From NCBI RefSeq assembly GCF_025685395.1, contig NZ_JAGSYA010000003.1, positions 434,001-498,000 on the forward strand: a stretch of 64,000 nucleotides of DNA, read 5' to 3'. Below, in pieces: positions 1 to 64,000 of the stretch. The translations under genes were made by a program, and so were the position numbers. The stretch is from Terriglobus tenax (GTDB lineage Bacteria > Acidobacteriota > Terriglobia > Terriglobales > Acidobacteriaceae). The notes beneath the pieces are model-generated. The model ran no database searches. It had not been told where the DNA came from and was given only the letters and a program-made list of their open reading frames with translations. Every line of letters starts with the position of its first letter. Position 1 is the stretch's first letter.

Positions 1-1
1 C

Positions 2-358
2 GGACGTATCGCCATCCTATCCGGACAGTCCAACGCCGAAACCTTCGCCACGCTTGTCCATGAAACGGCGCATGAGCTTTTGCATAAGGCAGAACGCCGC
101 ACGGCAACCACGAAGACGGTACGTGAAACCGAGGCCGAGGCTGTCGCGTTTGTTGTGGGCAAGGCCGTTGGGCTGGTGACTGGTTCCGCGTCCGCCGACT
201 ACATCCAGCTTTACCATGGCAACGCCTCACTGCTGGCCGAGTCTCTGGAAGTAATTCAGCAAACTGCCAGCGTTATCCTTGCGGCGCTAGAGCCGCATAT
301 GGAAGCCAGCGAAGGAGCTACAGCTGAAATTCAGGGACTTGTAGAGGTGGCGGCGTGA
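2..358 (+). CDS. ImmA/IrrE- or ArdC-type zinc metallopeptidase, C-terminal part (5' end outside window)
   Basis: The reading frame is open from the window edge and ends with TGA at 356-358. About ten residues before the first in-frame ATG (80) lies the zinc motif HETAH (HExxH) followed by ELLHKAERR. Downstream, an ETEAEAVAFVV segment supplies the acidic residue that usually completes the metal site in the ImmA/IrrE (DUF955) fold. Such domains form the C-terminal half of ArdC-like antirestriction proteins, often carried on mobile elements. The N-terminal part that would decide between ArdC-like and a plain IrrE peptidase is not in the window, so the start is unknown. A hairpin terminator follows at 393-418. 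Confidence 0.7.
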   Translation, partial: GRIAILSGQSNAETFATLVHETAHELLHKAERRTATTKTVRETEAEAVAFVVGKAVGLVTGSASADYIQLYHGNASLLAESLEVIQQTASVILAALEPHMEASEGATAEIQGLVEVAA

Positions 359-392
359 GGAGAGCTGCCTCAAGCTAACGATCCATCAGACG

Positions 393-418
393 AGAGGCGG
401 CGAACTTGCCGCCTCTTT
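393..418 (+). terminator. Rho-independent terminator after the metallopeptidase gene
   Basis: A 9-bp GC-rich stem (AGAGGCGGC / GCCGCCTCT) with a six-base loop, followed by a short T run. It lies 35 bases after the stop codon. Confidence 0.65.
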
Positions 419-744
419 CCTTATGCGCTGAAAAATTGCGCGAGGAGAAACCTTGCGGGTTTCTCCCCGGCCCTCATCCAGCAACCGGACTTCGCCCGCC
501 GGACAGCGCGACCGGACTCAAGTTCCTCCTCTGGGACCTGCCCTTTACTACTCAGCGCACCGCGAGCGAAACTGCCCTTTGCAACATCCTTGGCCGGTAT
601 CGTAAGAACTGTCATTCAGACGAAAAATAGACAGAACGTCTGCACAACTTCTACACAGCGAAAAATAGTCGATTCAAGCCGCTTTGATTGAGAGAATTTC
701 TGAAATCTTTCTCCCCCGCTCAGGGTGACACCCGTAAAAGGACA
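419..744. other. Intergenic stretch without a supported gene
   Basis: About 325 bases between the metallopeptidase terminator and the VKOR stop codon. The short frames here overlap each other on both strands and resemble nothing. Near 711-731 there is a fragment (GCTCAGGGTGACA) resembling the GCTCAGGATGACA arm of the interspersed repeats seen at 4161 and 7410. Nothing else is recognised. Confidence 0.5.
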
Positions 745-1206
745 TTAGTAGATGAGTTTTCGCTGGTTGCGGACGATCAGGTAGTTGATGGCGGCTACCA
801 CGGTGATGGTGGCGATGATGCCCTGTGACCAGACACAGTAGATGCACCATTTTTCGAGGACGAAGGCTTCCAGGTAGCTGAGGATTCCGGCGAAGAAGAG
901 GCCGACCTGGGCAGCTTCAAAGGCGAAGAAGTCGAGCTTGGCCAGGGCGAGGACGGCGATGAGCAGGTAGCCGCCGAGGCCGAGGACAGCAACTGGCACA
1001 CGTTTTCCCTGGTTGGGGTTCTCGCCGAAGCTGGCGGCTGGAAAGACGGCGAAGCGGGAGTGATTCACGGCTCCGCAGTCCCACTTTTCTGTAACGGCGC
1101 ACGGCGGAGCGGCGTTGGGATCCTGCAGGTGAACGCGAAGCGCGAGTCCGGAGACAACCATACCGCCGACGGCCAGCAGAGCAATGAGATAACGCAGAAA
1201 AGCCAT
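745..1206 (-). CDS. Vitamin K epoxide reductase (VKOR) family membrane oxidoreductase
   Basis: A 153-residue, four-helix membrane protein. Bacterial VKOR homologues reoxidise DsbA-like periplasmic thiol oxidases and pass electrons to quinone, replacing DsbB. The active-site CxxC is CIYC at residues 121-124, at the start of the last helix. The loop cysteine pair (Cys36 and Cys44) and the conserved Ser50 follow the first helix. The ATG at 1206 is chosen because MAFLRYLIALL starts directly at the first membrane helix; an upstream ATG at 1257 would add 17 residues unlike the family. There is no fused thioredoxin domain and no dsbA neighbour in view, so the partner must be encoded elsewhere. Confidence 0.88.
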   Translation of the reverse strand: MAFLRYLIALLAVGGMVVSGLALRVHLQDPNAAPPCAVTEKWDCGAVNHSRFAVFPAASFGENPNQGKRVPVAVLGLGGYLLIAVLALAKLDFFAFEAAQVGLFFAGILSYLEAFVLEKWCIYCVWSQGIIATITVVAAINYLIVRNQRKLIY

Positions 1207-1367
1207 TGCGAACAGGGTACCCCCGCAGGCGTCTACCGCGCCAGCGTGAGGAAGCATAAGTTTAACGTCATGGAAGTGGCTTGCCGCGTTCCTGCTGCCC
1301 TAGCATCCAAAGAGTTAGGAGAAAGATTTCGTTGGAGACACAGGAGATGATCGCGGAGAGCCCGAAG

Positions 1368-2975
1368 ATGCCGGAGGATGGCTTTGGGCCGCTGAGGAAT
1401 CCGCTGTTTCGCGACCGGTGGCTGGCCTCGACCGTCAGCAACCTGGGCACGTGGATGCAGGACACGGCGGGCACGTGGCTGATGACCGTGCTCTCGGCGG
1501 GGTCGCCGCTGCTGATTGCCTTGATGCAGACGGCGGCCAGCCTGCCGGTACTGTTGCTGGGCATTCTGGCCGGGGCGACGGCGGATGTTTTTGAGCGTCG
1601 CAGGCTGCTGATCTTCTGGCAGACGTGGATGCTGGTCGTCGTCGGTCTGCTGACGATTCTGACCTTTGCGGGGGTGGTGGGGCCGTACCAGTTGCTTGGG
1701 CTTACCTTCCTGATGAATATCGGCGCGGCGATGAACAATCCGGCGTGGCAGGCGATTGTGCCGGAGCTGGTGCCGCGTGAGCAGATTCCTGACGCGGTCA
1801 GCCTGAACTCGGCCAGCAACAACCTGGCGCGCGCCCTGGGGCCGGCTCTGGGCGGACTGATGGTAGCCGCGTTTGTGAAGGTGACGACCGGCGCGGGGTG
1901 GGTGTTTGCGCTAAACTCGGTCTCGTTTGCGGCGGTGATCTGGGTGCTGTGGAAGTGGAAGCGAAAGCCGCTGTTCAAGAGCGCGCTTCCGGCCGAGCGC
2001 ATGGCGGGGTCCATCCGCAGCGGTCTGCGGTACCTGCGCTTTGCTCCGGAGCTGCAGGCGAGTTTGGTGCGTGCGTTCCTGTTCACCTTTTTTGTGAGCG
2101 CGGTGTGGGCGCTGCTGGCAGCCATTGCCGCGCGGGAGCTGAAGCAGGGAGCCATGGGCTACGGCCTGCTGAACGGAGCAATGGGAGCAGGAGCGGTCGT
2201 GGGTGCGGTAACGCTGCCGCGCATCCGGTCGCGGTTTGCGGCGGACAGCATTCTGCGGGTGACCTCGGTGGTCTTTGTGGCCATCCTGGTGGTGCTGGCG
2301 TGGGTGCCGATCTCCTGGGTAGCGATCGCGGTACTGCTGGTGGGTGGCTTCTGCTGGACCAGCACGATGAGCACGCTGAATACCAGCGTGCAACTGGTGT
2401 CTCCGCCTTGGGTGCAGGCGCGCTCCCTGGGAGCCTACCTGACGGTTTTCCAGGGCGGTCTGGCGCTGGGCAGCGCGACATGGGGGTATGTGGCCGAGCA
2501 CAGCTCGGTGCGCGTGGCGATGACAGCCAGTGCGATCGGGCTGGCGGCGACGCTGCCGTTCGCGCTGAAGTTCCATATCCTGCAGGGCAAGCTACCGGAC
2601 CTGGGGCCGTATGTGTGGCGCAGGCCGCAGCGTGAACTGGTGATGGAGCCGGAGCTGGAGGATGGGCCGGTGCGCATTGTGCTGGAGTACTTTATCGCCC
2701 CGGAGAACTATGCTGAGTTCACGCGCCTGATTCACAGGATGGAAGGTGTGCGGCTGCGGTCGGGCGCGATTCGGTGGGGTGTGTTTCGCGATGCCGCCAA
2801 CCTGGAACGGTTTGAAGAGACCTTTGTGATGGAGAGCTGGCTGGACCATCTGCGTGCGCGGGAGAGGATGACTGCGGCGGACTCGATAATCCGCGACCGG
2901 CTGTGGGAGCTGCACAAGGGAGAAGGACCGCCCCGGGTAGAGCACCAGGTGTATGTCAAAGAGGTTACTTCGTGA
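1368..2975 (+). CDS. MFS_3-family exporter (EntS-like, transmembrane secretion effector type)
   Basis: A major facilitator of the MFS_3/EntS group. It begins with the family's typical FGPLRNPLFRDRWLASTVSNLGTWMQ region and has about twelve hydrophobic segments, then a soluble C-terminal extension of about 110 residues (from VRIVLEYFIAPENYAEF) with the ESWLDHLRARERMT pattern common in this group. Substrate unknown; relatives export siderophores or drugs. Three starts are possible: TTG 1332, ATG 1347 and ATG 1368. I favour 1368 because GGAGAG sits seven bases upstream. A GGCTAGCTGGATGG box follows the stop at 2981. Confidence 0.85.
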   Translation: MPEDGFGPLRNPLFRDRWLASTVSNLGTWMQDTAGTWLMTVLSAGSPLLIALMQTAASLPVLLLGILAGATADVFERRRLLIFWQTWMLVVVGLLTILTFAGVVGPYQLLGLTFLMNIGAAMNNPAWQAIVPELVPREQIPDAVSLNSASNNLARALGPALGGLMVAAFVKVTTGAGWVFALNSVSFAAVIWVLWKWKRKPLFKSALPAERMAGSIRSGLRYLRFAPELQASLVRAFLFTFFVSAVWALLAAIAARELKQGAMGYGLLNGAMGAGAVVGAVTLPRIRSRFAADSILRVTSVVFVAILVVLAWVPISWVAIAVLLVGGFCWTSTMSTLNTSVQLVSPPWVQARSLGAYLTVFQGGLALGSATWGYVAEHSSVRVAMTASAIGLAATLPFALKFHILQGKLPDLGPYVWRRPQRELVMEPELEDGPVRIVLEYFIAPENYAEFTRLIHRMEGVRLRSGAIRWGVFRDAANLERFEETFVMESWLDHLRARERMTAADSIIRDRLWELHKGEGPPRVEHQVYVKEVTS

Positions 2976-2980
2976 CCGTT

Positions 2981-2997
2981 GGCTAGCTGGATGGTTG
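2981..2997. repeat. Single GGATGG box with CTAG border
   Basis: GGCTAGCTGGATGGTTG lies 5 bases after the MFS stop codon. It matches one arm of the inverted elements at 12980, 15321 and 18199. No opposite arm is seen before the next gene. Confidence 0.5.
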
Positions 2998-3012
2998 CGA
3001 TAGAGTGGGGGC

Positions 3013-4161
3013 GTGACGAAACATTGGTTACGCCCTTTGCTTTTGGTGCTGCTTCTGGTTGCTGTAGTGGTGATTGCGTGGCCCTGGGTGCGGGTGCATC
3101 TGCAGGCGGTGGCGGTACTGAAGACGCTGAGCCATGAGCCGTTGCCATGGCCGGTGCGCGCGGCGACGGTGGCTGTGAGCACGCGCGAGGTTTCGATTCC
3201 GACAAACGAGGGTGTATTGCGCGGGCGGTTGTATGAGCCTGTCGGGGTAAAGCATGCCCGGGGCATGGTGATTGTGCATGGTGTGCATCACCTGGGAATG
3301 AATGAGCCCCGTCTGGAGACGTTTGCGCGGGCGATGGCCGGTTGCGGGATTGAGGTGCTGACGCCGGAGCTGCCGGCGATTGCGGACTATCGCATTGGGC
3401 CGGAGAGTGTGGATGCCATTGGCGAGAGCGCTAGCTGGTTCGCGGTGCGGCTAACTCAAGAGCAGAAACATCGGCAGTCTGTGAGTGTTCTCGGATTGAG
3501 CTTCTCTGGTGGGCTGGCGCTGCTGGCGGCGGAGCAGCCGGAGTATGCCTCGTATATGCGGATGGTCTTCGCGATTGGGTCGCAGGCGAATATGCAGCGT
3601 GTGGCGCGGTACTACCGGACAGGAAAGGCGGTGCGTCCGGATGGAACGGTGGAGACGCTGGCCGCGCATGAGTATGGGCCACTGGTGATGGAGTATGAGC
3701 ATGTGGAGGAGTTTGTCCCGGCGGCGGATCGTGTGGCGCTGGGTGCGGTGCTGAAGCAGCACCTGTATGAAGATCTGCCCGCGGAGAGGAAGGCGATGCT
3801 GGGGCTGACTCCCGCACAGCGGATGGCGGTGGTGCAACTGTTGAAAGCCGATGACACGCGGACGGTGGCGTTGCTGGAGGCCAATGAGACGAAGCATGTG
3901 AAGGAGATGGAGGCGGTGTCTCCGGACCGGAATCTGAAGGCGGTGGATACGCCGGTGTACCTGCTGCACGGCGAGGCGGACAACGTGATTCCGGCGTCGG
4001 AGACGTTGTGGCTGGCGAAGGGTTTGCAGCCGGAGGTGATGAAGGCGGCGCTGGTGAGTCCGTTGATCTCGCATGTGGAGATGGGGAAGTCTCCTGGGAT
4101 GGGGGATGAGTGGAGGCTGGTGGATTTTATGGGGAAGGTGTTGCGGGAGGCGGAGAGATAA
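3013..4161 (+). CDS. Membrane-anchored or secreted alpha/beta hydrolase
   Basis: A 382-residue protein starting with GTG at 3013. Residues 7-25 form one hydrophobic segment, suggesting a signal anchor. The fold signature includes VIVHGVHH (residues 87-93, oxyanion side), a nucleophile-elbow motif GLSFSGG around residue 163 (a variant of GxSxG), an acid-loop motif HGEADNVIP and a late histidine in LISHVEMG, giving a plausible Ser-Asp-His triad. Substrate cannot be read from the sequence. The stop codon abuts the first base of an interspersed repeat. Confidence 0.8.
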   Translation: MTKHWLRPLLLVLLLVAVVVIAWPWVRVHLQAVAVLKTLSHEPLPWPVRAATVAVSTREVSIPTNEGVLRGRLYEPVGVKHARGMVIVHGVHHLGMNEPRLETFARAMAGCGIEVLTPELPAIADYRIGPESVDAIGESASWFAVRLTQEQKHRQSVSVLGLSFSGGLALLAAEQPEYASYMRMVFAIGSQANMQRVARYYRTGKAVRPDGTVETLAAHEYGPLVMEYEHVEEFVPAADRVALGAVLKQHLYEDLPAERKAMLGLTPAQRMAVVQLLKADDTRTVALLEANETKHVKEMEAVSPDRNLKAVDTPVYLLHGEADNVIPASETLWLAKGLQPEVMKAALVSPLISHVEMGKSPGMGDEWRLVDFMGKVLREAER

Positions 4162-4330
4162 AGCAGATCCGCTCAGGATGACAAAAGATAAGAGAGACAA
4201 AAGCAGAAGCAGATTCCTTCGCTTCGCTACGGAATGACAGGAGCGGGTCCTTCGCGTTGCTCAGAATGACACACCGTTTGTTGGTGGTTGTTTTCCCATA
4301 TCTGCTGCGCAGATATGGGGCACCCAGTAT
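4161..4330. repeat. Composite interspersed intergenic repeat (copy 1)
   Basis: The block contains, in order, a GCAGATCCGCTCAGGATGACA arm (first half), an AGCAGATTCCTTCGCTTCGC arm ending GGAATGACA, a CACACCGTTTGTTGG stretch and a perfect palindrome (9-bp stem CATATCTGC, loop TGC) followed by GGGCACCC. The same modules recur at 7410-7540, 18236-18379, 20152-20327 and 47964-47998, always between genes. Confidence 0.75.
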
Positions 4331-4373
4331 GTGGGCTCGGTGAGAGCGGTAGACTTTGAGGCAGGAGATGGTG

Positions 4374-5348
4374 ATGGAACTGGTGGGGCTTGCGGAGATT
4401 GAGGCGGCGCAGAAGCGCATTGCCGGGACGGCAGTGAAGACCGGGCTTTACAGGCTGGAAGGCGAGACGGCGTCGAAGCTGCCGTACGAGGTCTGGATCA
4501 AGGCGGAGAGTGAGCAGCCGATTGGCAGCTTCAAGCTGCGTGGGGCCTTCAACAAGGTGGCTTCGCTGGAGAAGGATGCCCTGAGCCGTGGTGTCATCAC
4601 CTATTCGAGCGGCAATCATGCGCAGGGCGTGGCGTATGCCGGGCGTGCGCTGGGATCGAAGGCCGTGATTGTGATGCCGAATAATGCGCCGGAGGTGAAG
4701 AAGGTGGCGACGCGGGAGCTGGGTGCGGAGATTATCGAAGTAGGCCCGGCCAGCAAGGACCGCAAGGTGAAGGCCGAGGAGCTGGAGGCCGCGCATAGGT
4801 ACTCGATGATTCCGCCGTATGACGACCCGTACATTGTTGCGGGGCAGGCGACGTGTGGTGTGGAGATTGTGGACCAGTTGCCGGATGTGGATGTGGTGCT
4901 GAGCCCGGTGAGTGGTGGCGGGCTGCTGAGCGGCGTGTCGACTGGTGTGAAGCTGAAGAAACCCACTGCGAAGGTGTTTGGTGTGGAGCCGGAGGAGGCG
5001 GGCGATGCGACCGAGAGCTTCCATAAGAAGGAACTGGTGGAGTGGCCGGCGGAGAAGACAACACGCACCATTGCTGACGGTCTGCGGACGCAGAGCCTGG
5101 GCGAGTTGAACTTTGCGCAGATTCTGAAGTACACGGACGACATCTTCACGGTGAGCGAAGAGGAGATCTTCGCGGCGATGAAGGTATACCTGCATGAGAC
5201 CAAGCTGGTACCGGAGCCGAGCGGAGCGGTGACGCTGGCGGGTGCTCTGTTCCATGCGGACAAGCTGCCTGCGGGGACGAAGAAGGTGGTCGTGGTGTTG
5301 AGTGGCGGGAATATTGACCCAGTTTTGAAGGATAGTTTGCTGGGGTAG
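4374..5348 (+). CDS. Threonine dehydratase / serine racemase-like PLP enzyme
   Basis: A fold-type II PLP enzyme of 324 residues without a C-terminal ACT-like regulatory domain, matching catabolic threonine ammonia-lyases and serine racemases rather than biosynthetic IlvA. The Schiff-base lysine is Lys54 in GSFKLRGA. SSGNHAQG (residues 78-85) is the substrate loop and SGGGL (180-184) binds the PLP phosphate. Expected reaction: threonine (or serine) to 2-oxobutyrate (or pyruvate) plus ammonia. The ATG at 4374 is preferred over the TTG at 4356 because GGAG lies six bases upstream. The choice between threonine and serine cannot be made here. Confidence 0.85.
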   Translation: MELVGLAEIEAAQKRIAGTAVKTGLYRLEGETASKLPYEVWIKAESEQPIGSFKLRGAFNKVASLEKDALSRGVITYSSGNHAQGVAYAGRALGSKAVIVMPNNAPEVKKVATRELGAEIIEVGPASKDRKVKAEELEAAHRYSMIPPYDDPYIVAGQATCGVEIVDQLPDVDVVLSPVSGGGLLSGVSTGVKLKKPTAKVFGVEPEEAGDATESFHKKELVEWPAEKTTRTIADGLRTQSLGELNFAQILKYTDDIFTVSEEEIFAAMKVYLHETKLVPEPSGAVTLAGALFHADKLPAGTKKVVVVLSGGNIDPVLKDSLLG

Positions 5349-5409
5349 GGTGAGGCACCCGGTAACCATCCAACGATGGCGCGAAAGCGCCGTCTATAGA
5401 GGTATGGCG

Positions 5410-6414
5410 ATGAAGCGTTTTGTGGTGGCAGTGCTGGTGTGTGCGTCGGTTGTGGGTATGGCGCAGAAGAAGAAAAAGCCGAAGCTGCCGCCGCAGTATC
5501 AGAACGCGGCCAGTGCGACGGTGCTGCATCCGGCCAATGTGTATGTTGCGTCCGATGAAGGGTCGCAGCGGTTGAGCCTGGTGACGCCGGGGCACGAGGT
5601 CACCATCATGGACCGTTCGCCTGGCTGGGTGCGTGTGTTTGCCAATACCGATGAGCCGGAGGAGAACGACTCGGACGCACCGGAAATCCAGGATGATCAG
5701 CAGTCGACGCCGGTGAGCGGATGGATCAAGGACAAGGGCGTGATTGGCCCCAGCACTCCGAACGGCGACAAGCTGCTGTTTGGTGCGGCGGTGATCGCTG
5801 AATCCCAGGCCGCGGAGCCGCATGCTCCCAAGGACGCCGGTGCCTCGGCACACTTTTTGTACAAGCGGTTGTTTGAGTACTACCCGAAGTCTCCACTGGC
5901 GCCTGAGGCAGCGTGGCGGTCGGCGGATATCCGTTGGCAGCTGCAGAAGGCGGATTATGCGTCGCTGCCCTCGGCCAGGGAGATGGACCCGAATCTTCGT
6001 CCTCGCATGTACGAGGATGAGCTGAAGAAGGTCATCAAGTACTTTCCGGATACGAAGTACGCGGCACTAGCTGCCTATGAGCTGATCGATGCGAAGTTGT
6101 GCGGCGACTGGCAGGGGCTGCCGAAGTGCCCGGAGAAAGAGACCGAGTACTTCGAGAAATACTCCAGGGAGTATCCGGACGGTCCCAAGACTGCCGAGGC
6201 GCTATGGCAGGCGGTCTATCGCCAGGGAGTGGCCAGCAGCATGTACCGTGCGGAAGACGATAAGAAGAAGTCCGACAACGCCGCGGTGCATGCCAATGCG
6301 CTGAATGACCAGTTGCAGGCCCGTTTTGGGCAGACGGACTGGGCCGCGCGTGGAGCGGCGCTGGTCTACCGGTTGCAACAAGGGATTCCCGTCTACGGAA
6401 ACGACCGCGATTAA
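5410..6414 (+). CDS. Exported SH3-like/TPR-like periplasmic protein
   Basis: A 334-residue protein with a cleavable signal peptide (MKRFVVAVLVCASVVGMA) followed by a lysine run. Residues about 30-110 resemble a bacterial SH3 fold (ATVLHPANVYVASDEGSQ ... GWVRV), interrupted by an acidic loop. The C-terminal half has helical repeats with the FLYKRLFEYYPKSPLAPEAAWR pattern seen in BamD/YbgF-like TPR proteins. Function unknown; possibly envelope assembly. The start at 5410 has AGAGG seven bases upstream; the longer frame from 5350 begins in repeat-like DNA. The next gene, uppP, lies 70 bases downstream. Confidence 0.7.
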   Translation: MKRFVVAVLVCASVVGMAQKKKKPKLPPQYQNAASATVLHPANVYVASDEGSQRLSLVTPGHEVTIMDRSPGWVRVFANTDEPEENDSDAPEIQDDQQSTPVSGWIKDKGVIGPSTPNGDKLLFGAAVIAESQAAEPHAPKDAGASAHFLYKRLFEYYPKSPLAPEAAWRSADIRWQLQKADYASLPSAREMDPNLRPRMYEDELKKVIKYFPDTKYAALAAYELIDAKLCGDWQGLPKCPEKETEYFEKYSREYPDGPKTAEALWQAVYRQGVASSMYRAEDDKKKSDNAAVHANALNDQLQARFGQTDWAARGAALVYRLQQGIPVYGNDRD

Positions 6415-6484
6415 GCGGCAGTTAACCCGGCTTCGGGTAGGCTGAAGACAGCTTTCATAGACTCCTGACAGCCGGAGGGGCTGA

Positions 6485-7354
6485 TTGAACGATTACCTGT
6501 TGAGCGTCATCCTGGGCATTATCGAAGGATTGACGGAGTTTTTGCCGGTGAGCTCCACCGCGCACCTGCGTATCGCCGAGGCGATGCTGCACCTTTCGCT
6601 GAATGACCCGTACTGGAAGATGTACTCGATCGTCATCCAGCTGGGCGCGATCCTTGCACTGCTGCTGCTGTTCCGCCACCGGATTACCGGCTACCTGAAG
6701 ACCTTCCCGAAGGGCAAGCATGGTGACAAGACGGTGCTGACGCATCCGGTGTCTCTGACGCTGATCGCGTTTGTGTGCACCGCTATTCCGGCCAAGATTC
6801 TGGACAAGGTGATTGGGAAGAACCTGGAAGACCTGCAGGTGATTGCGCTGGCGCTGGTGATTGGCGGCGTGGTGATGTGGGTGGTGGACCGCTGGGCATC
6901 GCAGCGGGATGCGAAGACGACGCATGTGGAGACTATGACGCTGGGCCAGTCGATCTGGGTGGGCCTGTGCCAGGTGCTGGCGGCTGTGGTGCCCGGTACC
7001 TCGCGCTCCATGTCAACGATTGCCGCCGGACAGCTTGCTGGCCTGAATCGTGAGACCGCGCTGGAGTTCAGCTTCCTGATCTCGATTCCGACGATGATTG
7101 CAGCCACCGGCTACTCGCTGCTGAAGGCGCTGCATCCCAAGGTCGAGGCTGGAGCGGAGGCGATTGCTCCGCTGGTGATGACCTCACACGGATGGGTTGT
7201 GCTGGCCATCGGCTTTGTCGTTTCGTTTATCGTGGCGTACGGCGTGGTCGCGTGGTTCCTGGCCTGGGTGCGGAACCGCGGGTTTACGCCGTTTGCGATT
7301 TACCGCATCGTGGTGGGTCTGGCGCTGCTGGTTTGGTTGAAGATGGCTGCGTAG
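6485..7354 (+). CDS. uppP: Undecaprenyl-diphosphatase UppP (BacA)
   Basis: A membrane protein of 289 residues that dephosphorylates undecaprenyl pyrophosphate so the lipid carrier can be reused for peptidoglycan synthesis. The two family motifs are present: EGLTEFLPVSSTAH at residues 14-27 and PGTSRS at 170-175, with catalytic Arg174. About eight hydrophobic helices are visible. The start is TTG at 6485, with GGAGG six bases upstream; there is no ATG nearby. A bidirectional-looking terminator follows at 7375-7401. It serves the same pathway as the dcw genes at 39.6-51.6 kb. Confidence 0.95.
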   Translation: MNDYLLSVILGIIEGLTEFLPVSSTAHLRIAEAMLHLSLNDPYWKMYSIVIQLGAILALLLLFRHRITGYLKTFPKGKHGDKTVLTHPVSLTLIAFVCTAIPAKILDKVIGKNLEDLQVIALALVIGGVVMWVVDRWASQRDAKTTHVETMTLGQSIWVGLCQVLAAVVPGTSRSMSTIAAGQLAGLNRETALEFSFLISIPTMIAATGYSLLKALHPKVEAGAEAIAPLVMTSHGWVVLAIGFVVSFIVAYGVVAWFLAWVRNRGFTPFAIYRIVVGLALLVWLKMAA

Positions 7355-7374
7355 AGGTTGAATGGTTGCATGGG

Positions 7375-7401
7375 AAAAGGCCCACGATTGTGGGCCTTTT
7401 T
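7375..7401 (+). terminator. Rho-independent terminator of uppP
   Basis: An AAAAGGCCCAC / GTGGGCCTTTT stem with a short loop, followed by T residues, about 20 bases after the uppP stop. The A-run on the 5' side would let it work in both directions. Confidence 0.85.
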
Positions 7402-7409
7402 GCTTTGAG

Positions 7410-7540
7410 AAGCAGATCCTTGCAGGATGACAAAAGACAAGGAAAGCGGATTGCGCGAGGCCCACATCTGCTACGTAGATATGGGACACCCCGGTAAAAG
7501 GAAGAAGCAGATTCCTCCGCTGCGCTGCGAAATGACAAGG
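7410..7540. repeat. Composite interspersed intergenic repeat (copy 2)
   Basis: Carries the GCAGATCCTTGCAGGATGACA arm, a diverged copy of the palindrome (CACATCTGC / GTAGATATG, with GGGACACCCCGG) and an AGCAGATTCCTCCGCTGCGC arm ending AAATGACA. It lies between two strong terminators. Confidence 0.7.
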
Positions 7541-7544
7541 CAAG

Positions 7545-7581
7545 AAAAGAGCAGGCCCGCTGATTACGGGCCTGCTCTTTT
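7545..7581. terminator. Bidirectional terminator between uppP region and XRE regulator
   Basis: A 15-bp perfect stem (AAAAGAGCAGGCCCG with its complement) and a seven-base loop CTGATTA, flanked by A and T runs. It terminates the convergent minus-strand regulator gene. Confidence 0.85.
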
Positions 7582-7589
7582 AGCCTGTG

Positions 7590-7614
7590 ACCATTCCACC
7601 ATCCCACCAACTAG
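7590..7614. repeat. CCATCC-box array abutting the XRE stop codon
   Basis: ACCATTCCACCATCCCACC runs into CAACTAGCTGAG. The CTA at 7611-7613 is the stop codon (TAG) of the minus-strand regulator. A weak opposite arm (GGTTGAATGGTTGCATGGG) lies at 7356-7374, so the two terminators and repeat copy 2 are enclosed by an inverted pair. Confidence 0.5.
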
Positions 7615-7958
7615 CTGAGAGCGGTCTGGGCAAATTTGCGGACCATGGCGAGCAGCAGCTTGCGGTCGGAGTCGGAGAGGTTGGCGGAGTAGCGCTGGAT
7701 CTGGGTGAGGAAGCGGATCTCTTCCTCGGACAGGTTCAGGGTGCTCATCTCGCGGCTCATGCTGTCTTCGGCGAAGAACTGGCTCAGGGGCAGGTCGAGC
7801 GCGGAGGCGATTTTCTGCAGGGTTTCCAGGGACGGGACGGTATGGCCATTCTCCACGCGCGACAGATAGCAGCGCAGCAGACCCGTGCGCTTTTCAATAT
7901 CGCCCTGGGACATGCCCTTCTGGAGACGGAAACCTCGGATGGTAGCTCCAATGTTCAT
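7611..7958 (-). CDS. XRE-family (Cro/C1-type HTH) transcriptional regulator
   Basis: A small DNA-binding protein of 115 residues. Residues 8-62 form the HTH_3 fold: IGATIRGFRLQKGMSQGDIEKRTGLLRCYLSR is the first half, with the recognition helix inside it, and ENGHTVPSLETLQKIASALDLPLSQFF completes it. A C-terminal tail of about 50 residues has no recognised ligand domain. The ATG at 7958 starts right before the domain; upstream in-frame ATGs at 8006, 8015 and 8051 lack a Shine-Dalgarno. Target unknown. The TAG stop lies in the CTAG at the border of a CCATCC box. Confidence 0.85.
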   Translation of the reverse strand: MNIGATIRGFRLQKGMSQGDIEKRTGLLRCYLSRVENGHTVPSLETLQKIASALDLPLSQFFAEDSMSREMSTLNLSEEEIRFLTQIQRYSANLSDSDRKLLLAMVRKFAQTALS

Positions 7959-8132
7959 AGAAGCGGGCTCCGGGCTGGAGGGAAGGGGTGGAAGAATTGT
8001 CTGCATGTCAGCCATTGACCACAAAGTAACGACCAGTGACTTTGATAGCAAGAGGTAAAACGTGTACGGGGGTGAAAAGTTAGGCTCCTGTATCTGCGCA
8101 GGTTCGCTTTGGGGCCGAAGGAACCAGACTCG

Positions 8133-8663
8133 CTACTGGGGAGACAAGTCTTTGCGCATGAAGGTCAAACCCCCGGTGTCGTTGTTGTTATAGCGCGGAA
8201 TCTCCTGGAACCCCAACCGCTGGTAGAGGCCATAGGCTTCTGGCATAGCGGGGGCGACGGTGTCCAGGTAAATGCCGGTATAGCCCTGCTCCCTGGCCCA
8301 TTCCACTGCTTTTTCGACGAGGTGGCGACCCAGGCCAAGGCCGCGGGCGGTGGACTCGGCCCAAAGCCGTTTCATTTCGACGGCGCGCGTGGGTTCGTCC
8401 AGGTTTCCGGGGGCTTTGGGAGTGATGGGGCGCAGACCGACGCAGCCGATGGGCTGGCCGTCGCGGATGGCCAGAAGGACGCAGCCGGCGGGGGCGGCGT
8501 ACTGGCCCGGGAGGCCGGCTAGCTCCTGCTCAAAGCCGGTGATGCAGATGCTGGCCCCGCCGCCGGGGTTGGAGCGCAGGAAGGCGGCGTAGGCGCGGAA
8601 GAGGGTGCGTACGGCTTCGGCATCGTCCGGGAAGTGGGCGGGGCGGATTTCGACCGTCGGCAT
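8133..8663 (-). CDS. GNAT-family N-acetyltransferase
   Basis: A single GNAT domain of about 176 residues. The acetyl-CoA binding motif A is visible as MKRLWAESTARGLGLGRHLVEKAVEWAREQG (R-G-x-G-L-G-R), followed by YLDTVAPAMPEAYGLYQRLGF, the usual beta5/alpha4 end of the fold. Substrate unknown. The ATG at 8663 is taken (MPTVEIRPA); an ATG two codons earlier at 8669 is equally possible. The gene is divergent from the PhzF-like gene, with only about 40 bases between starts, so the two promoters must overlap. Confidence 0.85.
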   Translation of the reverse strand: MPTVEIRPAHFPDDAEAVRTLFRAYAAFLRSNPGGGASICITGFEQELAGLPGQYAAPAGCVLLAIRDGQPIGCVGLRPITPKAPGNLDEPTRAVEMKRLWAESTARGLGLGRHLVEKAVEWAREQGYTGIYLDTVAPAMPEAYGLYQRLGFQEIPRYNNNDTGGLTFMRKDLSPQ

Positions 8664-8701
8664 AGGCAAAGGGTAGCAGGCAGGTTTGCAACAATGTCTG
8701 C

Positions 8702-9646
8702 ATGAGCGAAAGAACGGGCAGTGTGCGGGAGTTGGCGTGGGAGCAGGTAGATGTCTTTGCCGAGGCTCCGTTGGAGGGCAACCAACTGGCGATCTTTACG
8801 GATGGCCGCGGCCTGACGACAGAACAGATGCAGATGCTGGCGCGGGAGACCAACCTGTCGGAGACGACCTTCGTGATTCCGAGGGACGAGGCGACGGAGC
8901 GTGAGCGCGGCGTGCAGGTACGCATCTTCACCACGCAGGAGGAGCTGAAGTTTGCCGGGCACCCGACGCTGGGTACGGCGAGCTGGCTCTACTGGAACCA
9001 CACCTTCTTGCGCGGGCAGGAGACGATCACGCTGGACCTGCCGGTGGGACAGATTCCGGTGCGGTTTACGCAGCCTGTCGCGGGCGAGAGGGGCGTCTTT
9101 GGCGAGATGCGGCAGAGAGACCCGGAGTTTGGCCGCGTGTATGCCCGCGAGGCAGTGGCGGAGGCCCTTGGGCTTACGGTGGAGGATCTGCATGCGGAGC
9201 TGGAGCCGCAGACGGCCAGCACGGGGATGCCGTTCTGCATCGTTCCACTCGAGTCAGTGGAAGCGGTTGGGCGGCTGGCTCTGAATCTGCGGGTGGCGCA
9301 GCCGTTTCTGGCGGCGAGCGATGCCAAGTTCTTCTACGTGGTGGCGCCTGTGCAAAAGGGCGGCGGAAACGTGGAAAACGGGGGCGCGGACTGGCATGCG
9401 CGGATGCAGTTCTATAACGGCGAAGACCCGGCGACGGGTTCGGCGGCGGGCTGCTGCATCAGCTACCTGGTCCGTCACGGGGCGGTCGAGCCGGGCAAAA
9501 ACATCTTCGTGGAGCAGGGGGTGGAGATGCTGCGGCCGAGCCGTTTGCGGCTTCGCGGAGAAATACGCGACGGAAAGGTTTGTGAAATTCATGTTGCGGG
9601 CCGCACCATTCCCGTTGCAAAGGGACGGTTTTTCCTGCCTATTTAG
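8702..9646 (+). CDS. PhzF-family isomerase/epimerase-like protein
   Basis: A 314-residue member of the PhzF/diaminopimelate-epimerase fold. The N-terminal signature VDVFAEAPLEGNQLAIF and the second-half FAGHPTLGTASWL (GHPTLG) are family hallmarks. The conserved glutamate in ETNLSETTFV (Glu, general acid/base in PhzF) is present, and the C-terminal half repeats the fold with EDPATGSAAGCC. No phenazine genes are nearby, so the physiological substrate is unknown; most PhzF homologues in soil bacteria are uncharacterised. Confidence 0.85.
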   Translation: MSERTGSVRELAWEQVDVFAEAPLEGNQLAIFTDGRGLTTEQMQMLARETNLSETTFVIPRDEATERERGVQVRIFTTQEELKFAGHPTLGTASWLYWNHTFLRGQETITLDLPVGQIPVRFTQPVAGERGVFGEMRQRDPEFGRVYAREAVAEALGLTVEDLHAELEPQTASTGMPFCIVPLESVEAVGRLALNLRVAQPFLAASDAKFFYVVAPVQKGGGNVENGGADWHARMQFYNGEDPATGSAAGCCISYLVRHGAVEPGKNIFVEQGVEMLRPSRLRLRGEIRDGKVCEIHVAGRTIPVAKGRFFLPI

Positions 9647-10194
9647 GCTACATTTCAACATGCGATTTCATACAAATCGCCAATAGCCACAGCGGTTCCA
9701 CCAAAGGCGGTGGAACCGCAAGTGGAAAGGCCGTAGATTTTCGCCCTAATTTCGCCATTGCGCCGCACCCCAGAGCTTCGTACTCTTGGCAAGCGTTCAA
9801 GGATATCTAGACCGGAACGCAAGGTTTGATCTGACACACAACTGAAGCTGAGAGGGTACTGCACAGACCGCAGCGCCGGATCCAGGGAATAGAACGCAGG
9901 CCAGCACATACAGCCACATGAAAGTGGTTGTGACGGCGGCAGAAGCGTTCCTTCTCCCACTGTGGATAACGGTGAAGGGCAACCTGCGCTCCTTTGCGAG
10001 AACCCCTCTCTCCGCGGCCGGTATGCGTCCGGCCATGGCACTGTTTTCGCCTATGCGAAAGCGGTAGGGGGAGCTTTGTCTTTCCTGCAGCCACGGACGC
10101 ATACCCGTCGCGGACAAGTGACCTCTCCCAACTGGCGATGCCCCGCGCCCTAGCAGCTCGTTCGCAGAGCAACACGAAGGACTTACGAACTATC
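9647..10194. other. Long intergenic region upstream of the receiver protein gene
   Basis: 548 bases with no supported gene; the overlapping minus-strand frames here are low-quality and mutually exclusive. It holds a perfect hairpin at 9692-9719 (GCGGTTCCACC / GGTGGAACCGC stem), a paired motif TTTCGCC-N4-TTTCGCC at 9739-9756 and a third TTTCGCC at 10045-10051. The paired motif also occurs upstream of mraZ at 39339-39356. Its length suggests a regulatory or structured-RNA role, but nothing specific is recognised. Confidence 0.45.
9692..9719. other. Perfect hairpin downstream of PhzF-like gene
   Basis: An 11-bp inverted repeat GCGGTTCCACC with its complement around a six-base loop. There is no T run, so it is either a weak terminator for the PhzF-like gene or an operator-like site. 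Confidence 0.5.
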
Positions 10195-10653
10195 ATGCGC
10201 CCCAAGAAAACTATCCTTTGCGTGGACGACAACGAACAGACCCTTTCCGTACGTAAATTTCTGCTGGAGACACGCGGCTATCGCGTGATGGATGTGCAGA
10301 CGCCGCACCAGGCCCTGGAGCTTCTCTCCAACGCCCTGCCGGGCGCGTTCGACCTCCTGCTGACCGACCTGACGATGCCGGGTATGGACGGCAACACGCT
10401 GGTGCGCCGCGCCAAGGAGATGCATCCGATGCTGCCGGCGCTGATGGTGTCGGGTACGGTGACCAGCTCCGAGCGCAATGAGGCAGCGGATGCTTTTCTG
10501 CCGAAGGGCGCGAACTCGGCCAGCGAACTGCTGGACCGCGTGCGCGTGCTGGTGGCCCGCAAGCGCGGGCCGAAGAAGCACGTGGTGCCGATGGTGACTC
10601 CGGCGCAGCGTATGGCGATGGCTACGGCTTCGGCATTGCAGGCTACGGCGTAA
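10195..10653 (+). CDS. Receiver-only response regulator
   Basis: A 152-residue CheY-like receiver with a basic 30-residue tail. Asp11 and Asp12 form the acidic pocket, the phospho-acceptor is Asp58 in LLLTDLTMPGMDG, the switch residue is Ser86 in VSGT, and Lys104 in FLPKGAN completes the site. There is no output domain. The ATG at 10195 is chosen because the receiver starts immediately after it (MRPKKTILCVDDNE). No histidine kinase is adjacent, so its partner is unknown. It is followed by a hairpin before the convergent recG. Confidence 0.85.
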   Translation: MRPKKTILCVDDNEQTLSVRKFLLETRGYRVMDVQTPHQALELLSNALPGAFDLLLTDLTMPGMDGNTLVRRAKEMHPMLPALMVSGTVTSSERNEAADAFLPKGANSASELLDRVRVLVARKRGPKKHVVPMVTPAQRMAMATASALQATA

Positions 10654-10666
10654 GAGTTGTGAGGTG

Positions 10667-10709
10667 CGAGGTGTGTGTCGTGAGCGGCGTACGCAGTACT
10701 CACACCTCG
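10667..10709. terminator. Hairpin between convergent response regulator and recG
   Basis: Inverted repeat CGAGGTGTG ... CACACCTCG with an internal GC-rich loop, between two convergent stop codons (10653 and 10719). There is no clear T run. Confidence 0.5.
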
Positions 10710-10718
10710 AAACCGTCT

Positions 10719-13022
10719 TCAGGCTTCCACTAAGCCATAGTGGCGCTGCCAGTGTTGTTTGAGCAGGCGGCGGACGGTTTCTTTCTCTTCTTCCGTGCCT
10801 TCTGCGTTGGTGGCAAAGCTGGCGGCTTCCTTCTTGGCGAGTTCCAGGGTTTCGCGGTCGCGCAGAAGGCTGGCGACGCGGAACTCCGGCAGGCCGGACT
10901 GGCGTGTGCCGAAGAACTCGCCGGGGCCACGCTGTTCCAGATCAATCTCGGCCAGTTCAAAGCCGTTCTGTGAGCGGACCATGGCATCGAGCCGCTGGTC
11001 GGCCTCGGGTGAGACCTTGGCGCCGGTGAGCAGGATGCAGTAGCTTTTGGCCGAGCCGCGGCCGACGCGTCCGCGCAGTTGGTGCATCTGGGCCAGACCG
11101 AAACGCTCGGCGTGTTCGATGACCATGACGGTGCTGTTGGGTACGTCGACGCCGACCTCGATGACGGTGGTGGAGAGCAGGACATCGATCTCGCCGCGCT
11201 GGAAGCGGGCCATAATGACTTCTTTTTCGGCAGCATCGAGACGGCCATGCAGAAGGCCGAGACGCAGACCTTTCAGCGGGCCGGCGCCGAGCTGCTCGTA
11301 CATTTCCGTGGCGGACTTGAGCTTGACCTTGAAGAGTTCACCGGTTTTCTTCTTACTGCCTTTTTTCGGTGCTTCTTCTTCCTTGGGCTCATCGTGGGCG
11401 AAGTCGAGCTCGGGCTGGTCGTCGTTGGGGCCTTCGATCAAGGGGTAGACGATATAGGCCTGGCGCCCTTCGGCGACCTGCTTGCGGACGAACTCCCATA
11501 CCTTGGCGGCCTGTTGTTCTTCGACGCGGCGGGTGACGATGGGCGTGCGGCCTGGCGGCAGTTCATCGAGTACGGAGACGTCGAGGTCGCCGTACATGGT
11601 GAGCGCGAGCGTGCGTGGGATGGGCGTTGCGGTCATCACCAGGACGTCTGGGTCGGCTGCTCCGGGTTTCTTCATGAGGGCGAAGCGCTGCTGTACGCCG
11701 AAGCGGTGCTGCTCGTCGACGACGATGAGGCCGAGGCGGTCGAAGTCGACCTTTTCTTCGAGCAGAGCGTGGGTGCCGATGACGAGCTCGGTTTCGCCAC
11801 GGAAGATTTTGCCGCGAGCAGCTTTCTTTTCGGCGTTGTCGAGTGAGCCGGTGAGCAGGGTGATGCGGTAGCGGCGGTCGCCGTTTTCTTTTATGGCCTT
11901 GGTGAGCAGCTTGCGCGCGGAGAGGTAGTGCTGTGTGGCGAGAATCTCAGTTGGCGCCATGAGCGCGGCCTGGTAGCCGTTTTCGATGGCGACGATGGCG
12001 GCCTCAAGCGCGACGATGGTTTTGCCGCTGCCGACGTCGCCCTGCAGGAGGCGGCGCATGGGCTGCGGGGACTTCATGTCGGTGACGATCTCGCCGAGGA
12101 CGCGCTTCTGCGCCCTTGTGGGATGGAAGGGAAGCACCTGCTTGAGGGCTTCGCGCACCTGCGGCGTGGTGGAAAAGGCGATGCCGTTGCGTTCGCGCAT
12201 GCGGCGGCGTTTGAGCTCGAGACCAAGCTCGAGGTAGAAGAGCTCTTCAAAGACGAGGCGGCGCAGGGCGGGTGTGCGGGCGAAGGTCAGGTCATCGAGG
12301 GAGGTGCCTTCGGAGGGAAAGTGGACCTCGCGCAGGGCTTCGATGCGACCGGGAAGGCCGAGGCGTTCGCGAAGTTGGGCTGGAAGGGATTCAGGGGCTT
12401 CCTTGATCTCCTGCAGCAGGCCCCAGAGCACGCGGCGCAGCCACTTGCTGCCGAGTTTGGCTCCCCACGCGGTGGTGCCGCCGAGGGACTGGTAGACCGG
12501 CACGATGCGGCCGACCTCGAGGGCGGCGAACTCGGCGTCTTCGCCGGTGGCGTTGGCGTCGGGTAGCATCTCAAACTGTGGCTGGATCATTTTGTAGGCG
12601 CCAGGGCGTGAGCGTGAGGCTTCCACCTTGCCGTAGAGCGCGATCATCTGGCCGGGTTTGAACTTGCCCTGCAGATAAGTTCCGCGGAACCAGATGCCTT
12701 TGACGGAGTCCAGCCCCTGGCCGACGGTGAGCTCGAAGATGGGCATGGAGCGGGCGCGGATGAGCGCCGAGCCGCGGACCTCGCCGATGACCGAGGCCAT
12801 TTCGCCGGGCTTGAGGTCGCGCAGATGCTGCGGGTGCAGGCGGTCTTCGTAGCGAAAGGGCAGATGGTAGAGCAGATCTTCGACGGTGTGGACGCCGCGC
12901 TCTTTCAGAGCGACGGCGATGCGTTCGCCGACGCCTTTGACGAATTTGACATCCGTAGAGAAGCTCAGCGCTTCGCGCGCTGGCTGGTTGGCTGGACGGC
13001 TGGATGGCTGGCTCTTTGTCAC
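10719..13022 (-). CDS. recG: ATP-dependent DNA helicase RecG
   Basis: A 767-residue branch-migration helicase that reverses stalled forks and processes Holliday junctions. The N-terminal wedge/OB domain covers about residues 20-250 (FVKGVGERIAVALKERGV ... LLYHLPFRYEDR). The helicase core shows Walker A GDVGSGKT, a DEQH box, MTATPIPRTLAL (motif III) and the QLRGRVGRG motif VI. A charged insert of about 35 residues (DEPKEEEAPKKGSKKKTGELF) sits in the second RecA-like lobe. Residues 4-16 (SQPSSRPANQPAR) are encoded by a CCATCC/CCAGCC repeat array (12980-13013), so the native start may have been altered by repeat invasion. Confidence 0.95.
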   Translation of the reverse strand: MTKSQPSSRPANQPAREALSFSTDVKFVKGVGERIAVALKERGVHTVEDLLYHLPFRYEDRLHPQHLRDLKPGEMASVIGEVRGSALIRARSMPIFELTVGQGLDSVKGIWFRGTYLQGKFKPGQMIALYGKVEASRSRPGAYKMIQPQFEMLPDANATGEDAEFAALEVGRIVPVYQSLGGTTAWGAKLGSKWLRRVLWGLLQEIKEAPESLPAQLRERLGLPGRIEALREVHFPSEGTSLDDLTFARTPALRRLVFEELFYLELGLELKRRRMRERNGIAFSTTPQVREALKQVLPFHPTRAQKRVLGEIVTDMKSPQPMRRLLQGDVGSGKTIVALEAAIVAIENGYQAALMAPTEILATQHYLSARKLLTKAIKENGDRRYRITLLTGSLDNAEKKAARGKIFRGETELVIGTHALLEEKVDFDRLGLIVVDEQHRFGVQQRFALMKKPGAADPDVLVMTATPIPRTLALTMYGDLDVSVLDELPPGRTPIVTRRVEEQQAAKVWEFVRKQVAEGRQAYIVYPLIEGPNDDQPELDFAHDEPKEEEAPKKGSKKKTGELFKVKLKSATEMYEQLGAGPLKGLRLGLLHGRLDAAEKEVIMARFQRGEIDVLLSTTVIEVGVDVPNSTVMVIEHAERFGLAQMHQLRGRVGRGSAKSYCILLTGAKVSPEADQRLDAMVRSQNGFELAEIDLEQRGPGEFFGTRQSGLPEFRVASLLRDRETLELAKKEAASFATNAEGTEEEKETVRRLLKQHWQRHYGLVEA

Positions 13023-13134
13023 TGCTCTTCCTATGGCATTTTAGGTCGACAGATACCGTTCAACTCGTACTAAGGCCGTTTGTCCTGAGGAAAAGGCCAT
13101 CCAGCCAACTCGTCAGCCATCCAACCAGCCAGCG
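12980..13134. repeat. Inverted GGATGG/CCATCC element between recG and the ABC transporter
   Basis: The left arm at 12980-13013 is built of TGGCTGGTTGGCTGG-like units. The right arm at 13096-13134 is its imperfect inverse, CCATCCAGCC ... CCATCCAACCAGCCAGCG. The centre is about 80 bases. The left arm overlaps the first codons of recG; the right arm ends 25 bases before the ABC transporter start. Confidence 0.65.
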
Positions 13135-13159
13135 AGTAAACTCAGCATTAGGCACATAC

Positions 13160-14071
13160 ATGTCCATTGTTCAGCTGGAACACGTTCGCAAGGTTTATGA
13201 CAACAAGGTCGCGGTGGAGGATCTTTCCTTCTCCATCGAGCCCGGCACGATGTTCGGCCTGCTGGGGCCGAACGGATCAGGCAAAACCAGCTCCATCCGC
13301 ATGATGGTCGGCATTACGATGCCGGACTCCGGCGTGGTGCGGTTGTTTGGCCAGCCGTTTACGCGCGATGCGTTGAAGCGTGTCTCGTACCTGCCGGAAG
13401 AGCGCGGTCTCTACAAGAAGATGAAGGTGATTGATCAGCTTGTCTTCCTGGGCCAGTTGCGCGGGCTGGACGAGGCCACGGCGCTGAAGCGCAGCCATGA
13501 GTGGTGCGAGCGTATGCAGATTACCGAGGCGATTCCGAAGAAGACGGAAGAGCTGTCGAAGGGCATGCAGCAGAAGATCCAGTTCATCTCAACGCTGCTG
13601 CATGAGCCGGAGCTGATCATCATGGATGAGCCGTTCTCTGGGCTGGATCCGGTGAACGCGGTGCTGCTGATTGATACGCTGATGGATCTACGCAAGCAGG
13701 GCAAGGCGATCCTGTTCTCCACGCACCGCATGGACCAGGTGGAGAAGATGTGCGATGCCATCTGCCTGATCTCCCGTGGCAAGACGGTGCTAAACGGGAC
13801 GATGCGCGAGGTGAAGTCAAAGTATCCGCGCAACCGCGTGGTGATGACGTTTGAGGGCGACGCGGGCTTTTTGCGGCATCCGGGGATTGAAGAGGCGAAG
13901 CTGTACAACAACTCCGCCGAGATTGTTCTGAAGGATGAGGCCGTGGCCCAGCAGATTCTGGCCGAGGCGGTTGCCGCCGGAACGACGATTACGAAGTTTG
14001 AAGTGATGGAGCCGACGCTGGAAGAGATCTTTATCCAGGAAGTGGGCGCGGGAGGGAATGTCGATGCCTAG
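13160..14071 (+). CDS. ABC transporter ATP-binding protein (NatA-like)
   Basis: A 303-residue ABC ATPase. Walker A is GPNGSGKT at residues 36-43, the signature is LSKGMQQK, Walker B is ELIIMDEPFSGLD and the H-loop is STHRMD. A C-terminal domain of about 80 residues follows, as in NatA/YhaQ-type exporters. The ATG at 13160 starts the domain directly; the frame upstream runs through the CCATCC repeat. Its stop overlaps the start of the permease gene, so the two are co-transcribed and form one exporter. The substrate is not evident; NatAB relatives export sodium ions or peptides/antibiotics. Confidence 0.9.
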   Translation: MSIVQLEHVRKVYDNKVAVEDLSFSIEPGTMFGLLGPNGSGKTSSIRMMVGITMPDSGVVRLFGQPFTRDALKRVSYLPEERGLYKKMKVIDQLVFLGQLRGLDEATALKRSHEWCERMQITEAIPKKTEELSKGMQQKIQFISTLLHEPELIIMDEPFSGLDPVNAVLLIDTLMDLRKQGKAILFSTHRMDQVEKMCDAICLISRGKTVLNGTMREVKSKYPRNRVVMTFEGDAGFLRHPGIEEAKLYNNSAEIVLKDEAVAQQILAEAVAAGTTITKFEVMEPTLEEIFIQEVGAGGNVDA

Positions 14072-15308
14072 CAATACGTATCTGATCGCCAGGCGCGAGT
14101 ACCTGGAACGTGTACGCACCAAGGCGTTCCTGGTGACGACCATGCTGATTCCGCTGCTGATGGGCGGTGGGTTGTTGTTCAGCGTGCTGAAGTCAAGGCA
14201 TGCGAAGTCGGCTTCGCACATCACTGTTGTTTCGACGGACACCGACCTGGCGCTGGCGTTGCAGGACGAACTGGAGCATGGCAAGGACTCTGCCATGGAG
14301 GTGGATGTAATCTCGCCGCCAAGCGGGAATACGCGCAAGGCCGTAGTAGATGAGACGGTGGACAAGCAGATTGACGGCTTCCTGTGGATTGAGATGAAGG
14401 ATGGCCGTCCGAAGGCGACGTACACCTCCATGAGCACCGGCGATATCTCGACCGCACAGACGCTGGAAAGCGCACTGCGGCGCGCGGCCATGCGCGAAGG
14501 CATGCAGCACAAGGGCATGGAGGCGGGCGAGATCAAGGCCATGATGGAGCCGGTTGAGGTGGAAGCCGAGACGATCAAGAACGGCGAGATCTCGAAGTCG
14601 GACACGGTGACGGCCTTCTTCGGCGCGTACATTTTGTTCTTCCTGATGTATATGGCCGTGATGCTGCATGGCATGAACGTAGCGCGCAGCATTATTGAAG
14701 AGAAGACATCGCGCGTGTTTGAGGTGATGCTGGCCACGGTGAAGCCGCAGGAGATGATGACCGGCAAGCTGCTGGGCGTGGGCGCGGTAGGCCTGACGCA
14801 GATCGGTATCTGGGTAGCGGCGGCGCTGGCGCTGACGGCTCCGCAGGTGGCCGGTGCGGTGGGCGCTGGAGCGGTGCACATCAGCTTTTCGCTGGGGCAG
14901 ATAGTGGCCTTTATCGGCTACTTCGTGATGGGCTTCCTGCTGTACTCCGGCATTGCGGCAGCGATTGGCGCGATGGTGAACTCCGAACAGGAACTGCAGC
15001 AGTTCAACATGGTGATCGCCATGCCGATGGCGGTGTGCATGTTTGTGCTGGTGCCGGTGATCTCGAATCCAAACTCAACCTTTTCACGCGTGATGAGTTT
15101 GATTCCGACCTGCACGCCATTGCTGATGTACCTGCGGATCGCTATCTCAAATCCGCCGTGGTATGACATTGCGGCATCGGTGGTGATTCTGCTGGCGACG
15201 ATCTACGGCGTGCTTTGGCTGACGGCGCGGATCTATCGCGTAGGCATTCTGATGTATGGCAAGCGGCCCACGCTGCCGGAGATTATCAAGTGGCTGAAAT
15301 ACAGCTAG
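14064..15308 (+). CDS. ABC transporter permease (NatB-like, ABC2_membrane_3 type)
   Basis: A 414-residue permease with one N-terminal membrane helix (residues about 18-38), a large extracytoplasmic domain of about 150 residues, then five to six C-terminal helices (FFGAYILFFLMYMAVML onward), the layout of NatB. IARREYLERVRTKAF before the first helix is the family coupling segment. GGAGGG lies seven bases before the ATG at 14064, favouring it over the ATG at 14058. The start overlaps the last eight bases of the ATPase gene. The stop TAG lies in a CTAG followed by a GGATGG-box element. Confidence 0.88.
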   Translation: MPSNTYLIARREYLERVRTKAFLVTTMLIPLLMGGGLLFSVLKSRHAKSASHITVVSTDTDLALALQDELEHGKDSAMEVDVISPPSGNTRKAVVDETVDKQIDGFLWIEMKDGRPKATYTSMSTGDISTAQTLESALRRAAMREGMQHKGMEAGEIKAMMEPVEVEAETIKNGEISKSDTVTAFFGAYILFFLMYMAVMLHGMNVARSIIEEKTSRVFEVMLATVKPQEMMTGKLLGVGAVGLTQIGIWVAAALALTAPQVAGAVGAGAVHISFSLGQIVAFIGYFVMGFLLYSGIAAAIGAMVNSEQELQQFNMVIAMPMAVCMFVLVPVISNPNSTFSRVMSLIPTCTPLLMYLRIAISNPPWYDIAASVVILLATIYGVLWLTARIYRVGILMYGKRPTLPEIIKWLKYS

Positions 15309-15320
15309 TGGGCTAGATGT

Positions 15321-15430
15321 ATGGTTGGCTGGATGGCTGGTTGAAGAAAGACGTCAGTGCTGGTTTGGCTGGCGTCTTTCACTTTTAGTAGAGATTACGA
15401 ACCATCCAGTGAACCAGCCATCCACCCAGC
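15321..15430. repeat. Inverted GGATGG/CCATCC element enclosing a terminator
   Basis: The left arm at 15321-15342 (ATGGTTGGCTGGATGGCTGG) and right arm at 15399-15430 (AACCATCC ... AACCAGCCATCCACC) are imperfect inverses. They enclose the terminator hairpin at 15346-15380. CTAG occurs at the left border (15305 and 15313). Confidence 0.65.
15346..15380. terminator. Terminator between ABC permease and convergent polA
   Basis: A 12-bp stem, GAAAGACGTCAG with CTGGCGTCTTTC (one G-U pair), with A-rich and T-rich flanks that could serve both converging genes. Confidence 0.75.
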
Positions 15431-15432
15431 TT

Positions 15433-18189
15433 CTACTTGATGTCCCGCCAGTTGCTTCCTACGCCGGTTTCGGCGACGAGGGGGACTTTGAGTTCGATGA
15501 CACTTTCCATCTCATGCTTGACCAGGGCTTCGACCTCTTCGGCTTCGGCCTGTGGAACGTCGAAGAGGAGTTCGTCGTGGACCTGGAGGGTCATCTTTGT
15601 CTTCAGGTTACGCTTGCTTAGCTCGGCGTCGATGTGGAGCATGGCGACCTTGATGAGGTCGGCGGCTGTGCCCTGCAGCGGTGTGTTGACGGCGGTACGT
15701 TCGGCGAAGCCGCGCATGTTGGGGTTGCGGGACTGGATGTCGGGAATGGGGCGGACGCGGCCGAAGAGAGTGGTAACTTTCTGCGTCTCGCGAACCTGTT
15801 CGAGTGTGGCGTCGATGAAGCGGCGGACGCCCTGGTAGCGCTCGAAGTAGCGTTCGATGTAGAGCTTGGCCTCGCGCTGTTCGATGCCGAGCTGTGCAGC
15901 CAGGCCGAACGGAGAAATTCCATAGACGATGCCGAAGTTGACGGCCTTGGCGCGGTTGCGGGTCTCTTTGTCCATGGTCTCGGGCGAGACGCCGAAGACC
16001 TCGCTGGCGGTGAGCGTGTGGATGTCTTTGCCGGTGCGGTAGGCGTCGAGCAGCAGAGGGTCTTCGCTGAAGTGCGCCATCAGGCGGAGCTCGATCTGTG
16101 AGTAGTCAGCGGAGAGGAGAACGTTGTCCGGAGCGGCGATGAAGGCGGCGCGGATCTCGCGGCCGAGCGCGGTGCGCACGGGGATGTTCTGCAGGTTTGG
16201 GTTGATGGACGAGAGGCGGCCGGTGGCAGTGCCCACCTGGTTGAAGGTGGTGTGGATGCGCCCTTCCGAGTCGGCGAGCTGCGGAAGCTGGTCGAGGTAG
16301 GTGTTCTTGAGCTTGGTGAGCTGGCGGAATTCGAGCACCATGCGTGGGACCTCGTGGTGCTCGGCGAGCTCTTCGAGGACGTCGACGGCGGTGGAGACGA
16401 CCTTGCCCTTGCCATACTTCATGGGCTTGGGCAGGTCCATCTTGTTGAAGAGGACGTCGCCAAGCTGCTTGGGCGAGTTGATGTTGAAGCGGTGGCCGCT
16501 GGCCTCGTAGATCTTCTCGCTGACGGTGTCGACCTCAACGGCGAGGCGCGAGGACATCTCGCTGAGTACGCCGCGGTCGATGCGCACACCATCCTGTTCC
16601 ATCTTGAGAAGGACAGGGACGAGGGGCTTGTCGATCTCGTCGTAGACCTTCATGGTGCCGGCTTCGGCGATGTCATCGCGCATGGGGTTGGCGAGGCGCA
16701 GAACGGCGTCGGCGGACTCAACCAGCAAGGTCTGCGGATCTTTGCCAAGGGCACGGTTGCTGAAGCGCGCGGCGATGTCGGCCAGGGTGTGCGAGCCGTG
16801 CGTCGGGTTGATGAGATAGCTGTAGAGCATTACATCGTCCTGTACGCCGCGCAGCGTGATGCCGTGGGAGGAGAGAGCCTTGAGCGTGGACTTGAGGTCG
16901 TGTACCGACTTCGGTACGGACTCGCTCTCCAGCATGGCTTTCAGCGGAGCGGCCTCCGGCTGCGCCAGGTCGATGAGTGTGGCGTCGTGTCCGTCCACGG
17001 CGATGCCGATGCGCAGACCTTGTGATGGCGGCGGGGCGGCAACGGCAGGGGCCGCGGCTGCGGCGAAGAGATTGCCGGTCTCCGGCGGAGGCGGCTCGGC
17101 CTCGGTTTCGTCTTCGACGGCGATCTCGGAGGCGATGGCGGCTGCGTTCTCAAAGACGGCGAGAGCGAAGCCTTGCTTTGCGGCGGTGAAGAGGGCGGTG
17201 AGCTGTTCGGCTGTGGGGTCGAGGATGTAGCTTGCGGGCGTGGCGTCCTCGGCGGGGGCGAGTTCTTTGAGCAGCGTGGTGAACTCAAGCTCGCTGAAGA
17301 GCTCGCGGCAGGCGATGGGATCGACGGGCTGGGTTTCCATCGCGGCGACATCGAACTCCACAGGAACACTGGTGTGAATGGTGACCAGTTCCTTGCTGAG
17401 AAGGATGTTGTCGCGGTTGTTTTCCAGGCTCTCGCGGTAGGTTTTGCGCTTGACCTCAGCGGCGCGGTCGAGTGCGGCTTCAAGCGAGCCGAACTGCTGG
17501 ATGAGTTCGACGGAGCCCTTGTCGCCGATGCCGGGCGCACCGGGCACGTTGTCGATGGCGTCTCCGCGCAGGGCCATGACGTCGATGACCTGTGCGGGCG
17601 CAACGCCGAGGACTTCAGTGACCTTGGCGGGGTCGAGGACGAGGTTGTCCTTGGTGGGGTTCAGGATGGAGACGTCTTCATTGACGAGCTGCATCATGTC
17701 CTTGTCGGGGGAGACAACGAAGACGCGGTATCCGGCCTCGGCGGCGCGGCAGCTGAGGGTGCCGATGACGTCGTCGGCCTCGAAGCCTTCGTGGAGAAGG
17801 ACAGGGATGCGGAAGGCGTCGAGCGCGCGTCGGATGTAGGGCATCTGCTGCTGAAGGTCGGGTGGGGTTTCAGCCCGGTTGGCCTTGTACCCGGCGTAGT
17901 CTACCTCTTCAAACTGCTGCGTCTTGACGTTCCACTTGCGCTGGGGCTTCATCTCTTTGGCGCGCTCGTCGCGGAAGACGGGGCCGGGCGGATCGTAGAT
18001 GGCGGCCAGGTACTTCGGCTGGAAGTCGCGGCGCAGCTTGTTGATCATGTTGACGAAGACGTAGGTGGCCGCGGTGGGCACGCCGGTGCGCGTGGACATG
18101 GGGCGCGAGCGCTGCATGGCATGGTAGGCGCGGAAGATGAACGCCATTGCGTCCAGCAGGTAGATTGCGGGTTTCTGGTCTTCGGACAT
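15433..18189 (-). CDS. polA: DNA polymerase I
   Basis: A 918-residue family A polymerase for Okazaki-fragment processing and repair. Residues 8-300 are the 5'-3' exonuclease (LLDAMAFIFRAYHAM, FEADDVIG, VSPDKDMMQLV, LRGDAIDNVPGAPGIGDKG). Residues about 320-530 occupy the 3'-5' exonuclease position, but the expected DxE metal motif reads AVFEN (344-348) and a Pro/Ala-rich linker (367-388) interrupts it, so proofreading is probably lost. The polymerase domain has motif A (DYSQIELRLMAH), the O-helix region (RNRAKAVNFGIVYG) and motif C (QVHDELLFDVP). The start is ATG 18189, just before the exonuclease fold; the frame continues far upstream only by chance. Confidence 0.95.
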   Translation of the reverse strand: MSEDQKPAIYLLDAMAFIFRAYHAMQRSRPMSTRTGVPTAATYVFVNMINKLRRDFQPKYLAAIYDPPGPVFRDERAKEMKPQRKWNVKTQQFEEVDYAGYKANRAETPPDLQQQMPYIRRALDAFRIPVLLHEGFEADDVIGTLSCRAAEAGYRVFVVSPDKDMMQLVNEDVSILNPTKDNLVLDPAKVTEVLGVAPAQVIDVMALRGDAIDNVPGAPGIGDKGSVELIQQFGSLEAALDRAAEVKRKTYRESLENNRDNILLSKELVTIHTSVPVEFDVAAMETQPVDPIACRELFSELEFTTLLKELAPAEDATPASYILDPTAEQLTALFTAAKQGFALAVFENAAAIASEIAVEDETEAEPPPPETGNLFAAAAAPAVAAPPPSQGLRIGIAVDGHDATLIDLAQPEAAPLKAMLESESVPKSVHDLKSTLKALSSHGITLRGVQDDVMLYSYLINPTHGSHTLADIAARFSNRALGKDPQTLLVESADAVLRLANPMRDDIAEAGTMKVYDEIDKPLVPVLLKMEQDGVRIDRGVLSEMSSRLAVEVDTVSEKIYEASGHRFNINSPKQLGDVLFNKMDLPKPMKYGKGKVVSTAVDVLEELAEHHEVPRMVLEFRQLTKLKNTYLDQLPQLADSEGRIHTTFNQVGTATGRLSSINPNLQNIPVRTALGREIRAAFIAAPDNVLLSADYSQIELRLMAHFSEDPLLLDAYRTGKDIHTLTASEVFGVSPETMDKETRNRAKAVNFGIVYGISPFGLAAQLGIEQREAKLYIERYFERYQGVRRFIDATLEQVRETQKVTTLFGRVRPIPDIQSRNPNMRGFAERTAVNTPLQGTAADLIKVAMLHIDAELSKRNLKTKMTLQVHDELLFDVPQAEAEEVEALVKHEMESVIELKVPLVAETGVGSNWRDIK

Positions 18190-18198
18190 CCTTATGAG

Positions 18199-18414
18199 GA
18201 TAGTTGGATGGGGGGATGGTTGGATAGTTGGATGGTGAGATGTCTCGAACCGGGATGGCACACCGTTTGTTTGGGGTTGTTTTCCCACATCTGCTGCGCA
18301 GATATGGGGCACCCGGTTTTGTGGCTGGGCAAAAATGCAGGTCTCTCCACTTCGCTGCGCTTCGGTCGGGATGACACACCATCCAACCAGAACACCATCA
18401 CACCATCCAACTAG
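18199..18414. repeat. Inverted GGATGG/CCATCC element with internal palindrome repeat (copy 3)
   Basis: The left arm at 18199-18237 has four GGATGG/GGATAG units. The right arm at 18377-18414 has CCATCC/CCATCA units and ends with CTAG, which supplies the queA stop codon. Between them lie CACACCGTTTGTTTGG, the CATATCTGC-type palindrome and a GCTTCGGTCGGGATGACA arm, so both repeat families are nested here. Confidence 0.65.
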
Positions 18415-19442
18415 CTCACAAACATGCAGTCGCCGTAGCTGAAGAAGCGGTAGCGTTGTTCGACAGCGTGGTTGTAGGCGCGGAGGACGTTTTCGCGTCC
18501 GGCGAGCGCGCTGACCAGCATGAGCAACGTGGACTGCGGCAGGTGGAAGTTGGTGAGCAGGGCCTGGACGAGGTGGAACTCGTTGCCTGGGGAGAGGAAG
18601 ATGCTGGTCTGTCCGCTGTGGGGTTCCAGCGAGGTGCGGGCGCAGTGTTCCAGTGTGCGGACGGTGGTGGTTCCGGCGGCGACGATGCGGCGGCCTTCGC
18701 GCTGGGCCAGGGCGACGGCTGTGGCGGTGGCTTCGGGCAGGGTGTAGTGCTCGGTGTGCAGGTGGATGTCCGCCAGGCGGTCGACGCGGACGGGCTGGAA
18801 GGTGCCGAGGCCGACGTGTAGGGTGATGTGCGCAATGTGGACGCCGCGAGACTTGATCTCTTCCAGAACGCGCGGTGTGAAGTGCAGGCCGGCGGTGGGT
18901 GCGGCGGCGGAGCCGGGCTGCTGGTTGTAGACGGTCTGGTAGCGCTCGCGGTCGGCGGCCGTGTCTTCGCGGTGCATGTAAGGCGGCAGAGGGATGTGGC
19001 CGATGCGGTCGAGGCGGGCGAAGAAGTCGTCGACCGGGATGAAGCGAAGAGTGCGTTCGCCGAACTCGCCGGCGGCGATGACCTCGGCTTGCAGCTGGTC
19101 GCCGAAGAGGAGGGTGGTGCCGATGCGGACCTTCTTGCCCGGGCGGACGAGGGCTGTCCACTCAAAGGGAGCTATTTGCTGGGTGAGCAGAACTTCGATC
19201 TGGCCCGTGTAGCCAGTGCGGGTGGCGTAGAGGCGGGCCGGGATGACGCGGCTGTTGTTGAGGATGAGCAGGTCGCCGGGGTTCAGCAGTGAGGACAGGG
19301 AACGGAAGTGGTCGTCGCGGAACTCACCTGTCTGACGGTTGAGGACGAGCATGCGTGAGGCGTCGCGCTCGGGCAGCGGCTGCTGCGCGATGAGCTCTTC
19401 CGGAAGGTGGAAGTCGAAGTCTTTGACGAGGAGGTCTTGCAT
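18411..19442 (-). CDS. queA: S-adenosylmethionine:tRNA ribosyltransferase-isomerase QueA
   Basis: A 343-residue enzyme that transfers the ribosyl moiety of SAM to preQ1 in tRNA to form epoxyqueuosine. Family segments include [20 protein letters not shown] at the N terminus, [24 protein letters not shown] in the middle and [16 protein letters not shown] near the C terminus. Length fits the family. It starts two bases before the acyltransferase stop on the same strand, so translation is probably coupled. No other queuosine gene is nearby. The stop codon TAG falls in the CTAG at the border of a repeat. Confidence 0.95.
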
Positions 19443-19444
19443 GC

Positions 19445-20083
19445 TTAGAGCGTCCCTGTGCGTGCCTGTGCCATGCGCACGGCTTCGTCCATCATCGCCT
19501 GCGTGGCTTCCGGCGTGGGGTTTGCGGCGGTGTGTTGGGGCCAGCTGACGGCGACGCGGCTGAAGGGTTTTGGAATGAGGAAGCGGTCCCAGGAGCGCAG
19601 GACCCAGGCCTTCTGCGGCTGCAGGTGGAAGGCTCCGACCCAGGTATGGGCGCGGTTGGCCAGTGCAGTGACTCCGGGCTTTGCGATCATGTTGGGGCCG
19701 CGGGGGCCGTCTGCGGTGAAGGCGCAGATGTGTCCGCTGCGGTAGGCGGTTTCCATGGCGAGGAGACCGGAAGCTCCGCCGCGCGAGCTGGAGCCGCGCA
19801 CGGCATGGAAGCCGAGGCGCTCGACGGTGCGGGCGATGAGTTCTCCGTCAAACGACTGCGAGATGAGGATGGCGATGCCGAGGTTGCGGAAGCGGTAAGC
19901 GGCGATGAGCAGGGAGCGGTGCCAGAAGGCGAAGACGGTGGGGCCGGGGATCAGGTCGCCGCGGGTGACGCCGGGGCCGAGGACCTCTTCAAAGCGAAGG
20001 GTGCAACCCAGGGTGCGGATGAGGATCGAGGCCAGGCGCGGGAGGAGGAACAACTGTACGCGTTGGGCTGGGGTCCAGGGCAT
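19445..20083 (-). CDS. DUF374-type lysophospholipid acyltransferase-like protein
   Basis: About 212 residues of the DUF374 family, related to lipid acyltransferases of the LPLAT group. Visible pieces are [16 protein letters not shown], a [18 protein letters not shown] segment, [12 protein letters not shown] and [16 protein letters not shown], which are the conserved blocks of this family. The function is inferred to be acyl transfer to lipid A or a phospholipid; direct evidence for the family is limited. The ATG at 20083 has GAGAAGA just upstream. The longer frame to 20254 is translated repeat copy 4 and is rejected. It lies upstream of queA in the same operon. Confidence 0.8.
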
Positions 20084-20151
20084 TCTTCTCTTGGTAATGA
20101 TAGCGGGATGTTTCGTAAGGTCGACCCCACCCTGGTGGGGGACATCCTGCA

Positions 20152-20327
20152 AAGAGAAGCAGATTCTTCCAGGATGACAAAGACAAGAAAGGCAAAGGCG
20201 GTTGCGCTTTGCGCGAGGCCCATATCTGCTGCGCAGATATGGGACACCCGGCACCTAGGGTCTCGCTGCGCTCGATACCCCACCCTTTGCTTCGCAAAGA
20301 ACCGGACAACAAGATGGTTACCCGGTT
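20152..20327. repeat. Composite interspersed intergenic repeat (copy 4)
   Basis: Contains a GCAGATTCTTCCAGGATGACA arm, GCGCGAGGCCC, the perfect palindrome (9-bp stem CATATCTGC, loop TGC) with GGGACACCCGG, then CGATACCCCACCCTTTGC. It fills the gap between the acyltransferase and glmM genes and stops exactly at the glmM stop codon. The CGATACCCCACCCTT module recurs at 31354-31378. Confidence 0.7.
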
Positions 20328-21668
20328 CTAAATCCCAAGCTCGGTTCGGATGGCATCCGCGATGGCTTCGGCGTGGTGTTTCATCCTGGCTTCGTCCTCG
20401 GCTTCGATCATGACGCGGGCAAGGGCTTCGGTGCCGCTGTAGCGGATGACGACGCGGCCGGTGTCTTTCAGCTCTTCTTCGGCGGCTGTGATGGTGGCGA
20501 CGATGGCAGGGAAGCCGTCGAGCGGCTTCTTCTCGCGCACCTTGACGTTGACGATGACCTGCGGGAAGACCTTCAGGTCGGCGGTCAGTTCGGCCAGGCT
20601 TTGGCCGCTGGTGTGGAGGACGTTGAGCACGGCCAGGGCGGTCTGCAGGCCGTCGCCGGTGGTGGAGAGCTGCGGGAAGAGAATGTGGCCGGACTGTTCG
20701 CCGCCGAGGGAGGCTCCGGAGGCGCGCATCTCTTCGAGGACGTACTTGTCGCCGACGGGAGCGCGCAGCATGCGGATGCCGCTGCGCTTCAGGGCGGCTT
20801 CCAGGCCCATGTTGGACATGGTGGTGGCGACGACGGTGTCGTTGGCCAGTTGTCCACGAGACTTCAGGTCGCGGGCTGCGAGCAGCATCACGGCGTCTCC
20901 GTTGACGACCTTGCCATGCTCGTCGGCGAAGAGGGAGCGGTCGGCGTCGCCGTCGAATGTGATGCCCATGCTGGCGTGGGAGGCTGCGACCTCTGCCGCG
21001 ACGACCTTCGGGTGCAGAGCTCCGCAACCTTCATTGATGTTGCGGCCGTTGGGGCTGGCGTGGGTGATGCGGATCTCCCCACCGAGACCGGCGAAGAGCT
21101 GGGCGGCGACGGAGCTGGCCGCGCCGTTGGCGCAGTCGACGACAATGGTCTTGCCATCGAGCGAAAGGTCCGGGACCTGGGCGCGGAGGAACTGGATGTA
21201 CTCGGCACGGTAGCTCTCGTCGGGCTCGAGCAGCTTGTCTGCGGCGATGGAGTCGTGCGTGAGGGTGGCGAGGTGGCGGAAGATCTCGTCTTCGATGGCC
21301 AGCTCAATCTCGTCGGAGAGCTTGTAGCCGTCGGGGCCGAAGAGCTTGATGCCGTTGTCCTGCCAGGGATTGTGCGAGGCGGAGATGACGATGCCCGCGC
21401 CGAAGCCGTGCTTGCGCGCCAGGTAGGCGACGGCGGGCGTCGTGATGACTCCGGCAAGGCGCGCGGTAGCGCCACCGGCGTTGAGGCCGGCGATGAGAGT
21501 GGCGGCGATCCACTCGGAGCTCTCGCGGGTGTCCATGCCGAGCAGGACTTCCTTGGACGAGGTGAGGGAGTGGGCAAGTGCCAGGCCCACGGCGTAGATG
21601 GTCTTAGGGTCGAGCGGGGATTCCCCCGCGACGGCGCGGATGCCGTCGGTTCCAAACAGCTTTCGCAT
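20328..21668 (-). CDS. glmM: Phosphoglucosamine mutase GlmM
   Basis: A 446-residue alpha-phosphohexomutase converting glucosamine-6-phosphate to glucosamine-1-phosphate, the step after GlmS toward UDP-GlcNAc. The N terminus MRKLFGTDGIRA is diagnostic. The phosphoserine loop is ISASHNP with Ser98 as the phosphorylated residue, the Mg loop is FDGDADR, the sugar-binding loop is GGEQSGH and the phosphate-binding loop is RYSGTEALARVM. It lies 34 bases after xseA on the same strand; a GGATGG box fills that gap. glmS is also in this window (62.7 kb onward). Confidence 0.96.
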   Translation of the reverse strand: MRKLFGTDGIRAVAGESPLDPKTIYAVGLALAHSLTSSKEVLLGMDTRESSEWIAATLIAGLNAGGATARLAGVITTPAVAYLARKHGFGAGIVISASHNPWQDNGIKLFGPDGYKLSDEIELAIEDEIFRHLATLTHDSIAADKLLEPDESYRAEYIQFLRAQVPDLSLDGKTIVVDCANGAASSVAAQLFAGLGGEIRITHASPNGRNINEGCGALHPKVVAAEVAASHASMGITFDGDADRSLFADEHGKVVNGDAVMLLAARDLKSRGQLANDTVVATTMSNMGLEAALKRSGIRMLRAPVGDKYVLEEMRASGASLGGEQSGHILFPQLSTTGDGLQTALAVLNVLHTSGQSLAELTADLKVFPQVIVNVKVREKKPLDGFPAIVATITAAEEELKDTGRVVIRYSGTEALARVMIEAEDEARMKHHAEAIADAIRTELGI

Positions 21669-21681
21669 CAGTTTGAGGATA

Positions 21682-21725
21682 GATGGCTGGATGGCTGGAT
21701 GGCTAGTTTTTGGTTGGATGGCCGC
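21682..21725. repeat. GGATGG-box array between glmM and xseA
   Basis: Tandem GATGGCTG units at 21682-21702, then CTAG, then TTGGTTGGATGG. Read on the minus strand this DNA encodes the last codons of xseA (HPTKN and its TAG stop) and continues into the glmM leader. Confidence 0.6.
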
Positions 21726-23181
21726 TGGTGACGGTGGAGGTCAGGGTGCCTTTGTGGAGGCGAGAGGTGATCGTGGTGCCCGGTTCTACCGTGGAGGCGT
21801 CATGCAGCAGCTTGCCATTGGCGTCGTAGACCAGGGCATAGCCGCGTTGCAGGACGGCTACGGGAGAGAGCGATTGCAGTGCGGCGGATGCGGATTGCAG
21901 GCGGCTGCGCTCGGCGCGGAGACGGTCACGATGCGCGGCCAGCAGGCGGGCTTCCATGGTGGAGATGCGGTGGCGCGAGGCGGCGAGCTGGCGGGTGAGG
22001 TCCTGTGCGGCGAGCCGCTGGCGCAGCGTCAGCAGGCGGCGTTCGTCTCGTTGCAGGGTGGTCTGCATGGCGGTGTTGCCGCGCCAGGCGAGCTCGTCCA
22101 GACGTTGATAACGGCGGCTGATGCCGTCTTCCACTCGGTAGAGGATGGCCTGCGCGTTGATGCGCGTGAGCCGCTGGCTGGCCTGCATGGTGGCGTAGCG
22201 GGCGGCGCGGACTAGGCGGTGGTTCAGGCTGGCGATGTGCTCCTCAATGCGGTGCTGCGCGGCGGTGATCAGCTCCGCGGCGGCGGAGGGAGTGGGGGCG
22301 CGCAGGTCGGCGACGAAGTCGGCGATGGTGAAGTCGGTTTCGTGGCCGATGGCGGAGACGACGGGCAGGGTGCTGTCGGCGATGGTGCGGGCCAGGGCTT
22401 CGTCGTTGAAGCCGGCAAGGTCTTCGGCGGAGCCTCCGCCACGGGCGAGAAGGATGAGGTCAACGGAGTGGGGCGTCCCGGCGGCCTGGTTGAAGTAGCG
22501 GATGCCGGCGGCGACCTCCTGCGGGGAGCCAGCGCCCTGCACGGCGGCGGGGAAGACCAGTAAATCAAGGCAGGCGTGGCGGCGGCGGACGACGTTGACG
22601 ATGTCGCGGATGACTGCGCCCGTGGGAGAGGTGACAATGCCGATGCGGGTGGGAAAGGCGGGCAGGGGACGCTTGCGATCGGCGTCGAACAGACCTTCGG
22701 ACTGGAGGCGGGCTTTCAGTTGCTCAAAGGCGAGCTGCAGGGCACCGGCGCCGCGGGGTTCGACGGATTCGGCGATGAGCTGGAGCTGGCCGCGCGATTC
22801 GTAGACGGAGATGCGGCCGCGAACGAGGACTTCGAGGCCGTCTTCGATGCGGAACTTGTGCAGGCTGGCCTGCCGTTTGAAGAGGACGACGGGAAGCTGC
22901 GCCTCGCCGTCCTTGAGCGTGAAGTAGACGTGGCCGGAGGCGGCGGGGCGGCAGTTGGAGACCTCTCCGAAGACAGAGATGCTGCCGTACTTTTTCTCAA
23001 GCTCGCCGCGGATGAGGGAGACGAGTTCGGCGACGGAGAAGGTGCTGCGGCGGGGGGCAGGAGTCTCTGCGGGGTCGACGGGAGGGGCGGCAGCCTCTTC
23101 CGGTTCCTCGAAGGCGAAGCCGAGCTGTGGCGGGTTTGTGGAGGCGGAGGAGCGGCCTGCGCGGAGCTGTGCCAGCGACAT
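21703..23181 (-). CDS. xseA: Exodeoxyribonuclease VII large subunit
   Basis: A 492-residue protein, the catalytic subunit of the single-strand exonuclease ExoVII. Residues about 47-150 are the OB-fold DNA-binding domain (FSVAELVSLIRGELEKKYGSISVFGEVSNCRPAASGHVYFTLKD is its start). The catalytic domain has FPTRIGIVTSPTGAVIRDI, ARGGGSAEDL and the AIGHETDFTIADFVADLRAPTPSAAAE block, then a long coiled coil. The small subunit xseB is not adjacent. The C-terminal residues HPTKN are encoded by a CCATCC repeat, and the stop is in its CTAG. Confidence 0.95.
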   Translation of the reverse strand: MSLAQLRAGRSSASTNPPQLGFAFEEPEEAAAPPVDPAETPAPRRSTFSVAELVSLIRGELEKKYGSISVFGEVSNCRPAASGHVYFTLKDGEAQLPVVLFKRQASLHKFRIEDGLEVLVRGRISVYESRGQLQLIAESVEPRGAGALQLAFEQLKARLQSEGLFDADRKRPLPAFPTRIGIVTSPTGAVIRDIVNVVRRRHACLDLLVFPAAVQGAGSPQEVAAGIRYFNQAAGTPHSVDLILLARGGGSAEDLAGFNDEALARTIADSTLPVVSAIGHETDFTIADFVADLRAPTPSAAAELITAAQHRIEEHIASLNHRLVRAARYATMQASQRLTRINAQAILYRVEDGISRRYQRLDELAWRGNTAMQTTLQRDERRLLTLRQRLAAQDLTRQLAASRHRISTMEARLLAAHRDRLRAERSRLQSASAALQSLSPVAVLQRGYALVYDANGKLLHDASTVEPGTTITSRLHKGTLTSTVTSGHPTKN

Positions 23182-23190
23182 GCTTTGATG

Positions 23191-23415
23191 TTAACGCTGC
23201 AGGCGGCTGAGGATGTAGAAGACGGCAGAGAGCAGCAGGCTGAGCACGATGCTGCTGCCCAGTGGAACGGAGACCTGCCAGTCCTGACCGCGGAAGTTCA
23301 TGTCGCCGGGCAGACGGCCCAGAGGCAGGGAGTAGCGGCCTGCGATAACGAGCACGAAGCCCGCCAGGATGAGCAGGCAACCGATGGTGATGAGCATACG
23401 GCCAGCAGGGATCAT
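23191..23415 (-). CDS. DUF2905 small membrane protein
   Basis: A protein of about 74 residues with two hydrophobic helices (MLITIGCLLILAGFVLVIAG and SSIVLSLLLSAVFYIL) flanking the family's conserved LPLGRLPGDM stretch. Function unknown. Possible starts are GTG 23424, ATG 23415 and ATG 23397; none has a clear ribosome-binding site, and I take 23415 by comparison with family length. It lies nine bases upstream of xseA on the same strand and two codons after the response-regulator stop, so it is probably part of that operon. Confidence 0.75.
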   Translation of the reverse strand: MIPAGRMLITIGCLLILAGFVLVIAGRYSLPLGRLPGDMNFRGQDWQVSVPLGSSIVLSLLLSAVFYILSRLQR

Positions 23416-23426
23416 AGGGATCACGT

Positions 23427-23792
23427 CTAGGCGAGCAATGCGTTGGCTTCCCGCAGAAGTTCTGTCGGGTGCAGCGGCTTGGTCAGTACGGACCAGGGGT
23501 GTGCCTGGGTCCTGGAGCGGTCAAGCAGGCTCTTCATCAGGGAGTAGTAGCCGGTAAAGAGCAGGATGCGGCAGCCGGGCTGCTCTTCGGAAAGGCGAGA
23601 GGCCAGCGAAACACCGTCTTCGCCGGGCATGTTGACATCGCAAAGTAGCAGATTGGGGTGGAAGTCGCGCGCAGCCGTCAGACCATCCTCAGCAGAGTAG
23701 ACAGCGCGCGCATCAAAGCCGTTCTCACGGAAGATGATCCGAAGGGTATCGGCTACGAGATGTTCATCATCGACAACAAGGATGCGGCGCAT
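23427..23792 (-). CDS. Receiver-only response regulator
   Basis: A 121-residue CheY-like receiver: acidic pair Asp8/Asp9, phospho-acceptor Asp52 in LLLCDVNMPGEDG, switch Thr80 and Lys105 in LTKPLHP. There is no output domain. AGGAG lies seven bases before the ATG at 23792, which decides the start over longer frames. No kinase is adjacent. It heads a minus-strand run with DUF2905, xseA and glmM, an unusual place for a signalling protein. Confidence 0.85.
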   Translation of the reverse strand: MRRILVVDDEHLVADTLRIIFRENGFDARAVYSAEDGLTAARDFHPNLLLCDVNMPGEDGVSLASRLSEEQPGCRILLFTGYYSLMKSLLDRSRTQAHPWSVLTKPLHPTELLREANALLA

Positions 23793-23867
23793 ACGATATC
23801 TCCTGCCAGGGCAGATGCAGGGAGTCAAACAGGACAACAAGTGAACCAGATCTACTGCAAATACTAT

Positions 23868-23940
23868 GCGCCCTGCAGACAACGGAAATCCAATTAATCC
23901 TCTCTAATAGAGGTCAATTTCCGGGCTGCAGGGCGCTTTT
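23868..23940 (+). ncRNA. Nested hairpin RNA element with terminator-like end
   Basis: An outer 11-bp stem (GCGCCCTGCAG / CTGCAGGGCGC), an inner stem CGGAAAT / ATTTCCG and an apical CCTCTCTAATAGAGG hairpin, followed by a T5 run on the plus strand. On the minus strand there is no T run, although the nearest gene ending here (stop 23955) is on the minus strand. It may be a bidirectional terminator or the 3' end of a small plus-strand RNA. Type is a guess. Confidence 0.4.
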
Positions 23941-23954
23941 TCAGGTGGATGGTT

Positions 23955-24677
23955 CTACTGGCGCGCGGCGCCGGGATTCAGACGCTGGTCGGCGATGGAG
24001 CCGGCAGCGGTCTTTGCTTCCTTGTCCTTGATCTGTGCGTAGATCTTGCGGGCATCTGCTTCCTGGCCCTTGGACTCGTACAGGGCGGCAAGCTGCAGCT
24101 GCGCGGTGGCGGCCGGAACCGACGGGGTCGGCTTGGCGATGAGCTGGTTGTACAGGTCAATCGACTTCTGGTCCTGTCCGCCCTGGTGATACAGGCTGGC
24201 CAGCGAGAGCTTGGCGAGAGCCGCCAGATCGCTGTTCCAGGAGCCGGCCACCTGCTCCAGCGTGGACTGCGCGGTGGAGGTCTGGTTGGCCTCAATGGCC
24301 GTGAGGCCGGAGAAGTACAGAGCCAGCTTGCCGGTGGAGGTCAAGCCGTAGCTGTCGGCCACCTGCTGGAATTTGTCATGGGCGGCCTTGGCGCGCTCCT
24401 GTGCGGAGGCGTAGGTCTTGACGCCGGGCTGAGCCGGAACGCCGGGCTCGGCGATATCGGCCTGGTAGGTCTCCATGGCTTCGCCGAAGGCGCGGTTGGC
24501 CGCGCTGGAACGCACGTTGTAGAGGACGAAGCCGCCCACGACGACGAGCAGAACGACAAGTACGACCACAGCGTAGCGGATCGCGGTGGAGCGGTTCTTG
24601 TGGGCCCAGTCCAGGCTGTTCTCGGCTGCGGTGGCGAGGGCGTCTTGCTTCAGGTTGTGGCGGGTCTGACTATCCAA
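23955..24677 (-). CDS. YfgM/TPR_21-like membrane-anchored tetratricopeptide protein
   Basis: About 240 residues: a cytoplasmic N terminus, one membrane helix (residues about 33-53, YAVVVLVVLLVVVGGFVLY), then a periplasmic helical repeat region with paired TPR-like helices (AALAKLSLASLYHQGGQDQKSIDLYNQLI). This matches the YfgM-like fold, which in enterobacteria associates with the Sec translocon and PpiD. The start is TTG 24677 with AAGGAA six bases upstream, giving the N terminus DSQTRHNLKQDALATAAENS; the longer ATG frame at 24731 lacks a ribosome-binding site. Confidence 0.75.
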   Translation of the reverse strand: MDSQTRHNLKQDALATAAENSLDWAHKNRSTAIRYAVVVLVVLLVVVGGFVLYNVRSSAANRAFGEAMETYQADIAEPGVPAQPGVKTYASAQERAKAAHDKFQQVADSYGLTSTGKLALYFSGLTAIEANQTSTAQSTLEQVAGSWNSDLAALAKLSLASLYHQGGQDQKSIDLYNQLIAKPTPSVPAATAQLQLAALYESKGQEADARKIYAQIKDKEAKTAAGSIADQRLNPGAARQ

Positions 24678-24743
24678 CGTGGTGTTCCTTAAAGGTGTCG
24701 GTAAGGTGCCGTGCCCGGGATGGGCACGCAAGCCATAAGTCTA

Positions 24744-25019
24744 TCAGTGGTGGTTTGCGGCTTCAATCTCGGCGATCCGGAGCTGCTCGCCTGGTTTCAG
24801 GTAGCTCTTGCGGCGGAACCAGTCTTCCATGGCGATTTGCAGGCGGTCGAGCGGGACGCGGTGACCGGCTTCCATCAGGCCGTCGGCCAGTGGAAGGGTG
24901 TCGTCGAAGAGGGCATCGTTGGTGAAATTGCGCATGGCGAAGGAGTCAATGTGCGCCAGGGGAGCTGGGCGCTGGACTCCGTTGGTGTCGATATGAATGG
25001 ACAATTTGCGGATAAACAT
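24744..25019 (-). CDS. Small hypothetical protein
   Basis: A 91-residue frame (MFIRKLSIHIDTNGVQRP ...) without signal peptide, membrane segment or recognised motif. It is soluble and mildly basic in the middle, with several Arg/Lys-Leu pairs (EDWFRRKSYLKPGEQLRIAEIEAANHH). It is plausible as a real gene: it fills the gap 12 bases upstream of the YfgM-like gene region on the same strand and has no competing frame of better quality. The Shine-Dalgarno is weak. Function not assigned. Confidence 0.5.
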   Translation of the reverse strand: MFIRKLSIHIDTNGVQRPAPLAHIDSFAMRNFTNDALFDDTLPLADGLMEAGHRVPLDRLQIAMEDWFRRKSYLKPGEQLRIAEIEAANHH

Positions 25020-25233
25020 AACTTACTTAAGTAGTTTTACAAAGGATTGACGCGCTGCATGTGAGATGTTCCGATTTATTCAATTCTTCATTTTGTGGTT
25101 ACTCCTGTTTGACGGCGTTAGACCGTTCACGGATCTCCACACAAAGCAAAGAATATCGCGGCGACTGGCAGAACAAAGCCGGCGCTGACTTATGTAGTTC
25201 CCTCTGGCTAATTGAATTTTTTAGGAGCAATCG

Positions 25234-28200
25234 ATGCGAAATATCCTTATGCGCGGGCGCATTTTTGCGCTTGCGCTTCTCACGCTCATTCTGAGCGTGA
25301 CCACTACCTTTGCGCAATCGACACGTGGAGCTGTGACCGGTACCGTAACTGACCAGTCCGGTGCCGTGATTGTGGCTGCAAAGGTTGACCTTACTTCCCC
25401 TGCAACCAATGTGACCGTAACCACCGTGACGAACAAGGCGGGTGTATACCGCTTTGACGGTGTTCTGGTTGGCGATTACAACGTCTCTGTGGAAGCACAG
25501 GGATTTGCGAAGACCCTCGCGCCCTTAACGGTCAACGTTGGCGCCCTGGTCGGCCGTGACTTCCAACTGGCAGCAGGAAGCAGTACATCGGTGGAAGTCA
25601 CAGTGAATCCGCCGGATATTCAGACGGAAGATTCAGTGCGCAGCCAGGTCATTCCTGCTGAGCAACTGGCTGAGTTGCCGATTGCCGGCCAGAATTCACT
25701 CAATCTGATCCTTACCGCACCGGGCGTTGTGCCGTCGAAGACGGGCAGCAATTCGGATGGCGGTATTGGCGCGGTGAACGGAGCCCGTTCGCGTTCCAAT
25801 AACTTTCTTCTTGACGGCATCAACAACAATGACATTTCGGTTACGGGACCGCAGTTCATCTTCTATAACAATGACGCCCTGGCGCAGGTTTCTTACCAGA
25901 CGTCGAACTTCACGCCCGAATTTGGCCGCGCTGGTGGCGCTGTCGTCAGCCAGATCACGAAGTCGGGTACCAACCAGATTCACGGAACCGTGGCGTGGGT
26001 GTATCGCACCTCGCTGTTCAACGCTTCGACACAGACGCAGCGAAATAACTGGCGCAGCGGCGGTATGACATCCAACCTAGTACCGAAATATGTGGAGCAC
26101 ATTCCGGCGTTTACTGTGGGGGGACCTGTTCGTCTGCCGTTCTATGATGGCCGCGATAAGACCTTCTTCTTCGGTGCCGGTCAGTGGGACCGCTACTCTT
26201 CGGGTGGTACACAGTCGACTTTCACCATTCCTACGGCGTCTGGCTATTCCGTACTCAACTCGCTGGCGAGTGCCTGCCCCAATGTGGCTCGTTACCTGGG
26301 CCTGCTGGGTAGTCTCCGCGGCGCCAGCGGTGCCGTTGGATCATCCAACATTCCGATTAACGTTCAGGCCAATCTGGCCAATACCACTTGCAACGGCACA
26401 GCCCGTACCGGCCAACAGGTTGAGGTTGGACCGTATGTCCGCACCGTTCCGGAACTGAGCAAGGACAACAACCACCTGGTGCGTATTGACCATGTGGTTT
26501 CTCCAAAGCAGCAGTTGATGTTCCGCTGGCTCTATGACAAAAACTCGGACAACGTTGGTGGCGTGATCGGTATGACGCCAGACTACGATGTTCCGTTCAA
26601 GGCGCAGTATATGGCCGGTAACTTCAACGATACGTATACCTTCTCGCCGCGTGTGGTCAACGAGTTCCGTTTTGGCTTCTCGCGCAACAACTATGGCTGG
26701 TTCCTGTCCGGGGGGGGAATTGGTACAACCCTGGAAGCAATCACAATTGCAGGTGGTCCCTCGGTACCGAATATCAGCAGCACCTTCCCACAGGGGCGTG
26801 TTTCTAACACCTGGCAGTACAACGACACGGTGACTCTGCTGAAGGGACGCCATGCCTTCAAGTTCGGCGCTGAAATTCTGCGTCAGCTTGCTGTGCAGGA
26901 TGCACCTTACAACTACCGTGGAACGGTCGGCTATGCAGCCAGCACGCAGAATACATTCGTCACCACTGCCATCTCTGGTCTGGCGAATTACATTGACAAC
27001 TACGCAGGTCCAAGTGGAACGGTTGGGAAATCGTTTGGCACCGGACACTACCGCCCGAATCTGTTCTCGATGGCCTTCTTCTTCCAGGACATCTTCAAAG
27101 TGAACTCTGACCTGACGCTCACCTATGGCGTGCGTTATGAGAACTTTGGGCAGCCGGGAAATATCTTCCGCTACCCCGTTGTCACGACCGGACTCGACCT
27201 GGATAACACGCAACGCGTCAACCAGGACAACAACAACTTCGGACCTGCCTTCGGATTTTCGTACAGCCCGTCCTTTGTCAGCAGCCGCCACTCGTTTGTA
27301 CTTCGCGGCGGCTATAACATCACGTACGACACGTGGTTCAATAACATGCTGTCGAATATGACGGCGGGTGTGCCGAATACCCAGTCCAGCCAGCCCATCG
27401 TTACAACCTCCAACGCAACAACGCCGCGTGGATTGAATGGTGTGTCGGGTATTTTGCCGACGCTCGCTGCGGTGCCGTTGAATCCCTATCTCAATTTCAC
27501 CAGCCAATACAAGAAGAACATGGCGAACCCTTACTATCATCACTTCGCGTTCGGTATCCAGCAGGATATTGCGAGCAAGTTTGTGGTGGATCTGGCGTAT
27601 GTTGGATCGTTGGGACGTCAGCTCTTCTTTACTAACAATGTCAACCCGACTCAGCCCAATGCAACCTTCAGTGGTGCTGACCAGATCAGCACGGCCTATG
27701 GCACGCAAAGCCGCCGTCTGTACTCCACTCGCGGCCTGATTCAGCCTCGCGAGAGTGGTATGACGTCGAGCTATCACTCCCTGCAGTTGCAACTTCGCCG
27801 CCGCCAGATGAACACCTTTGCGGGTAAGGTGAGCTTCAACTCGTCCTACACCTGGTCCAAAGCCATGGATAACGGTTCGGATGTCTTCGCGACCTATGCC
27901 ACCGGCTCGCTGGGCAGCAAATCGATCTCGCAGTGGGGACCTGCCGCGAACTTCGACCACGGTCCGATGGACACGGATCGCCGTCATACTTCGTCGACGG
28001 TTATTGCCATGGACTTCAGAGGTGTAAGCAACCACCTGCTAAACGAGTTTGTGGGTGGATGGAGTGTGGCTCCGATCCTGAATGTGTTGAGCGGTGCACC
28101 GTTCACCATCTTCAACGGAACGGACCGCGACCTGGATGGTACGGCGAGTAATGATCGCCCGAATATCGGCAATCCGAATGCGCCCGTGAATACCCGTGCG

Positions 28201-28599
28201 GTCATCGTTGGAACCGCAACCTGTGCCTCTGGCTACTATGATCCGAATCGTCGCACCACCAGTGCGATTCCGATTTCGGCGGCCTGCGTCAACCCGACGG
28301 ATGTTCGCTGGGTACAGGCACCCACCTATCAACCCACCAGCCCGGTAATGGCGAGTCGCAATTCGATGTACACCACGCGTTACCTGGGCCTGGATATGAA
28401 TGTGCTGAAGAAGTTCACCATCTCGGACCATCTGAAGGCGGAACTGCGCGGCGAGTTCTTCAACATCACCAATAACCAGAACTTCGATACGCCCAACCAG
28501 CCGGCGACGGTATCTTCGACGGCAAATACCTTTATGGACTTCACCACGATCAGTGGCGGAGCTCGCAACTTCCGCATCGGTGCCAAGATTCTGTTCTAA
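25234..28599 (+). CDS. Oar-like TonB-dependent outer-membrane receptor
   Basis: A 1121-residue outer-membrane protein. It has a signal peptide ending near TFAQS, then a carboxypeptidase-regulatory-like (CarboxypepD_reg) beta-sandwich at about residues 30-115 (GAVTGTVTDQSGAVIVAAKVDLTSP ...), a plug domain (PIAGQNSLNLIL ... NFLLDGINNNDISVTG) and a long beta-barrel ending in the aromatic C terminus ARNFRIGAKILF. This architecture is greatly expanded in Acidobacteria and is presumed to take up oligosaccharides or peptides. AGGAG lies eight bases before the ATG. It stands alone, with its own terminator at 28621. Confidence 0.92.
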   Translation: MRNILMRGRIFALALLTLILSVTTTFAQSTRGAVTGTVTDQSGAVIVAAKVDLTSPATNVTVTTVTNKAGVYRFDGVLVGDYNVSVEAQGFAKTLAPLTVNVGALVGRDFQLAAGSSTSVEVTVNPPDIQTEDSVRSQVIPAEQLAELPIAGQNSLNLILTAPGVVPSKTGSNSDGGIGAVNGARSRSNNFLLDGINNNDISVTGPQFIFYNNDALAQVSYQTSNFTPEFGRAGGAVVSQITKSGTNQIHGTVAWVYRTSLFNASTQTQRNNWRSGGMTSNLVPKYVEHIPAFTVGGPVRLPFYDGRDKTFFFGAGQWDRYSSGGTQSTFTIPTASGYSVLNSLASACPNVARYLGLLGSLRGASGAVGSSNIPINVQANLANTTCNGTARTGQQVEVGPYVRTVPELSKDNNHLVRIDHVVSPKQQLMFRWLYDKNSDNVGGVIGMTPDYDVPFKAQYMAGNFNDTYTFSPRVVNEFRFGFSRNNYGWFLSGGGIGTTLEAITIAGGPSVPNISSTFPQGRVSNTWQYNDTVTLLKGRHAFKFGAEILRQLAVQDAPYNYRGTVGYAASTQNTFVTTAISGLANYIDNYAGPSGTVGKSFGTGHYRPNLFSMAFFFQDIFKVNSDLTLTYGVRYENFGQPGNIFRYPVVTTGLDLDNTQRVNQDNNNFGPAFGFSYSPSFVSSRHSFVLRGGYNITYDTWFNNMLSNMTAGVPNTQSSQPIVTTSNATTPRGLNGVSGILPTLAAVPLNPYLNFTSQYKKNMANPYYHHFAFGIQQDIASKFVVDLAYVGSLGRQLFFTNNVNPTQPNATFSGADQISTAYGTQSRRLYSTRGLIQPRESGMTSSYHSLQLQLRRRQMNTFAGKVSFNSSYTWSKAMDNGSDVFATYATGSLGSKSISQWGPAANFDHGPMDTDRRHTSSTVIAMDFRGVSNHLLNEFVGGWSVAPILNVLSGAPFTIFNGTDRDLDGTASNDRPNIGNPNAPVNTRAVIVGTATCASGYYDPNRRTTSAIPISAACVNPTDVRWVQAPTYQPTSPVMASRNSMYTTRYLGLDMNVLKKFTISDHLKAELRGEFFNITNNQNFDTPNQPATVSSTANTFMDFTTISGGARNFRIGAKILF

Positions 28600-28620
28600 G
28601 CAGAGACTGGCGCTTCAACC

Positions 28621-28648
28621 AGAAACCCCGCCTTAGGGCGGGGTTTCT
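28621..28648 (+). terminator. Terminator after the Oar-like receptor gene
   Basis: AGAAACCCCGCC / GGCGGGGTTTCT, a 12-bp stem with a short loop. The A-rich and T-rich ends make it usable by the convergent phosphatase gene as well. Confidence 0.85.
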
Positions 28649-28662
28649 GTATTTTGGGCGGG

Positions 28663-29226
28663 CTAAAACGGCTCGTGGATCAGGCGTTGTGATGTGAGTT
28701 TGCCGTTGGGGGCGTAGTGCAGTTCGATGACCCAGTCGAAGACCTCATCAGGCCAGTGGTCGCCGTTGAGGAGTTGTTTAGGGTTGGCTCCGAGTTTGGT
28801 GAGCAGTTCGGGAATGCCGCCGTGGCGCCAGGAGATGAGGACGACGTGGCCGTGCGGCTTTGCCGTCAGTTCCGAGACGAAGTCGTCGTTCTTTTTCTCG
28901 ATGTAGTGGGTATCGATGGGTTTGCCGAGGGCTTTGCTCAGGGGCTCGACGGTCAGGCGGGGCCGCAGGCTGTTTTTGCTGTCTGTGGCGGCGAAGATGG
29001 TGTCGATGGAAAGCTTCTGGCCGTCCGGATCGGTGAAGGGAGCAAAGTACGTGGCGTAATGCTGCGCACGAGCCTCGCCGGCCGGGGTCAGGTGGTCGCC
29101 CACCAGCGGCTTTTCAGCATGGCGGATGATCAGCAGAGTGGTGTCGCGCAGACCCTCCTGCGCGAGGCAGGCAGAGGCGGGTACGAAGCAGAGGACAGCA
29201 GGCAGAAGCCAGCGGCGCAGGAGCAT
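28663..29226 (-). CDS. Exported histidine phosphatase superfamily protein
   Basis: A 187-residue protein with a signal peptide (MLLRRWLLPAVLCFVPASACLA). The catalytic motif RHAEKP at residues 35-40 supplies the phospho-accepting His36, and a second histidine in ISWRHGGIPELL fits the superfamily's distal catalytic position. TFIAATDSK-like residues (TIFAATDSKNSLRPRLT) contribute the pocket arginine. It is probably a periplasmic phosphatase; substrate unknown. It is convergent with the Oar-like receptor gene. Confidence 0.82.
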   Translation of the reverse strand: MLLRRWLLPAVLCFVPASACLAQEGLRDTTLLIIRHAEKPLVGDHLTPAGEARAQHYATYFAPFTDPDGQKLSIDTIFAATDSKNSLRPRLTVEPLSKALGKPIDTHYIEKKNDDFVSELTAKPHGHVVLISWRHGGIPELLTKLGANPKQLLNGDHWPDEVFDWVIELHYAPNGKLTSQRLIHEPF

Positions 29227-29265
29227 GGCCTGATGGTGCCGTACGAAGCTTAAGGCAGGATGAAA

Positions 29266-29712
29266 TTAGTCGGAGAGCGATGTCTTATGGGGCTCGCCGG
29301 GGAGGGCGAAATCCAGTTCCGAGGGGTGCGAGTCGCGGTTGACCAGCGGAAGCTGCGGCAGGTTGGCGGTGTGGCCAGCCTCGCGGACGACCGTATCGAC
29401 ATGCTCCAGAACTTCGGCTGTCGACATGGTGTACATCTCGCGGCCGTTGTCGTAGCCGGTCTCAATGATGGACTTCAGGTAATGTCCCGCGGCCTGGGCG
29501 GCCAGGTAGTCGGTAATGACGTGGCCGTTCTTGGCCTTCTGCTGTACCCATGCTTCATTCGGCATGGCGATCCACACGGGGCGGCCATTGACGGCAAAGC
29601 GGATGTCCGTGGCGTCAGCGTGACGGGTTGCGATGGCAACCACGGTGCCCTTCCAGGTGCAGTGCAGCTCTTCGCCAGTAAAACGGTCTTGTGCGCGGAA
29701 ATCCTCGTACAT
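29266..29712 (-). CDS. Conserved hypothetical protein
   Basis: A 148-residue soluble protein (MYEDFRAQDRFTGEELHCTWKGTVVAIATRHADATDIRF ...). A short N-terminal beta-rich part, FAVNGRPVWIAMPNEAWVQQK, is followed by a helical segment (ITDYLAAQAAGHYLKSIIETGYDNGREMYTMSTAEVLEHV) and a Pro/Ser-rich tail. No known domain is recognised. The ATG at 29712 begins the sequence with coding character; the longer frame upstream is Pro/Ser/Thr-rich noise antisense to the neighbouring gene. Confidence 0.6.
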   Translation of the reverse strand: MYEDFRAQDRFTGEELHCTWKGTVVAIATRHADATDIRFAVNGRPVWIAMPNEAWVQQKAKNGHVITDYLAAQAAGHYLKSIIETGYDNGREMYTMSTAEVLEHVDTVVREAGHTANLPQLPLVNRDSHPSELDFALPGEPHKTSLSD

Positions 29713-29755
29713 ACCTATGAGCGTAAATGACGTCCGTGGCCGGGGCAAGATATCC

Positions 29756-30829
29756 CTACCAGCCGGCGATGGAGAGATTGGAAAGAGAGTTGGGGTCGCT
29801 GTAGGCGCCGGGGCCCATGTAGGAGTTCCATCCGGAGAGGAAACCGGCGGTGGAGACCTGGCTGATATCTGGCCGGTAGACGCTGGTGATGAAGGAGAAA
29901 TCGGTGACATTCCCCCCGACCATGCACGGCGAATAGGCGCGGTGCTTCAGGTCTTCGGCAACGTAACCCTGTGTCAGGGTATCGGCGCGGGAGAGCACCT
30001 GGACGGTATCCGGCTTGCCGTTGCGATCCACATGGACGTAGACCTGCAGGCGAGGCGTCTGCGACTGTGGCAGGCCGACGGGCTGGTAGCCGCCCTGGTC
30101 ACAACTGGCGAGTTCGGCGCTGTGGGCCGGGTGCAGGTGACTGGCGGGCAACGGATCGAGTGGATGCTCGAGCGGTTCCAGAGTGGTGATGGCCAGTTCG
30201 GCGATCTTGCCCTCCTCGCCCAGAATGGCAATGCGGCCGGGGACGCGGTAGCCGAACAGGGTGGTCCAGCCGAGGATGGCGGTGACGATGCCGTTGCGTT
30301 TGACGGCGCGGAGTTCGCCGGTTGTGGCCTGGAAGCAGGTGGTAGGGGCATCGACCAGCGAGACGGCGTACATGCCGGACTCGTCTGTACGCTGGGTGCC
30401 GAAGCAGGCAAGATTGCCGCGACCGGGAGCATGTTCGGCCAGAAAGCGGTCGTGCGGAAGCACCTCCGGTACGCCGGTGTCGCCAAAACCTTCCAGCGCC
30501 AGCAGGAGCGCTGGCGCAAGGGAAGCGTTGCGGGTGTCTGTGAAGGCGCTGCCGGAGGAGGTGTAGACGGTGAAGTGCTGCCGGGTGGAGTTCACGATTC
30601 GCCGCTGGCTGGCGGGGGATTCGTAGAGGTCTTCCACGGTGCCGGACTGCGAAGGGCGGCCCTGCCGGTCAAAAAGCTGAAAGCTGAGGATGCGGTGCCA
30701 GGGCTGCTGGTAAGCCTGATGCACGCTTTCGCGCTGGGAGCGGAGCATCTCCGCAGGCTTCCAGGCTTGTCCTGTGAGCAGGGCCGGGGTGGTGAACACG
30801 CAAAGCGCTATCAGCAGCTTCCGCATCAT
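29756..30829 (-). CDS. Exported protein with a TonB C-terminal-like domain
   Basis: 357 residues with a signal peptide (MMRKLLIALCVFTTPALLTGQA). Residues about 25-230 form an unassigned domain with two possible disulfide cysteines (NLACFGTQR, PTTCFQATT). The last 120 residues (PVGLPQSQTPRLQVYVHVDRNGKPDTVQVLS ... LKHRAYSPCMVGGNVTDFSF) resemble the TonB C-terminal fold. Unlike TonB it lacks the uncleaved membrane anchor and proline-rich spacer, so it cannot work as a standard energy transducer. Either of two adjacent ATG codons (30829, 30826) may be the start. Confidence 0.65.
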   Translation of the reverse strand: MMRKLLIALCVFTTPALLTGQAWKPAEMLRSQRESVHQAYQQPWHRILSFQLFDRQGRPSQSGTVEDLYESPASQRRIVNSTRQHFTVYTSSGSAFTDTRNASLAPALLLALEGFGDTGVPEVLPHDRFLAEHAPGRGNLACFGTQRTDESGMYAVSLVDAPTTCFQATTGELRAVKRNGIVTAILGWTTLFGYRVPGRIAILGEEGKIAELAITTLEPLEHPLDPLPASHLHPAHSAELASCDQGGYQPVGLPQSQTPRLQVYVHVDRNGKPDTVQVLSRADTLTQGYVAEDLKHRAYSPCMVGGNVTDFSFITSVYRPDISQVSTAGFLSGWNSYMGPGAYSDPNSLSNLSIAGW

Positions 30830-30868
30830 GCGGACGATGATAGCCCCGGCCTGCGGGGTGTGTGCGGT

Positions 30869-31276
30869 TTATTTCACCACGAGCAGAGCAATCATCAGGG
30901 CGATGGAGACAAGCGCCAGGGCCAGCAGCATCCAGAACCAGTTCTGGTAGCTGTGGAGCTGCCGTTCCAGCAGGTCGATCTGACGGCTGGCGGCGTCCTG
31001 GTGAGAGCGAAGCTCTTCAGACAGGTGGTCCATGCGCTGGGTGAGTTCGTGATGGCTCTCAAAGATCTGCTTGCTGAGAGAGGCGTGCGAACGTGCAACC
31101 TGACTCAGCTCAGTCTTCAGGGCCTCGGTTGCATCGTGCAGCGGCGCCAGGTCGAGCTCCAACGGAGCAGCGGGCGCGGCGACGAACCGGCTGGCCACCA
31201 GGTTTTCCAGAAGGGGGATGAGGCGGACGAGCTTCGGAAGGTGTTCGGTGAGTTGGAGAAGAAGCTTTGGCCACAT
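30869..31276 (-). CDS. Coiled-coil protein with C-terminal membrane anchor
   Basis: 135 residues. A leucine-rich amphipathic N terminus (MWPKLLLQLTEHLPKLVRLIPLLENL) is followed by a coiled coil at about residues 45-108 (heptads such as LHDATEALKTELSQVARSHASLSKQI, DHLSEELRSHQDAASRQIDLLERQL) and a single membrane helix at the very end (NWFWMLLALALVSIALMIALLVVK). It is a tail-anchored layout. Function unknown; 39 bases separate it from the exported TonB-like gene downstream. Confidence 0.6.
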   Translation of the reverse strand: MWPKLLLQLTEHLPKLVRLIPLLENLVASRFVAAPAAPLELDLAPLHDATEALKTELSQVARSHASLSKQIFESHHELTQRMDHLSEELRSHQDAASRQIDLLERQLHSYQNWFWMLLALALVSIALMIALLVVK

Positions 31277-31349
31277 AGGTTTAGGGTGCAGCTTTACGTC
31301 CGGAATCGCAACCCCCGGGCTTTGTTTCTATCAAAAGCCGGTCGCACTT

Positions 31350-31380
31350 TCGAGCGATACCCCACCCTTCGCGAAACGCT
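31350..31380. repeat. Short CGATACCCCACCCTT repeat module
   Basis: The module CGATACCCCACCCTTCGC matches part of repeat copy 4 (20270-20290). It lies alone in a gap between two minus-strand genes, indicating that modules of the composite repeat can occur separately. Confidence 0.45.
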
Positions 31381-31408
31381 GTGAAGAATATGCAACGAGG
31401 GCCCGTCG

Positions 31409-31966
31409 CTAGCGGCGGTTCAGGCTGGCGACGAGTTTGGGCAGGATCAAATCCAGTTTCTTTTGCCGGGAGCGGAAGCTGGAGGCAAGCTGTTTGCGGA
31501 CCAGGGCATGGGCGAAGGCCGGACGTGGGGTGAATTCGATCGCGTCGGTGACCAGGGTGCCGTGAATAAGAACTCCGGCCTGGTTGGTGCGGGTCTGCTC
31601 TTCCACGCTATGGGTGTGCTTCCAGAACTGGAAAGGGCCGCGCAGTTGGATGTCCGTAAAGTGATGATTCCACTGAAATTCTGTGATCTCCGCTTCCCAT
31701 GGAACGCGGAAGTTGATCAATGGCAGCGGAAGGATGCAGGCGGAGACTATGAACCGGCTGCCGGCACCCGCTGCGATGCTTTTGAGGCGAAGCGCCGGGT
31801 CCGCAGCAACGGGACGCGGTGGAGGAGGAGCCAGCGCGGCCTCTTCAATGCGCACCTTCAGAAATTTGGGCATGAGAAGAGGCAGGTTGTAGGGATTCGC
31901 GAAGAAAGCGAAGACCAGTTCGACGGGATAGGGGACCCATTGCTCGGTATGAAAGATAGCCGGCAT
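31409..31966 (-). CDS. SRPBCC-family (START-like) ligand-binding protein
   Basis: A 185-residue protein of the cyclase/dehydrase or START-like fold. It starts with the typical FHTEQWVPYPVELVFAFFANPYNLPLLMP (edge strand plus first helix), continues with WEAEITEFQWNHHFTDIQLRGPFQFWKHTHSVEE and ends with FIPRPAFAHALVRKQLASSFRSRQKKL-like helix alpha3. Such proteins bind hydrophobic ligands; the ligand is unknown. The ATG at 31966 has GAAGAAG upstream. The gene is divergent from the TonB-siderophore receptor gene, with 255 bases between starts. Confidence 0.75.
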   Translation of the reverse strand: MPAIFHTEQWVPYPVELVFAFFANPYNLPLLMPKFLKVRIEEAALAPPPPRPVAADPALRLKSIAAGAGSRFIVSACILPLPLINFRVPWEAEITEFQWNHHFTDIQLRGPFQFWKHTHSVEEQTRTNQAGVLIHGTLVTDAIEFTPRPAFAHALVRKQLASSFRSRQKKLDLILPKLVASLNRR

Positions 31967-32221
31967 CGCTTCTTCAGGGTACTCCGGCCGATAAGCGACC
32001 GAAACAGTCGGAAATTTTTCCGGATATGCGACTCGAACGGTCGTCTTTGCGGTATGCTGCGTATATCGGACTGAAGAAGTCTTGTATCTGGGCGCACGGT
32101 GTAACCCATCCTGCGTCCTTTGGAAATGTTGTTGCGCCAGGCGAGGTTGAGGGACCGAGCAAGGAAAAAGAGCGAACTCCACGGTATTGGGGGTATCGCA
32201 CTAAATCTCGGAGAGACACCA

Positions 32222-34831
32222 ATGAAATTGCAGGGACTTTTGATCAACTGGAAGACGCGCCTTGTGGCCGCCGGAACGCTGGCTTCGTTTGCGGTATCGA
32301 CCGATGCCTTTGCTGAGGTAAAACCGGCTGCCGAGGATACAAACGGCAAAGTAGAGCGGGTAGGCGAAAGCCCGGCCGACGAGCAGGCCAAGTCGGCACA
32401 GGTTGTCCATGACTATCGCATCCCGGAGGGCACCATCCGCGAGGTACTGGATGCGATCGCGACGGTGAACGGTTTTACGGTCCATATCCCGTCTGACCGC
32501 GTGGGCGATGTGCAATCGCCGGGTGTGAAGGGTGTGCTGAATCTGCAGGAAGCTCTGGAAGCCGCTCTGAAGGGCACCGGTATTGCCGCGACGATTGATT
32601 CTTCTGACTCGGTGACGCTGAAGCTGAAGTCGGCCGACCAGACGGTGACGGTTGTGGCGGACGGTCCGCAGTCGATCAAGTACACGGCTCCTCTGCGGGA
32701 TCTGCCGCAGACGATTACCGTGATTCCACAGGAGGTGCTGCAAACGACGGCTTCGACGAGCCTGGTCGAGGCACTGCGCACGGTTCCAGGCATCACGTTT
32801 GGCGCGGGTGAGGGTGGTAATCCGATTGGCGACCGCCCGTACATTCGCGGCGTGGACTCGCAGTCCAGCACCTTTGTCGACGGTATGCGCGATATCGGTT
32901 CGCAGTCGCGCGAGGTGTTCAACCTGGAGTCAATCGAAGTTTCGAAGGGACCGAGCGGCACCTTTGCTGGCCGCGGAGCTTCAGGCGGCAGCCTGAACCT
33001 GAATAACAAGATGGCCCGCAAGGAGAAGTTTGTAGGCGGCAGCTTCAGCCCCGGTAATGGCAGCTTCTACCGTGGGACGGTCGACGGCAACATGAAGTTC
33101 AACGACTACGTTTCAGGCCGTCTGAATGGCCTGTGGCACTCGGCCGGCGTGGCTGGACGCGATGTGACGAAGAGTGACCGCTGGGGCGTAGCGCCGGCGA
33201 CGACCTTCAACATCAACAAGCGGACGACGCTGAACCTGAACTACTACCACCTGATGTCGAACGACATTCCTGATCCGGGTATGCCGTACAACAACCCGAC
33301 CTTCTTCCAGCGCACGGCTGACAATCGCCCGCGCGTTTTGCAGGCCGGTGACGGTTCTCCGCTGGTGGTAAACCGGAAGGCGTTTTACGGCAATACCAAC
33401 CGCGACTTCCGCGTGGAGAAGGTGAAGACCGGGCTTGCCCGTATTCAGGTGAGCTTGTGGGAAGGCGCTGTCCTGCGGAATACCTACCGCTATGGCAAGT
33501 CCAACCAGGACTACATCTACTCGCAGGCGGATGACAGCCAGGGCAACATCTATTACGGCCTGGTTTTTCTGCGGAACCTGAACCGCAACACCCGTGTGGA
33601 TACGTCGATTGACCAGACTGACCTGGCCGGAAGCGGCAAGACCGGTTCTGTTCGCCACACCTACGCTACGGGTATGGAGTTCTCGCGTGAGCGTGGCTGG
33701 AACTCGAGCTATGGCATTACGCTGCCCGCTACGACAGTCAATGGGGTGAGCATTGCGGCCAGCCGCTGCCCGGGCGGCGCTGGAGCGGCGGGTAATTACA
33801 ACTGCGTGGACCTGTTCAATCCCGCACCGGAGTATAACGATCCGTGGCGTTCGGTGAACACGATCAACAGGGCTAACCTGGCGTTCCCGACGAATGCACG
33901 CACCACGACCCGCTCGCTGTACGGATTCGATACGATGCAGCTTCATCCGAAGCTGATGGCGACGGTTGGCATTCGTTATGACCACTACAACTCGCGGTAC
34001 CGCTCGGCGTTGAATGCGACTCCGTCGGTCTCGACAAGTCAGCGGACGGACGATCTGGTGAACTACCAGGCTGCGTTGAACTTCAAGCCGCAGACGAAGA
34101 TCAGCATTTATGGTTCGGTGAGCTCTTCGTCCGTGCCGGTCGGCAATGCGCTGCTGCAGGGCAGCGACCCGAATGCTCTATCCACCACCAGCAATCAGAA
34201 CCTGGCACCGGAGAAGACGCGGTCGGTCGAAGCCGGTGTGAAATATGAGTTGTTTGGCGGACGTGCGCTGGCAACGGCAGCCTTTTTCCAGCAGAACGTC
34301 GACAATGCCCGCGTAACGGCCGATGCTTCGGGATCGATCCAGATGGCTGGCAAGAAGCGCAATCGCGGTATCGATGTGGGTATCTCCGGCAACGTGACGC
34401 GGAAGCTGCAGGTCTTCGGTGGCTACACGTTCATGAACGCCATCCTGGTCGATAACGGTGTTGTGGTGACGAATGGTGTGGCGAGTCCCAGCCCGCTGAA
34501 CGGACGCCGCTTCCCGAATACTCCGGAGCACAGCTTCAGCGTGACCAGCTATTACCAGGCGACGCGTGCGCTGAAGGTGGGTGGCGGTATCTACGGTGCG
34601 GGCAAGGTGTTTGGAGCCGATAACCCGACGAGCGCGTACACGATGAAGTGGGTTCCGTCGTACACCCGTGTCGACCTGTTCGGATCGTACCGCTTCACCA
34701 AACACTATGATCTGCAGGCCAACCTGCTGAATGTTGGTGACAAGGTTTACTTCCTGCAGGCCTACACCACGCACTATGCACAGATGGCTCCCGGACGTAC
34801 CTTCCGCGCCACCTTCAACGTATCGTTCTAA
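32222..34831 (+). CDS. TonB-dependent siderophore receptor with STN domain (Fiu/PiuA-like)
   Basis: 869 residues: a signal peptide ending near DAFAE, an STN (secretin/TonB N-terminal) domain at about residues 62-137, a TonB-box-like TVTVVADG (141-148), a plug (LPQTITVIPQEVLQTTASTSLVEALRTVPGITF, RPYIRGVDSQSSTFVDGMRD) and a 22-strand barrel ending FRATFNVSF. STN domains usually signal to a FecR-type anti-sigma factor, but no fecI/fecR pair is adjacent. The downstream Sel1 and PKHD-hydroxylase genes match the neighbourhood of Pseudomonas piuA and E. coli fiu, suggesting catecholate-siderophore uptake. GGAGAG precedes the ATG at 32222. Confidence 0.9.
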   Translation: MKLQGLLINWKTRLVAAGTLASFAVSTDAFAEVKPAAEDTNGKVERVGESPADEQAKSAQVVHDYRIPEGTIREVLDAIATVNGFTVHIPSDRVGDVQSPGVKGVLNLQEALEAALKGTGIAATIDSSDSVTLKLKSADQTVTVVADGPQSIKYTAPLRDLPQTITVIPQEVLQTTASTSLVEALRTVPGITFGAGEGGNPIGDRPYIRGVDSQSSTFVDGMRDIGSQSREVFNLESIEVSKGPSGTFAGRGASGGSLNLNNKMARKEKFVGGSFSPGNGSFYRGTVDGNMKFNDYVSGRLNGLWHSAGVAGRDVTKSDRWGVAPATTFNINKRTTLNLNYYHLMSNDIPDPGMPYNNPTFFQRTADNRPRVLQAGDGSPLVVNRKAFYGNTNRDFRVEKVKTGLARIQVSLWEGAVLRNTYRYGKSNQDYIYSQADDSQGNIYYGLVFLRNLNRNTRVDTSIDQTDLAGSGKTGSVRHTYATGMEFSRERGWNSSYGITLPATTVNGVSIAASRCPGGAGAAGNYNCVDLFNPAPEYNDPWRSVNTINRANLAFPTNARTTTRSLYGFDTMQLHPKLMATVGIRYDHYNSRYRSALNATPSVSTSQRTDDLVNYQAALNFKPQTKISIYGSVSSSSVPVGNALLQGSDPNALSTTSNQNLAPEKTRSVEAGVKYELFGGRALATAAFFQQNVDNARVTADASGSIQMAGKKRNRGIDVGISGNVTRKLQVFGGYTFMNAILVDNGVVVTNGVASPSPLNGRRFPNTPEHSFSVTSYYQATRALKVGGGIYGAGKVFGADNPTSAYTMKWVPSYTRVDLFGSYRFTKHYDLQANLLNVGDKVYFLQAYTTHYAQMAPGRTFRATFNVSF

Positions 34832-35560
34832 ATGCAGGAACAGGATCCCAACTCGCTGGAACTCGTCCGCGCCGCGGCTCTTCGCGGCGTGGCCGAGGCC
34901 CAGGTCATCTATGGCCAGATGCTGCTCGACGGCAAAGTCGTCGAGCGCAATGCCCTTTCTGCCTTCTCGTTCTTTGAGAGGGCGGCGAAGGGTGGCAACG
35001 TGATGGCCATCAACATGGTGGGCCGCTGCCTTGACCAGGGATGGGGTGTGGCCGCAAGTCCTCACCTGGCCGCTCCATGGTTTTTGAAGGCTGCGGAACG
35101 CGGGCTGGACTGGGGGATGTACAACTACGCGACCCTGTTGATTCTTGGCCGCGGAGTTCCTGAAGACAGATCGGTTGGCCTGTACTGGTTGCGCAAAGCG
35201 GCTGAGCTGGGCCACGCCAAGTCGATCAACCTGATCGGCGGATTTTACGAAGATGGCTGGGAGGTGGAGCAGAATCGCGCCGAGGCGCGCGAGTGCTATC
35301 GCCTGGCTGCTGTTGGCGGAGACTTCCGCGGGCAGTTCAACTTCGCACGTTTTCTAGCGCAAGAGGGCGAGACCCAGCGCGCTTTTTACTGGCTTCGGCA
35401 GGTCCCGAAGACAGCTACGCCGGCCTTCCTGGAGAAGATGAGGAAGTTCCTGGCCGAGTCACCGATTGATGCTCTGCGACACTTTGCCGCATCGCTTGAC
35501 CAGGACGCCGACGATGCGGTGCCTGCTATTTCTCCTGAGTTTGAGGTAGTGCAATGTTAG
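34832..35560 (+). CDS. Sel1-repeat (SLR/TPR-like) protein
   Basis: A 242-residue solenoid of Sel1-like repeats. Recognisable units are [79 protein letters not shown] and [26 protein letters not shown]. No signal peptide is seen, so it is probably cytoplasmic and mediates protein contacts. The ATG immediately follows the TAA of the receptor gene, so the genes are translationally coupled. A Sel1-type gene near piuA/piuC is known in Pseudomonas; its role there is not well defined. Confidence 0.85.
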
Positions 35561-36231
35561 TTCCGATTCCCGATATCCTGACCGTTGACGAGGTCAAAGA
35601 GTTCCGCCAAAAGCTGGACGCCACCGAGTGGGTGGATGGCCGTGTGACCGCTGGCTACCAGTCCGCGCGTGTGAAGGACAACTCGCAGCTGCCGGAGAAC
35701 AACCCTGTTGCGATTGAGTTGGGTGATCGCATTCTGAGTGCGATTCAGAAGTCTCCGCTTTTTGTGGCGGCTGCTTTGCCGCTGCGTATCTTTCCGCCAC
35801 TGTTCAACCGCTATGCGGGCGGGCAGAGCTTTGGCAACCACGTGGATAATTCCGTGCGCCGCATGCAGAGCGGGCAATATGTCCGTACCGATCTTTCCGT
35901 CACGCTTTTTCTGAGTGAGCCGGAGGAGTACGAGGGCGGCGAGCTGATGATTGAGGACGTCTACGGAACACAGAGTGTGAAGCTGCCGGCCGGGCACCTG
36001 GTTCTGTATCCCTCGACCAGTCTGCATCATGTACGTCCGGTGACTTCCGGAGCGCGTGTGTGCAGCTTCTTCTGGCTTCAGAGCATGATCCGCTCCGATG
36101 AGCAGCGCTCGCTGCTGCTGAACCTGGATATGAGCATTCAACGGCTGTCGCAGGATGTGCCCGATCACCCTTCTTCCGTGGAGCTGACGGGGGTGTATCA
36201 CAACCTGCTGCGGCAGTGGGCTGAGCTATAG
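35554..36231 (+). CDS. piuC: PKHD-type Fe(II)/2-oxoglutarate-dependent hydroxylase (PiuC/YbiX family)
   Basis: A 225-residue double-stranded beta-helix dioxygenase. The iron ligands are His96 and Asp98 (GNHVDNSVR) and His159 (TSLHHVRPV), with the 2-oxoglutarate-binding Arg168 in GARVCSFFW. The family (YbiX in E. coli, PiuC in Pseudomonas) is iron-regulated and encoded beside Fiu/PiuA receptors; its substrate is not established. The ATG overlaps the last seven bases of the Sel1 gene, completing a three-gene operon. A strong terminator follows at 36329. Confidence 0.9.
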
Positions 36232-36328
36232 CGCGTTGCAAAAGATGGGTGTGCCGCTTTGCCTCGGAACAAGGCTGGCGCGCCCGCAGGGGTCCGAAGC
36301 AAACACACACGGTGCTTCGGGCAAACAC

Positions 36329-36371
36329 AACAGGTGGAACAGGCTGCCCTCACAGTCCTGTTCCACCTGTT
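36329..36371. terminator. Terminator between piuC-like operon and fasciclin gene
   Basis: A 15-bp perfect stem (AACAGGTGGAACAGG and its complement) with a 13-base loop between convergent genes. The outer A- and T-rich bases allow use from both sides. Confidence 0.8.
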
Positions 36372-36383
36372 TGTGCGTTCAGG

Positions 36384-36938
36384 CTAGTTGGGCATTACGA
36401 CGGTGTCGATGACGTGAATGACTCCGTTCTTCTGGAAGACATCGGCGGTGGTGACGGTGGCCATGCCGCCCTTTTCATCGGTCAGAACGACCTTGCCACC
36501 CTCCAGCGAGGCGGTCAGAGTTCCGCCCTGCACGGTCTTCATGGCGTATTTGCCACCGCTCTTCTTGATCATGGCGACGAGTTGTTTTGAGCTGATTCTG
36601 CCAGGAACGACGTGGTAGGTCAGGATCTTGACCAGGGTGGCCTTGTTCTCCGGCTTGACCAGGGTGTCGACCGTACCCGCGGGCAGCTTGCCGAAGGCGT
36701 CATCGGTAGGAGCGAAGACGGTGAAGGGGCCGGTGCTGTTGAGCGTATCGACAAGACCGGCGGCCTTGACGGCTGCCACGAGGGTCTTATGAATGGGTGA
36801 GTTGACCGCGTTCTCAACGATGGTTTTGGTGGGATACATCGGCGCTCCGCCAACATCGGGGTCCTTCATCTGCGCCTGAGCGGTGAGCGTAAGTGCTGCG
36901 AGCGTGGTTGCGAAACAAACAGCCAGAAACTTCTTCAT
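36384..36938 (-). CDS. Exported fasciclin (FAS1) domain protein
   Basis: 184 residues: signal peptide (MKKFLAVCFATTLAALTLTAQA), then one FAS1 domain. Signature blocks H1 (TLVAAVKAAGLVDTLNSTGPFTVFAPTDDAFGKLP) and H2 (VIHVIDTVVMP), with ILTYHVVPGRI between, are complete. FAS1 proteins are extracytoplasmic adhesion or matrix proteins; partner unknown. It is convergent with the piuC-like operon and divergent from the chemoreceptor gene. Confidence 0.9.
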   Translation of the reverse strand: MKKFLAVCFATTLAALTLTAQAQMKDPDVGGAPMYPTKTIVENAVNSPIHKTLVAAVKAAGLVDTLNSTGPFTVFAPTDDAFGKLPAGTVDTLVKPENKATLVKILTYHVVPGRISSKQLVAMIKKSGGKYAMKTVQGGTLTASLEGGKVVLTDEKGGMATVTTADVFQKNGVIHVIDTVVMPN

Positions 36939-37132
36939 GCGGGTCTATCCTTCCGGGGAAGCGGCCTTTATGGCGCGTCCATGCGAAGGACGAGATGAGG
37001 TGGGGATGCGGATTGCTGCTGTGCCCTTTCCGGTTGCACCACGTGAACAGAATCGGCCTATCTTTGCGTGATAGTTCCATGTACAGCGTTCTGAATTGGG
37101 CCCTCTGGTTTCCCGTGTCGTAAGTGCGCGGC

Positions 37133-37159
37133 TCAACTCCGTTACCTTCGTGCCGATAG
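37133..37159 (+). promoter_or_regulatory. Sigma-28 (FliA)-like promoter of the chemoreceptor gene
   Basis: TCAACTCC, an 11-base spacer and GCCGATAG match the flagellar sigma-28 consensus TAAAGTTT-N11-GCCGATAA: seven of eight at the -10 and the exact spacing, with a weak -35. It lies 38 bases before the ATG at 37197, the right place to drive it. Confidence 0.6.
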
Positions 37160-37196
37160 AAGGAGTGACCTGCGGATTTCTCCACACGGCGGAGCC

Positions 37197-38708
37197 ATGA
37201 AACTACAGACGAAGATCATATCCATCTCACTTGGCGGCGTCCTCTTGACGACCGTCGGCGGTATTTTTGTCCAGATGTCGATCATCCGGCAGCAGGGAAT
37301 TACCATGCTGCGCGACTCGATGCGGGCCACGATTCTTGGCGCTGAGAACACGCGCCAGTCGGTTTCGAACATGCGGCGGGAGCATATGTTCGATGACAAG
37401 TCGCTGAAGGAAGAGGCACTTACCGCGACGGATTACCGGCAGACGCGACTTTACCAAACGGTGCCGGTGGTGGCGGCATGGACTGCTCTGCGGGAGGTCG
37501 CCACCAAGGAGGGGCTGAAGTTCCGTGTGCCGGCCAGCCATCCGCGCAACCCGAAGAATGCCGCGGATGAGACCGAGCAGCGCATTCTGGCAGCGGTGGA
37601 GTCTGGCGAGCAGCCCGAATTTTTCGAGGTGGATGAAAAGAACAACGAAGCCATTTATGCGCGGCCGATCACGCTGACGCAGGATTGCCTGTTCTGCCAC
37701 GGCAGCCCGGCTACAAGCCCTTCCGGCAATGGCAAGGACATGCTGGGCTTCCCGATGGAGGGATGGAAGGCAGGAGACCGTCACGGCGCGTTTGTGCTGC
37801 GGTCAAACCTTGCCGGCGTGGATACGCTGGCGCACGACAGCATTCTGAAGACGCTGATGTGGATCGTTCCGCTGGCCAGCCTGGTGGGTGTTGCGATCTA
37901 TCTGATTCTTGCGCGGGTGAGCTATCGGCTGCGGGAGATGGTGCAGGAACTGACGACAGGCTCGGAACAGGTAAGTACGGCGGTACAGCAGATTGCGCAA
38001 TCCAACCAGTCGCTGGCGCAGGGAACCACGATGCAGGCTTCGTCGCTGGAAGACACTTCGCGGGCGGCTTCGTCGGTGAGCGCGGCTGCGGATGGAGCGT
38101 GCCGGAACTCGGAGCAGGCGGCCGAGGAGATGCAGGGCGTCGATGAGAAGGTCCGTCAGGGAAGCAACGCGCTCAAGGAGATGGAAGCCTCCATGACCGA
38201 CATCCAGAGCTCGAGCGAGAAGATCCAGACGACGATCCGGGTGATTGATGAGATCGCCTTCCAGACACACATTCTGGCCCTGAATGCTGCCGTAGAGGCC
38301 GCGCGTGCAGGAGAGACGGGTGTGGGCTTCGCCGTGGTGGCCGAGGAGGTGCGGAACCTGGCTGAGCGCTCGGCGCAGGCGGCGCGCGATACGGCTCCCC
38401 TGATCCGGGAGTCGATTGCACGCAGCAACGATGGCAGCGCCCGGATGCAGCAGATGATCTCAGTCATCGGGGGCATTACCGAGAGCTCAGCCCGGGCCCG
38501 TACCCTGGTGGAGGAGGTAAGCTCCGGCAGTCGCCAGCAGGCGGGAGAGATGGTGCAGATCACCCGGGCGATCCAGGGAATGCAGGATGTGACCCAGGGC
38601 AATGCCGCCTTCTCCGAGCAGACGGCAGCTGCAAGTGAAGAGCTTTCGGCACAGGCGGAGGCGATGAACGCCGTCGCTCACCGGTTGGCAAAGATCGTGG
38701 AAGGTTGA
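37197..38708 (+). CDS. Methyl-accepting chemotaxis protein with DUF3365 heme-binding sensor
   Basis: A 503-residue chemoreceptor. TM1 is residues 7-28, the periplasmic DUF3365 (Tll0287-like) domain spans about 30-215 and TM2 is 220-240. The sensor carries CLFCH at residues 164-168, a CxxCH c-type heme motif, so it may sense redox state, oxygen or NO. The cytoplasmic signalling domain (about 255-503) has the methyl-accepting hairpin with the tip segment [30 protein letters not shown]. There is no evident HAMP domain. Transcription from a sigma-28-like promoter would tie it to motility. No che genes are adjacent. Confidence 0.92.
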
Positions 38709-38720
38709 ACCAGAGGGCCA

Positions 38721-38762
38721 AACAGGCACGCGCTCACCAGACGGGGTGAACGCGTGTCTGTT
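38721..38762 (+). terminator. Long hairpin after the chemoreceptor gene
   Basis: AACAGGCACGCGCTCACC and its near complement form a stem of about 17 bp with two imperfections and a five-base loop. It starts 12 bases after the stop. It lacks a T run. The GTG at 38754 lies inside it, which argues against that start for the next gene. Confidence 0.55.
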
Positions 38763-38828
38763 AAGCAATACAGTTTGACAGTTCGGCGGCCTTGCCTCGA
38801 AGCTGTGAAGACAGGCCATCCCATACGA

Positions 38829-39323
38829 ATGAACGCCGCGCAGTCCAATCCTTCCAAAAAACACCACGACTCGGGTCTGCTGCTGATTGGCATTATCCGG
38901 GTGCTGGAGGCGGCGCTTTCGGTGGCCGTTGGCCTCGGGGTCCTGCATTTCCTGAATAAAGACCTGAACGACGAGCTGACCAGCCTGGTCCATTACCTTC
39001 ATTTGAATGAAGACGGCCACCTGGTTTCCGTTCTGTTCGACAAGATCGACCTGATTGACAATCACCGGCTGAAGCAGATCGGCGCCTCGGCGTTTGCCTA
39101 TGGCGCGCTGAAGCTGATTGAGGGCGTCGGCCTGGTGAAGGAACAGGTTTGGGCTGAGTATCTTACCGTCATTGCCAGCCTGATCTTCCTGCCCTGGGAG
39201 ATCTATGAGCTGCTGCGCCACCCCAACATCTGGAGGCTGGGTATCCTGCTGGGGAACCTGCTGATTGTGGCGTACCTGCTATGGACGCTGGCGCGGATGC
39301 GGCGGCGGAAGCAGCAGGATTAG
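38829..39323 (+). CDS. DUF2127 membrane protein
   Basis: About 164 residues with four hydrophobic segments (LLLIGIIRVLEAALSVAVGLGVLHF, AFAYGALKLIEGVGL, YLTVIASLIFLPWEIYEL, LGILLGNLLIVAYLLWTL) and a conserved positively charged loop, as in DUF2127. Function unknown. The frame can be extended to a GTG at 38754, but that codon sits inside the hairpin ending the chemoreceptor transcript, so the ATG at 38829 is preferred. The C terminus is strongly basic (RMRRRKQQD). Confidence 0.75.
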   Translation: MNAAQSNPSKKHHDSGLLLIGIIRVLEAALSVAVGLGVLHFLNKDLNDELTSLVHYLHLNEDGHLVSVLFDKIDLIDNHRLKQIGASAFAYGALKLIEGVGLVKEQVWAEYLTVIASLIFLPWEIYELLRHPNIWRLGILLGNLLIVAYLLWTLARMRRRKQQD

Positions 39324-39670
39324 GTGAAAAACAGCGACTTTCGCCTAATTTTCGCCTACTACAGAATTCCTCTGATGCGCCACCCCCTGAACCGGTTTTC
39401 TAAACACTACATATAGGGGGATACCTTTTGATTACCCCCACAGCGTGAGTTTTCCACAGGCCGTGGCAGAAGACCCTCTGTTTTCCGCAATTTAGGGACT
39501 TGTATTCAGGCAACTTCTAAGCGATTCTGTGGCTCGAAGTGGTAAGAAGTGGAGCAAAAGGGATTCAGGTTGTAAGGATGGCTTGATTCTATCTCCCAAG
39601 TGGAAGCGAACGGCAAGATTCGCACCGTAACCAACTTGGGGCCCACCGGTTTTGCTGGGGTACAGGTCGC
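39324..39670. other. Leader region of the dcw cluster
   Basis: 347 bases without a gene. It contains the paired motif TTTCGCC-N4-TTTCGCC at 39339-39356, also seen at 9739-9756, and the three MraZ-box-like heptamers at 39536-39562. A GGGGG ... CCCCC pair around 39416-39440 could form a small hairpin. No convincing sigma-70 -35/-10 pair was found by eye. Confidence 0.5.
39536..39562 (+). promoter_or_regulatory. Predicted MraZ operator (three heptamer boxes)
   Basis: GAAGTGG-TAA-GAAGTGG-AGC-AAAAGGG: three 7-base boxes at exact 10-base steps. This matches the AAAGTGG-N3 direct-repeat operators described for MraZ upstream of its own gene. It lies 108 bases before the mraZ ATG. Confidence 0.65.
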
Positions 39671-40111
39671 ATGTTTCGTGGAAATCATCCAGCTCGCGTG
39701 GACGAGAAGGGGAGGCTGAAGCTTCCCGCTGAGTTCATGCGCCGCGCGAAGGATGTGTACGGCGACCAGTTCTACATCACCAGCAAAGATGGCAAGCGGG
39801 CGGAGATTTACCCGCTGAAGGAGTGGGAAAAGATTGAGGAGAAGCTTGCGGGCATCCCCTCCATGAATCCCGCGAAGAAGAAGTTTCTGGACGTGACGAA
39901 CTATTACGGCCAGATGGCGCAGATGGACGAGCAGGGACGTGTGTTGATCCCCGCCATTCTGCGGACGGCAGCGAATGTGAAGGGTGAGGTTGTGGTTCTT
40001 GGATCGCAGACCTACCTGGAGCTGGTGAACCACGACGCCTTCAAGGCGGAACTGGAAGCCCAGCCGCTCACGATGGAAGACCAGGCTGCCCTGGCGGATC
40101 TCGGGCTCTAG
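39671..40111 (+). CDS. mraZ: Transcriptional regulator MraZ
   Basis: A 146-residue protein with two SpoVT-AbrB-like swapped-hairpin domains: MFRGNHPARVDEKGRLKLPAEFM at the start and YYGQMAQMDEQGRVLIPAILR at about residue 76. MraZ forms a ring-shaped oligomer and represses its own cluster in E. coli and activates it in Mycoplasma. It is first gene of the dcw cluster. Its probable operator is at 39536-39562. The stop is followed after 23 bases by rsmH. Confidence 0.96.
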   Translation: MFRGNHPARVDEKGRLKLPAEFMRRAKDVYGDQFYITSKDGKRAEIYPLKEWEKIEEKLAGIPSMNPAKKKFLDVTNYYGQMAQMDEQGRVLIPAILRTAANVKGEVVVLGSQTYLELVNHDAFKAELEAQPLTMEDQAALADLGL

Positions 40112-40134
40112 ATGGACGCTCCTAAGGGAGCCGC

Positions 40135-41040
40135 ATGGAGGGTGGAATGATCGCATCGCTTCATGTGCCCGTTCTTTTTGAAGAGGTTTTGAACTACCTG
40201 AATGTGCGGCGCGGCGGAACGTACGCTGACGCAACGCTGGGGCTGGCAGGGCATACGAGCGGCATCGCTCGCAGGCTGGGGCCGAATGGGACGCTGCATT
40301 GCTTTGACCGCGACCCGGACGCCATGAAGCTGGCCAAGGAGCGGCTGGAGCATGTAGCCGCCGAGTTGAAGGCAACGATGCCGAAGGTCGTGTTTCATGC
40401 ACGGGCCTTCAGCGAGGCAGCCCAGGCGATTGAGCCGGGAACGCTCGATGGCATCCTGGCTGACTTTGGCGTCAGCAGCCTGCAGCTGGATACAGCGCAC
40501 AGAGGATTCAGTTTCCGGCACGATGGTCCGCTCGACATGCGGATGAACCCCACGGTTGGGGTGAGTGCCGAACAAGTGGTAAATCAGATCGACGAAAACG
40601 AGCTTGCCGATCTGATTTACGAATTCGGAGAGGAAAGGAGTTCGCGGAGAATCGCCAGAGCCATTGTGCGGGCCCGGCCGATTACAACCACGGGGGAATT
40701 AGCCCGGGTGATATCGGCCGCGGCCCGATCAATGAAAGGCGAAAAGATTCATCCCGCGACGAAGACCTTTCAAGCGCTTCGAATTTACGTGAATGACGAG
40801 CTGGGAGAGATCAGGACGCTGCTTGAGAGCGCGCCATCTCTTCTGAAGCCCGGAGGCCGGCTGGCGGTGATCAGTTTTCACTCGCTGGAGGACCGGCTGG
40901 TGAAGGATGACTTCCGCGAGCGGTCGCGGAAGGGGCAGTACGAGGTGCTCACCAAAAAGCCGGTAACGGCAGGTGAGGAAGAAATGGAACGCAATCCGCG
41001 GGCACGCAGTGCGAAGCTGCGGGTGGCGGAAAAGAAGTAG
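40135..41040 (+). CDS. rsmH: 16S rRNA (cytosine(1402)-N4)-methyltransferase RsmH
   Basis: A 301-residue SAM-dependent methyltransferase that N4-methylates C1402 in the ribosomal P site (older name MraW). The SAM fold starts with HVPVLFEEVLNYLNVRRGGTYADATLGLAGHTSGIA. LADFGVSSLQLDTAHRGFSFRHDGPLDMRM and KTFQALRIYVNDELGEI are diagnostic, and AVISFHSLEDRLVKDDF is near the C terminus. ATG 40135 has AAGGGAG just upstream; ATG 40147 is an alternative. It is followed by ftsL after 13 bases. Confidence 0.96.
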   Translation: MEGGMIASLHVPVLFEEVLNYLNVRRGGTYADATLGLAGHTSGIARRLGPNGTLHCFDRDPDAMKLAKERLEHVAAELKATMPKVVFHARAFSEAAQAIEPGTLDGILADFGVSSLQLDTAHRGFSFRHDGPLDMRMNPTVGVSAEQVVNQIDENELADLIYEFGEERSSRRIARAIVRARPITTTGELARVISAAARSMKGEKIHPATKTFQALRIYVNDELGEIRTLLESAPSLLKPGGRLAVISFHSLEDRLVKDDFRERSRKGQYEVLTKKPVTAGEEEMERNPRARSAKLRVAEKK

Positions 41041-41053
41041 GAGGAACACGACG

Positions 41054-41548
41054 ATGGCGGCAATGGCGCAGACAATCGAAGCAGTGGGACGGCGGAAGTG
41101 CCGTACCGAGTCGCCGGCAGAGCGCAACCGTCGCGTGTATGAGGCGCAGCGGGCATCGCGTCGCGGACCGACGCCAGAGGTCCTGTTCCACAAGTATCTT
41201 GATAATTCCCGCATTGTGAAGGCCGATGACCCGGTCCGCAAGCGCGAGATGCGTACCTTCGGCGCCGCCTGCGCCGTGTTGTTTGCACTGATGATGGTTT
41301 ACGTATGGCAGCACTTCGGCGCCATTGAGACCGGCTACAAGCTGGAAGCGACCAAGCAGCAGGTGGAGCAGTTGCGCGAGCAGAACCGCCAGCTTCGTCT
41401 GCAGGAGGCGCAGTTGACCGATCCTGAGCGCATCCACACGATGGCTGCGCAGCTTGGCCTGTCGGCTCCGCTGCCGGGGCAGGTGGTGCGTCCTGACGGC
41501 CTGACGGATACGAATGCGCCGGTAGTGGCGCAGGTGACCGCTCACTAA
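41054..41548 (+). CDS. ftsL: FtsL-like cell division protein
   Basis: A 164-residue bitopic protein with a basic cytoplasmic N terminus of about 65 residues, one membrane helix (about 69-86, FGAACAVLFALMMVYVW) and a periplasmic leucine-zipper coiled coil (about 95-125, LEATKQQVEQLREQNRQLRLQEAQL), followed by DPERIHTMAAQLGL, a motif common to FtsL/DivIC proteins. FtsL sequences diverge strongly; the call rests on this layout and the position between rsmH and ftsI. GGAGGA lies eight bases before the ATG. Confidence 0.88.
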   Translation: MAAMAQTIEAVGRRKCRTESPAERNRRVYEAQRASRRGPTPEVLFHKYLDNSRIVKADDPVRKREMRTFGAACAVLFALMMVYVWQHFGAIETGYKLEATKQQVEQLREQNRQLRLQEAQLTDPERIHTMAAQLGLSAPLPGQVVRPDGLTDTNAPVVAQVTAH

Positions 41549-41595
41549 AAGATTCTGAAGTTATTTTGTTGTTCTGGATGCTGAGGTTGAAGTAG

Positions 41596-43917
41596 ATGCA
41601 CAGTGATTCGCCGCCACGGCAGACGTTAACGGCACCGATCAAGCGTGTCCGTTTCGTCTATGTGGCGGCGTTTTTCCTTTTCTGGACGGTGGTGATTGCC
41701 GGCCGGCTGGTGTGGCTGCAACTGATCCGGCATGAGCATTATGTGGAGAAGGCTGCGAGCCAGCAGGAGCGCAGCGTCACGGTGGCCCCGAGGCGCGGGT
41801 TGCTGTATGACCGCAACCTGAAGGAACTGGCGATGACAGTCTCTGTGGATTCAGTCTTTGCCGTGCCGAAGGAACTGAGCAATCCTGCCGATGTTGCGTC
41901 GCTGCTGGCACACGTGGTGCATGACGATCCTGAGGATCGCTTTACCTCCGAGCACAGCATCCTGGCGCGTCTGAGCGCCTCCCGCAACTTTGCCTGGGTG
42001 GCGCACCGTGTAACGCCGGAGATTGCCCAGCGCGTGAAGGACCTGAACCTGAAGGGCGTCTACTTTCAGAAGGAGTTCAAGCGCTTTTATCCGAACAATG
42101 ACCTGGCCTCGCAGGTGCTGGGGTATGTGGGCGCGGATGATATTGGTCTGGGCGGGCTGGAGCGCGCGTTCGAAGAAGACATGCACGGCACGCCGGGAAA
42201 GGTTCGTACTGCTCTGGATGCCCGCCGCAAGGCGCTGGGCAGCAATGAGCAGGAGCCGCTGCCGGGCGAGAACCTGGTGCTGAGCATTGACGCCAATATC
42301 CAGCACATTGCCGAGCGTGCGCTGGATGAGCAGGTGGAGAAGACCAAGGCGCTGCATGGCGTGGCGGTGGTGCAGGATCCGCACACGGGGCAGATCCTGG
42401 CGCTGGCGGTGTCGCCGCGCTTCAATCCGAATGAGACGCGTCACCTGGACCCGAAGGCGCTGTCGAATCTTGCTGTCAGCGATGTGTATGAGCCGGGCTC
42501 GACCTTCAAGCTGGTGTCCTATGCAGCGGCGCTGGATGGCGCGGGCGTGCAGCCGGAGGACCTGGTGGACTGCCAGGGCGGAGCGATTACTCTGTTTGGC
42601 CGCGTGATCCACGACGATATCTCGGACCGTGGCATGCATGTGGTGACGGTGCAGAAGGCGCTGGAGAAGTCGTCGGATGTGGGCGCGATCAAGATGGCGC
42701 TGAAACTGGGCAACGAGCGCTTCTACAAGTACATTCGCGACTTCGGTTTTGGCGACCGTTCGGGCATTGAGCTGCCGAGCGAGACGCGCGGCCTGCTGCG
42801 CCCGGTGCGCAAGTGGGATCCGGCTTCGATTGGGTCGCTGGCCATTGGGCAGGAGGTCGGCGTGACGCCGATCCAGCTGGTGACCATGGTGTCGACCATT
42901 GCCAATGGCGGCATGTATCTGCCGCCGCACATTATTCTGAGCGAAACCGAGAAGATGAAGGGCGATGTGGAGCTGAAGCCCATGCCTTTCCGCGTGATGA
43001 ATGAGCTTCCGAAGAAGCTTCCGGATGGATCGCACCGCGTGATCAGCGAGATGACTTCGGCCAAGATGCGCCGCATGATGGCCGGCATTGTGACCGAGGG
43101 AACCGGATCTCTGGCCGCGTTGAATGGTTATTCGAGTGGCGGCAAGACCGGGACGGCGCAGAAGATTGATACGGCGACGCACACGTATTCGAAGACCAAG
43201 CACGTAGCCAGCTTCGCGGGGATTGCTCCTGTGAGCTCGCCGGCGATTGCTGTCGCCGTGGTGATCGATACGCCGACGGCGGGGCCTTCGTACTACGGCG
43301 GAGCGGTTTCGGCGCCGGTGTTTGCCGATATTGCGCAGCAAGTGCTGGAGTACATGGGGGTTCCGCATGACCAGCCGTTGACGCCGAAGAAGAATGTAGC
43401 TCAGTTGCAGCGTGTCGCTATGGAGCATGATGACCATCCGGAGGACAGCAGCGCGGATTTGAATGCGATGTTTGCCGAGGCGAATGCGCTGCCGGACGAC
43501 GATCCGCTCAAGGCCACGGCCAGCGCCGGACCGGCGAAGCTTGATCCGGAGCCAGTGCCGCCGCCTTCGAAGCGTGCCTCGGTGCTGAACCTGCTGCCGG
43601 AGAAGGTGCTGGCGGCGTTCCGTGCTAATGGCGGGGCGAATACCTTTGCCGAGACGGCGGAGAATAAGCCGCTGGCCGCGCCGAAGATTGCTCCACTGGC
43701 GCAGCGCAAGGAAGATGGCGGAATCGTTGTTGACGCCACCCGGCGCGTGGCGGTGCCGTCGTTTACGGGGTCTGCCCTGCGCCAGGTGGTTCAGCAGGCA
43801 AATGCCGTGGGACTGCGGGTGCAGCCGGTTGGAAGCGGCCTGGCGCGGGAGCAGGTGCCTGCGGCAGGTACCATGGTTCCAGTGGGAACGCAGGTTGTGG
43901 TGCGGTTCCTGCGCTAA
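41596..43917 (+). CDS. ftsI: Penicillin-binding protein FtsI/SpoVD-type with C-terminal PASTA domain
   Basis: A 773-residue class B PBP, the septal transpeptidase. An N-terminal anchor (residues 18-38) is followed by a dimerisation domain (RRGLLYDRNLKELAM) and the transpeptidase domain with catalytic EPGSTFKL, KSSDVG in place of the usual SxN motif, and SGGKTGTA. After a Pro/Ala-rich linker, the last 60 residues (VAVPSFTGSALRQVVQQANAVGLRVQPVGSGLAREQVPAAGTMVPVG) form one PASTA domain. PASTA on the division PBP is more typical of Firmicutes SpoVD/PBP2x than of proteobacterial FtsI. It ends six bases before murE. Confidence 0.94.
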   Translation: MHSDSPPRQTLTAPIKRVRFVYVAAFFLFWTVVIAGRLVWLQLIRHEHYVEKAASQQERSVTVAPRRGLLYDRNLKELAMTVSVDSVFAVPKELSNPADVASLLAHVVHDDPEDRFTSEHSILARLSASRNFAWVAHRVTPEIAQRVKDLNLKGVYFQKEFKRFYPNNDLASQVLGYVGADDIGLGGLERAFEEDMHGTPGKVRTALDARRKALGSNEQEPLPGENLVLSIDANIQHIAERALDEQVEKTKALHGVAVVQDPHTGQILALAVSPRFNPNETRHLDPKALSNLAVSDVYEPGSTFKLVSYAAALDGAGVQPEDLVDCQGGAITLFGRVIHDDISDRGMHVVTVQKALEKSSDVGAIKMALKLGNERFYKYIRDFGFGDRSGIELPSETRGLLRPVRKWDPASIGSLAIGQEVGVTPIQLVTMVSTIANGGMYLPPHIILSETEKMKGDVELKPMPFRVMNELPKKLPDGSHRVISEMTSAKMRRMMAGIVTEGTGSLAALNGYSSGGKTGTAQKIDTATHTYSKTKHVASFAGIAPVSSPAIAVAVVIDTPTAGPSYYGGAVSAPVFADIAQQVLEYMGVPHDQPLTPKKNVAQLQRVAMEHDDHPEDSSADLNAMFAEANALPDDDPLKATASAGPAKLDPEPVPPPSKRASVLNLLPEKVLAAFRANGGANTFAETAENKPLAAPKIAPLAQRKEDGGIVVDATRRVAVPSFTGSALRQVVQQANAVGLRVQPVGSGLAREQVPAAGTMVPVGTQVVVRFLR

Positions 43918-43922
43918 CTCTT

Positions 43923-45413
43923 ATGCTTTTTTCTGAAATTGTTGAAGGTATTGAACTCGAAGAGCAGACCCATGGCTCATGCGAGATTACGAGCGTCGAG
44001 TATGACTCGCGGCGCGTGCACGAAGGATCGTTGTTTGTTGCCATGCGTGGCAGCACGACGGACGGCAACACGTACATCAAGCAGGCGATGGGGAAAGGTG
44101 CTGCCGGAGTTCTGACGGACTCGCGCGAGGTGTTTTCGAATGCGCTGTCGCGCTGGCCGCATCTTTGCATTGGCCTGGCGCAGCATGGGCGCAGGTCACT
44201 GGCTATTGCCAGCGCCAACTTCTATCAGCATCCCGAACGCACGCTGAAGATGACCGGCGTGACCGGCACCAACGGCAAGACGACGACCGCCTACCTGGTG
44301 GAAGCGATGCTGAACAGCGCGCAGCGGACAAGCGTGCTGGTGGGCACGATTGAATATCACGTGGCCGGAGAGGTGCGTGTGTCACCGCATACGACACCGG
44401 AGTCGCGTGACCTGCTGGAGCTGTTTCACGATGCCGTGGGCCGCGGCGCGACCGAGGCCGTGATGGAGGTAAGCTCGCACGCGCTGCACCAGGGCCGTGT
44501 GTACGGCATGCCGTTTGATGTGGCTATCTTCACGAACCTGACGCAGGACCATCTGGATTTTCATAGGACGATGGAGCGCTATTTCGCGGCAAAGCAGAAG
44601 CTGTTTGCGGGCGATGGTTCGCCGGCGCCGCGCGTGGCGGTGATCAATGTCGACGACGAGTATGGCAGGCGGCTGGCGAAGTTCAGCCTGACACAGGGCT
44701 CCGTGGTTGCAGAGTATGGCGTGGAGAAAGGCGACTGGCGCGCGGAGGATGTGGTGCTGGAAGCGGGATCAACGCGATTCACGCTGAAGACGCCCCATGG
44801 AAGCGTTGCGATGCACTCCAACCTGACCGGCCATGTGAATGTGCTGAACCTGCTGGCGGCTTCGGCGGCGGCGCATGCACGGGGCTTGTCGCTGGAGCAG
44901 ATTGCCGAAGGATCGGAGCAACTGGCGTATGTGCCGGGCCGTTTCCAGACGGTACCGAACGAGGCCAGCATTACTGTGGCGGTGGACTACGCGCATACCG
45001 ATGATGCGCTGCTGAACCTGATCAAGCTGTCGCGTCAGCTTGTGGGGAACAACCAGCGGGTGATCACGCTATTCGGCTGCGGTGGAGACCGGGATATTAC
45101 CAAGCGTCCGAAGATGGGGCGCGCGGCGGCGCGGGGCAGCAACCTGGTGGTGTTGACCAGCGACAACCCGCGCACGGAAGATCCGGCGATCATCATGGAG
45201 CAGGCGCTGCGCGGTGTGGAGGAGATTGGTACCGACTGCATTGTCGAGGCCGACCGCGAAGCTGCGATTCGCAAGGCGATTGCCGCGGCGAAGCCGGGAG
45301 ATATTGTGCTGCTGGCAGGCAAGGGCCATGAGAAGACGCAGGTGCTGGCGACGGGCACGGTTCCGTTTGACGATGTTGAGGTGGCTGCACGCGTGCTGCA
45401 GGAGCGTGCATGA
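43923..45413 (+). CDS. murE: UDP-MurNAc-tripeptide synthetase MurE (meso-DAP type)
   Basis: A 496-residue ligase that adds the third stem-peptide residue to UDP-MurNAc-L-Ala-D-Glu. The ATP loop is VTGTNGKTTTAYLVEAM, with the downstream HTTPESRDLLELFH and MEVSSHALHQGRV blocks. The DNPRTEDP motif marks enzymes specific for meso-diaminopimelate rather than lysine. The carbamylated lysine region (FAAKQKLF) is present. The last four bases, ATGA, overlap the murF start. Confidence 0.96.
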   Translation: MLFSEIVEGIELEEQTHGSCEITSVEYDSRRVHEGSLFVAMRGSTTDGNTYIKQAMGKGAAGVLTDSREVFSNALSRWPHLCIGLAQHGRRSLAIASANFYQHPERTLKMTGVTGTNGKTTTAYLVEAMLNSAQRTSVLVGTIEYHVAGEVRVSPHTTPESRDLLELFHDAVGRGATEAVMEVSSHALHQGRVYGMPFDVAIFTNLTQDHLDFHRTMERYFAAKQKLFAGDGSPAPRVAVINVDDEYGRRLAKFSLTQGSVVAEYGVEKGDWRAEDVVLEAGSTRFTLKTPHGSVAMHSNLTGHVNVLNLLAASAAAHARGLSLEQIAEGSEQLAYVPGRFQTVPNEASITVAVDYAHTDDALLNLIKLSRQLVGNNQRVITLFGCGGDRDITKRPKMGRAAARGSNLVVLTSDNPRTEDPAIIMEQALRGVEEIGTDCIVEADREAAIRKAIAAAKPGDIVLLAGKGHEKTQVLATGTVPFDDVEVAARVLQERA

Positions 45414-46786
45414 AGCTGACGCTTGGTCAGATTGCCGACTGGATTCACGCCGAGGGCGACTTTGATGATGAAGCCGTGGCGTATGGCTACTCCATTGACT
45501 CGCGCACGATTGGAGCAGGAGACCTGTTCTTTGCCGTGAAGGGCGAGCGCATGGACGGCCACGACTTTGTGGAGACCGCGCTGAAGGACGGTGCGGTGGC
45601 TGCCGTGGTGAGCATGCACTGGGTGGTTCCGGCAGAGGTGGACGAGGCGAAGCTGCTGCGCGTTCCGGAGGGCGAGGACTGTGTGCTGGCGGCAATGCAG
45701 AAGCTGGCGACGGCGGTGCGCAGGCACTGGGGCAAGCGCGTGATCGGCATTACAGGCTCGGCGGGCAAGACGACGACCAAGGAAGCCGTGGCCGCTGTGC
45801 TGGGCGCGAAGTTCAAGGTGTTGAAGTCGGCGGGGAACCTGAATAACAACTTCGGGGTTCCACTGCAGGTGCTGCGGCTGGAGCCGGAGCACGAGATTGC
45901 CGTTCTCGAAATGGGCATGAACCACGCGGGCGAGATTACGCTGCTGGCGAAGATCGCCGAACCGAACTGGGCGGTGGTGTCGAATGTGGCCCCGGTGCAT
46001 CTGGAGCACTTTCCCGAGGGGATTGCAGGCATTGCGAAGGCGAAGTATGAGCTGGTGGAGTCGCTGCCGGAGGATGGCGTCGCCATTCTGAACGCGGATG
46101 ACGCGTATGTCAGCACCTTTGGTAGGGGTATGGGTGATCGCGCGGTCTTCTATGGGCTGGGTGAGGCGGCCCAGGTGCGTGCGGAGCATGTGCAGGAGGC
46201 AGGCGAAGAGGGCATGACCTTTACGGTCATTGCCGGGAAAGAACGCGCCGAGGCAAAGCTGGCCCTGCTGGGCAGACACAATGTCTACAACGCGCTGGCG
46301 GGGATTGCGACCGGGCTGCAATGCGGGATGACGTTGCAGGAATGTGTGGCGGCGCTGGCGGAGCTGCAGCCTTCGGACAAGCGCGGACAGGTGCTACACC
46401 ATAAGGGTGCGACGCTGATCAACGACTGCTACAACTCGAACCCTCGTGCACTGGATGCGATGGTGGAGGCACTGCTGGCTGTGAAGGCAGACCGGCACAT
46501 TGTGATTGCGGGCGAGATGCTGGAGCTTGGGCCGGAAGGGCCTGCCCTGCATGAGGCCTGCGGCCGCACGATGGCGAAGCTGGGCGTCCGGCAAGTGGTG
46601 GGGGTACGCGGGCTGGCCGAGCACCTGGTGGCCGGTGCGAAGGCGGAAGGCGCCGAGGCGGTGTTTGTGGCGACTCCGGAAGAGGCTGGCGAGTGGCTGG
46701 ATGCGAATCTGCGCGAGGGGGATGCTGTGTTGTTGAAGGCATCACGCGGGGTACGTCTCGAACGTGCGTTGGCGGCGATACACTAG
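45410..46786 (+). CDS. murF: UDP-MurNAc-tripeptide:D-alanyl-D-alanine ligase MurF
   Basis: A 458-residue Mur ligase adding D-Ala-D-Ala to the nucleotide tripeptide. It has the N-terminal [28 protein letters not shown] domain, the ATP loop [28 protein letters not shown] and [18 protein letters not shown] in the central and C-terminal domains. It overlaps murE by ATGA. Eight bases separate it from mraY, so all are co-transcribed. Confidence 0.96.
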
Positions 46787-46794
46787 GCGGACAC

Positions 46795-47931
46795 ATGCTT
46801 TACTGGCTGCTCTATCAGAAGTTATTTCCGTACTTTCGACTGTTCCGGATCTTCCGTTACCTGACCTTCCGGACGGTCTTTGCGTCGCTGACGGCGCTAC
46901 TGATCGGCCTGATTATCGGGCCGTATGTGATTGAGCGTCTGCGCGAGTTTCAGATTGGCCAGTACATCCGCGAGGAAGGTCCGCAGAGCCACCAGAAGAA
47001 GAAGGGCACGCCGACGATGGGCGGTGTGCTGATCTGTATCTCCATCCTGGTGCCGACGCTGTTATGGAGTGATCTGTCCAACCCGCTGGTGTGGATTACG
47101 GTGCTTTCGACCTTCTTCTTTGCGGCGATTGGGTTTGCGGACGACTACATCAAGGTGGTCCATAAGCGGAACCTTGGCCTGACCAGCAAGCAGAAGTTCG
47201 CTCTGCAGCTGATGGTGAGCCTGGGTGTCGCGCTGGCACTGTGCGTGATGCAGCACAAGGGGCTGTATTCCACGCGCCTGGTGGTGCCGTTCGTCAAGAA
47301 GTTCCGGCCGGACCTGATTATCGGAGCGCTGATGCATAGCCATACCTTCTGGTGGCTGGGCTTTGCGCCGTTTGTGATTTTTACCATGCTGGTGCTCACC
47401 TTCAGTTCCAACGCCGTCAATCTTACGGACGGGCTGGACGGCCTGGCGATCGGCTGCACGATTATTGCCGCCGGAGCGCTGACGGTGCTGACCTATGTGA
47501 GTGGCCACGCGGTGTTTTCCGACTACCTGGAGTTGTCGCGTATGCCGATGGCGGGCGAGCTGAGCATCTTCTGCGGCTCGATGGTGGGGGCTTCGATCGG
47601 CTTCCTTTGGTACAACGCGCATCCGGCCGAGGTGTTTATGGGCGACGTAGGGTCGCTGGCGCTGGGTGGGGCGATTGGCACGGTGGCTGTGCTGATCAAG
47701 CAGGAGCTGTTACTTCCGTTCATTGGCGGCGTCTTTATCCTTGAAGCGCTGAGCGTAATGCTGCAGGTGGGCAGCTACAAGTTAAGGAATGGGAAGAGGA
47801 TCTTCAAGATGGCTCCGCTGCACCATCATTTTGAGCTGATGGGGTGGAGCGAGAGTAAGGTGATTGCTCGTTTTTGGATCGCGGCGCTCGTCTTTGCATT
47901 ATTCGCGTTGACGACGTTGAAGCTGCGGTAG
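46795..47931 (+). CDS. mraY: Phospho-N-acetylmuramoyl-pentapeptide-transferase MraY
   Basis: A 378-residue membrane enzyme that makes lipid I from UDP-MurNAc-pentapeptide and undecaprenyl phosphate. About ten membrane helices. Conserved active-site loops are present: [20 protein letters not shown] (Asp-Asp pair), [30 protein letters not shown] and [13 protein letters not shown] (His cluster). The ATG at 46795 starts the family sequence [10 protein letters not shown]; the longer frame runs back through murF. It is followed by repeat copy 5 before murD. Confidence 0.96.
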
Positions 47932-47963
47932 GTGGTAGCCTTACTTTCTCGGATAAACCAAGC

Positions 47964-47998
47964 AAAAGCAGATTCCTCCGCTTCGCTGCGGAATGACA
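47964..47998. repeat. Short interspersed repeat inside the dcw cluster (copy 5)
   Basis: A single AGCAGATTCCTCCGCTTCGC arm ending GGAATGACA, nearly identical to modules at 4206 and 7505. It lies in the 89-base gap between mraY and murD, the widest gap in the cluster. Confidence 0.7.
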
Positions 47999-48020
47999 AC
48001 CAAGAAGAGCAAAGAATCGA

Positions 48021-49382
48021 ATGATTGATCTGAAGAATAAGCGTGTTCTCGTTGTTGGGCTTGGGAAGTCGGGTCTTGCTGCTGCTCAGTTTTTGAAGGA
48101 GCAGGGAGCGCAGGTGACGGTGTCGGACTCGCGCGCGGCGACGGCGCTGCAGGCGGAGCTGCCGGGGCTTCTGGAGGCCGGGATTGCGGTCGAGACCGGA
48201 GGGCATGGGGTGCTGACCTTCCGCCGGCAGGATTTGCTGGTGGTCTCGCCCGGTGTGCCGCTGTCAGTGCCGGAGATTGCCACGGCGAAGGCCGCGGGGG
48301 TTCCGGTGATGGGTGAGGTCGAACTGGCCTCGTACTTCCTGAAGGGTCAGATCATCGCCATTACGGGGTCGAATGGGAAGACGACGACGACCTCGCTGAT
48401 TGGCCATATTCTGAAGTCTGCAGGTCTGCCGACGCTGGTGGGCGGCAATATTGGCACGCCGGTGCTGAACCTGCGACGGGTTTCGACGCATAAGCACTGG
48501 TTGGTGTTGGAGGTTTCGAGCTTCCAACTGGAGACGGTGGAGCACTTCCATCCGAAGATTGCCGTGGTGCTGAACATTACGCCGGATCATCTGGACCGTC
48601 ATGGAACCTTTGAGGCGTATGCGGCGGCGAAGTACCGTATTACCGTGGCGCAGGACGCTTCGGACTTCCTGGTGTTGAATGCCGAGGATGTGCCGACGCA
48701 GTTGACGGCCTCGCATACCAAGGCGGGCATCTACTGGTTTTCGCCCTCGCGGCAGATCAAGCAGGGTGCTTTTGTACATGGCGACGGCATCTACTTCAAG
48801 GCCAAGGAAGGCGCGCGACCGGAGCCGATTATGCCGGTCAGCGAGATTCCGCTGAAGGGGGCGCACAATATTGCCAACGTACTGGCGGCGATTACGGCGG
48901 CCCGGCTGGCGGGTGTTTCGAAAGAGCAGGTACGCACCGGTGTGGCCAGCTTCAAGGCCGTGGAGCACCGGCTGGAGTTTGTCCGCAAGCTGAACGGCGT
49001 GGACTACTACAACGACTCGAAGGCCACGAATGTGGACGCGACGGTGAAGGCGCTGGAGTCGTTTCCCAAGGGGATTCACCTGATTCTGGGGGGCAAGGAC
49101 AAGGATTCGGACTACACCACGCTGGTTCCTTTGCTGAAGGACCGGGCAGTGGCTGTTTATACGATTGGTTCTGCCGCGGAAAAGATCGAGTCGCACCTTA
49201 ACAAAGTAGTCAACATAGTTGCAGCGGGAACTTTGGAAAACGCTCTGGCGAAGGCGAAGGAAGCTGCGCAGCCGGGCGAGGTGGTCTTGCTGGCGCCGGC
49301 GTGTGCCAGCTTTGACCAGTTCAAGAGTTACGAGCATCGCGGCTGCGTCTTCAAGGAGACGGTGAACGGCTGGGTGGAGTAG
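48021..49382 (+). CDS. murD: UDP-MurNAc-L-alanine:D-glutamate ligase MurD
   Basis: A 453-residue cytoplasmic Mur ligase adding D-glutamate. The N-terminal Rossmann-like domain is VLVVGLGKSGLAAAQFL, the ATP loop is AITGSNGKTTTTSLIGHIL and GNIGTP ... LEVSSFQLE, NITPDHLDRHG and YNDSKATNVDATVKALE are the diagnostic later blocks. The frame is complete and of family length. Confidence 0.96.
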   Translation: MIDLKNKRVLVVGLGKSGLAAAQFLKEQGAQVTVSDSRAATALQAELPGLLEAGIAVETGGHGVLTFRRQDLLVVSPGVPLSVPEIATAKAAGVPVMGEVELASYFLKGQIIAITGSNGKTTTTSLIGHILKSAGLPTLVGGNIGTPVLNLRRVSTHKHWLVLEVSSFQLETVEHFHPKIAVVLNITPDHLDRHGTFEAYAAAKYRITVAQDASDFLVLNAEDVPTQLTASHTKAGIYWFSPSRQIKQGAFVHGDGIYFKAKEGARPEPIMPVSEIPLKGAHNIANVLAAITAARLAGVSKEQVRTGVASFKAVEHRLEFVRKLNGVDYYNDSKATNVDATVKALESFPKGIHLILGGKDKDSDYTTLVPLLKDRAVAVYTIGSAAEKIESHLNKVVNIVAAGTLENALAKAKEAAQPGEVVLLAPACASFDQFKSYEHRGCVFKETVNGWVE

Positions 49383-49428
49383 GCGGGGCGAACGCGGACC
49401 TCTCCTGCTGCGGTGAAGAAGGCAGGAG

Positions 49429-50523
49429 ATGGCAAAGCGGGTCGGCGTCGATAAGTGGTTGTTCTTCGTGGTGGTGCTGCTGGTCCTTGTGGGACTGGTG
49501 ATGGTGTTTTCCGCCTCGGCCGTGATGGCGAAGGAGCGCTACGGATCTCCGTATACGTTTGTGACCAAGCAGGCCGGGTGGGCCCTGCTGGGCCTTACCG
49601 CCATGACGCTGCTCATGCGCGTGGACTACCGCAAGTACAACAACCCCAAGCTAGTGCTGCCGTCGATTGCAGTGACGATGATCCTGCTGATCGGCGTCTT
49701 CGCCATGCGGGACTCGCACAATACGCACCGCTGGTTCAAGATGGGGCCGTTCCTGAGTTTTCAGCCGTCCGAGATTGCCAAACCCGTGCTGGTGCTATTC
49801 CTGGCGTGGTTTCTGCAGAACCGCATGCATCGCATGGATGATCTGAAGGGGACGATTCTGCGGGCGGTGGGGCCACCGCTGCTGATGATTGCACTGATCC
49901 TGAAAGAACCCGACCTGGGCACGGCGATGGTGTGTGCCGCGGTGCTGGCGCTGATGCTGTACCTGGCGGGGGCGCAGATGCGCTATTTCGCCATTGGAGC
50001 GGCGCTGGCCGCTCCGGTAATGTACTTCCTGCTCTTCCACGTGGCGTGGAGGCGGGCCCGCATGCTGGCGTATATGGACCCGGAGAAGGACCCGCGCGGA
50101 ACCGGTTTCCACATTCTGCAGTCGCTGATTGCTGTGGGGACAGGCGGCTTCCGTGGGCTGGGACTGATGGAAGGCCGGCAGAAGCTGTTCTACCTGCCGG
50201 AGCCTCATACGGACTTTATCTATGCGAATGTGTGTGAAGAACTAGGAATTCTGGGTGCCTTGTTTGTGGTGGCGCTGTTCGTAGTGCTGGGCTATCGTGG
50301 GTTGCGGACGGCGTTTCTTTCGACCGACCCATTTGCGCGCTTCCTGGCGTTCGGGATGACCTGCGCTATCCTGATTCAGGCGTTCTTCAACATCAGCGTG
50401 GTGCTGGCTCTGCTGCCGACCAAGGGCATTCCGTTGCCGTTTATCTCAAACGGCGGCACCAGCGTTTTTACTACGCTGGCCTGCATGGGCGTTCTGCTGA
50501 ATATTTCCCGCGAGACAGATTGA
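49429..50523 (+). CDS. ftsW: Septal peptidoglycan glycosyltransferase FtsW
   Basis: A 364-residue SEDS polymerase with about ten membrane helices that works with FtsI at the septum. Family motifs: VFSASAVMAKERYGSPYTF, WFKMGPFLSFQPSEIAKP (with the conserved Glu), KEPDLGTAMV and GLGLMEGRQKLFYLPEPHTDFIYANVCEELG near the catalytic Asp, followed by FISNGGTS. The short cytoplasmic ends fit FtsW or RodA; the position among mur genes favours FtsW. AGGAG precedes the ATG. The stop overlaps the murG start (TGATG). Confidence 0.95.
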   Translation: MAKRVGVDKWLFFVVVLLVLVGLVMVFSASAVMAKERYGSPYTFVTKQAGWALLGLTAMTLLMRVDYRKYNNPKLVLPSIAVTMILLIGVFAMRDSHNTHRWFKMGPFLSFQPSEIAKPVLVLFLAWFLQNRMHRMDDLKGTILRAVGPPLLMIALILKEPDLGTAMVCAAVLALMLYLAGAQMRYFAIGAALAAPVMYFLLFHVAWRRARMLAYMDPEKDPRGTGFHILQSLIAVGTGGFRGLGLMEGRQKLFYLPEPHTDFIYANVCEELGILGALFVVALFVVLGYRGLRTAFLSTDPFARFLAFGMTCAILIQAFFNISVVLALLPTKGIPLPFISNGGTSVFTTLACMGVLLNISRETD

Positions 50524-51602
50524 TGAAGGTTTTGATTGCCGGTGGCGGCACAGGCGGCCACGTGGTTCCGGCGCTGGCCATTGGGCGCAGACTGCGCGAT
50601 GCGTTTGGCGCCGAGGTGCGCTTCGTGGGGACGGAGCGCGGGCTTGAGACGAAGATGGTGCCCGAGGCCGGGTTTCCGCTGGAACTGGTGAAATCCGGCC
50701 AGTTGAAGAACGTAAGCCTGATGACGCGGCTGAAGACCTTTGCCGACCTGCCGCTGGGCGTGCTGTATTGCATCCGGCTGATGCGGCGCTTCAAACCGGA
50801 CGTGGTGGTAGGCGTTGGCGGCTATGCCAGCGGACCGGCGATGGCGGCGGCGGTGCTGTTGCGGATTCCGACGATGGCGTACGAGCCGAACGCGGTGCCG
50901 GGCATGACCAACCGGCTGGTGGGGAAGTATGTGGGCGCCGCGGCGGTGGCGTATGAGCAGACGACCCGGTACTTCCGCCATGCTCAGGTGACAGGTGTTC
51001 CTGTGAGGCCGGAGATCTTTGATCTGCCGCAGAAGCCGGAGGGAGCCGCACCGCGCCTGCTGGTGACGGCAGGCAGCAACGGAGCGGCGGTGTTCAACGA
51101 GTTTGTCCCGAAGATTGCCGTGCGGCTGCTGGAAGCGGTTCCGGGGCTGACGATTGTGCACCAGGCCGGGGCCCGGCAACTGGACAAGGCGCGTGAGGCC
51201 TTTATTGCCAGTGGAGCGGACCTGTCGCGGGTGGAGGTTGAGGCGTTTCTGAAGGACATGCCGCAACAGTACGTGCAGGCGGATCTGATTCTGGCGCGGT
51301 CCGGCAGTACGGTGGCGGAACTATGTGCGGCGGGCAAGCCGTCGGTGCTGGTGCCGTTTCCGCAGGCTGCGGATGACCACCAGAGGAAGAACGCCGAGGT
51401 GCTGGCCAACGCCGGTGCGGCGGTTCTGCTGCTGCAGAAGGATGTGACGGAGCAGAGCCTGCTGGAGGCGCTTACGGGACTACTGGGAGATGCCGGGCGG
51501 CGGGCGAAGATGGGTGCCGCGGCGCGATCGCTGGCGAAGCCGGGAGCTCTGGACCGGATTGCCGGGATGGTGAAGGAATTAGCGGAAACGAAGAAGGGCT
51601 GA
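50523..51602 (+). CDS. murG: UDP-GlcNAc:lipid I N-acetylglucosaminyltransferase MurG
   Basis: A 359-residue GT28 enzyme on the inner face of the membrane, converting lipid I to lipid II. The glycine-rich loop AGGGTGGHVVPALAIGRRL is at the start. VGVGGYASGPAMAAA and YEPNAVPGMTNRL follow, then the acceptor/donor C-terminal domain with VTAGSNGAAVFNEFVPK and ILARSGSTVAELCAAGKPSVLVPFPQAADDHQRKNAEVL. It is the last gene of the cluster here; murC, ddl, ftsQ, ftsA and ftsZ do not follow. The stop codon lies inside a terminator hairpin. Confidence 0.96.
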   Translation: MKVLIAGGGTGGHVVPALAIGRRLRDAFGAEVRFVGTERGLETKMVPEAGFPLELVKSGQLKNVSLMTRLKTFADLPLGVLYCIRLMRRFKPDVVVGVGGYASGPAMAAAVLLRIPTMAYEPNAVPGMTNRLVGKYVGAAAVAYEQTTRYFRHAQVTGVPVRPEIFDLPQKPEGAAPRLLVTAGSNGAAVFNEFVPKIAVRLLEAVPGLTIVHQAGARQLDKAREAFIASGADLSRVEVEAFLKDMPQQYVQADLILARSGSTVAELCAAGKPSVLVPFPQAADDHQRKNAEVLANAGAAVLLLQKDVTEQSLLEALTGLLGDAGRRAKMGAAARSLAKPGALDRIAGMVKELAETKKG

Positions 51603-51623
51603 GGATTCTCTCCTCAGCCCTTC
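51593..51623. terminator. Terminator at the end of the dcw cluster
   Basis: A 13-bp stem (GAAGGGCTGAGGA with TCCTCAGCCCTTC) and a five-base loop. It overlaps the murG stop codon and lies between convergent genes, so it ends the dcw transcript and probably the opposite one as well. Confidence 0.8.
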
Positions 51624-51638
51624 GGGTTTGTTGGGGGA

Positions 51639-52628
51639 TTAGCGACGTCCGCCGCCACCACCGCGTCCACCGCCGCCACCGAATCCGCCGCGGCTACCGC
51701 CACCGCCGAATCCACCACGGCTGCCACCGCTAAAGCCCCCACCGCCGAAGCCGCCGCGGGGGGCGCTCATGCTGCCGCCACCGAAGCTGCCACCACGGTT
51801 GCCGCCGAAGCTGGGCTGACCGCCGCCGAATCCACCGCGGCTGGGCTGGCTAAAGCTCTGGCCACCGTTGTAAGCCTGGCGGTTTCCGCCGAAGTTCTGG
51901 CCTCCCCCGTTGAAGCTGCCACGGTTCTGGTTGCCCTGGAACGACTGGCGGTTGCCACCGTTGTTGAATCCGCCACGGTTGCCGTCAAAGTTGCCACGGT
52001 TTCCGTTGTTGAATCCGCCGCGGTTGACGTTCACATTGGTGCGGTTGAAGTTGTTAACTGTCGTGCCACCGCGATAGTTGGCGAACCGGGCGGGCGGGTT
52101 GCGCTGGAAGCTGGCTCCGCCGGGGTGTACGGGGACACCGCGGAAGGGCTGGTTATAGAACGATCCGCGGAAGCCGGGCCCGAAGTTGCAGTAGGCGCGG
52201 TTGTACCAGAAGCGTCCCGAGTTCCAGTAGCCGCCGTAGAAGCCGGTTCCGAAATAGCCGAAGCCGTAGTTGATACCACCGTAGTAGCCAATGGAGGTAC
52301 CCCAGTAGCCAGGGTGCCACAGATAGGCGCTGCTGCCCCAGCCCCACCAGCCAGGTGTCCACAGGGCGCCGCTGTAAGGAGGAAGTACCCAGGTGCCATC
52401 GACCCAGTAGTAGCCGCCGTCACCGTAAGCCCAGTAGCCGGGTGTCCAGATATAGCCGTCGCCCGGGGCGACAGGCTGCGCGTACACAGGGATCGGGGGA
52501 GGGGCAATGCCTACGGAGACGAATACGGCAGCGTGCGCCGCCACGGGAGCAACTGCCGCTCCGAGAACAAGGGCCGAGCCCAGGAGCATTTTTCCAAACG
52601 ATTTACGAATTGTTCTGGCTACATCCAT
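51639..52628 (-). CDS. Exported YXWGXW-repeat, Gly/Asn-rich protein
   Basis: About 329 residues. A signal peptide of about 30 residues (RKSFGKMLLGSALVLGAAVAPVAAHA) is followed by YXWGXW-like aromatic repeats (PGDGYIWTPGYWAYGDGGYYWV, ALWTPGWWGWGSSAYLWHPGYW) at about residues 55-110, then an Asn/Gly-rich and finally Gly/Arg-rich tail (GGFGGGGSRGGFGGGG). It is predicted to be extracytoplasmic, perhaps a matrix or surface protein; function unknown. AAGGTG lies six bases before the ATG at 52628. The repeated tail could vary in length by slippage. Confidence 0.85.
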   Translation of the reverse strand: MDVARTIRKSFGKMLLGSALVLGAAVAPVAAHAAVFVSVGIAPPPIPVYAQPVAPGDGYIWTPGYWAYGDGGYYWVDGTWVLPPYSGALWTPGWWGWGSSAYLWHPGYWGTSIGYYGGINYGFGYFGTGFYGGYWNSGRFWYNRAYCNFGPGFRGSFYNQPFRGVPVHPGGASFQRNPPARFANYRGGTTVNNFNRTNVNVNRGGFNNGNRGNFDGNRGGFNNGGNRQSFQGNQNRGSFNGGGQNFGGNRQAYNGGQSFSQPSRGGFGGGQPSFGGNRGGSFGGGSMSAPRGGFGGGGFSGGSRGGFGGGGSRGGFGGGGGRGGGGGRR

Positions 52629-52774
52629 CAGGGTCACCTTGCCGTTGGTTCATCCTTCGTAGCCAATGGCTTGCGAGGATGCCCGGCGGGCTTCCGGCCC
52701 AAGAGCAAGAGGGTCCGGCGCTCGTTAAATTGGAACACCGGACCGGATGGAAAGTTGCTGGGTTGGGGAAATGA

Positions 52775-53047
52775 CTAGTGGGTCAGTGCCTGCCAGGCAC
52801 TATAGATATAGGTGCCCATGATGGCGGCTGTAGCCAGGCCGGCGGCTCCGCCAGCGAGGCGAACGACGGGGCCTAACTTGTTGACTTTCCGCAGAATCTC
52901 CTTCTGCTCGGATTGCTCGACGGTATTGGAATCGCTCAGGAAGAGTTGGTCCTCTTCATAGCGGGTAAGAGTTCCGCGATACGCCAGAAGTGCAAGGAAG
53001 CAGGCGGTCAATGCCGCCCAAACGATCAGCATGACTTGCATAGACAT
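52775..53047 (-). CDS. Small membrane protein, EEDQ family (paralogue A)
   Basis: 90 residues with two membrane helices: one N-terminal (MLIVWAALTACFLALLAY) and one C-terminal (LAGGAAGLATAAIMGTYIYSAW). Between them lie YRGTLTRYEEDQLFL and a charged coiled segment. The same arrangement, with YRG-LTR-EEDQ-FL conserved, occurs in the gene ending at 53496. GGAGGG precedes the ATG at 53047. No function is known to me for this family. Confidence 0.7.
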   Translation of the reverse strand: MSMQVMLIVWAALTACFLALLAYRGTLTRYEEDQLFLSDSNTVEQSEQKEILRKVNKLGPVVRLAGGAAGLATAAIMGTYIYSAWQALTH

Positions 53048-53200
53048 GTTGAAAACCCTCCGAAAGACTGCAATCGCCGGCTCGGGATACCGGGTGGGTC
53101 CGCTTATTGGGTTCGCGGGCTCTCGGGGTAGGCAGGGCCGTCCGCGCGGAATGATACTCCCGGCCATAACGAAAGAACCATAGATTTCAGAAAAATAGTT

Positions 53201-53365
53201 TCAGAGGCGAATCAGGGAGAAAAGCAGGGCAAAAACGCCCACCAGGGCTGCAATGGTGCCGAGCAGCAGGCCGACAATAAACAGTCCGGCCAGGCGACGC
53301 TGTTTTTCGGACGGGTGGGTGATGCCAAAGAAGTCGATAAACCAGTTGGCGATGCGGCTGACCAT
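53201..53365 (-). CDS. Small membrane protein, 54 residues
   Basis: A short frame with one amphipathic N terminus (MVSRIANWFIDFFGITHPSEKQRR) and one or two C-terminal membrane helices (LAGLFIVGLLLGTIAALVGVFALLFSLIRL). AAAGG lies upstream of the ATG. It sits between the two EEDQ-family paralogues on the same strand and may act with them. Family unknown. Confidence 0.55.
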   Translation of the reverse strand: MVSRIANWFIDFFGITHPSEKQRRLAGLFIVGLLLGTIAALVGVFALLFSLIRL

Positions 53366-53435
53366 ACGTGTGCCTTTCACTTTATAGGAAAGATATTGGC
53401 TGTGTCGTAAAGGATTCATTTGCGATGTACTTAAG

Positions 53436-53470
53436 CAGAACGGGCTGCCCAGTATGGGCAGCCCGTTCTG
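53436..53470. terminator. Terminator after EEDQ paralogue B
   Basis: A perfect 15-bp hairpin (CAGAACGGGCTGCCC and its complement, loop AGTAT) lying between the stop of the gene at 53496 and the next small gene. Confidence 0.8.
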
Positions 53471-53495
53471 AACCAAGGCGTATGCGGGAACCGGC

Positions 53496-53777
53496 TTATC
53501 CGTTCTGCAGAACATGGATAGCATTCATGACGTAGATTCCCAGCAGCGTGGCGGAGAGAGCGAGAATGCTTCCGCCAGCGAAGGCAACAAGTGGTTTGAG
53601 GAGACGAATCCTCCGCAGGATGGTGCCCTGCCGGCGTTTTTCCTCGCCGAGGATATTTTCATCCAGGAAGATCTGGTCTTCTTCCGCACGGGTAAGAAGA
53701 CCGCGATAGACCATCAGGACCGTGGTGGAGAGAAAAAGCAGGGTCCAGATTGTCCAGAGAAGAGTCATCGTGTGCAT
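53496..53777 (-). CDS. Small membrane protein, EEDQ family (paralogue B)
   Basis: 93 residues with the same plan as the gene at 52775: N-terminal helix (LLWTIWTLLFLSTTVLMVY), then YRGLLTRAEEDQIFLDEN, a basic coiled segment (EEKRRQGTILRRIRLLKPL) and a C-terminal helix (AGGSILALSATLLGIYVM). GGGAGG lies seven bases before the ATG at 53777. The pair probably arose by duplication. The charged loop with EEDQ would be cytoplasmic or periplasmic depending on orientation; function unknown. Confidence 0.72.
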   Translation of the reverse strand: MHTMTLLWTIWTLLFLSTTVLMVYRGLLTRAEEDQIFLDENILGEEKRRQGTILRRIRLLKPLVAFAGGSILALSATLLGIYVMNAIHVLQNG

Positions 53778-54083
53778 GATGCACCTCCCAAGGGTCGAAC
53801 CGGGTGTGCTTTCTGCAGCCGTCTGTGGGGAAACTGTGGGCCCGTCCACGACGGCGGTCAGGCCTACCGGGCGGGTCTGCAAAAGAGGCGAGCATGCAGG
53901 CTCGGAGGGTAGATAAGGCCACCCAATCGGAACTATACGCCTGTTTCGAATCTGCGGCGCAAGTTGCATCCATTTTGCTACGGAGGCATCCATTACTAAG
54001 AGTGCCGGGGAGAAAACGCCCCTTGCCCGCCTTTACCCGGGCGCATACACTTAGATGAAGACTGAAACATAGGAGTTCTGACC
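53778..54083. other. Divergent intergenic region
   Basis: 306 bases between the divergent small membrane protein and the Fe-S carrier gene. Nothing recognisable was found apart from the two expected promoters, which are not resolved by eye. Confidence 0.4.
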
Positions 54084-54464
54084 ATGGCCACTACTGCCGT
54101 TACCCCTGAGGTCGTTACCTCGCCGATGCCGCCGTCGCAGCCCGTCAATCTGACGCCCTCCGCGATTGTCAAGGTGAAGGAGATCATGGCGACGCAGGAT
54201 CCCGTTCCCGCCGGACTGCGCATTGGCGTTGTCGGTGGTGGATGCTCGGGCTTCCAGTACTCCATGAGCTTTGAGAACCAGCAGGGCATGATGGACAAGG
54301 TTGTCCGCTTTGACGACCTGAAGGTCTTTGTGGACGCTACCAGCGCCATGTATCTGAATGGCTGCACGGTGGATTACGTTGAGACGCTTGAGGCCGCCGG
54401 CTTCAAGTTCGAGAACCCCCAGGTGAAGAGCACCTGCGGTTGCGGATCGAGCTTCAGCGTATAA
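54084..54464 (+). CDS. A-type iron-sulfur carrier protein (ErpA/IscA family)
   Basis: A 126-residue HesB-fold protein. An N-terminal tail of about 20 residues precedes the domain NLTPSAIVKVKEIMATQ; the three cluster ligands are in GGGCSGFQY and the C-terminal TCGCGSSF (CxnCGC). It delivers Fe-S clusters to apo-enzymes. No isc or suf genes are adjacent, which fits ErpA, a stand-alone carrier often essential for respiration. A T-rich terminator follows at 54493. Confidence 0.92.
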   Translation: MATTAVTPEVVTSPMPPSQPVNLTPSAIVKVKEIMATQDPVPAGLRIGVVGGGCSGFQYSMSFENQQGMMDKVVRFDDLKVFVDATSAMYLNGCTVDYVETLEAAGFKFENPQVKSTCGCGSSFSV

Positions 54465-54492
54465 GCATTTCAGAATCGGTAATTGAGAGAAG

Positions 54493-54523
54493 GCCCCGCG
54501 AATCTGCGGGGTCTTTTCTTTTT
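54493..54523 (+). terminator. Terminator of the Fe-S carrier gene
   Basis: A GCCCCGC / GCGGGGT stem followed by a T-rich run (TCTTTTCTTTTT), about 28 bases after the stop. Confidence 0.85.
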
Positions 54524-54646
54524 GACTTCCGGAATGAGGTGCGCGGTCGCTCTGCGGTGGTTATGCTCCGATTGGCTGGAGGGGGAGTTTAACTTTCATC
54601 CGGGTAGGCCCAAAATGAGGGCCTGGCCCGTCTAAACTCATACAGA

Positions 54647-55846
54647 ATGACCGAGTTTGTCATCAAGTTAGCCGACGAGCGCGGCCGTGTGCAGGAGCAG
54701 GTTCATGCCGCCGCCACGGCGGAGGAACTGCGTCTGCGGTTTGCCCAGGCCGGATATCTGGTGTATTCGGTCAAACCGCGGTCGGTGCTGGCCTCTGGCC
54801 GCAAGAAAAAGATCAAGCTGGATATCTTTTTGATCTTCAACCAGCAGTTTTTGACGCTGATCCGTGCCGGTTTGCCGATTCTTGGCTCGCTGGACCTGTT
54901 GACCGCTGGGCAGAAGGACCTGAATCTGAAGGCGCAACTTGAGGATGTAGCTGCGCGGGTCAGGACGGGAGAGTCGCTGTCCACGGCGTTTGAGGCGCAG
55001 ACCGGGGTTCCGATTATCTATACGACGACGCTGCTGGCGGGCGAACGCTCCGGCAACCTGGAAGAGGTGCTGCAGCGATTTGTGGACTTCCAGCGGATGT
55101 CGCTGAGCTTTACCAAGAAGCTGCGTTCGGCGCTGGTGTATCCCATTGTGCTGGTGCTGATGGTTGTCGCCATCATGATCTTCCTGCTGACCTTTGTGAT
55201 TCCGCGCTTTTCAGAGCTGTATGAGCAGCTAAATACGCCGCTGCCGGGAATCACGGTCTTTCTGCTGGACCTGGGAAAGAAGGCGCAGACCTATGGAATT
55301 TATGTCGCGCTAGCCTTTGCGGCTGGGGCATATGTGTTCTTCCGCTGGTTGAAGACCGATACCGGCAATGCCCTGGTGGACAAGGTGCGTATCCGGCTGC
55401 CGCTGGCCGGCCCGGTGTGGCTGAAGTACCAGGTGGCTCTGTTCTCCCGGACTCTGTCGACGCTGTTGACCGGCGGTTTGCCGCTGGTTCCGGCGCTGGA
55501 GACAGCGGCCAAGTCGATCAACAGCCGCCAGACGGCGATGGCGGTCTATGCCTCGGTTGGTTCGGTTCGAGAGGGTAAGGGGCTGGCGGTTTCCCTGCGT
55601 GGGACGAAGATTTTTCCTGACCTGGCGACGGAGATGATTGAGGTGGGCGAGTCGACGGGCGCGCTGCCGGCGATGTTGAACTCGGTGGCGGAGTTTTTTG
55701 AGGAAGATGTGCAGCTTTCCCTGTCGGCCGCGATGAGCCTGATTGAGCCGATTCTTCTGGTCTTTATGGGTATCGTGATTGCCGTTATTCTTATCTCGCT
55801 CTACCTGCCGATCTTCTCGCTGGGTGCGGGCGGAATGGGGCAGTAA
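54647..55846 (+). CDS. Type II secretion / type IV pilus inner-membrane platform protein (GspF/PilC family)
   Basis: A 399-residue protein with two T2SSF domains (about residues 68-190 and 270-390), each cytoplasmic, separated by membrane helices at about 170-190, 215-235 and 370-395. Typical segments: FNQQFLTLIRAGLPILGSLDLL and LFSRTLSTLLTGGLPLVPALETAA (duplicated motif), ending in ILLVFMGIVIAVILISLYLPIF. First gene of a seven-gene operon with the ATPase next. Confidence 0.92.
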   Translation: MTEFVIKLADERGRVQEQVHAAATAEELRLRFAQAGYLVYSVKPRSVLASGRKKKIKLDIFLIFNQQFLTLIRAGLPILGSLDLLTAGQKDLNLKAQLEDVAARVRTGESLSTAFEAQTGVPIIYTTTLLAGERSGNLEEVLQRFVDFQRMSLSFTKKLRSALVYPIVLVLMVVAIMIFLLTFVIPRFSELYEQLNTPLPGITVFLLDLGKKAQTYGIYVALAFAAGAYVFFRWLKTDTGNALVDKVRIRLPLAGPVWLKYQVALFSRTLSTLLTGGLPLVPALETAAKSINSRQTAMAVYASVGSVREGKGLAVSLRGTKIFPDLATEMIEVGESTGALPAMLNSVAEFFEEDVQLSLSAAMSLIEPILLVFMGIVIAVILISLYLPIFSLGAGGMGQ

Positions 55847-55877
55847 ACACTTGGCAGGAAACGGAGTCCAATAGACC

Positions 55878-57524
55878 ATGGCACAAGCCCCCATCGCGAT
55901 CCCGCTGCCTGCGGCGAATGGCCTGGAATTGAATGAGGTGGAGCGCGCGCAGATGCTGGCGCGGCGCTATCACGCCGAGTTTGTGGATCTGAAAAACTTC
56001 AAGATTCAGCATGAGCTGTTTCGCACGGTGCCGGTGGAACTGATGTTCCGCTACAACTTCGTTCCGCTGGAGCAGAAGACGGATGGCCGGCTGGTGATTG
56101 CGGTAAGCGATCCGTCGAAGCTGATGGTGCTGGACGAGGTTGCCTCCCTGCTTTCGGCAAGGCTGATTGCGCGTGTCGCGACACTGTCGCAGATTACCGA
56201 CCTGCTGAAGAAGAATGAGCAGTCGCAGCGCGTGCTGGAAGAGGCCAGCGAGGGGCTGACCTTCGACGTGATCTCGCTGGAAGACAACCCGGACGAGAAC
56301 ATCTCCATTGAGAAGCTGACCAGCGAGGAAGATATCTCGCCGATTATCCGCCTGGTGGATACGACGATCTTCACCGCGCTGGAGCGGCGTGCTTCGGATA
56401 TTCACCTGGAGACGTACGACGACTCGCTTCTGGTGAAGTACCGTATCGATGGTGTGTTGACACAGGCCATGGCTCCGATTGCACGCGAGCATCACCAGAC
56501 GATCCTGTCGCGTATCAAGGTCATGAGCGAACTGGATATTGCCGAGCGGCGCGTGCCGCAGGATGGCCGCTTCCGGGTGCGTTACAAGGGGCGCCTGATC
56601 GATTTCCGCGTGTCCATTATGCCGACGGTGCATGGCGAGAATGCCGTGCTTCGCGTGCTGGACAAGGAGTCGATGAGCGAAAAGTTCACCAAGCTGAGCC
56701 TGGATGTCGTGGGCTTTGGTGAAGAGGATCTCCGCCGTTTCCGCCGCTACATCAAGGAGCCGTACGGCATGGTGCTGGTGACCGGTCCGACGGGTTCCGG
56801 CAAGACGACGACGCTTTACGCCGCATTGAACGAGATCAAGAGCGAAGAAGACAAGATCATCACGATCGAGGACCCGGTCGAGTACCAGATCCGTGGCATC
56901 ACGCAGATCCCGGTCAATGAGAAGAAGGGGTTGACCTTTGCCCGCGGTCTGCGTTCGATTCTGCGTCATGACCCGGACAAGATCCTGGTGGGCGAAATCC
57001 GCGATGCGGAGACGGCGCAGATTGCCATCAACTCGGCGCTGACGGGTCACCTGGTGTTTACGACGGTCCACGCGAACAATGTGGTGGACGTGCTGGGCCG
57101 CTTCCTGAATATGGGCGTGGAGCCGTATAACTTCGTCTCGGCGTTGAACTGTATCCTGGCGCAGCGCCTGGTTCGCCAGATCTGCGACTTCTGCGCACAC
57201 TTTGTCACCTATGACGATGAAACTCTGATCCAGAGCGGCCTGGAGCCGGAGGAGTGGCGCGGGTTCCGTTTCCGCGAGGGAGCGGGATGCATGGAGTGCG
57301 GTGGCACCGGCTTCCGCGGGCGTTCCGCGATTCATGAGCTGCTGGAGCTGGATGACGAGATCCGTGAGATGCTGCTGGCCAAGAAACCGGGTTCGGAGAT
57401 TCGCAAGGTGGCCGGGAATAAAGGTATGGCGTTTCTGCGTGACTCAGCCCTGCAACGCGTGCGTGCCGGTATTACTACCTTGAAGGAGATCAACAAGGTA
57501 ACCTTTATCGAGGCGACCCGGTAA
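55878..57524 (+). CDS. Assembly ATPase GspE/PilB family
   Basis: A 548-residue hexameric ATPase that drives (pseudo)pilus assembly. The N-terminal GSPII_E_N domain covers residues about 25-110. The core has RRASDIHLE, Walker A GPTGSGKTTTLY, the Asp box (IITIEDPVEYQI), Walker B LVGEIRDAETA, the His box TGHLVFTTVHANN and the zinc tetracysteine CDFC ... CMEC typical of GspE/PilB. It lies 31 bases after the platform gene; 11 bases separate it from the PilM-like gene. Confidence 0.94.
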   Translation: MAQAPIAIPLPAANGLELNEVERAQMLARRYHAEFVDLKNFKIQHELFRTVPVELMFRYNFVPLEQKTDGRLVIAVSDPSKLMVLDEVASLLSARLIARVATLSQITDLLKKNEQSQRVLEEASEGLTFDVISLEDNPDENISIEKLTSEEDISPIIRLVDTTIFTALERRASDIHLETYDDSLLVKYRIDGVLTQAMAPIAREHHQTILSRIKVMSELDIAERRVPQDGRFRVRYKGRLIDFRVSIMPTVHGENAVLRVLDKESMSEKFTKLSLDVVGFGEEDLRRFRRYIKEPYGMVLVTGPTGSGKTTTLYAALNEIKSEEDKIITIEDPVEYQIRGITQIPVNEKKGLTFARGLRSILRHDPDKILVGEIRDAETAQIAINSALTGHLVFTTVHANNVVDVLGRFLNMGVEPYNFVSALNCILAQRLVRQICDFCAHFVTYDDETLIQSGLEPEEWRGFRFREGAGCMECGGTGFRGRSAIHELLELDDEIREMLLAKKPGSEIRKVAGNKGMAFLRDSALQRVRAGITTLKEINKVTFIEATR

Positions 57525-57535
57525 ATCATCGACGC

Positions 57536-58546
57536 ATGTCATTTCTTTCCAAGTTGAGTGGTACCTATCAGCGACCTCGCCTGGCAGCGGAGTTGCGGAC
57601 GCGGTCTGTGGTTGCGGCTGCGGCCGACGCTACGACGGAGCCGTTGCGCGCTGTGGCTCAGGCGGCGCTGGCCGAGGGTGCTTTGACGCCTTCGCTCAGG
57701 ATTCCGAATCTTGCTGACCGTGTGGCGGTCGCATCGGCGCTGCGTTCCGCGCTGGAGCGTGTGGCCACGCAGTCGCGCGATGTGACCCTTGTAATTCCTG
57801 ATGCGACGGCACGCGTGGTGTTGCTGGACTTTGACGTGATGCCTTCGAAGTCAGAGGATGCCGACAGCGTGGTGCGCTTCCGGTTGAAGCGCATGTTGCC
57901 GTTTGACGCGGACACGGCCGCGGTGAGCTACCAGGTGATGAACGAGACGAGGGGCAGCGTGAGTGTACTGGCGGTTGCCATGCCTGCGGATCTTCGTAAT
58001 GAGTACGAGCAGGCTGTACGTGAGGCCGGTTATGAGCCGGGAGCCATGCTGCCCTCGTCGCTGGCTGCCGTGGCGTCGCTTGATCCGGCTGACCCGAAGC
58101 CGCAGCTTCTGCTGAATATTGATGAGTCCAGCATGACCACGGCCATTGTGAAGGGTGGTGTGCTGGTGCTGTACCGTACGGTTGAGTTTGCCCACATGGA
58201 GGCACTTGCGGCAGAGCCTGCTCCGGTGGCTGAAGACCCGACCTCGGCGCTGGCCGCGATGCAGGCGGATGTGCTGCTGGCGGAGGTGGAGCACCTGAGC
58301 CAGACGGATGAGATTGCTCGCGCGATCTCTGTCTCGACCGCATATTTTGAGGACACGCAGGGAGCTCTGCCGGACGAGATTCTGGTTGCCGGCAGCTGGC
58401 CTTCGAGCGAGCTGGAAAGAATCGCCGTAGCCACGGTTGGCGACGGCATGAAGCTGCGCGAGATTGTTCGGGTGGAAGATCTGCTGACGACACCTTCGGT
58501 GGCCCGCAATCTTCTGGCCGGTGTGAGAGGAGCTCTGAAGGGCTGA
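57536..58546 (+). CDS. PilM/GspL-like actin-fold pilus assembly protein
   Basis: A 336-residue cytoplasmic protein related to PilM or the N-terminal part of GspL. Visible parts are VTLVIPDATARVVLLDFDVMPSKSEDADSVVRFRLKRMLPFDADTAAVSYQV, an actin-like subdomain pattern, and LLLNIDESSMTTAIVKGGVLVLYRTVEF. The normal PilM N-terminal LGIDIGSSSVK motif is not clear, so this is a divergent member. No membrane segment, so it needs the next protein (PilN-like) to be anchored. The stop overlaps the next start (TGATG). Confidence 0.78.
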   Translation: MSFLSKLSGTYQRPRLAAELRTRSVVAAAADATTEPLRAVAQAALAEGALTPSLRIPNLADRVAVASALRSALERVATQSRDVTLVIPDATARVVLLDFDVMPSKSEDADSVVRFRLKRMLPFDADTAAVSYQVMNETRGSVSVLAVAMPADLRNEYEQAVREAGYEPGAMLPSSLAAVASLDPADPKPQLLLNIDESSMTTAIVKGGVLVLYRTVEFAHMEALAAEPAPVAEDPTSALAAMQADVLLAEVEHLSQTDEIARAISVSTAYFEDTQGALPDEILVAGSWPSSELERIAVATVGDGMKLREIVRVEDLLTTPSVARNLLAGVRGALKG

Positions 58547-59289
58547 TGCGTATTCAGATCAATCTCGCGTCGCGGCCGTTTGTGGAGCTTGGGCCGGTCT
58601 TCAAGCGGCTGCGCATAGCCATGGCCGCGCTGGGTGTACTGGCGGTGGTGCTGGGCGGTTTGCTGTATCTGGAGTCCGCAAAGGCGGACAAAGCCGAAAC
58701 GGAACTGGCGAAGCTGCGTAATCACACGTCTGACCTGCAGCGTGAGCGCAGCCGCAATGAGTCCCGGATGCATCAGCCTGTGAATGCGGCGGCGCTGGAG
58801 CGGTCGCGCTTCCTGAACGACCTGTTCCTGCGCAAGGGGTTCAGCTGGACGGCCGTGATGATGGACCTGGAGAATGTGCTTCCGGCCGGTGTGCAGGTGT
58901 CGTCGATTGAGCCGCAGATTGGCAGCGACGGCGAGGTGCATATTCGCCTGCGTGTGCTGGGCGATCGCGATAAGGCGGTGGACCTGGTGCGCAACCTGGA
59001 GCATTCGCGTCGCTTTGCGGGACCGAGGCTGGCGAGTGAGTCCCTGCAGACCAGCGGCAACCAGCCGGCATTTCAGATGGCGGCGATGGGCAACGTGGAG
59101 TTCGATATTCTTTCCGGCTATAACCCGCTGGCTCCTCGCACGGAGGCGAAAAAGGACGAGCAGGGCAATGCTCCAAAGCTGGAGAAGCCAGGTTCGCATG
59201 CGCCTGTGAAGCCACGCGTGACCTCGCCGTCGAAACCGGCAGCGAAGAACGCAGTGGCTCCGGCGAAGAAGGGAGCGGCGAAACGATGA
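58546..59289 (+). CDS. PilN-like pilus assembly protein
   Basis: A 247-residue bitopic protein: short cytoplasmic N terminus with the PilM-binding INLASRPFVEL motif (residues 4-14), a membrane helix (about 25-45), a coiled coil (KADKAETELAKLRNHTSDLQRERSRNE), a ferredoxin-like periplasmic domain (FSWTAVMMDLENVLPAGVQVSSIEPQI) and a Lys/Pro/Ala-rich tail. It overlaps the preceding gene by one base and the next by ATGA. The tail is not a usual feature. Confidence 0.82.
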   Translation: MRIQINLASRPFVELGPVFKRLRIAMAALGVLAVVLGGLLYLESAKADKAETELAKLRNHTSDLQRERSRNESRMHQPVNAAALERSRFLNDLFLRKGFSWTAVMMDLENVLPAGVQVSSIEPQIGSDGEVHIRLRVLGDRDKAVDLVRNLEHSRRFAGPRLASESLQTSGNQPAFQMAAMGNVEFDILSGYNPLAPRTEAKKDEQGNAPKLEKPGSHAPVKPRVTSPSKPAAKNAVAPAKKGAAKR

Positions 59290-59933
59290 GCACTCCTGCC
59301 GTAACTCCGAATGTCATGACGCGCCGTGTCGCGGCTGCATTGACTCCGCTGAACCTGCATGTCGCGGGTGTGATGGTGCTGGTCGCCGTGAATCTTTACC
59401 TGGCGGTACACCTGTTTTTCTCGTGGAACACACTTCGCCAGAGCAGCGGTGAGGCGGTATCGCAACAGCAGGTAGCGTTGAAGACCGCCGACATTGCCGC
59501 GCAGCCCTTGCGTGGATTGGACGACAAACTGGCGAAATCGCGCGAGGAAGCGGACAAGTTTGCCGTGGAGCGTTTGCCGTATGCGTATTCGGCTGTTGCC
59601 GCCGAGCTTGGCTTGCTGGCCAAAAAGCAGAATGTGCGCCTGACGCGTGTGCAGTACTCGCCAACCGATGCCGCGGATGCGCCTGATCCTGACCTGACCG
59701 AGGTCCGCCTGGATGCTACGCTTTCCGGCGACTACCGTCCGCTGGTGCAGTTTGTGAACTCGTTGGAGCGCGATAAAACCTTCTTCCTGATTGGCGCTGT
59801 GACCTTTACCGGGCAGACAGGTGGCGGGCAGAACAATTCGCCTGTCGGGTCTGTGGTGAACCTACGGTTGCGCCTGACGACGTATCTGCGGAAGCCTTTG
59901 CCGTCTGACACCAGGCAGGAGGCGAAGCGATGA
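59286..59933 (+). CDS. PilO/GspM-like pilus assembly protein
   Basis: A 215-residue bitopic protein: membrane helix at about residues 22-42 (LHVAGVMVLVAVNLYLAVHLFF), coiled segment, then a ferredoxin-like domain (VAAELGLLAKKQNVRLTRVQYSP ... LDATLSGDYRPLVQFVNSLERDKTFFLIGAVTFTG). This is the usual partner of PilN, with which it forms a heterodimer on the periplasmic side. It overlaps both neighbours by four bases (ATGA). Confidence 0.8.
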   Translation: MSTPAVTPNVMTRRVAAALTPLNLHVAGVMVLVAVNLYLAVHLFFSWNTLRQSSGEAVSQQQVALKTADIAAQPLRGLDDKLAKSREEADKFAVERLPYAYSAVAAELGLLAKKQNVRLTRVQYSPTDAADAPDPDLTEVRLDATLSGDYRPLVQFVNSLERDKTFFLIGAVTFTGQTGGGQNNSPVGSVVNLRLRLTTYLRKPLPSDTRQEAKR

Positions 59934-60565
59934 AGGGAAACAAAGAAGAGAAACAGAAGCTCATCGCGGGCGTTATTTTCGGCGTTCTTATCGTGGGCTA
60001 TCTTGGCTACTTCGTGTGGGACAACTTCCTTAGTTCGCCTCCAGCTACGGCGCAACCCAAGGCTCCGGTGATTCGTGACCTGACGCCCAGCGGGGCATCG
60101 CAGGGTCCGTCGCGGCCGGGAAAAACAGCCGCGCCTGCAGCGAAAAAGGTAGGAACGACGGCGGCGCAGCTTGACCCCACGCTGCATATGGAAGCGATGA
60201 AGGCTGCCGAGTCGCTGGAGTACTCCGGCTCAGGCAGAAACATCTTCTCCATGAGTTCTGCTCCGCCAGTGGTCAATATTCCAAAGCCCGTTGCCTCGGC
60301 TCGTCCGCAGGCCCAGCAGCCTGCATTTACGGCTCCGGTTGGACCGCCGCCGCCCCCGCCGATCAACCTGCGTTTCTTTGGTGTGGCGACGCGTAAGGAT
60401 GGCCAGCGGCAGGCGTTCCTGCTGCAGGGCGAAGATGTGTTTCTGGCCAAGGCTGGTGATATTGTGGCGCGGCGCTACAAGGTGATGAGCGTGAATGCGA
60501 CGTCGGCCATCATCGTGGACATGACCAACAACAACCAGCAGACCATTCCCCTGGTGACGCAATGA
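59930..60565 (+). CDS. PilP/GspC-like periplasmic protein
   Basis: A 211-residue protein: membrane helix (about residues 10-30), a Pro/Ala-rich linker, then a small beta domain with INLRFFGVATRKDGQRQAFLLQGEDVFLAKAGDIVARRYKVMSV, the homology-region fold of PilP and GspC that normally contacts the secretin N domains. It differs from PilP in lacking a lipobox cysteine. The presence of a secretin-contacting domain without a secretin gene in view is notable. It overlaps the next gene by ATGA. Confidence 0.75.
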   Translation: MKGNKEEKQKLIAGVIFGVLIVGYLGYFVWDNFLSSPPATAQPKAPVIRDLTPSGASQGPSRPGKTAAPAAKKVGTTAAQLDPTLHMEAMKAAESLEYSGSGRNIFSMSSAPPVVNIPKPVASARPQAQQPAFTAPVGPPPPPPINLRFFGVATRKDGQRQAFLLQGEDVFLAKAGDIVARRYKVMSVNATSAIIVDMTNNNQQTIPLVTQ

Positions 60566-61323
60566 CAAGGCGTTGCGGCAATGAAGAGGGATACCTGCTG
60601 GTTGGACTTCTGGTCATCATCTTCATTGTGCTGTTGATGCTTGGCGTGGCTGCACCTGCCACCCTGAAGGCACTGCGTCATGACCAGGAGGTTGAGTCCA
60701 TGCATCGCGCGCAGCAGTATGAGCGTGCCATCCAGGTCTACTACCGCAAGCTTGGCCACTATCCTGCTTCGATTGACCAGTTGGAGAACTCCAACAACAT
60801 GCGCTTTCTGCGCCGCCGCTACACGGACCCGCTGACAGGGAAGGATGACTGGCGGCTGATTCATTTTGGCGAGACGAAATCGAAGATCAAGGGGTTCTTT
60901 GGCCAGCCGCTGGCGCCCACCGGCGGCGGCTTGGGAGCGGCTTCGGGTATGGGATCGGGGCTTGGTGCCTCGACGACATCGACCGGGGCGACAGGGAGTA
61001 CGGGATCGACCGGCAGCACCAGCCCGTTTGGCGGGATCGGCAGCCAGAGCGCGTCCAGCCTGAAAGGGACCGGTGGTGTGATCGTCGGTGTGGGTACGTC
61101 GAAGACCGGAGCGTCGCAACTGGCGATCAACGGCGACGAGACGCACTATGAAGACTGGGAGTTTGTGTACGATCCGCGGATTGAGCAGTTGCGTGCGCAG
61201 GCAAGTCTGCTGGGCGGCTCAGCGGGCAGTGGCTCTTTGGGAAGTCTCGGAGCGACGGGATCGACCGGTGCGACGGGTTCTACAGGTTCAACCGGAAGTA
61301 CGGGAACCACGACACTACCCTGA
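60562..61323 (+). CDS. Pseudopilin-like protein with atypical N-terminal motif and GST-rich tail
   Basis: A 253-residue protein. N terminus MTRRCGNEEG-YLLVGLLVIIFIVLLMLG resembles a type IV prepilin leader cut after Gly10, but residue +1 is Tyr and residue +5 is Gly instead of Glu. The helix continues to about residue 60 (EVESMHRAQQYERAIQVYYRKLGHYPASIDQL), as in GspG/GspH-like pilins. After residue 100 the sequence is Gly/Ser/Thr-rich with GSTGSTG, GATGSTG and similar units at about 130-145 and 230-250. It is the last gene of the operon. The missing Glu5 resembles minor pseudopilins such as GspK. Confidence 0.72.
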   Translation: MTRRCGNEEGYLLVGLLVIIFIVLLMLGVAAPATLKALRHDQEVESMHRAQQYERAIQVYYRKLGHYPASIDQLENSNNMRFLRRRYTDPLTGKDDWRLIHFGETKSKIKGFFGQPLAPTGGGLGAASGMGSGLGASTTSTGATGSTGSTGSTSPFGGIGSQSASSLKGTGGVIVGVGTSKTGASQLAINGDETHYEDWEFVYDPRIEQLRAQASLLGGSAGSGSLGSLGATGSTGATGSTGSTGSTGTTTLP

Positions 61324-61332
61324 GAATCAGGC

Positions 61333-61407
61333 TGGAGCGGGAGACCGGGATCGAACCGGCGACATTCAGCTTGGGAAGCTGACGTTCTGCCACTGAACTA
61401 CTCCCGC
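61333..61407 (-). tRNA. tRNA-Gly (anticodon CCC), CCA encoded
   Basis: On the minus strand the acceptor stem is GCGGGAG with CTCCCGC and discriminator T before the encoded CCA. The D arm has TAGTTCAGTGGCAGAA, the T arm GGTTCGATCC, and the anticodon arm TCAGC-TTCCCAA-GCTGA with the anticodon CCC. It lies directly after the pseudopilin gene on the opposite strand. Confidence 0.95.
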
Positions 61408-61419
61408 TCGCTGGAGATG

Positions 61420-61448
61420 ATTATAGAGCAGCCGTTTACAGGATAGAA
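61420..61448 (-). promoter_or_regulatory. Predicted sigma-70-type promoter of tRNA-Gly
   Basis: Reading the minus strand, a perfect TATAAT (plus coordinates 61420-61425) lies 17 bases downstream of TTCTAT (61443-61448). The predicted start lies a few bases before the tRNA 5' end. The -35 is weak. Confidence 0.5.
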
Positions 61449-61516
61449 CAGGAACGCTTTCTTCCGTCTGGGTTGGCGTGGCTGCGAGGGCGTAATCTTT
61501 AAGAGATAGGAGAGTT

Positions 61517-62587
61517 ATGTCTCACGAACTGGGAGCGATCCGCGGGGCAATTCTGGCGGGAGAGCGCATGGATGTTTCTGCTGCCCGCTGGCTGTGGGAG
61601 CACGCCACCGATGCGGAACTGCAGGAGCTCAGCACGGTTGTTCGCGACCGCTTTCATCCGCAGCATCGTTGCACGTACATGATCATGCGGATCATCAACT
61701 ATACGAACGTTTGCGTGGCGCAGTGTGATTACTGTGCGTTTTATAAGCTGCCCGGGCAGGAGGGCGGTTATGTGATGGCGCAGGACGAGGTCTTTGCCAA
61801 GCTGGACCAGTTGCTGACGCTGGGTGGCGACCTGGCGGCGTTCAACGGCGGCTTCAATCCGCATCTGCCGCTGAATTATTACTGCGATCTGTTCCGCACA
61901 ATCCGCGAGCGTTATGGTGATGAACTGGAGTTTTATGCGATGACCATCGCGGAGTTCATGTACCTGGCCGATCATGCGAAGTTGAGCTTTGATGAGGCCG
62001 CGGCACGCTTCAAAACTGCCGGTGTGCGGTGGATTACCGGCGGCGGCGCGGAGATTCTTACCGAGGAGTTCCGCAGGCGGCACAGCAAGTTCAAGTACAC
62101 GGTCAGTGAATACTTTGAGGCACAGCGCGCGATTCTGCGGGCCGGGTTGAAAACAACCGCGACGATGGTCATCGGTTTTGACGAGACGATTGAAGAACGG
62201 TTGGAGCACCTGGAGCGTGTACGCGCGTTTCAGGACGAGACCGGCGGTATTGCCAGCTTCCTGTGCTGGACCTTCAAGCCATACTTCACGCAGATTGGCG
62301 GTATCGAGATCTCGACGCAGGAGTATCTGCGTCACCTGGCCCTGAGCCGCATCTTCCTCGACAATGTGCCTCGCATCCGCACCTCGGTATTGACGCAGAA
62401 CGATCGCGCGCTGGAGGGGCTGACGTATGGAGCCGATGACTTCGATCTTCCGATTGAAGATGAGGTAACGCAGAAGGCCGGTGCAACCATAAGCCTGGAC
62501 TTTGACCGCATCCTCAATGTTGCCCGGCAGCTTGGCTATCAGCCGGAGTACCGGCATGTGGCGACCGGGGCACGCGTCGCAGGTTGA
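61517..62587 (+). CDS. mqnC: Radical-SAM cyclic dehypoxanthinyl futalosine synthase-like (MqnC)
   Basis: A 356-residue radical SAM protein of the MqnC/MqnE group. The 4Fe-4S motif is NVCVAQCDYCAFY (CxxxCxxC) at about residues 68-77, the glycine-rich SAM segment is AAFNGGFNPHLPLNYYCDLF, and GGGAEIL, KTTATMVIGFDET and the C-terminal TQNDRALEGLTYGADDF region fit MqnC. It closes the cyclic futalosine ring during menaquinone synthesis. AGGAGAG precedes the ATG. No other mqn gene is in view. The SAM segment differs somewhat from typical GGLHP. Confidence 0.75.
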   Translation: MSHELGAIRGAILAGERMDVSAARWLWEHATDAELQELSTVVRDRFHPQHRCTYMIMRIINYTNVCVAQCDYCAFYKLPGQEGGYVMAQDEVFAKLDQLLTLGGDLAAFNGGFNPHLPLNYYCDLFRTIRERYGDELEFYAMTIAEFMYLADHAKLSFDEAAARFKTAGVRWITGGGAEILTEEFRRRHSKFKYTVSEYFEAQRAILRAGLKTTATMVIGFDETIEERLEHLERVRAFQDETGGIASFLCWTFKPYFTQIGGIEISTQEYLRHLALSRIFLDNVPRIRTSVLTQNDRALEGLTYGADDFDLPIEDEVTQKAGATISLDFDRILNVARQLGYQPEYRHVATGARVAG

Positions 62588-62658
62588 AGAAATCTCCTCT
62601 GCCGGGGCAGATGCAATATCCGCCCGGCAGAGACCCGTTCATGGACGGGGTACGTCAC

Positions 62659-64000
<1,342 letters not shown>

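Follow-up and report, generated by a model that had tools for sequence, protein, structure and literature searches.

A predicted HAMP-less c-heme chemoreceptor of Terriglobus tenax in a sigma-28-type chemotaxis regulon that appears to have lost its sigma factor and flagellar motor

The 64,000-nucleotide stretch of the Terriglobus tenax genome analyzed here (the window) encodes a 503-residue chemoreceptor (P0001; open reading frame at 37197 to 38708, forward strand) that we consider likely to be a c-heme receptor for NO or redox state, probably gained horizontally into a sigma-28 regulon that now stands without its sigma factor and motor. Domains, heme motif, gene losses, and deletion ends were computed from the assembly (4,359,123 bases, 98.41% complete). 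Receptors of this kind are known already; it is the stranded regulon that merits further work.

RESULTS

Domain organization of the receptor

All features of the receptor lie on the forward strand. Its sensor domain (37305 to 37799, residues 37 to 201) matches the Pfam family PF11845 (E = 9e-23; 81.7 bits against a cut-off of 24.1), which is named Tll0287-like, was formerly DUF3365, and is now also called sCache_heme; the receptor is the sole match to this family in the whole genome. Within the domain lies CLFCH (37686 to 37700, residues 164 to 168), which its sequence and the aligned sensors suggest to be a covalent heme attachment motif. Both the domain and the motif had been named in the original prediction.

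Two apparent membrane helices frame the sensor domain. The first (37215 to 37286, about residues 7 to 30) is a hydrophobic run found by eye, and the structural model has a single long helix at residues 3 to 61; the second, TM2 (37848 to 37916, about residues 218 to 240), was likewise placed by eye and falls in a helix of residues 206 to 254 in the model. TM2 runs straight into the signaling coiled coil, where NCBIfam models of E. coli-type MCPs first match at residues 233 to 245. Pfam listed no HAMP domain in the receptor up to an E value of 1, in keeping with the earlier statement that none is evident between TM2 and the signaling domain, and it found no PAS domain in the receptor. The MCP signaling domain (MCPsignal, PF00015; 38139 to 38594, residues 315 to 466) matches with an E value of 1.3e-36 (126.5 bits against 34.6). 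The hairpin tip, which is the contact of MCPs to CheA and CheW, was located by alignment at 38244 to 38321 (residues 350 to 375). When the signaling domain is aligned with that of the 4HB MCP of the same genome, gaps occur at the C terminus only; by eye, the first methylation helix looks degenerate compared with IEETSASAEEI of the 4HB MCP, and the second is kept.

A predicted c-heme sensor

An AlphaFold model of residues 1 to 255, built on a 12-sequence alignment (mean pLDDT 87.6, pTM 0.75), has a short helix (residues 162 to 168) at the CXXCH. Foldseek ranks Tll0287 (5b82) first with this model (E = 1.6e-7), and VIA-align gives a Z of 13.6 and an rmsd of 3.0 over 143 residues. The same structure was found among the PDB sequences (E = 6.4e-9 with a 12-sensor profile; E = 0.012 with the receptor alone). 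GSU0935 and GSU0582 are also among the fold matches (Z 5.7 over 75 and 5.6 over 70 residues, respectively), in a range, Z 5 to 8, that many Cache-type sensors reach and that may reflect a common arrangement only.

In the 12 aligned sensor domains (the receptor and 11 of the 12 CXXCH loci described below, L032 being omitted with an ORF that looks identical to that of L031), C164, C167, H168, M187, and H196 are invariant. An axial cysteine ligand is absent from the receptor, which before residue 302 has cysteines at 164 and 167 only, both in CLFCH; C302, in the signaling part, is its one other cysteine. As for cytochrome c maturation, whose absence the original prediction had named as counting against it, the genome carries CcmF/NrfE-like and CcmC-like genes: Pfam Cytochrom_C_asm gives three matches above cut-off, two of which score under the cut-offs of the NCBIfam CcmF/CcmC models. 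Taken together, a covalent c-type heme at CLFCH may be inferred.

Relatives and the missing HAMP domain

A scan of genome contigs returned 15 receptor-related loci. Twelve of them (L025 to L036) have CXXCH in the ORF, among them a Terriglobia MAG (L025; 53% over residues 1 to 503), and three (L037 to L039) are without it and match only from residue 218 on. In two of the latter, from a Desulfobacteraceae MAG (L037:3676-7818) and Desulfatirhabdium butyrativorans (L039:1413-5504), ORFs of 1380 and 1363 residues combine MCP signaling, sulfate permease, STAS, and cyclic-nucleotide-binding domains, which makes each a fusion of a chemoreceptor with a SulP-like transporter.

Pfam was run on six CXXCH relatives. 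HAMP is present in L028 and L034, which serve as a positive control for its detection by the same library, and absent from L025, L026 (a Verrucomicrobia record), L027, and L035 (planctomycete records). The domain is also absent from MCPs with other sensors, namely, four of the family (L041, L043, L054, and L058) and the three others of the T. tenax genome. Since all seven of these scanned MCPs are without HAMP, we rejected its absence as a special feature of the receptor.

A FliA-type promoter motif common to MCP genes and cheY

A sigma-28 (FliA)-type motif, TCAACTCC-N11-GCCGATAG, occupies 37133 to 37159 on the forward strand, exactly where the original prediction had put a FliA-like promoter; the gap to the receptor ATG is 37 bases and not 38, as given there. 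In a search of the window for TNAA-N15-GCCGATAR, the receptor site is the only match with zero mismatches, GCCGATAR alone occurring at chance level (5 found against 3.07 expected); the full E. coli FliA consensus gave no match at 3 mismatches.

Promoter scores, weighted on the E. coli FliA consensus, were computed over the 300 bases upstream of ORFs. The receptor upstream scores 14.5, those of the three other MCP genes score 14.0, 14.8, and 13.8, and that of cheY scores 16.0. A score of at least 13.8 is found for 4 of the 14 other che/MCP-cluster ORFs at their called starts, against 1 of 101 upstreams of other ORFs, a background drawn from six genome stretches that, with 11 che/MCP ORFs excluded, still held cheX, cheD, and neighboring ORFs of cluster 1. 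By Fisher's test, with the receptor itself excluded, this corresponds to a p of 2.2e-5 for the MCPs (3/3) and of 6.7e-4 for the che/MCP ORFs (4/14); five hand-picked upstreams had given 4/5 at this score (p = 5e-6), a result weakened to 4/14 with the full set. The ten other che/MCP ORFs score 9.8 to 12.3 (cheB 12.3, cheW 11.0, cheA 10.0, and cheD 9.8), and some of them probably lie inside operons. For cheW a score of 15.0 is obtained, but only from a re-picked start, and cheD has a 15.3 site at the 5' end of its called ORF, overlapping its start.

A search of 158,003 bases of the T. tenax genome with a pattern fitted to these sites gave 9 matches against 0.28 expected, an excess that is partly circular since the pattern was written with the sites already known. 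Of the nine, seven are found at che/MCP genes; an eighth falls within an ORF (window position 15004), and the last is on the minus strand between a sigma-54-type regulator and flgB. Such a site just 5' of flgB and facing away from it is seen both in T. tenax (L088:17248, minus strand; contig 4, 33248), where it points to the sigma-54-type regulator, and in the congener G128 (L091:19910, plus strand).

The gene flgM is a usual sigma-28 target; in two flagellated congeners, G128 and G031, it lies downstream of FliA-type sites that score 16.3 and 16.5, respectively (FlgM named by Pfam with 50.2 and 51.6 bits, cut-off 25). The cheY genes of G128 and G031 are also preceded by FliA-type sites, and 3 of 18 MCP loci of other family genomes reach 13.8. 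None of the 11 upstreams of the relatives L025 to L035 does so (best 12.3, in L025), and the promoter is therefore not conserved with the receptor. A chance match was rejected because the other MCP genes and cheY share the site, and a sigma-70 promoter was rejected because none was found at 36300 to 39800. What had been proposed as a FliA-like promoter thus proves to be a sigma-28-class motif common to the MCP genes and cheY of this genome, and by this motif the receptor gene appears to belong to the sigma-28 chemotaxis regulon of the genus.

The remaining chemosensory pathway

The che genes expected elsewhere in the genome were found (CheA, CheW, CheB, CheR, CheD, CheX, and CheY), with four MCPs and a single match to the CheA dimerization domain. 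Cluster 1, on contig 4, encodes an MCP, CheW, CheA, CheB, CheX, CheD, CheY, and CheX. Cluster 2, on contig 3 (L020:8773-13211), encodes a PAS-PAS MCP, CheR, CheD, and a protein with three CheW domains, and no CheA is among its scanned ORFs. The hairpin tip of the PAS-PAS MCP is unlike that of the receptor, whereas the cluster-1 MCP can be aligned with the receptor over both tip and coiled coil; hence, the receptor most likely signals to the single, cluster-1 CheA.

Twitching driven by PilT is not favored as an output, no PilT match above cut-off being found in the genome. The window itself contains, at 54647 to 59933, T2SSF beside T2SSE (with MshEN) and a T2SSM-like gene (below cut-off) nearby; this T2SSE is the best match of the genome to the PilT model, below cut-off.

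A flagellar locus interrupted by an apparent deletion of about 20 kb

No FliA_WhiG match above cut-off exists in the genome: the best one (111.7 bits against 189.6) is RpoD (NCBIfam 683.9 bits, cut-off 555), whereas FliA of the congeners G031 and G128 reaches 250.5 and 257.4 bits with the same model. FlhA has no match in the genome, 4 of 14 control genomes being positive. Flg_bb_rod gives two matches only, flgB and flgC, in a model that FlgE, FlgF, and FlgK of G128 all match.

What is left is a remnant locus at 33.3 to 38.35 kb of contig 4 (C4) with flgB, flgC, fliE, fliF, fliG, fliH, and the first 172 to 175 residues of fliI; after these come the final gene of the locus and polynucleotide phosphorylase. 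The locus breaks inside fliI and restarts 24 bp on, past flgL. C4:33158-38326 aligns to G128 C1:4044999-4039746 and C4:38351-44959 to C1:4019810-4013150; the deletion ends at C4:38326 and C4:38351 join C1:4039746 and C1:4019810, between which G128 has 19.9 kb with the rest of fliI, flgE, fliR, flhB, flhA, fliA, fliN, flgF, flgG, flgI, flgM, flgK, and flgL. Names are from Pfam for the remnant rod protein, FliE, and FliG and for FlgE, FlgF, FlgK, FlhB, and the FliI ATPase of G128; from NCBIfam for FliA, FlgI, FlgL, FliF, and FliN (below its cut-off) of G128; and from PF00771 for FlhA. The distinction of flgB from flgC, as well as fliH, fliR, flgG, and polynucleotide phosphorylase, was made by eye from sequence and gene order. 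Flagellar genes and sigma factor appear, then, to have been lost in one deletion of about 20 kb.

The percent identities of the remnant genes to G031, given with those of the G128 copies, are 61.3 versus 60.4 for flgB, 55.3 versus 55.6 for flgC, 52.7 versus 56.3 for fliE, 47.2 versus 48.1 for fliF, and 59.4 versus 58.6 for fliG. Because the distance to G031 is much the same for the remnant genes and for the G128 copies, the deletion looks recent, and the lower value of fliE would fit some decay.

These results run against the motile strain of the original prediction, given the absence of FliA above cut-off and of FlhA and the deletion in the flagellar locus, and they argue against a promoter still in use, the best FliA_WhiG match being RpoD. 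The flagellar genes, whose absence had been named as a refutation, are partly there: most of the locus is gone, and flgB to part of fliI is left.

Origin of the receptor gene

Among 150 family genomes, scored with up to ten candidates each, a full-length receptor match is found in the T. tenax genome only (E threshold 1e-40), and six others match from residue 190 or later only. By blastn, the segment carrying promoter and gene (36995 to 38772) is absent from G128, which has 174 bp there and in which the fasciclin gene and the DUF2127 gene are adjacent. The GC content of the gene (0.619) does not differ from that of the window (0.607). The receptor gene was probably gained horizontally, which is the simplest reading of these comparisons, and loss in the other genomes may be the alternative. 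When window positions 36354 to 38772 were compared by blastn with the corresponding place in G148 (L077), neither the fasciclin gene nor the receptor was matched, so more than one change has taken place here in the genus.

DISCUSSION

The accessible part of PMC12889525 describes the sCache_heme family as a Cache domain with c-type heme, in which a stand-alone P. putida protein shows Cys/His ligation and redox-like behavior, and a P. azotoformans protein that has HAMP and TM helices but not the axial cysteine bound NO and formed no stable oxygen complex. By analogy with this family, and above all with the P. azotoformans NO binder, which also lacks the cysteine, we infer that the receptor is a periplasmic c-heme sensor reporting NO and/or redox state. 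As its sensor part has no cysteine beyond the CXXCH, an exchangeable or weak sixth ligand is expected, which could be water or, on reduction, Met59. With no HAMP in between, a change at the heme would pass via TM2 directly into the kinase-control coiled coil and from there to the single CheA. A recent deletion of about 20 kb would have removed fliA, flgM, flhA, and hook and other late genes, leaving the receptor and the che genes without sigma factor and flagellum; expression from the FliA-type site would presumably have been lost with them.

The domain could instead be a redox switch with His/Met ligation, like Geobacter GSU0935, and not an NO sensor, which we regard as possible though doubtful. 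The accessible part of PMC8396549 reports a His-water heme in GSU0582 and, in GSU0935, one His-water heme and one His-Met60 heme, both proteins being MCPs with HAMP. Met59 and Met64 of the receptor lie in its N-terminal helical part, like Met60 of GSU0935, and both Geobacter proteins appear in the fold matches; however, Met59 is present in 5 and Met64 in 2 of the 12 aligned sensors, and, in what is accessible of PMC12889525, the signaling member tested, without axial cysteine, acted as an NO binder.

The loss of sigma factor and motor has its own alternatives. It is unlikely, in our view, that the che pathway persists because it serves some output other than the flagellum (surface motility, c-di-GMP, or gene control), with another sigma factor reading the promoter. 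The CheA/W/B/R/D/X/Y set and four MCPs without FlhA would suit such an output, as would the family at large, where 124 of 150 genomes have the CheA domain and only 68 have FlhA; yet PilT is not matched above cut-off, no second FliA-like sigma factor is found above cut-off, and the flagellar remnants look intact too, so that intact che genes may show recent loss only. It is very unlikely that the regulon, newly gained receptor included, is still under selection, with another sigma factor reading the promoters and with CheA and CheY acting on something other than a flagellum. We also think it quite unlikely that the deletion is an assembly error, the strain possessing both flagella and FliA and using the receptor in swimming taxis. 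In favor of an error, the remnant genes are open with little sign of faster decay, FliA-type sites of good quality are preserved before the MCP genes and cheY, and three of the four other genus members in the sample (G031, G128, and G148) have FlhA and CheA, the fourth (G095) having neither; against it, C4:31000-45000 contains no N and has continuous flanks, contigs 1 and 2 together have 2,959 bases and cannot hold the segment, and FliA, FlhA, and further rod and hook proteins are unmatched anywhere in the assembly. We therefore retain the reading of a receptor and regulon left behind by a deletion.

If this reading is true, T. tenax offers a natural setting in which to ask at what rate the genes and promoters of a che regulon decay once sigma factor and motor have recently gone, and whether they acquire new outputs. 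It is also a warning that a good FliA promoter alone does not make a motile strain. The analysis would also add HAMP-less members to the c-heme Cache receptors, from Terriglobia and from Verrucomicrobia and planctomycete records, in which periplasmic heme would directly drive the kinase-control coiled coil. Among the literature listings searched for DUF3365, Tll0287, and sCache_heme, none names this receptor or a HAMP-less form; either may be in print.

Among known systems, the sCache_heme family (PF11845), as described in the accessible part of PMC12889525, shares the CXXCH and the Pfam match with the receptor, whose fold is closest to 5b82. The P. azotoformans NO binder of the same source is, like the receptor, a signaling fusion without axial cysteine, and it has the HAMP domain that the receptor lacks. 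GSU0582 and GSU0935 of Geobacter sulfurreducens (3b47 and 3b42) likewise combine periplasmic c-heme, two TM helices, and an MCP domain; they differ in having HAMP, according to the accessible part of PMC8396549, and match the receptor weakly in structure. DcrA of Desulfovibrio vulgaris, named in the same part of PMC8396549, is likewise a c-heme chemoreceptor, for redox or oxygen, but it has a cytoplasmic PAS domain, which Pfam does not find in the receptor. Finally, the HAMP-less MCPs of the family (the 4HB and orphan MCPs of T. tenax, L041, L043, L054, and L058) have other sensors and no CXXCH but share a signaling domain similar to that of the receptor.
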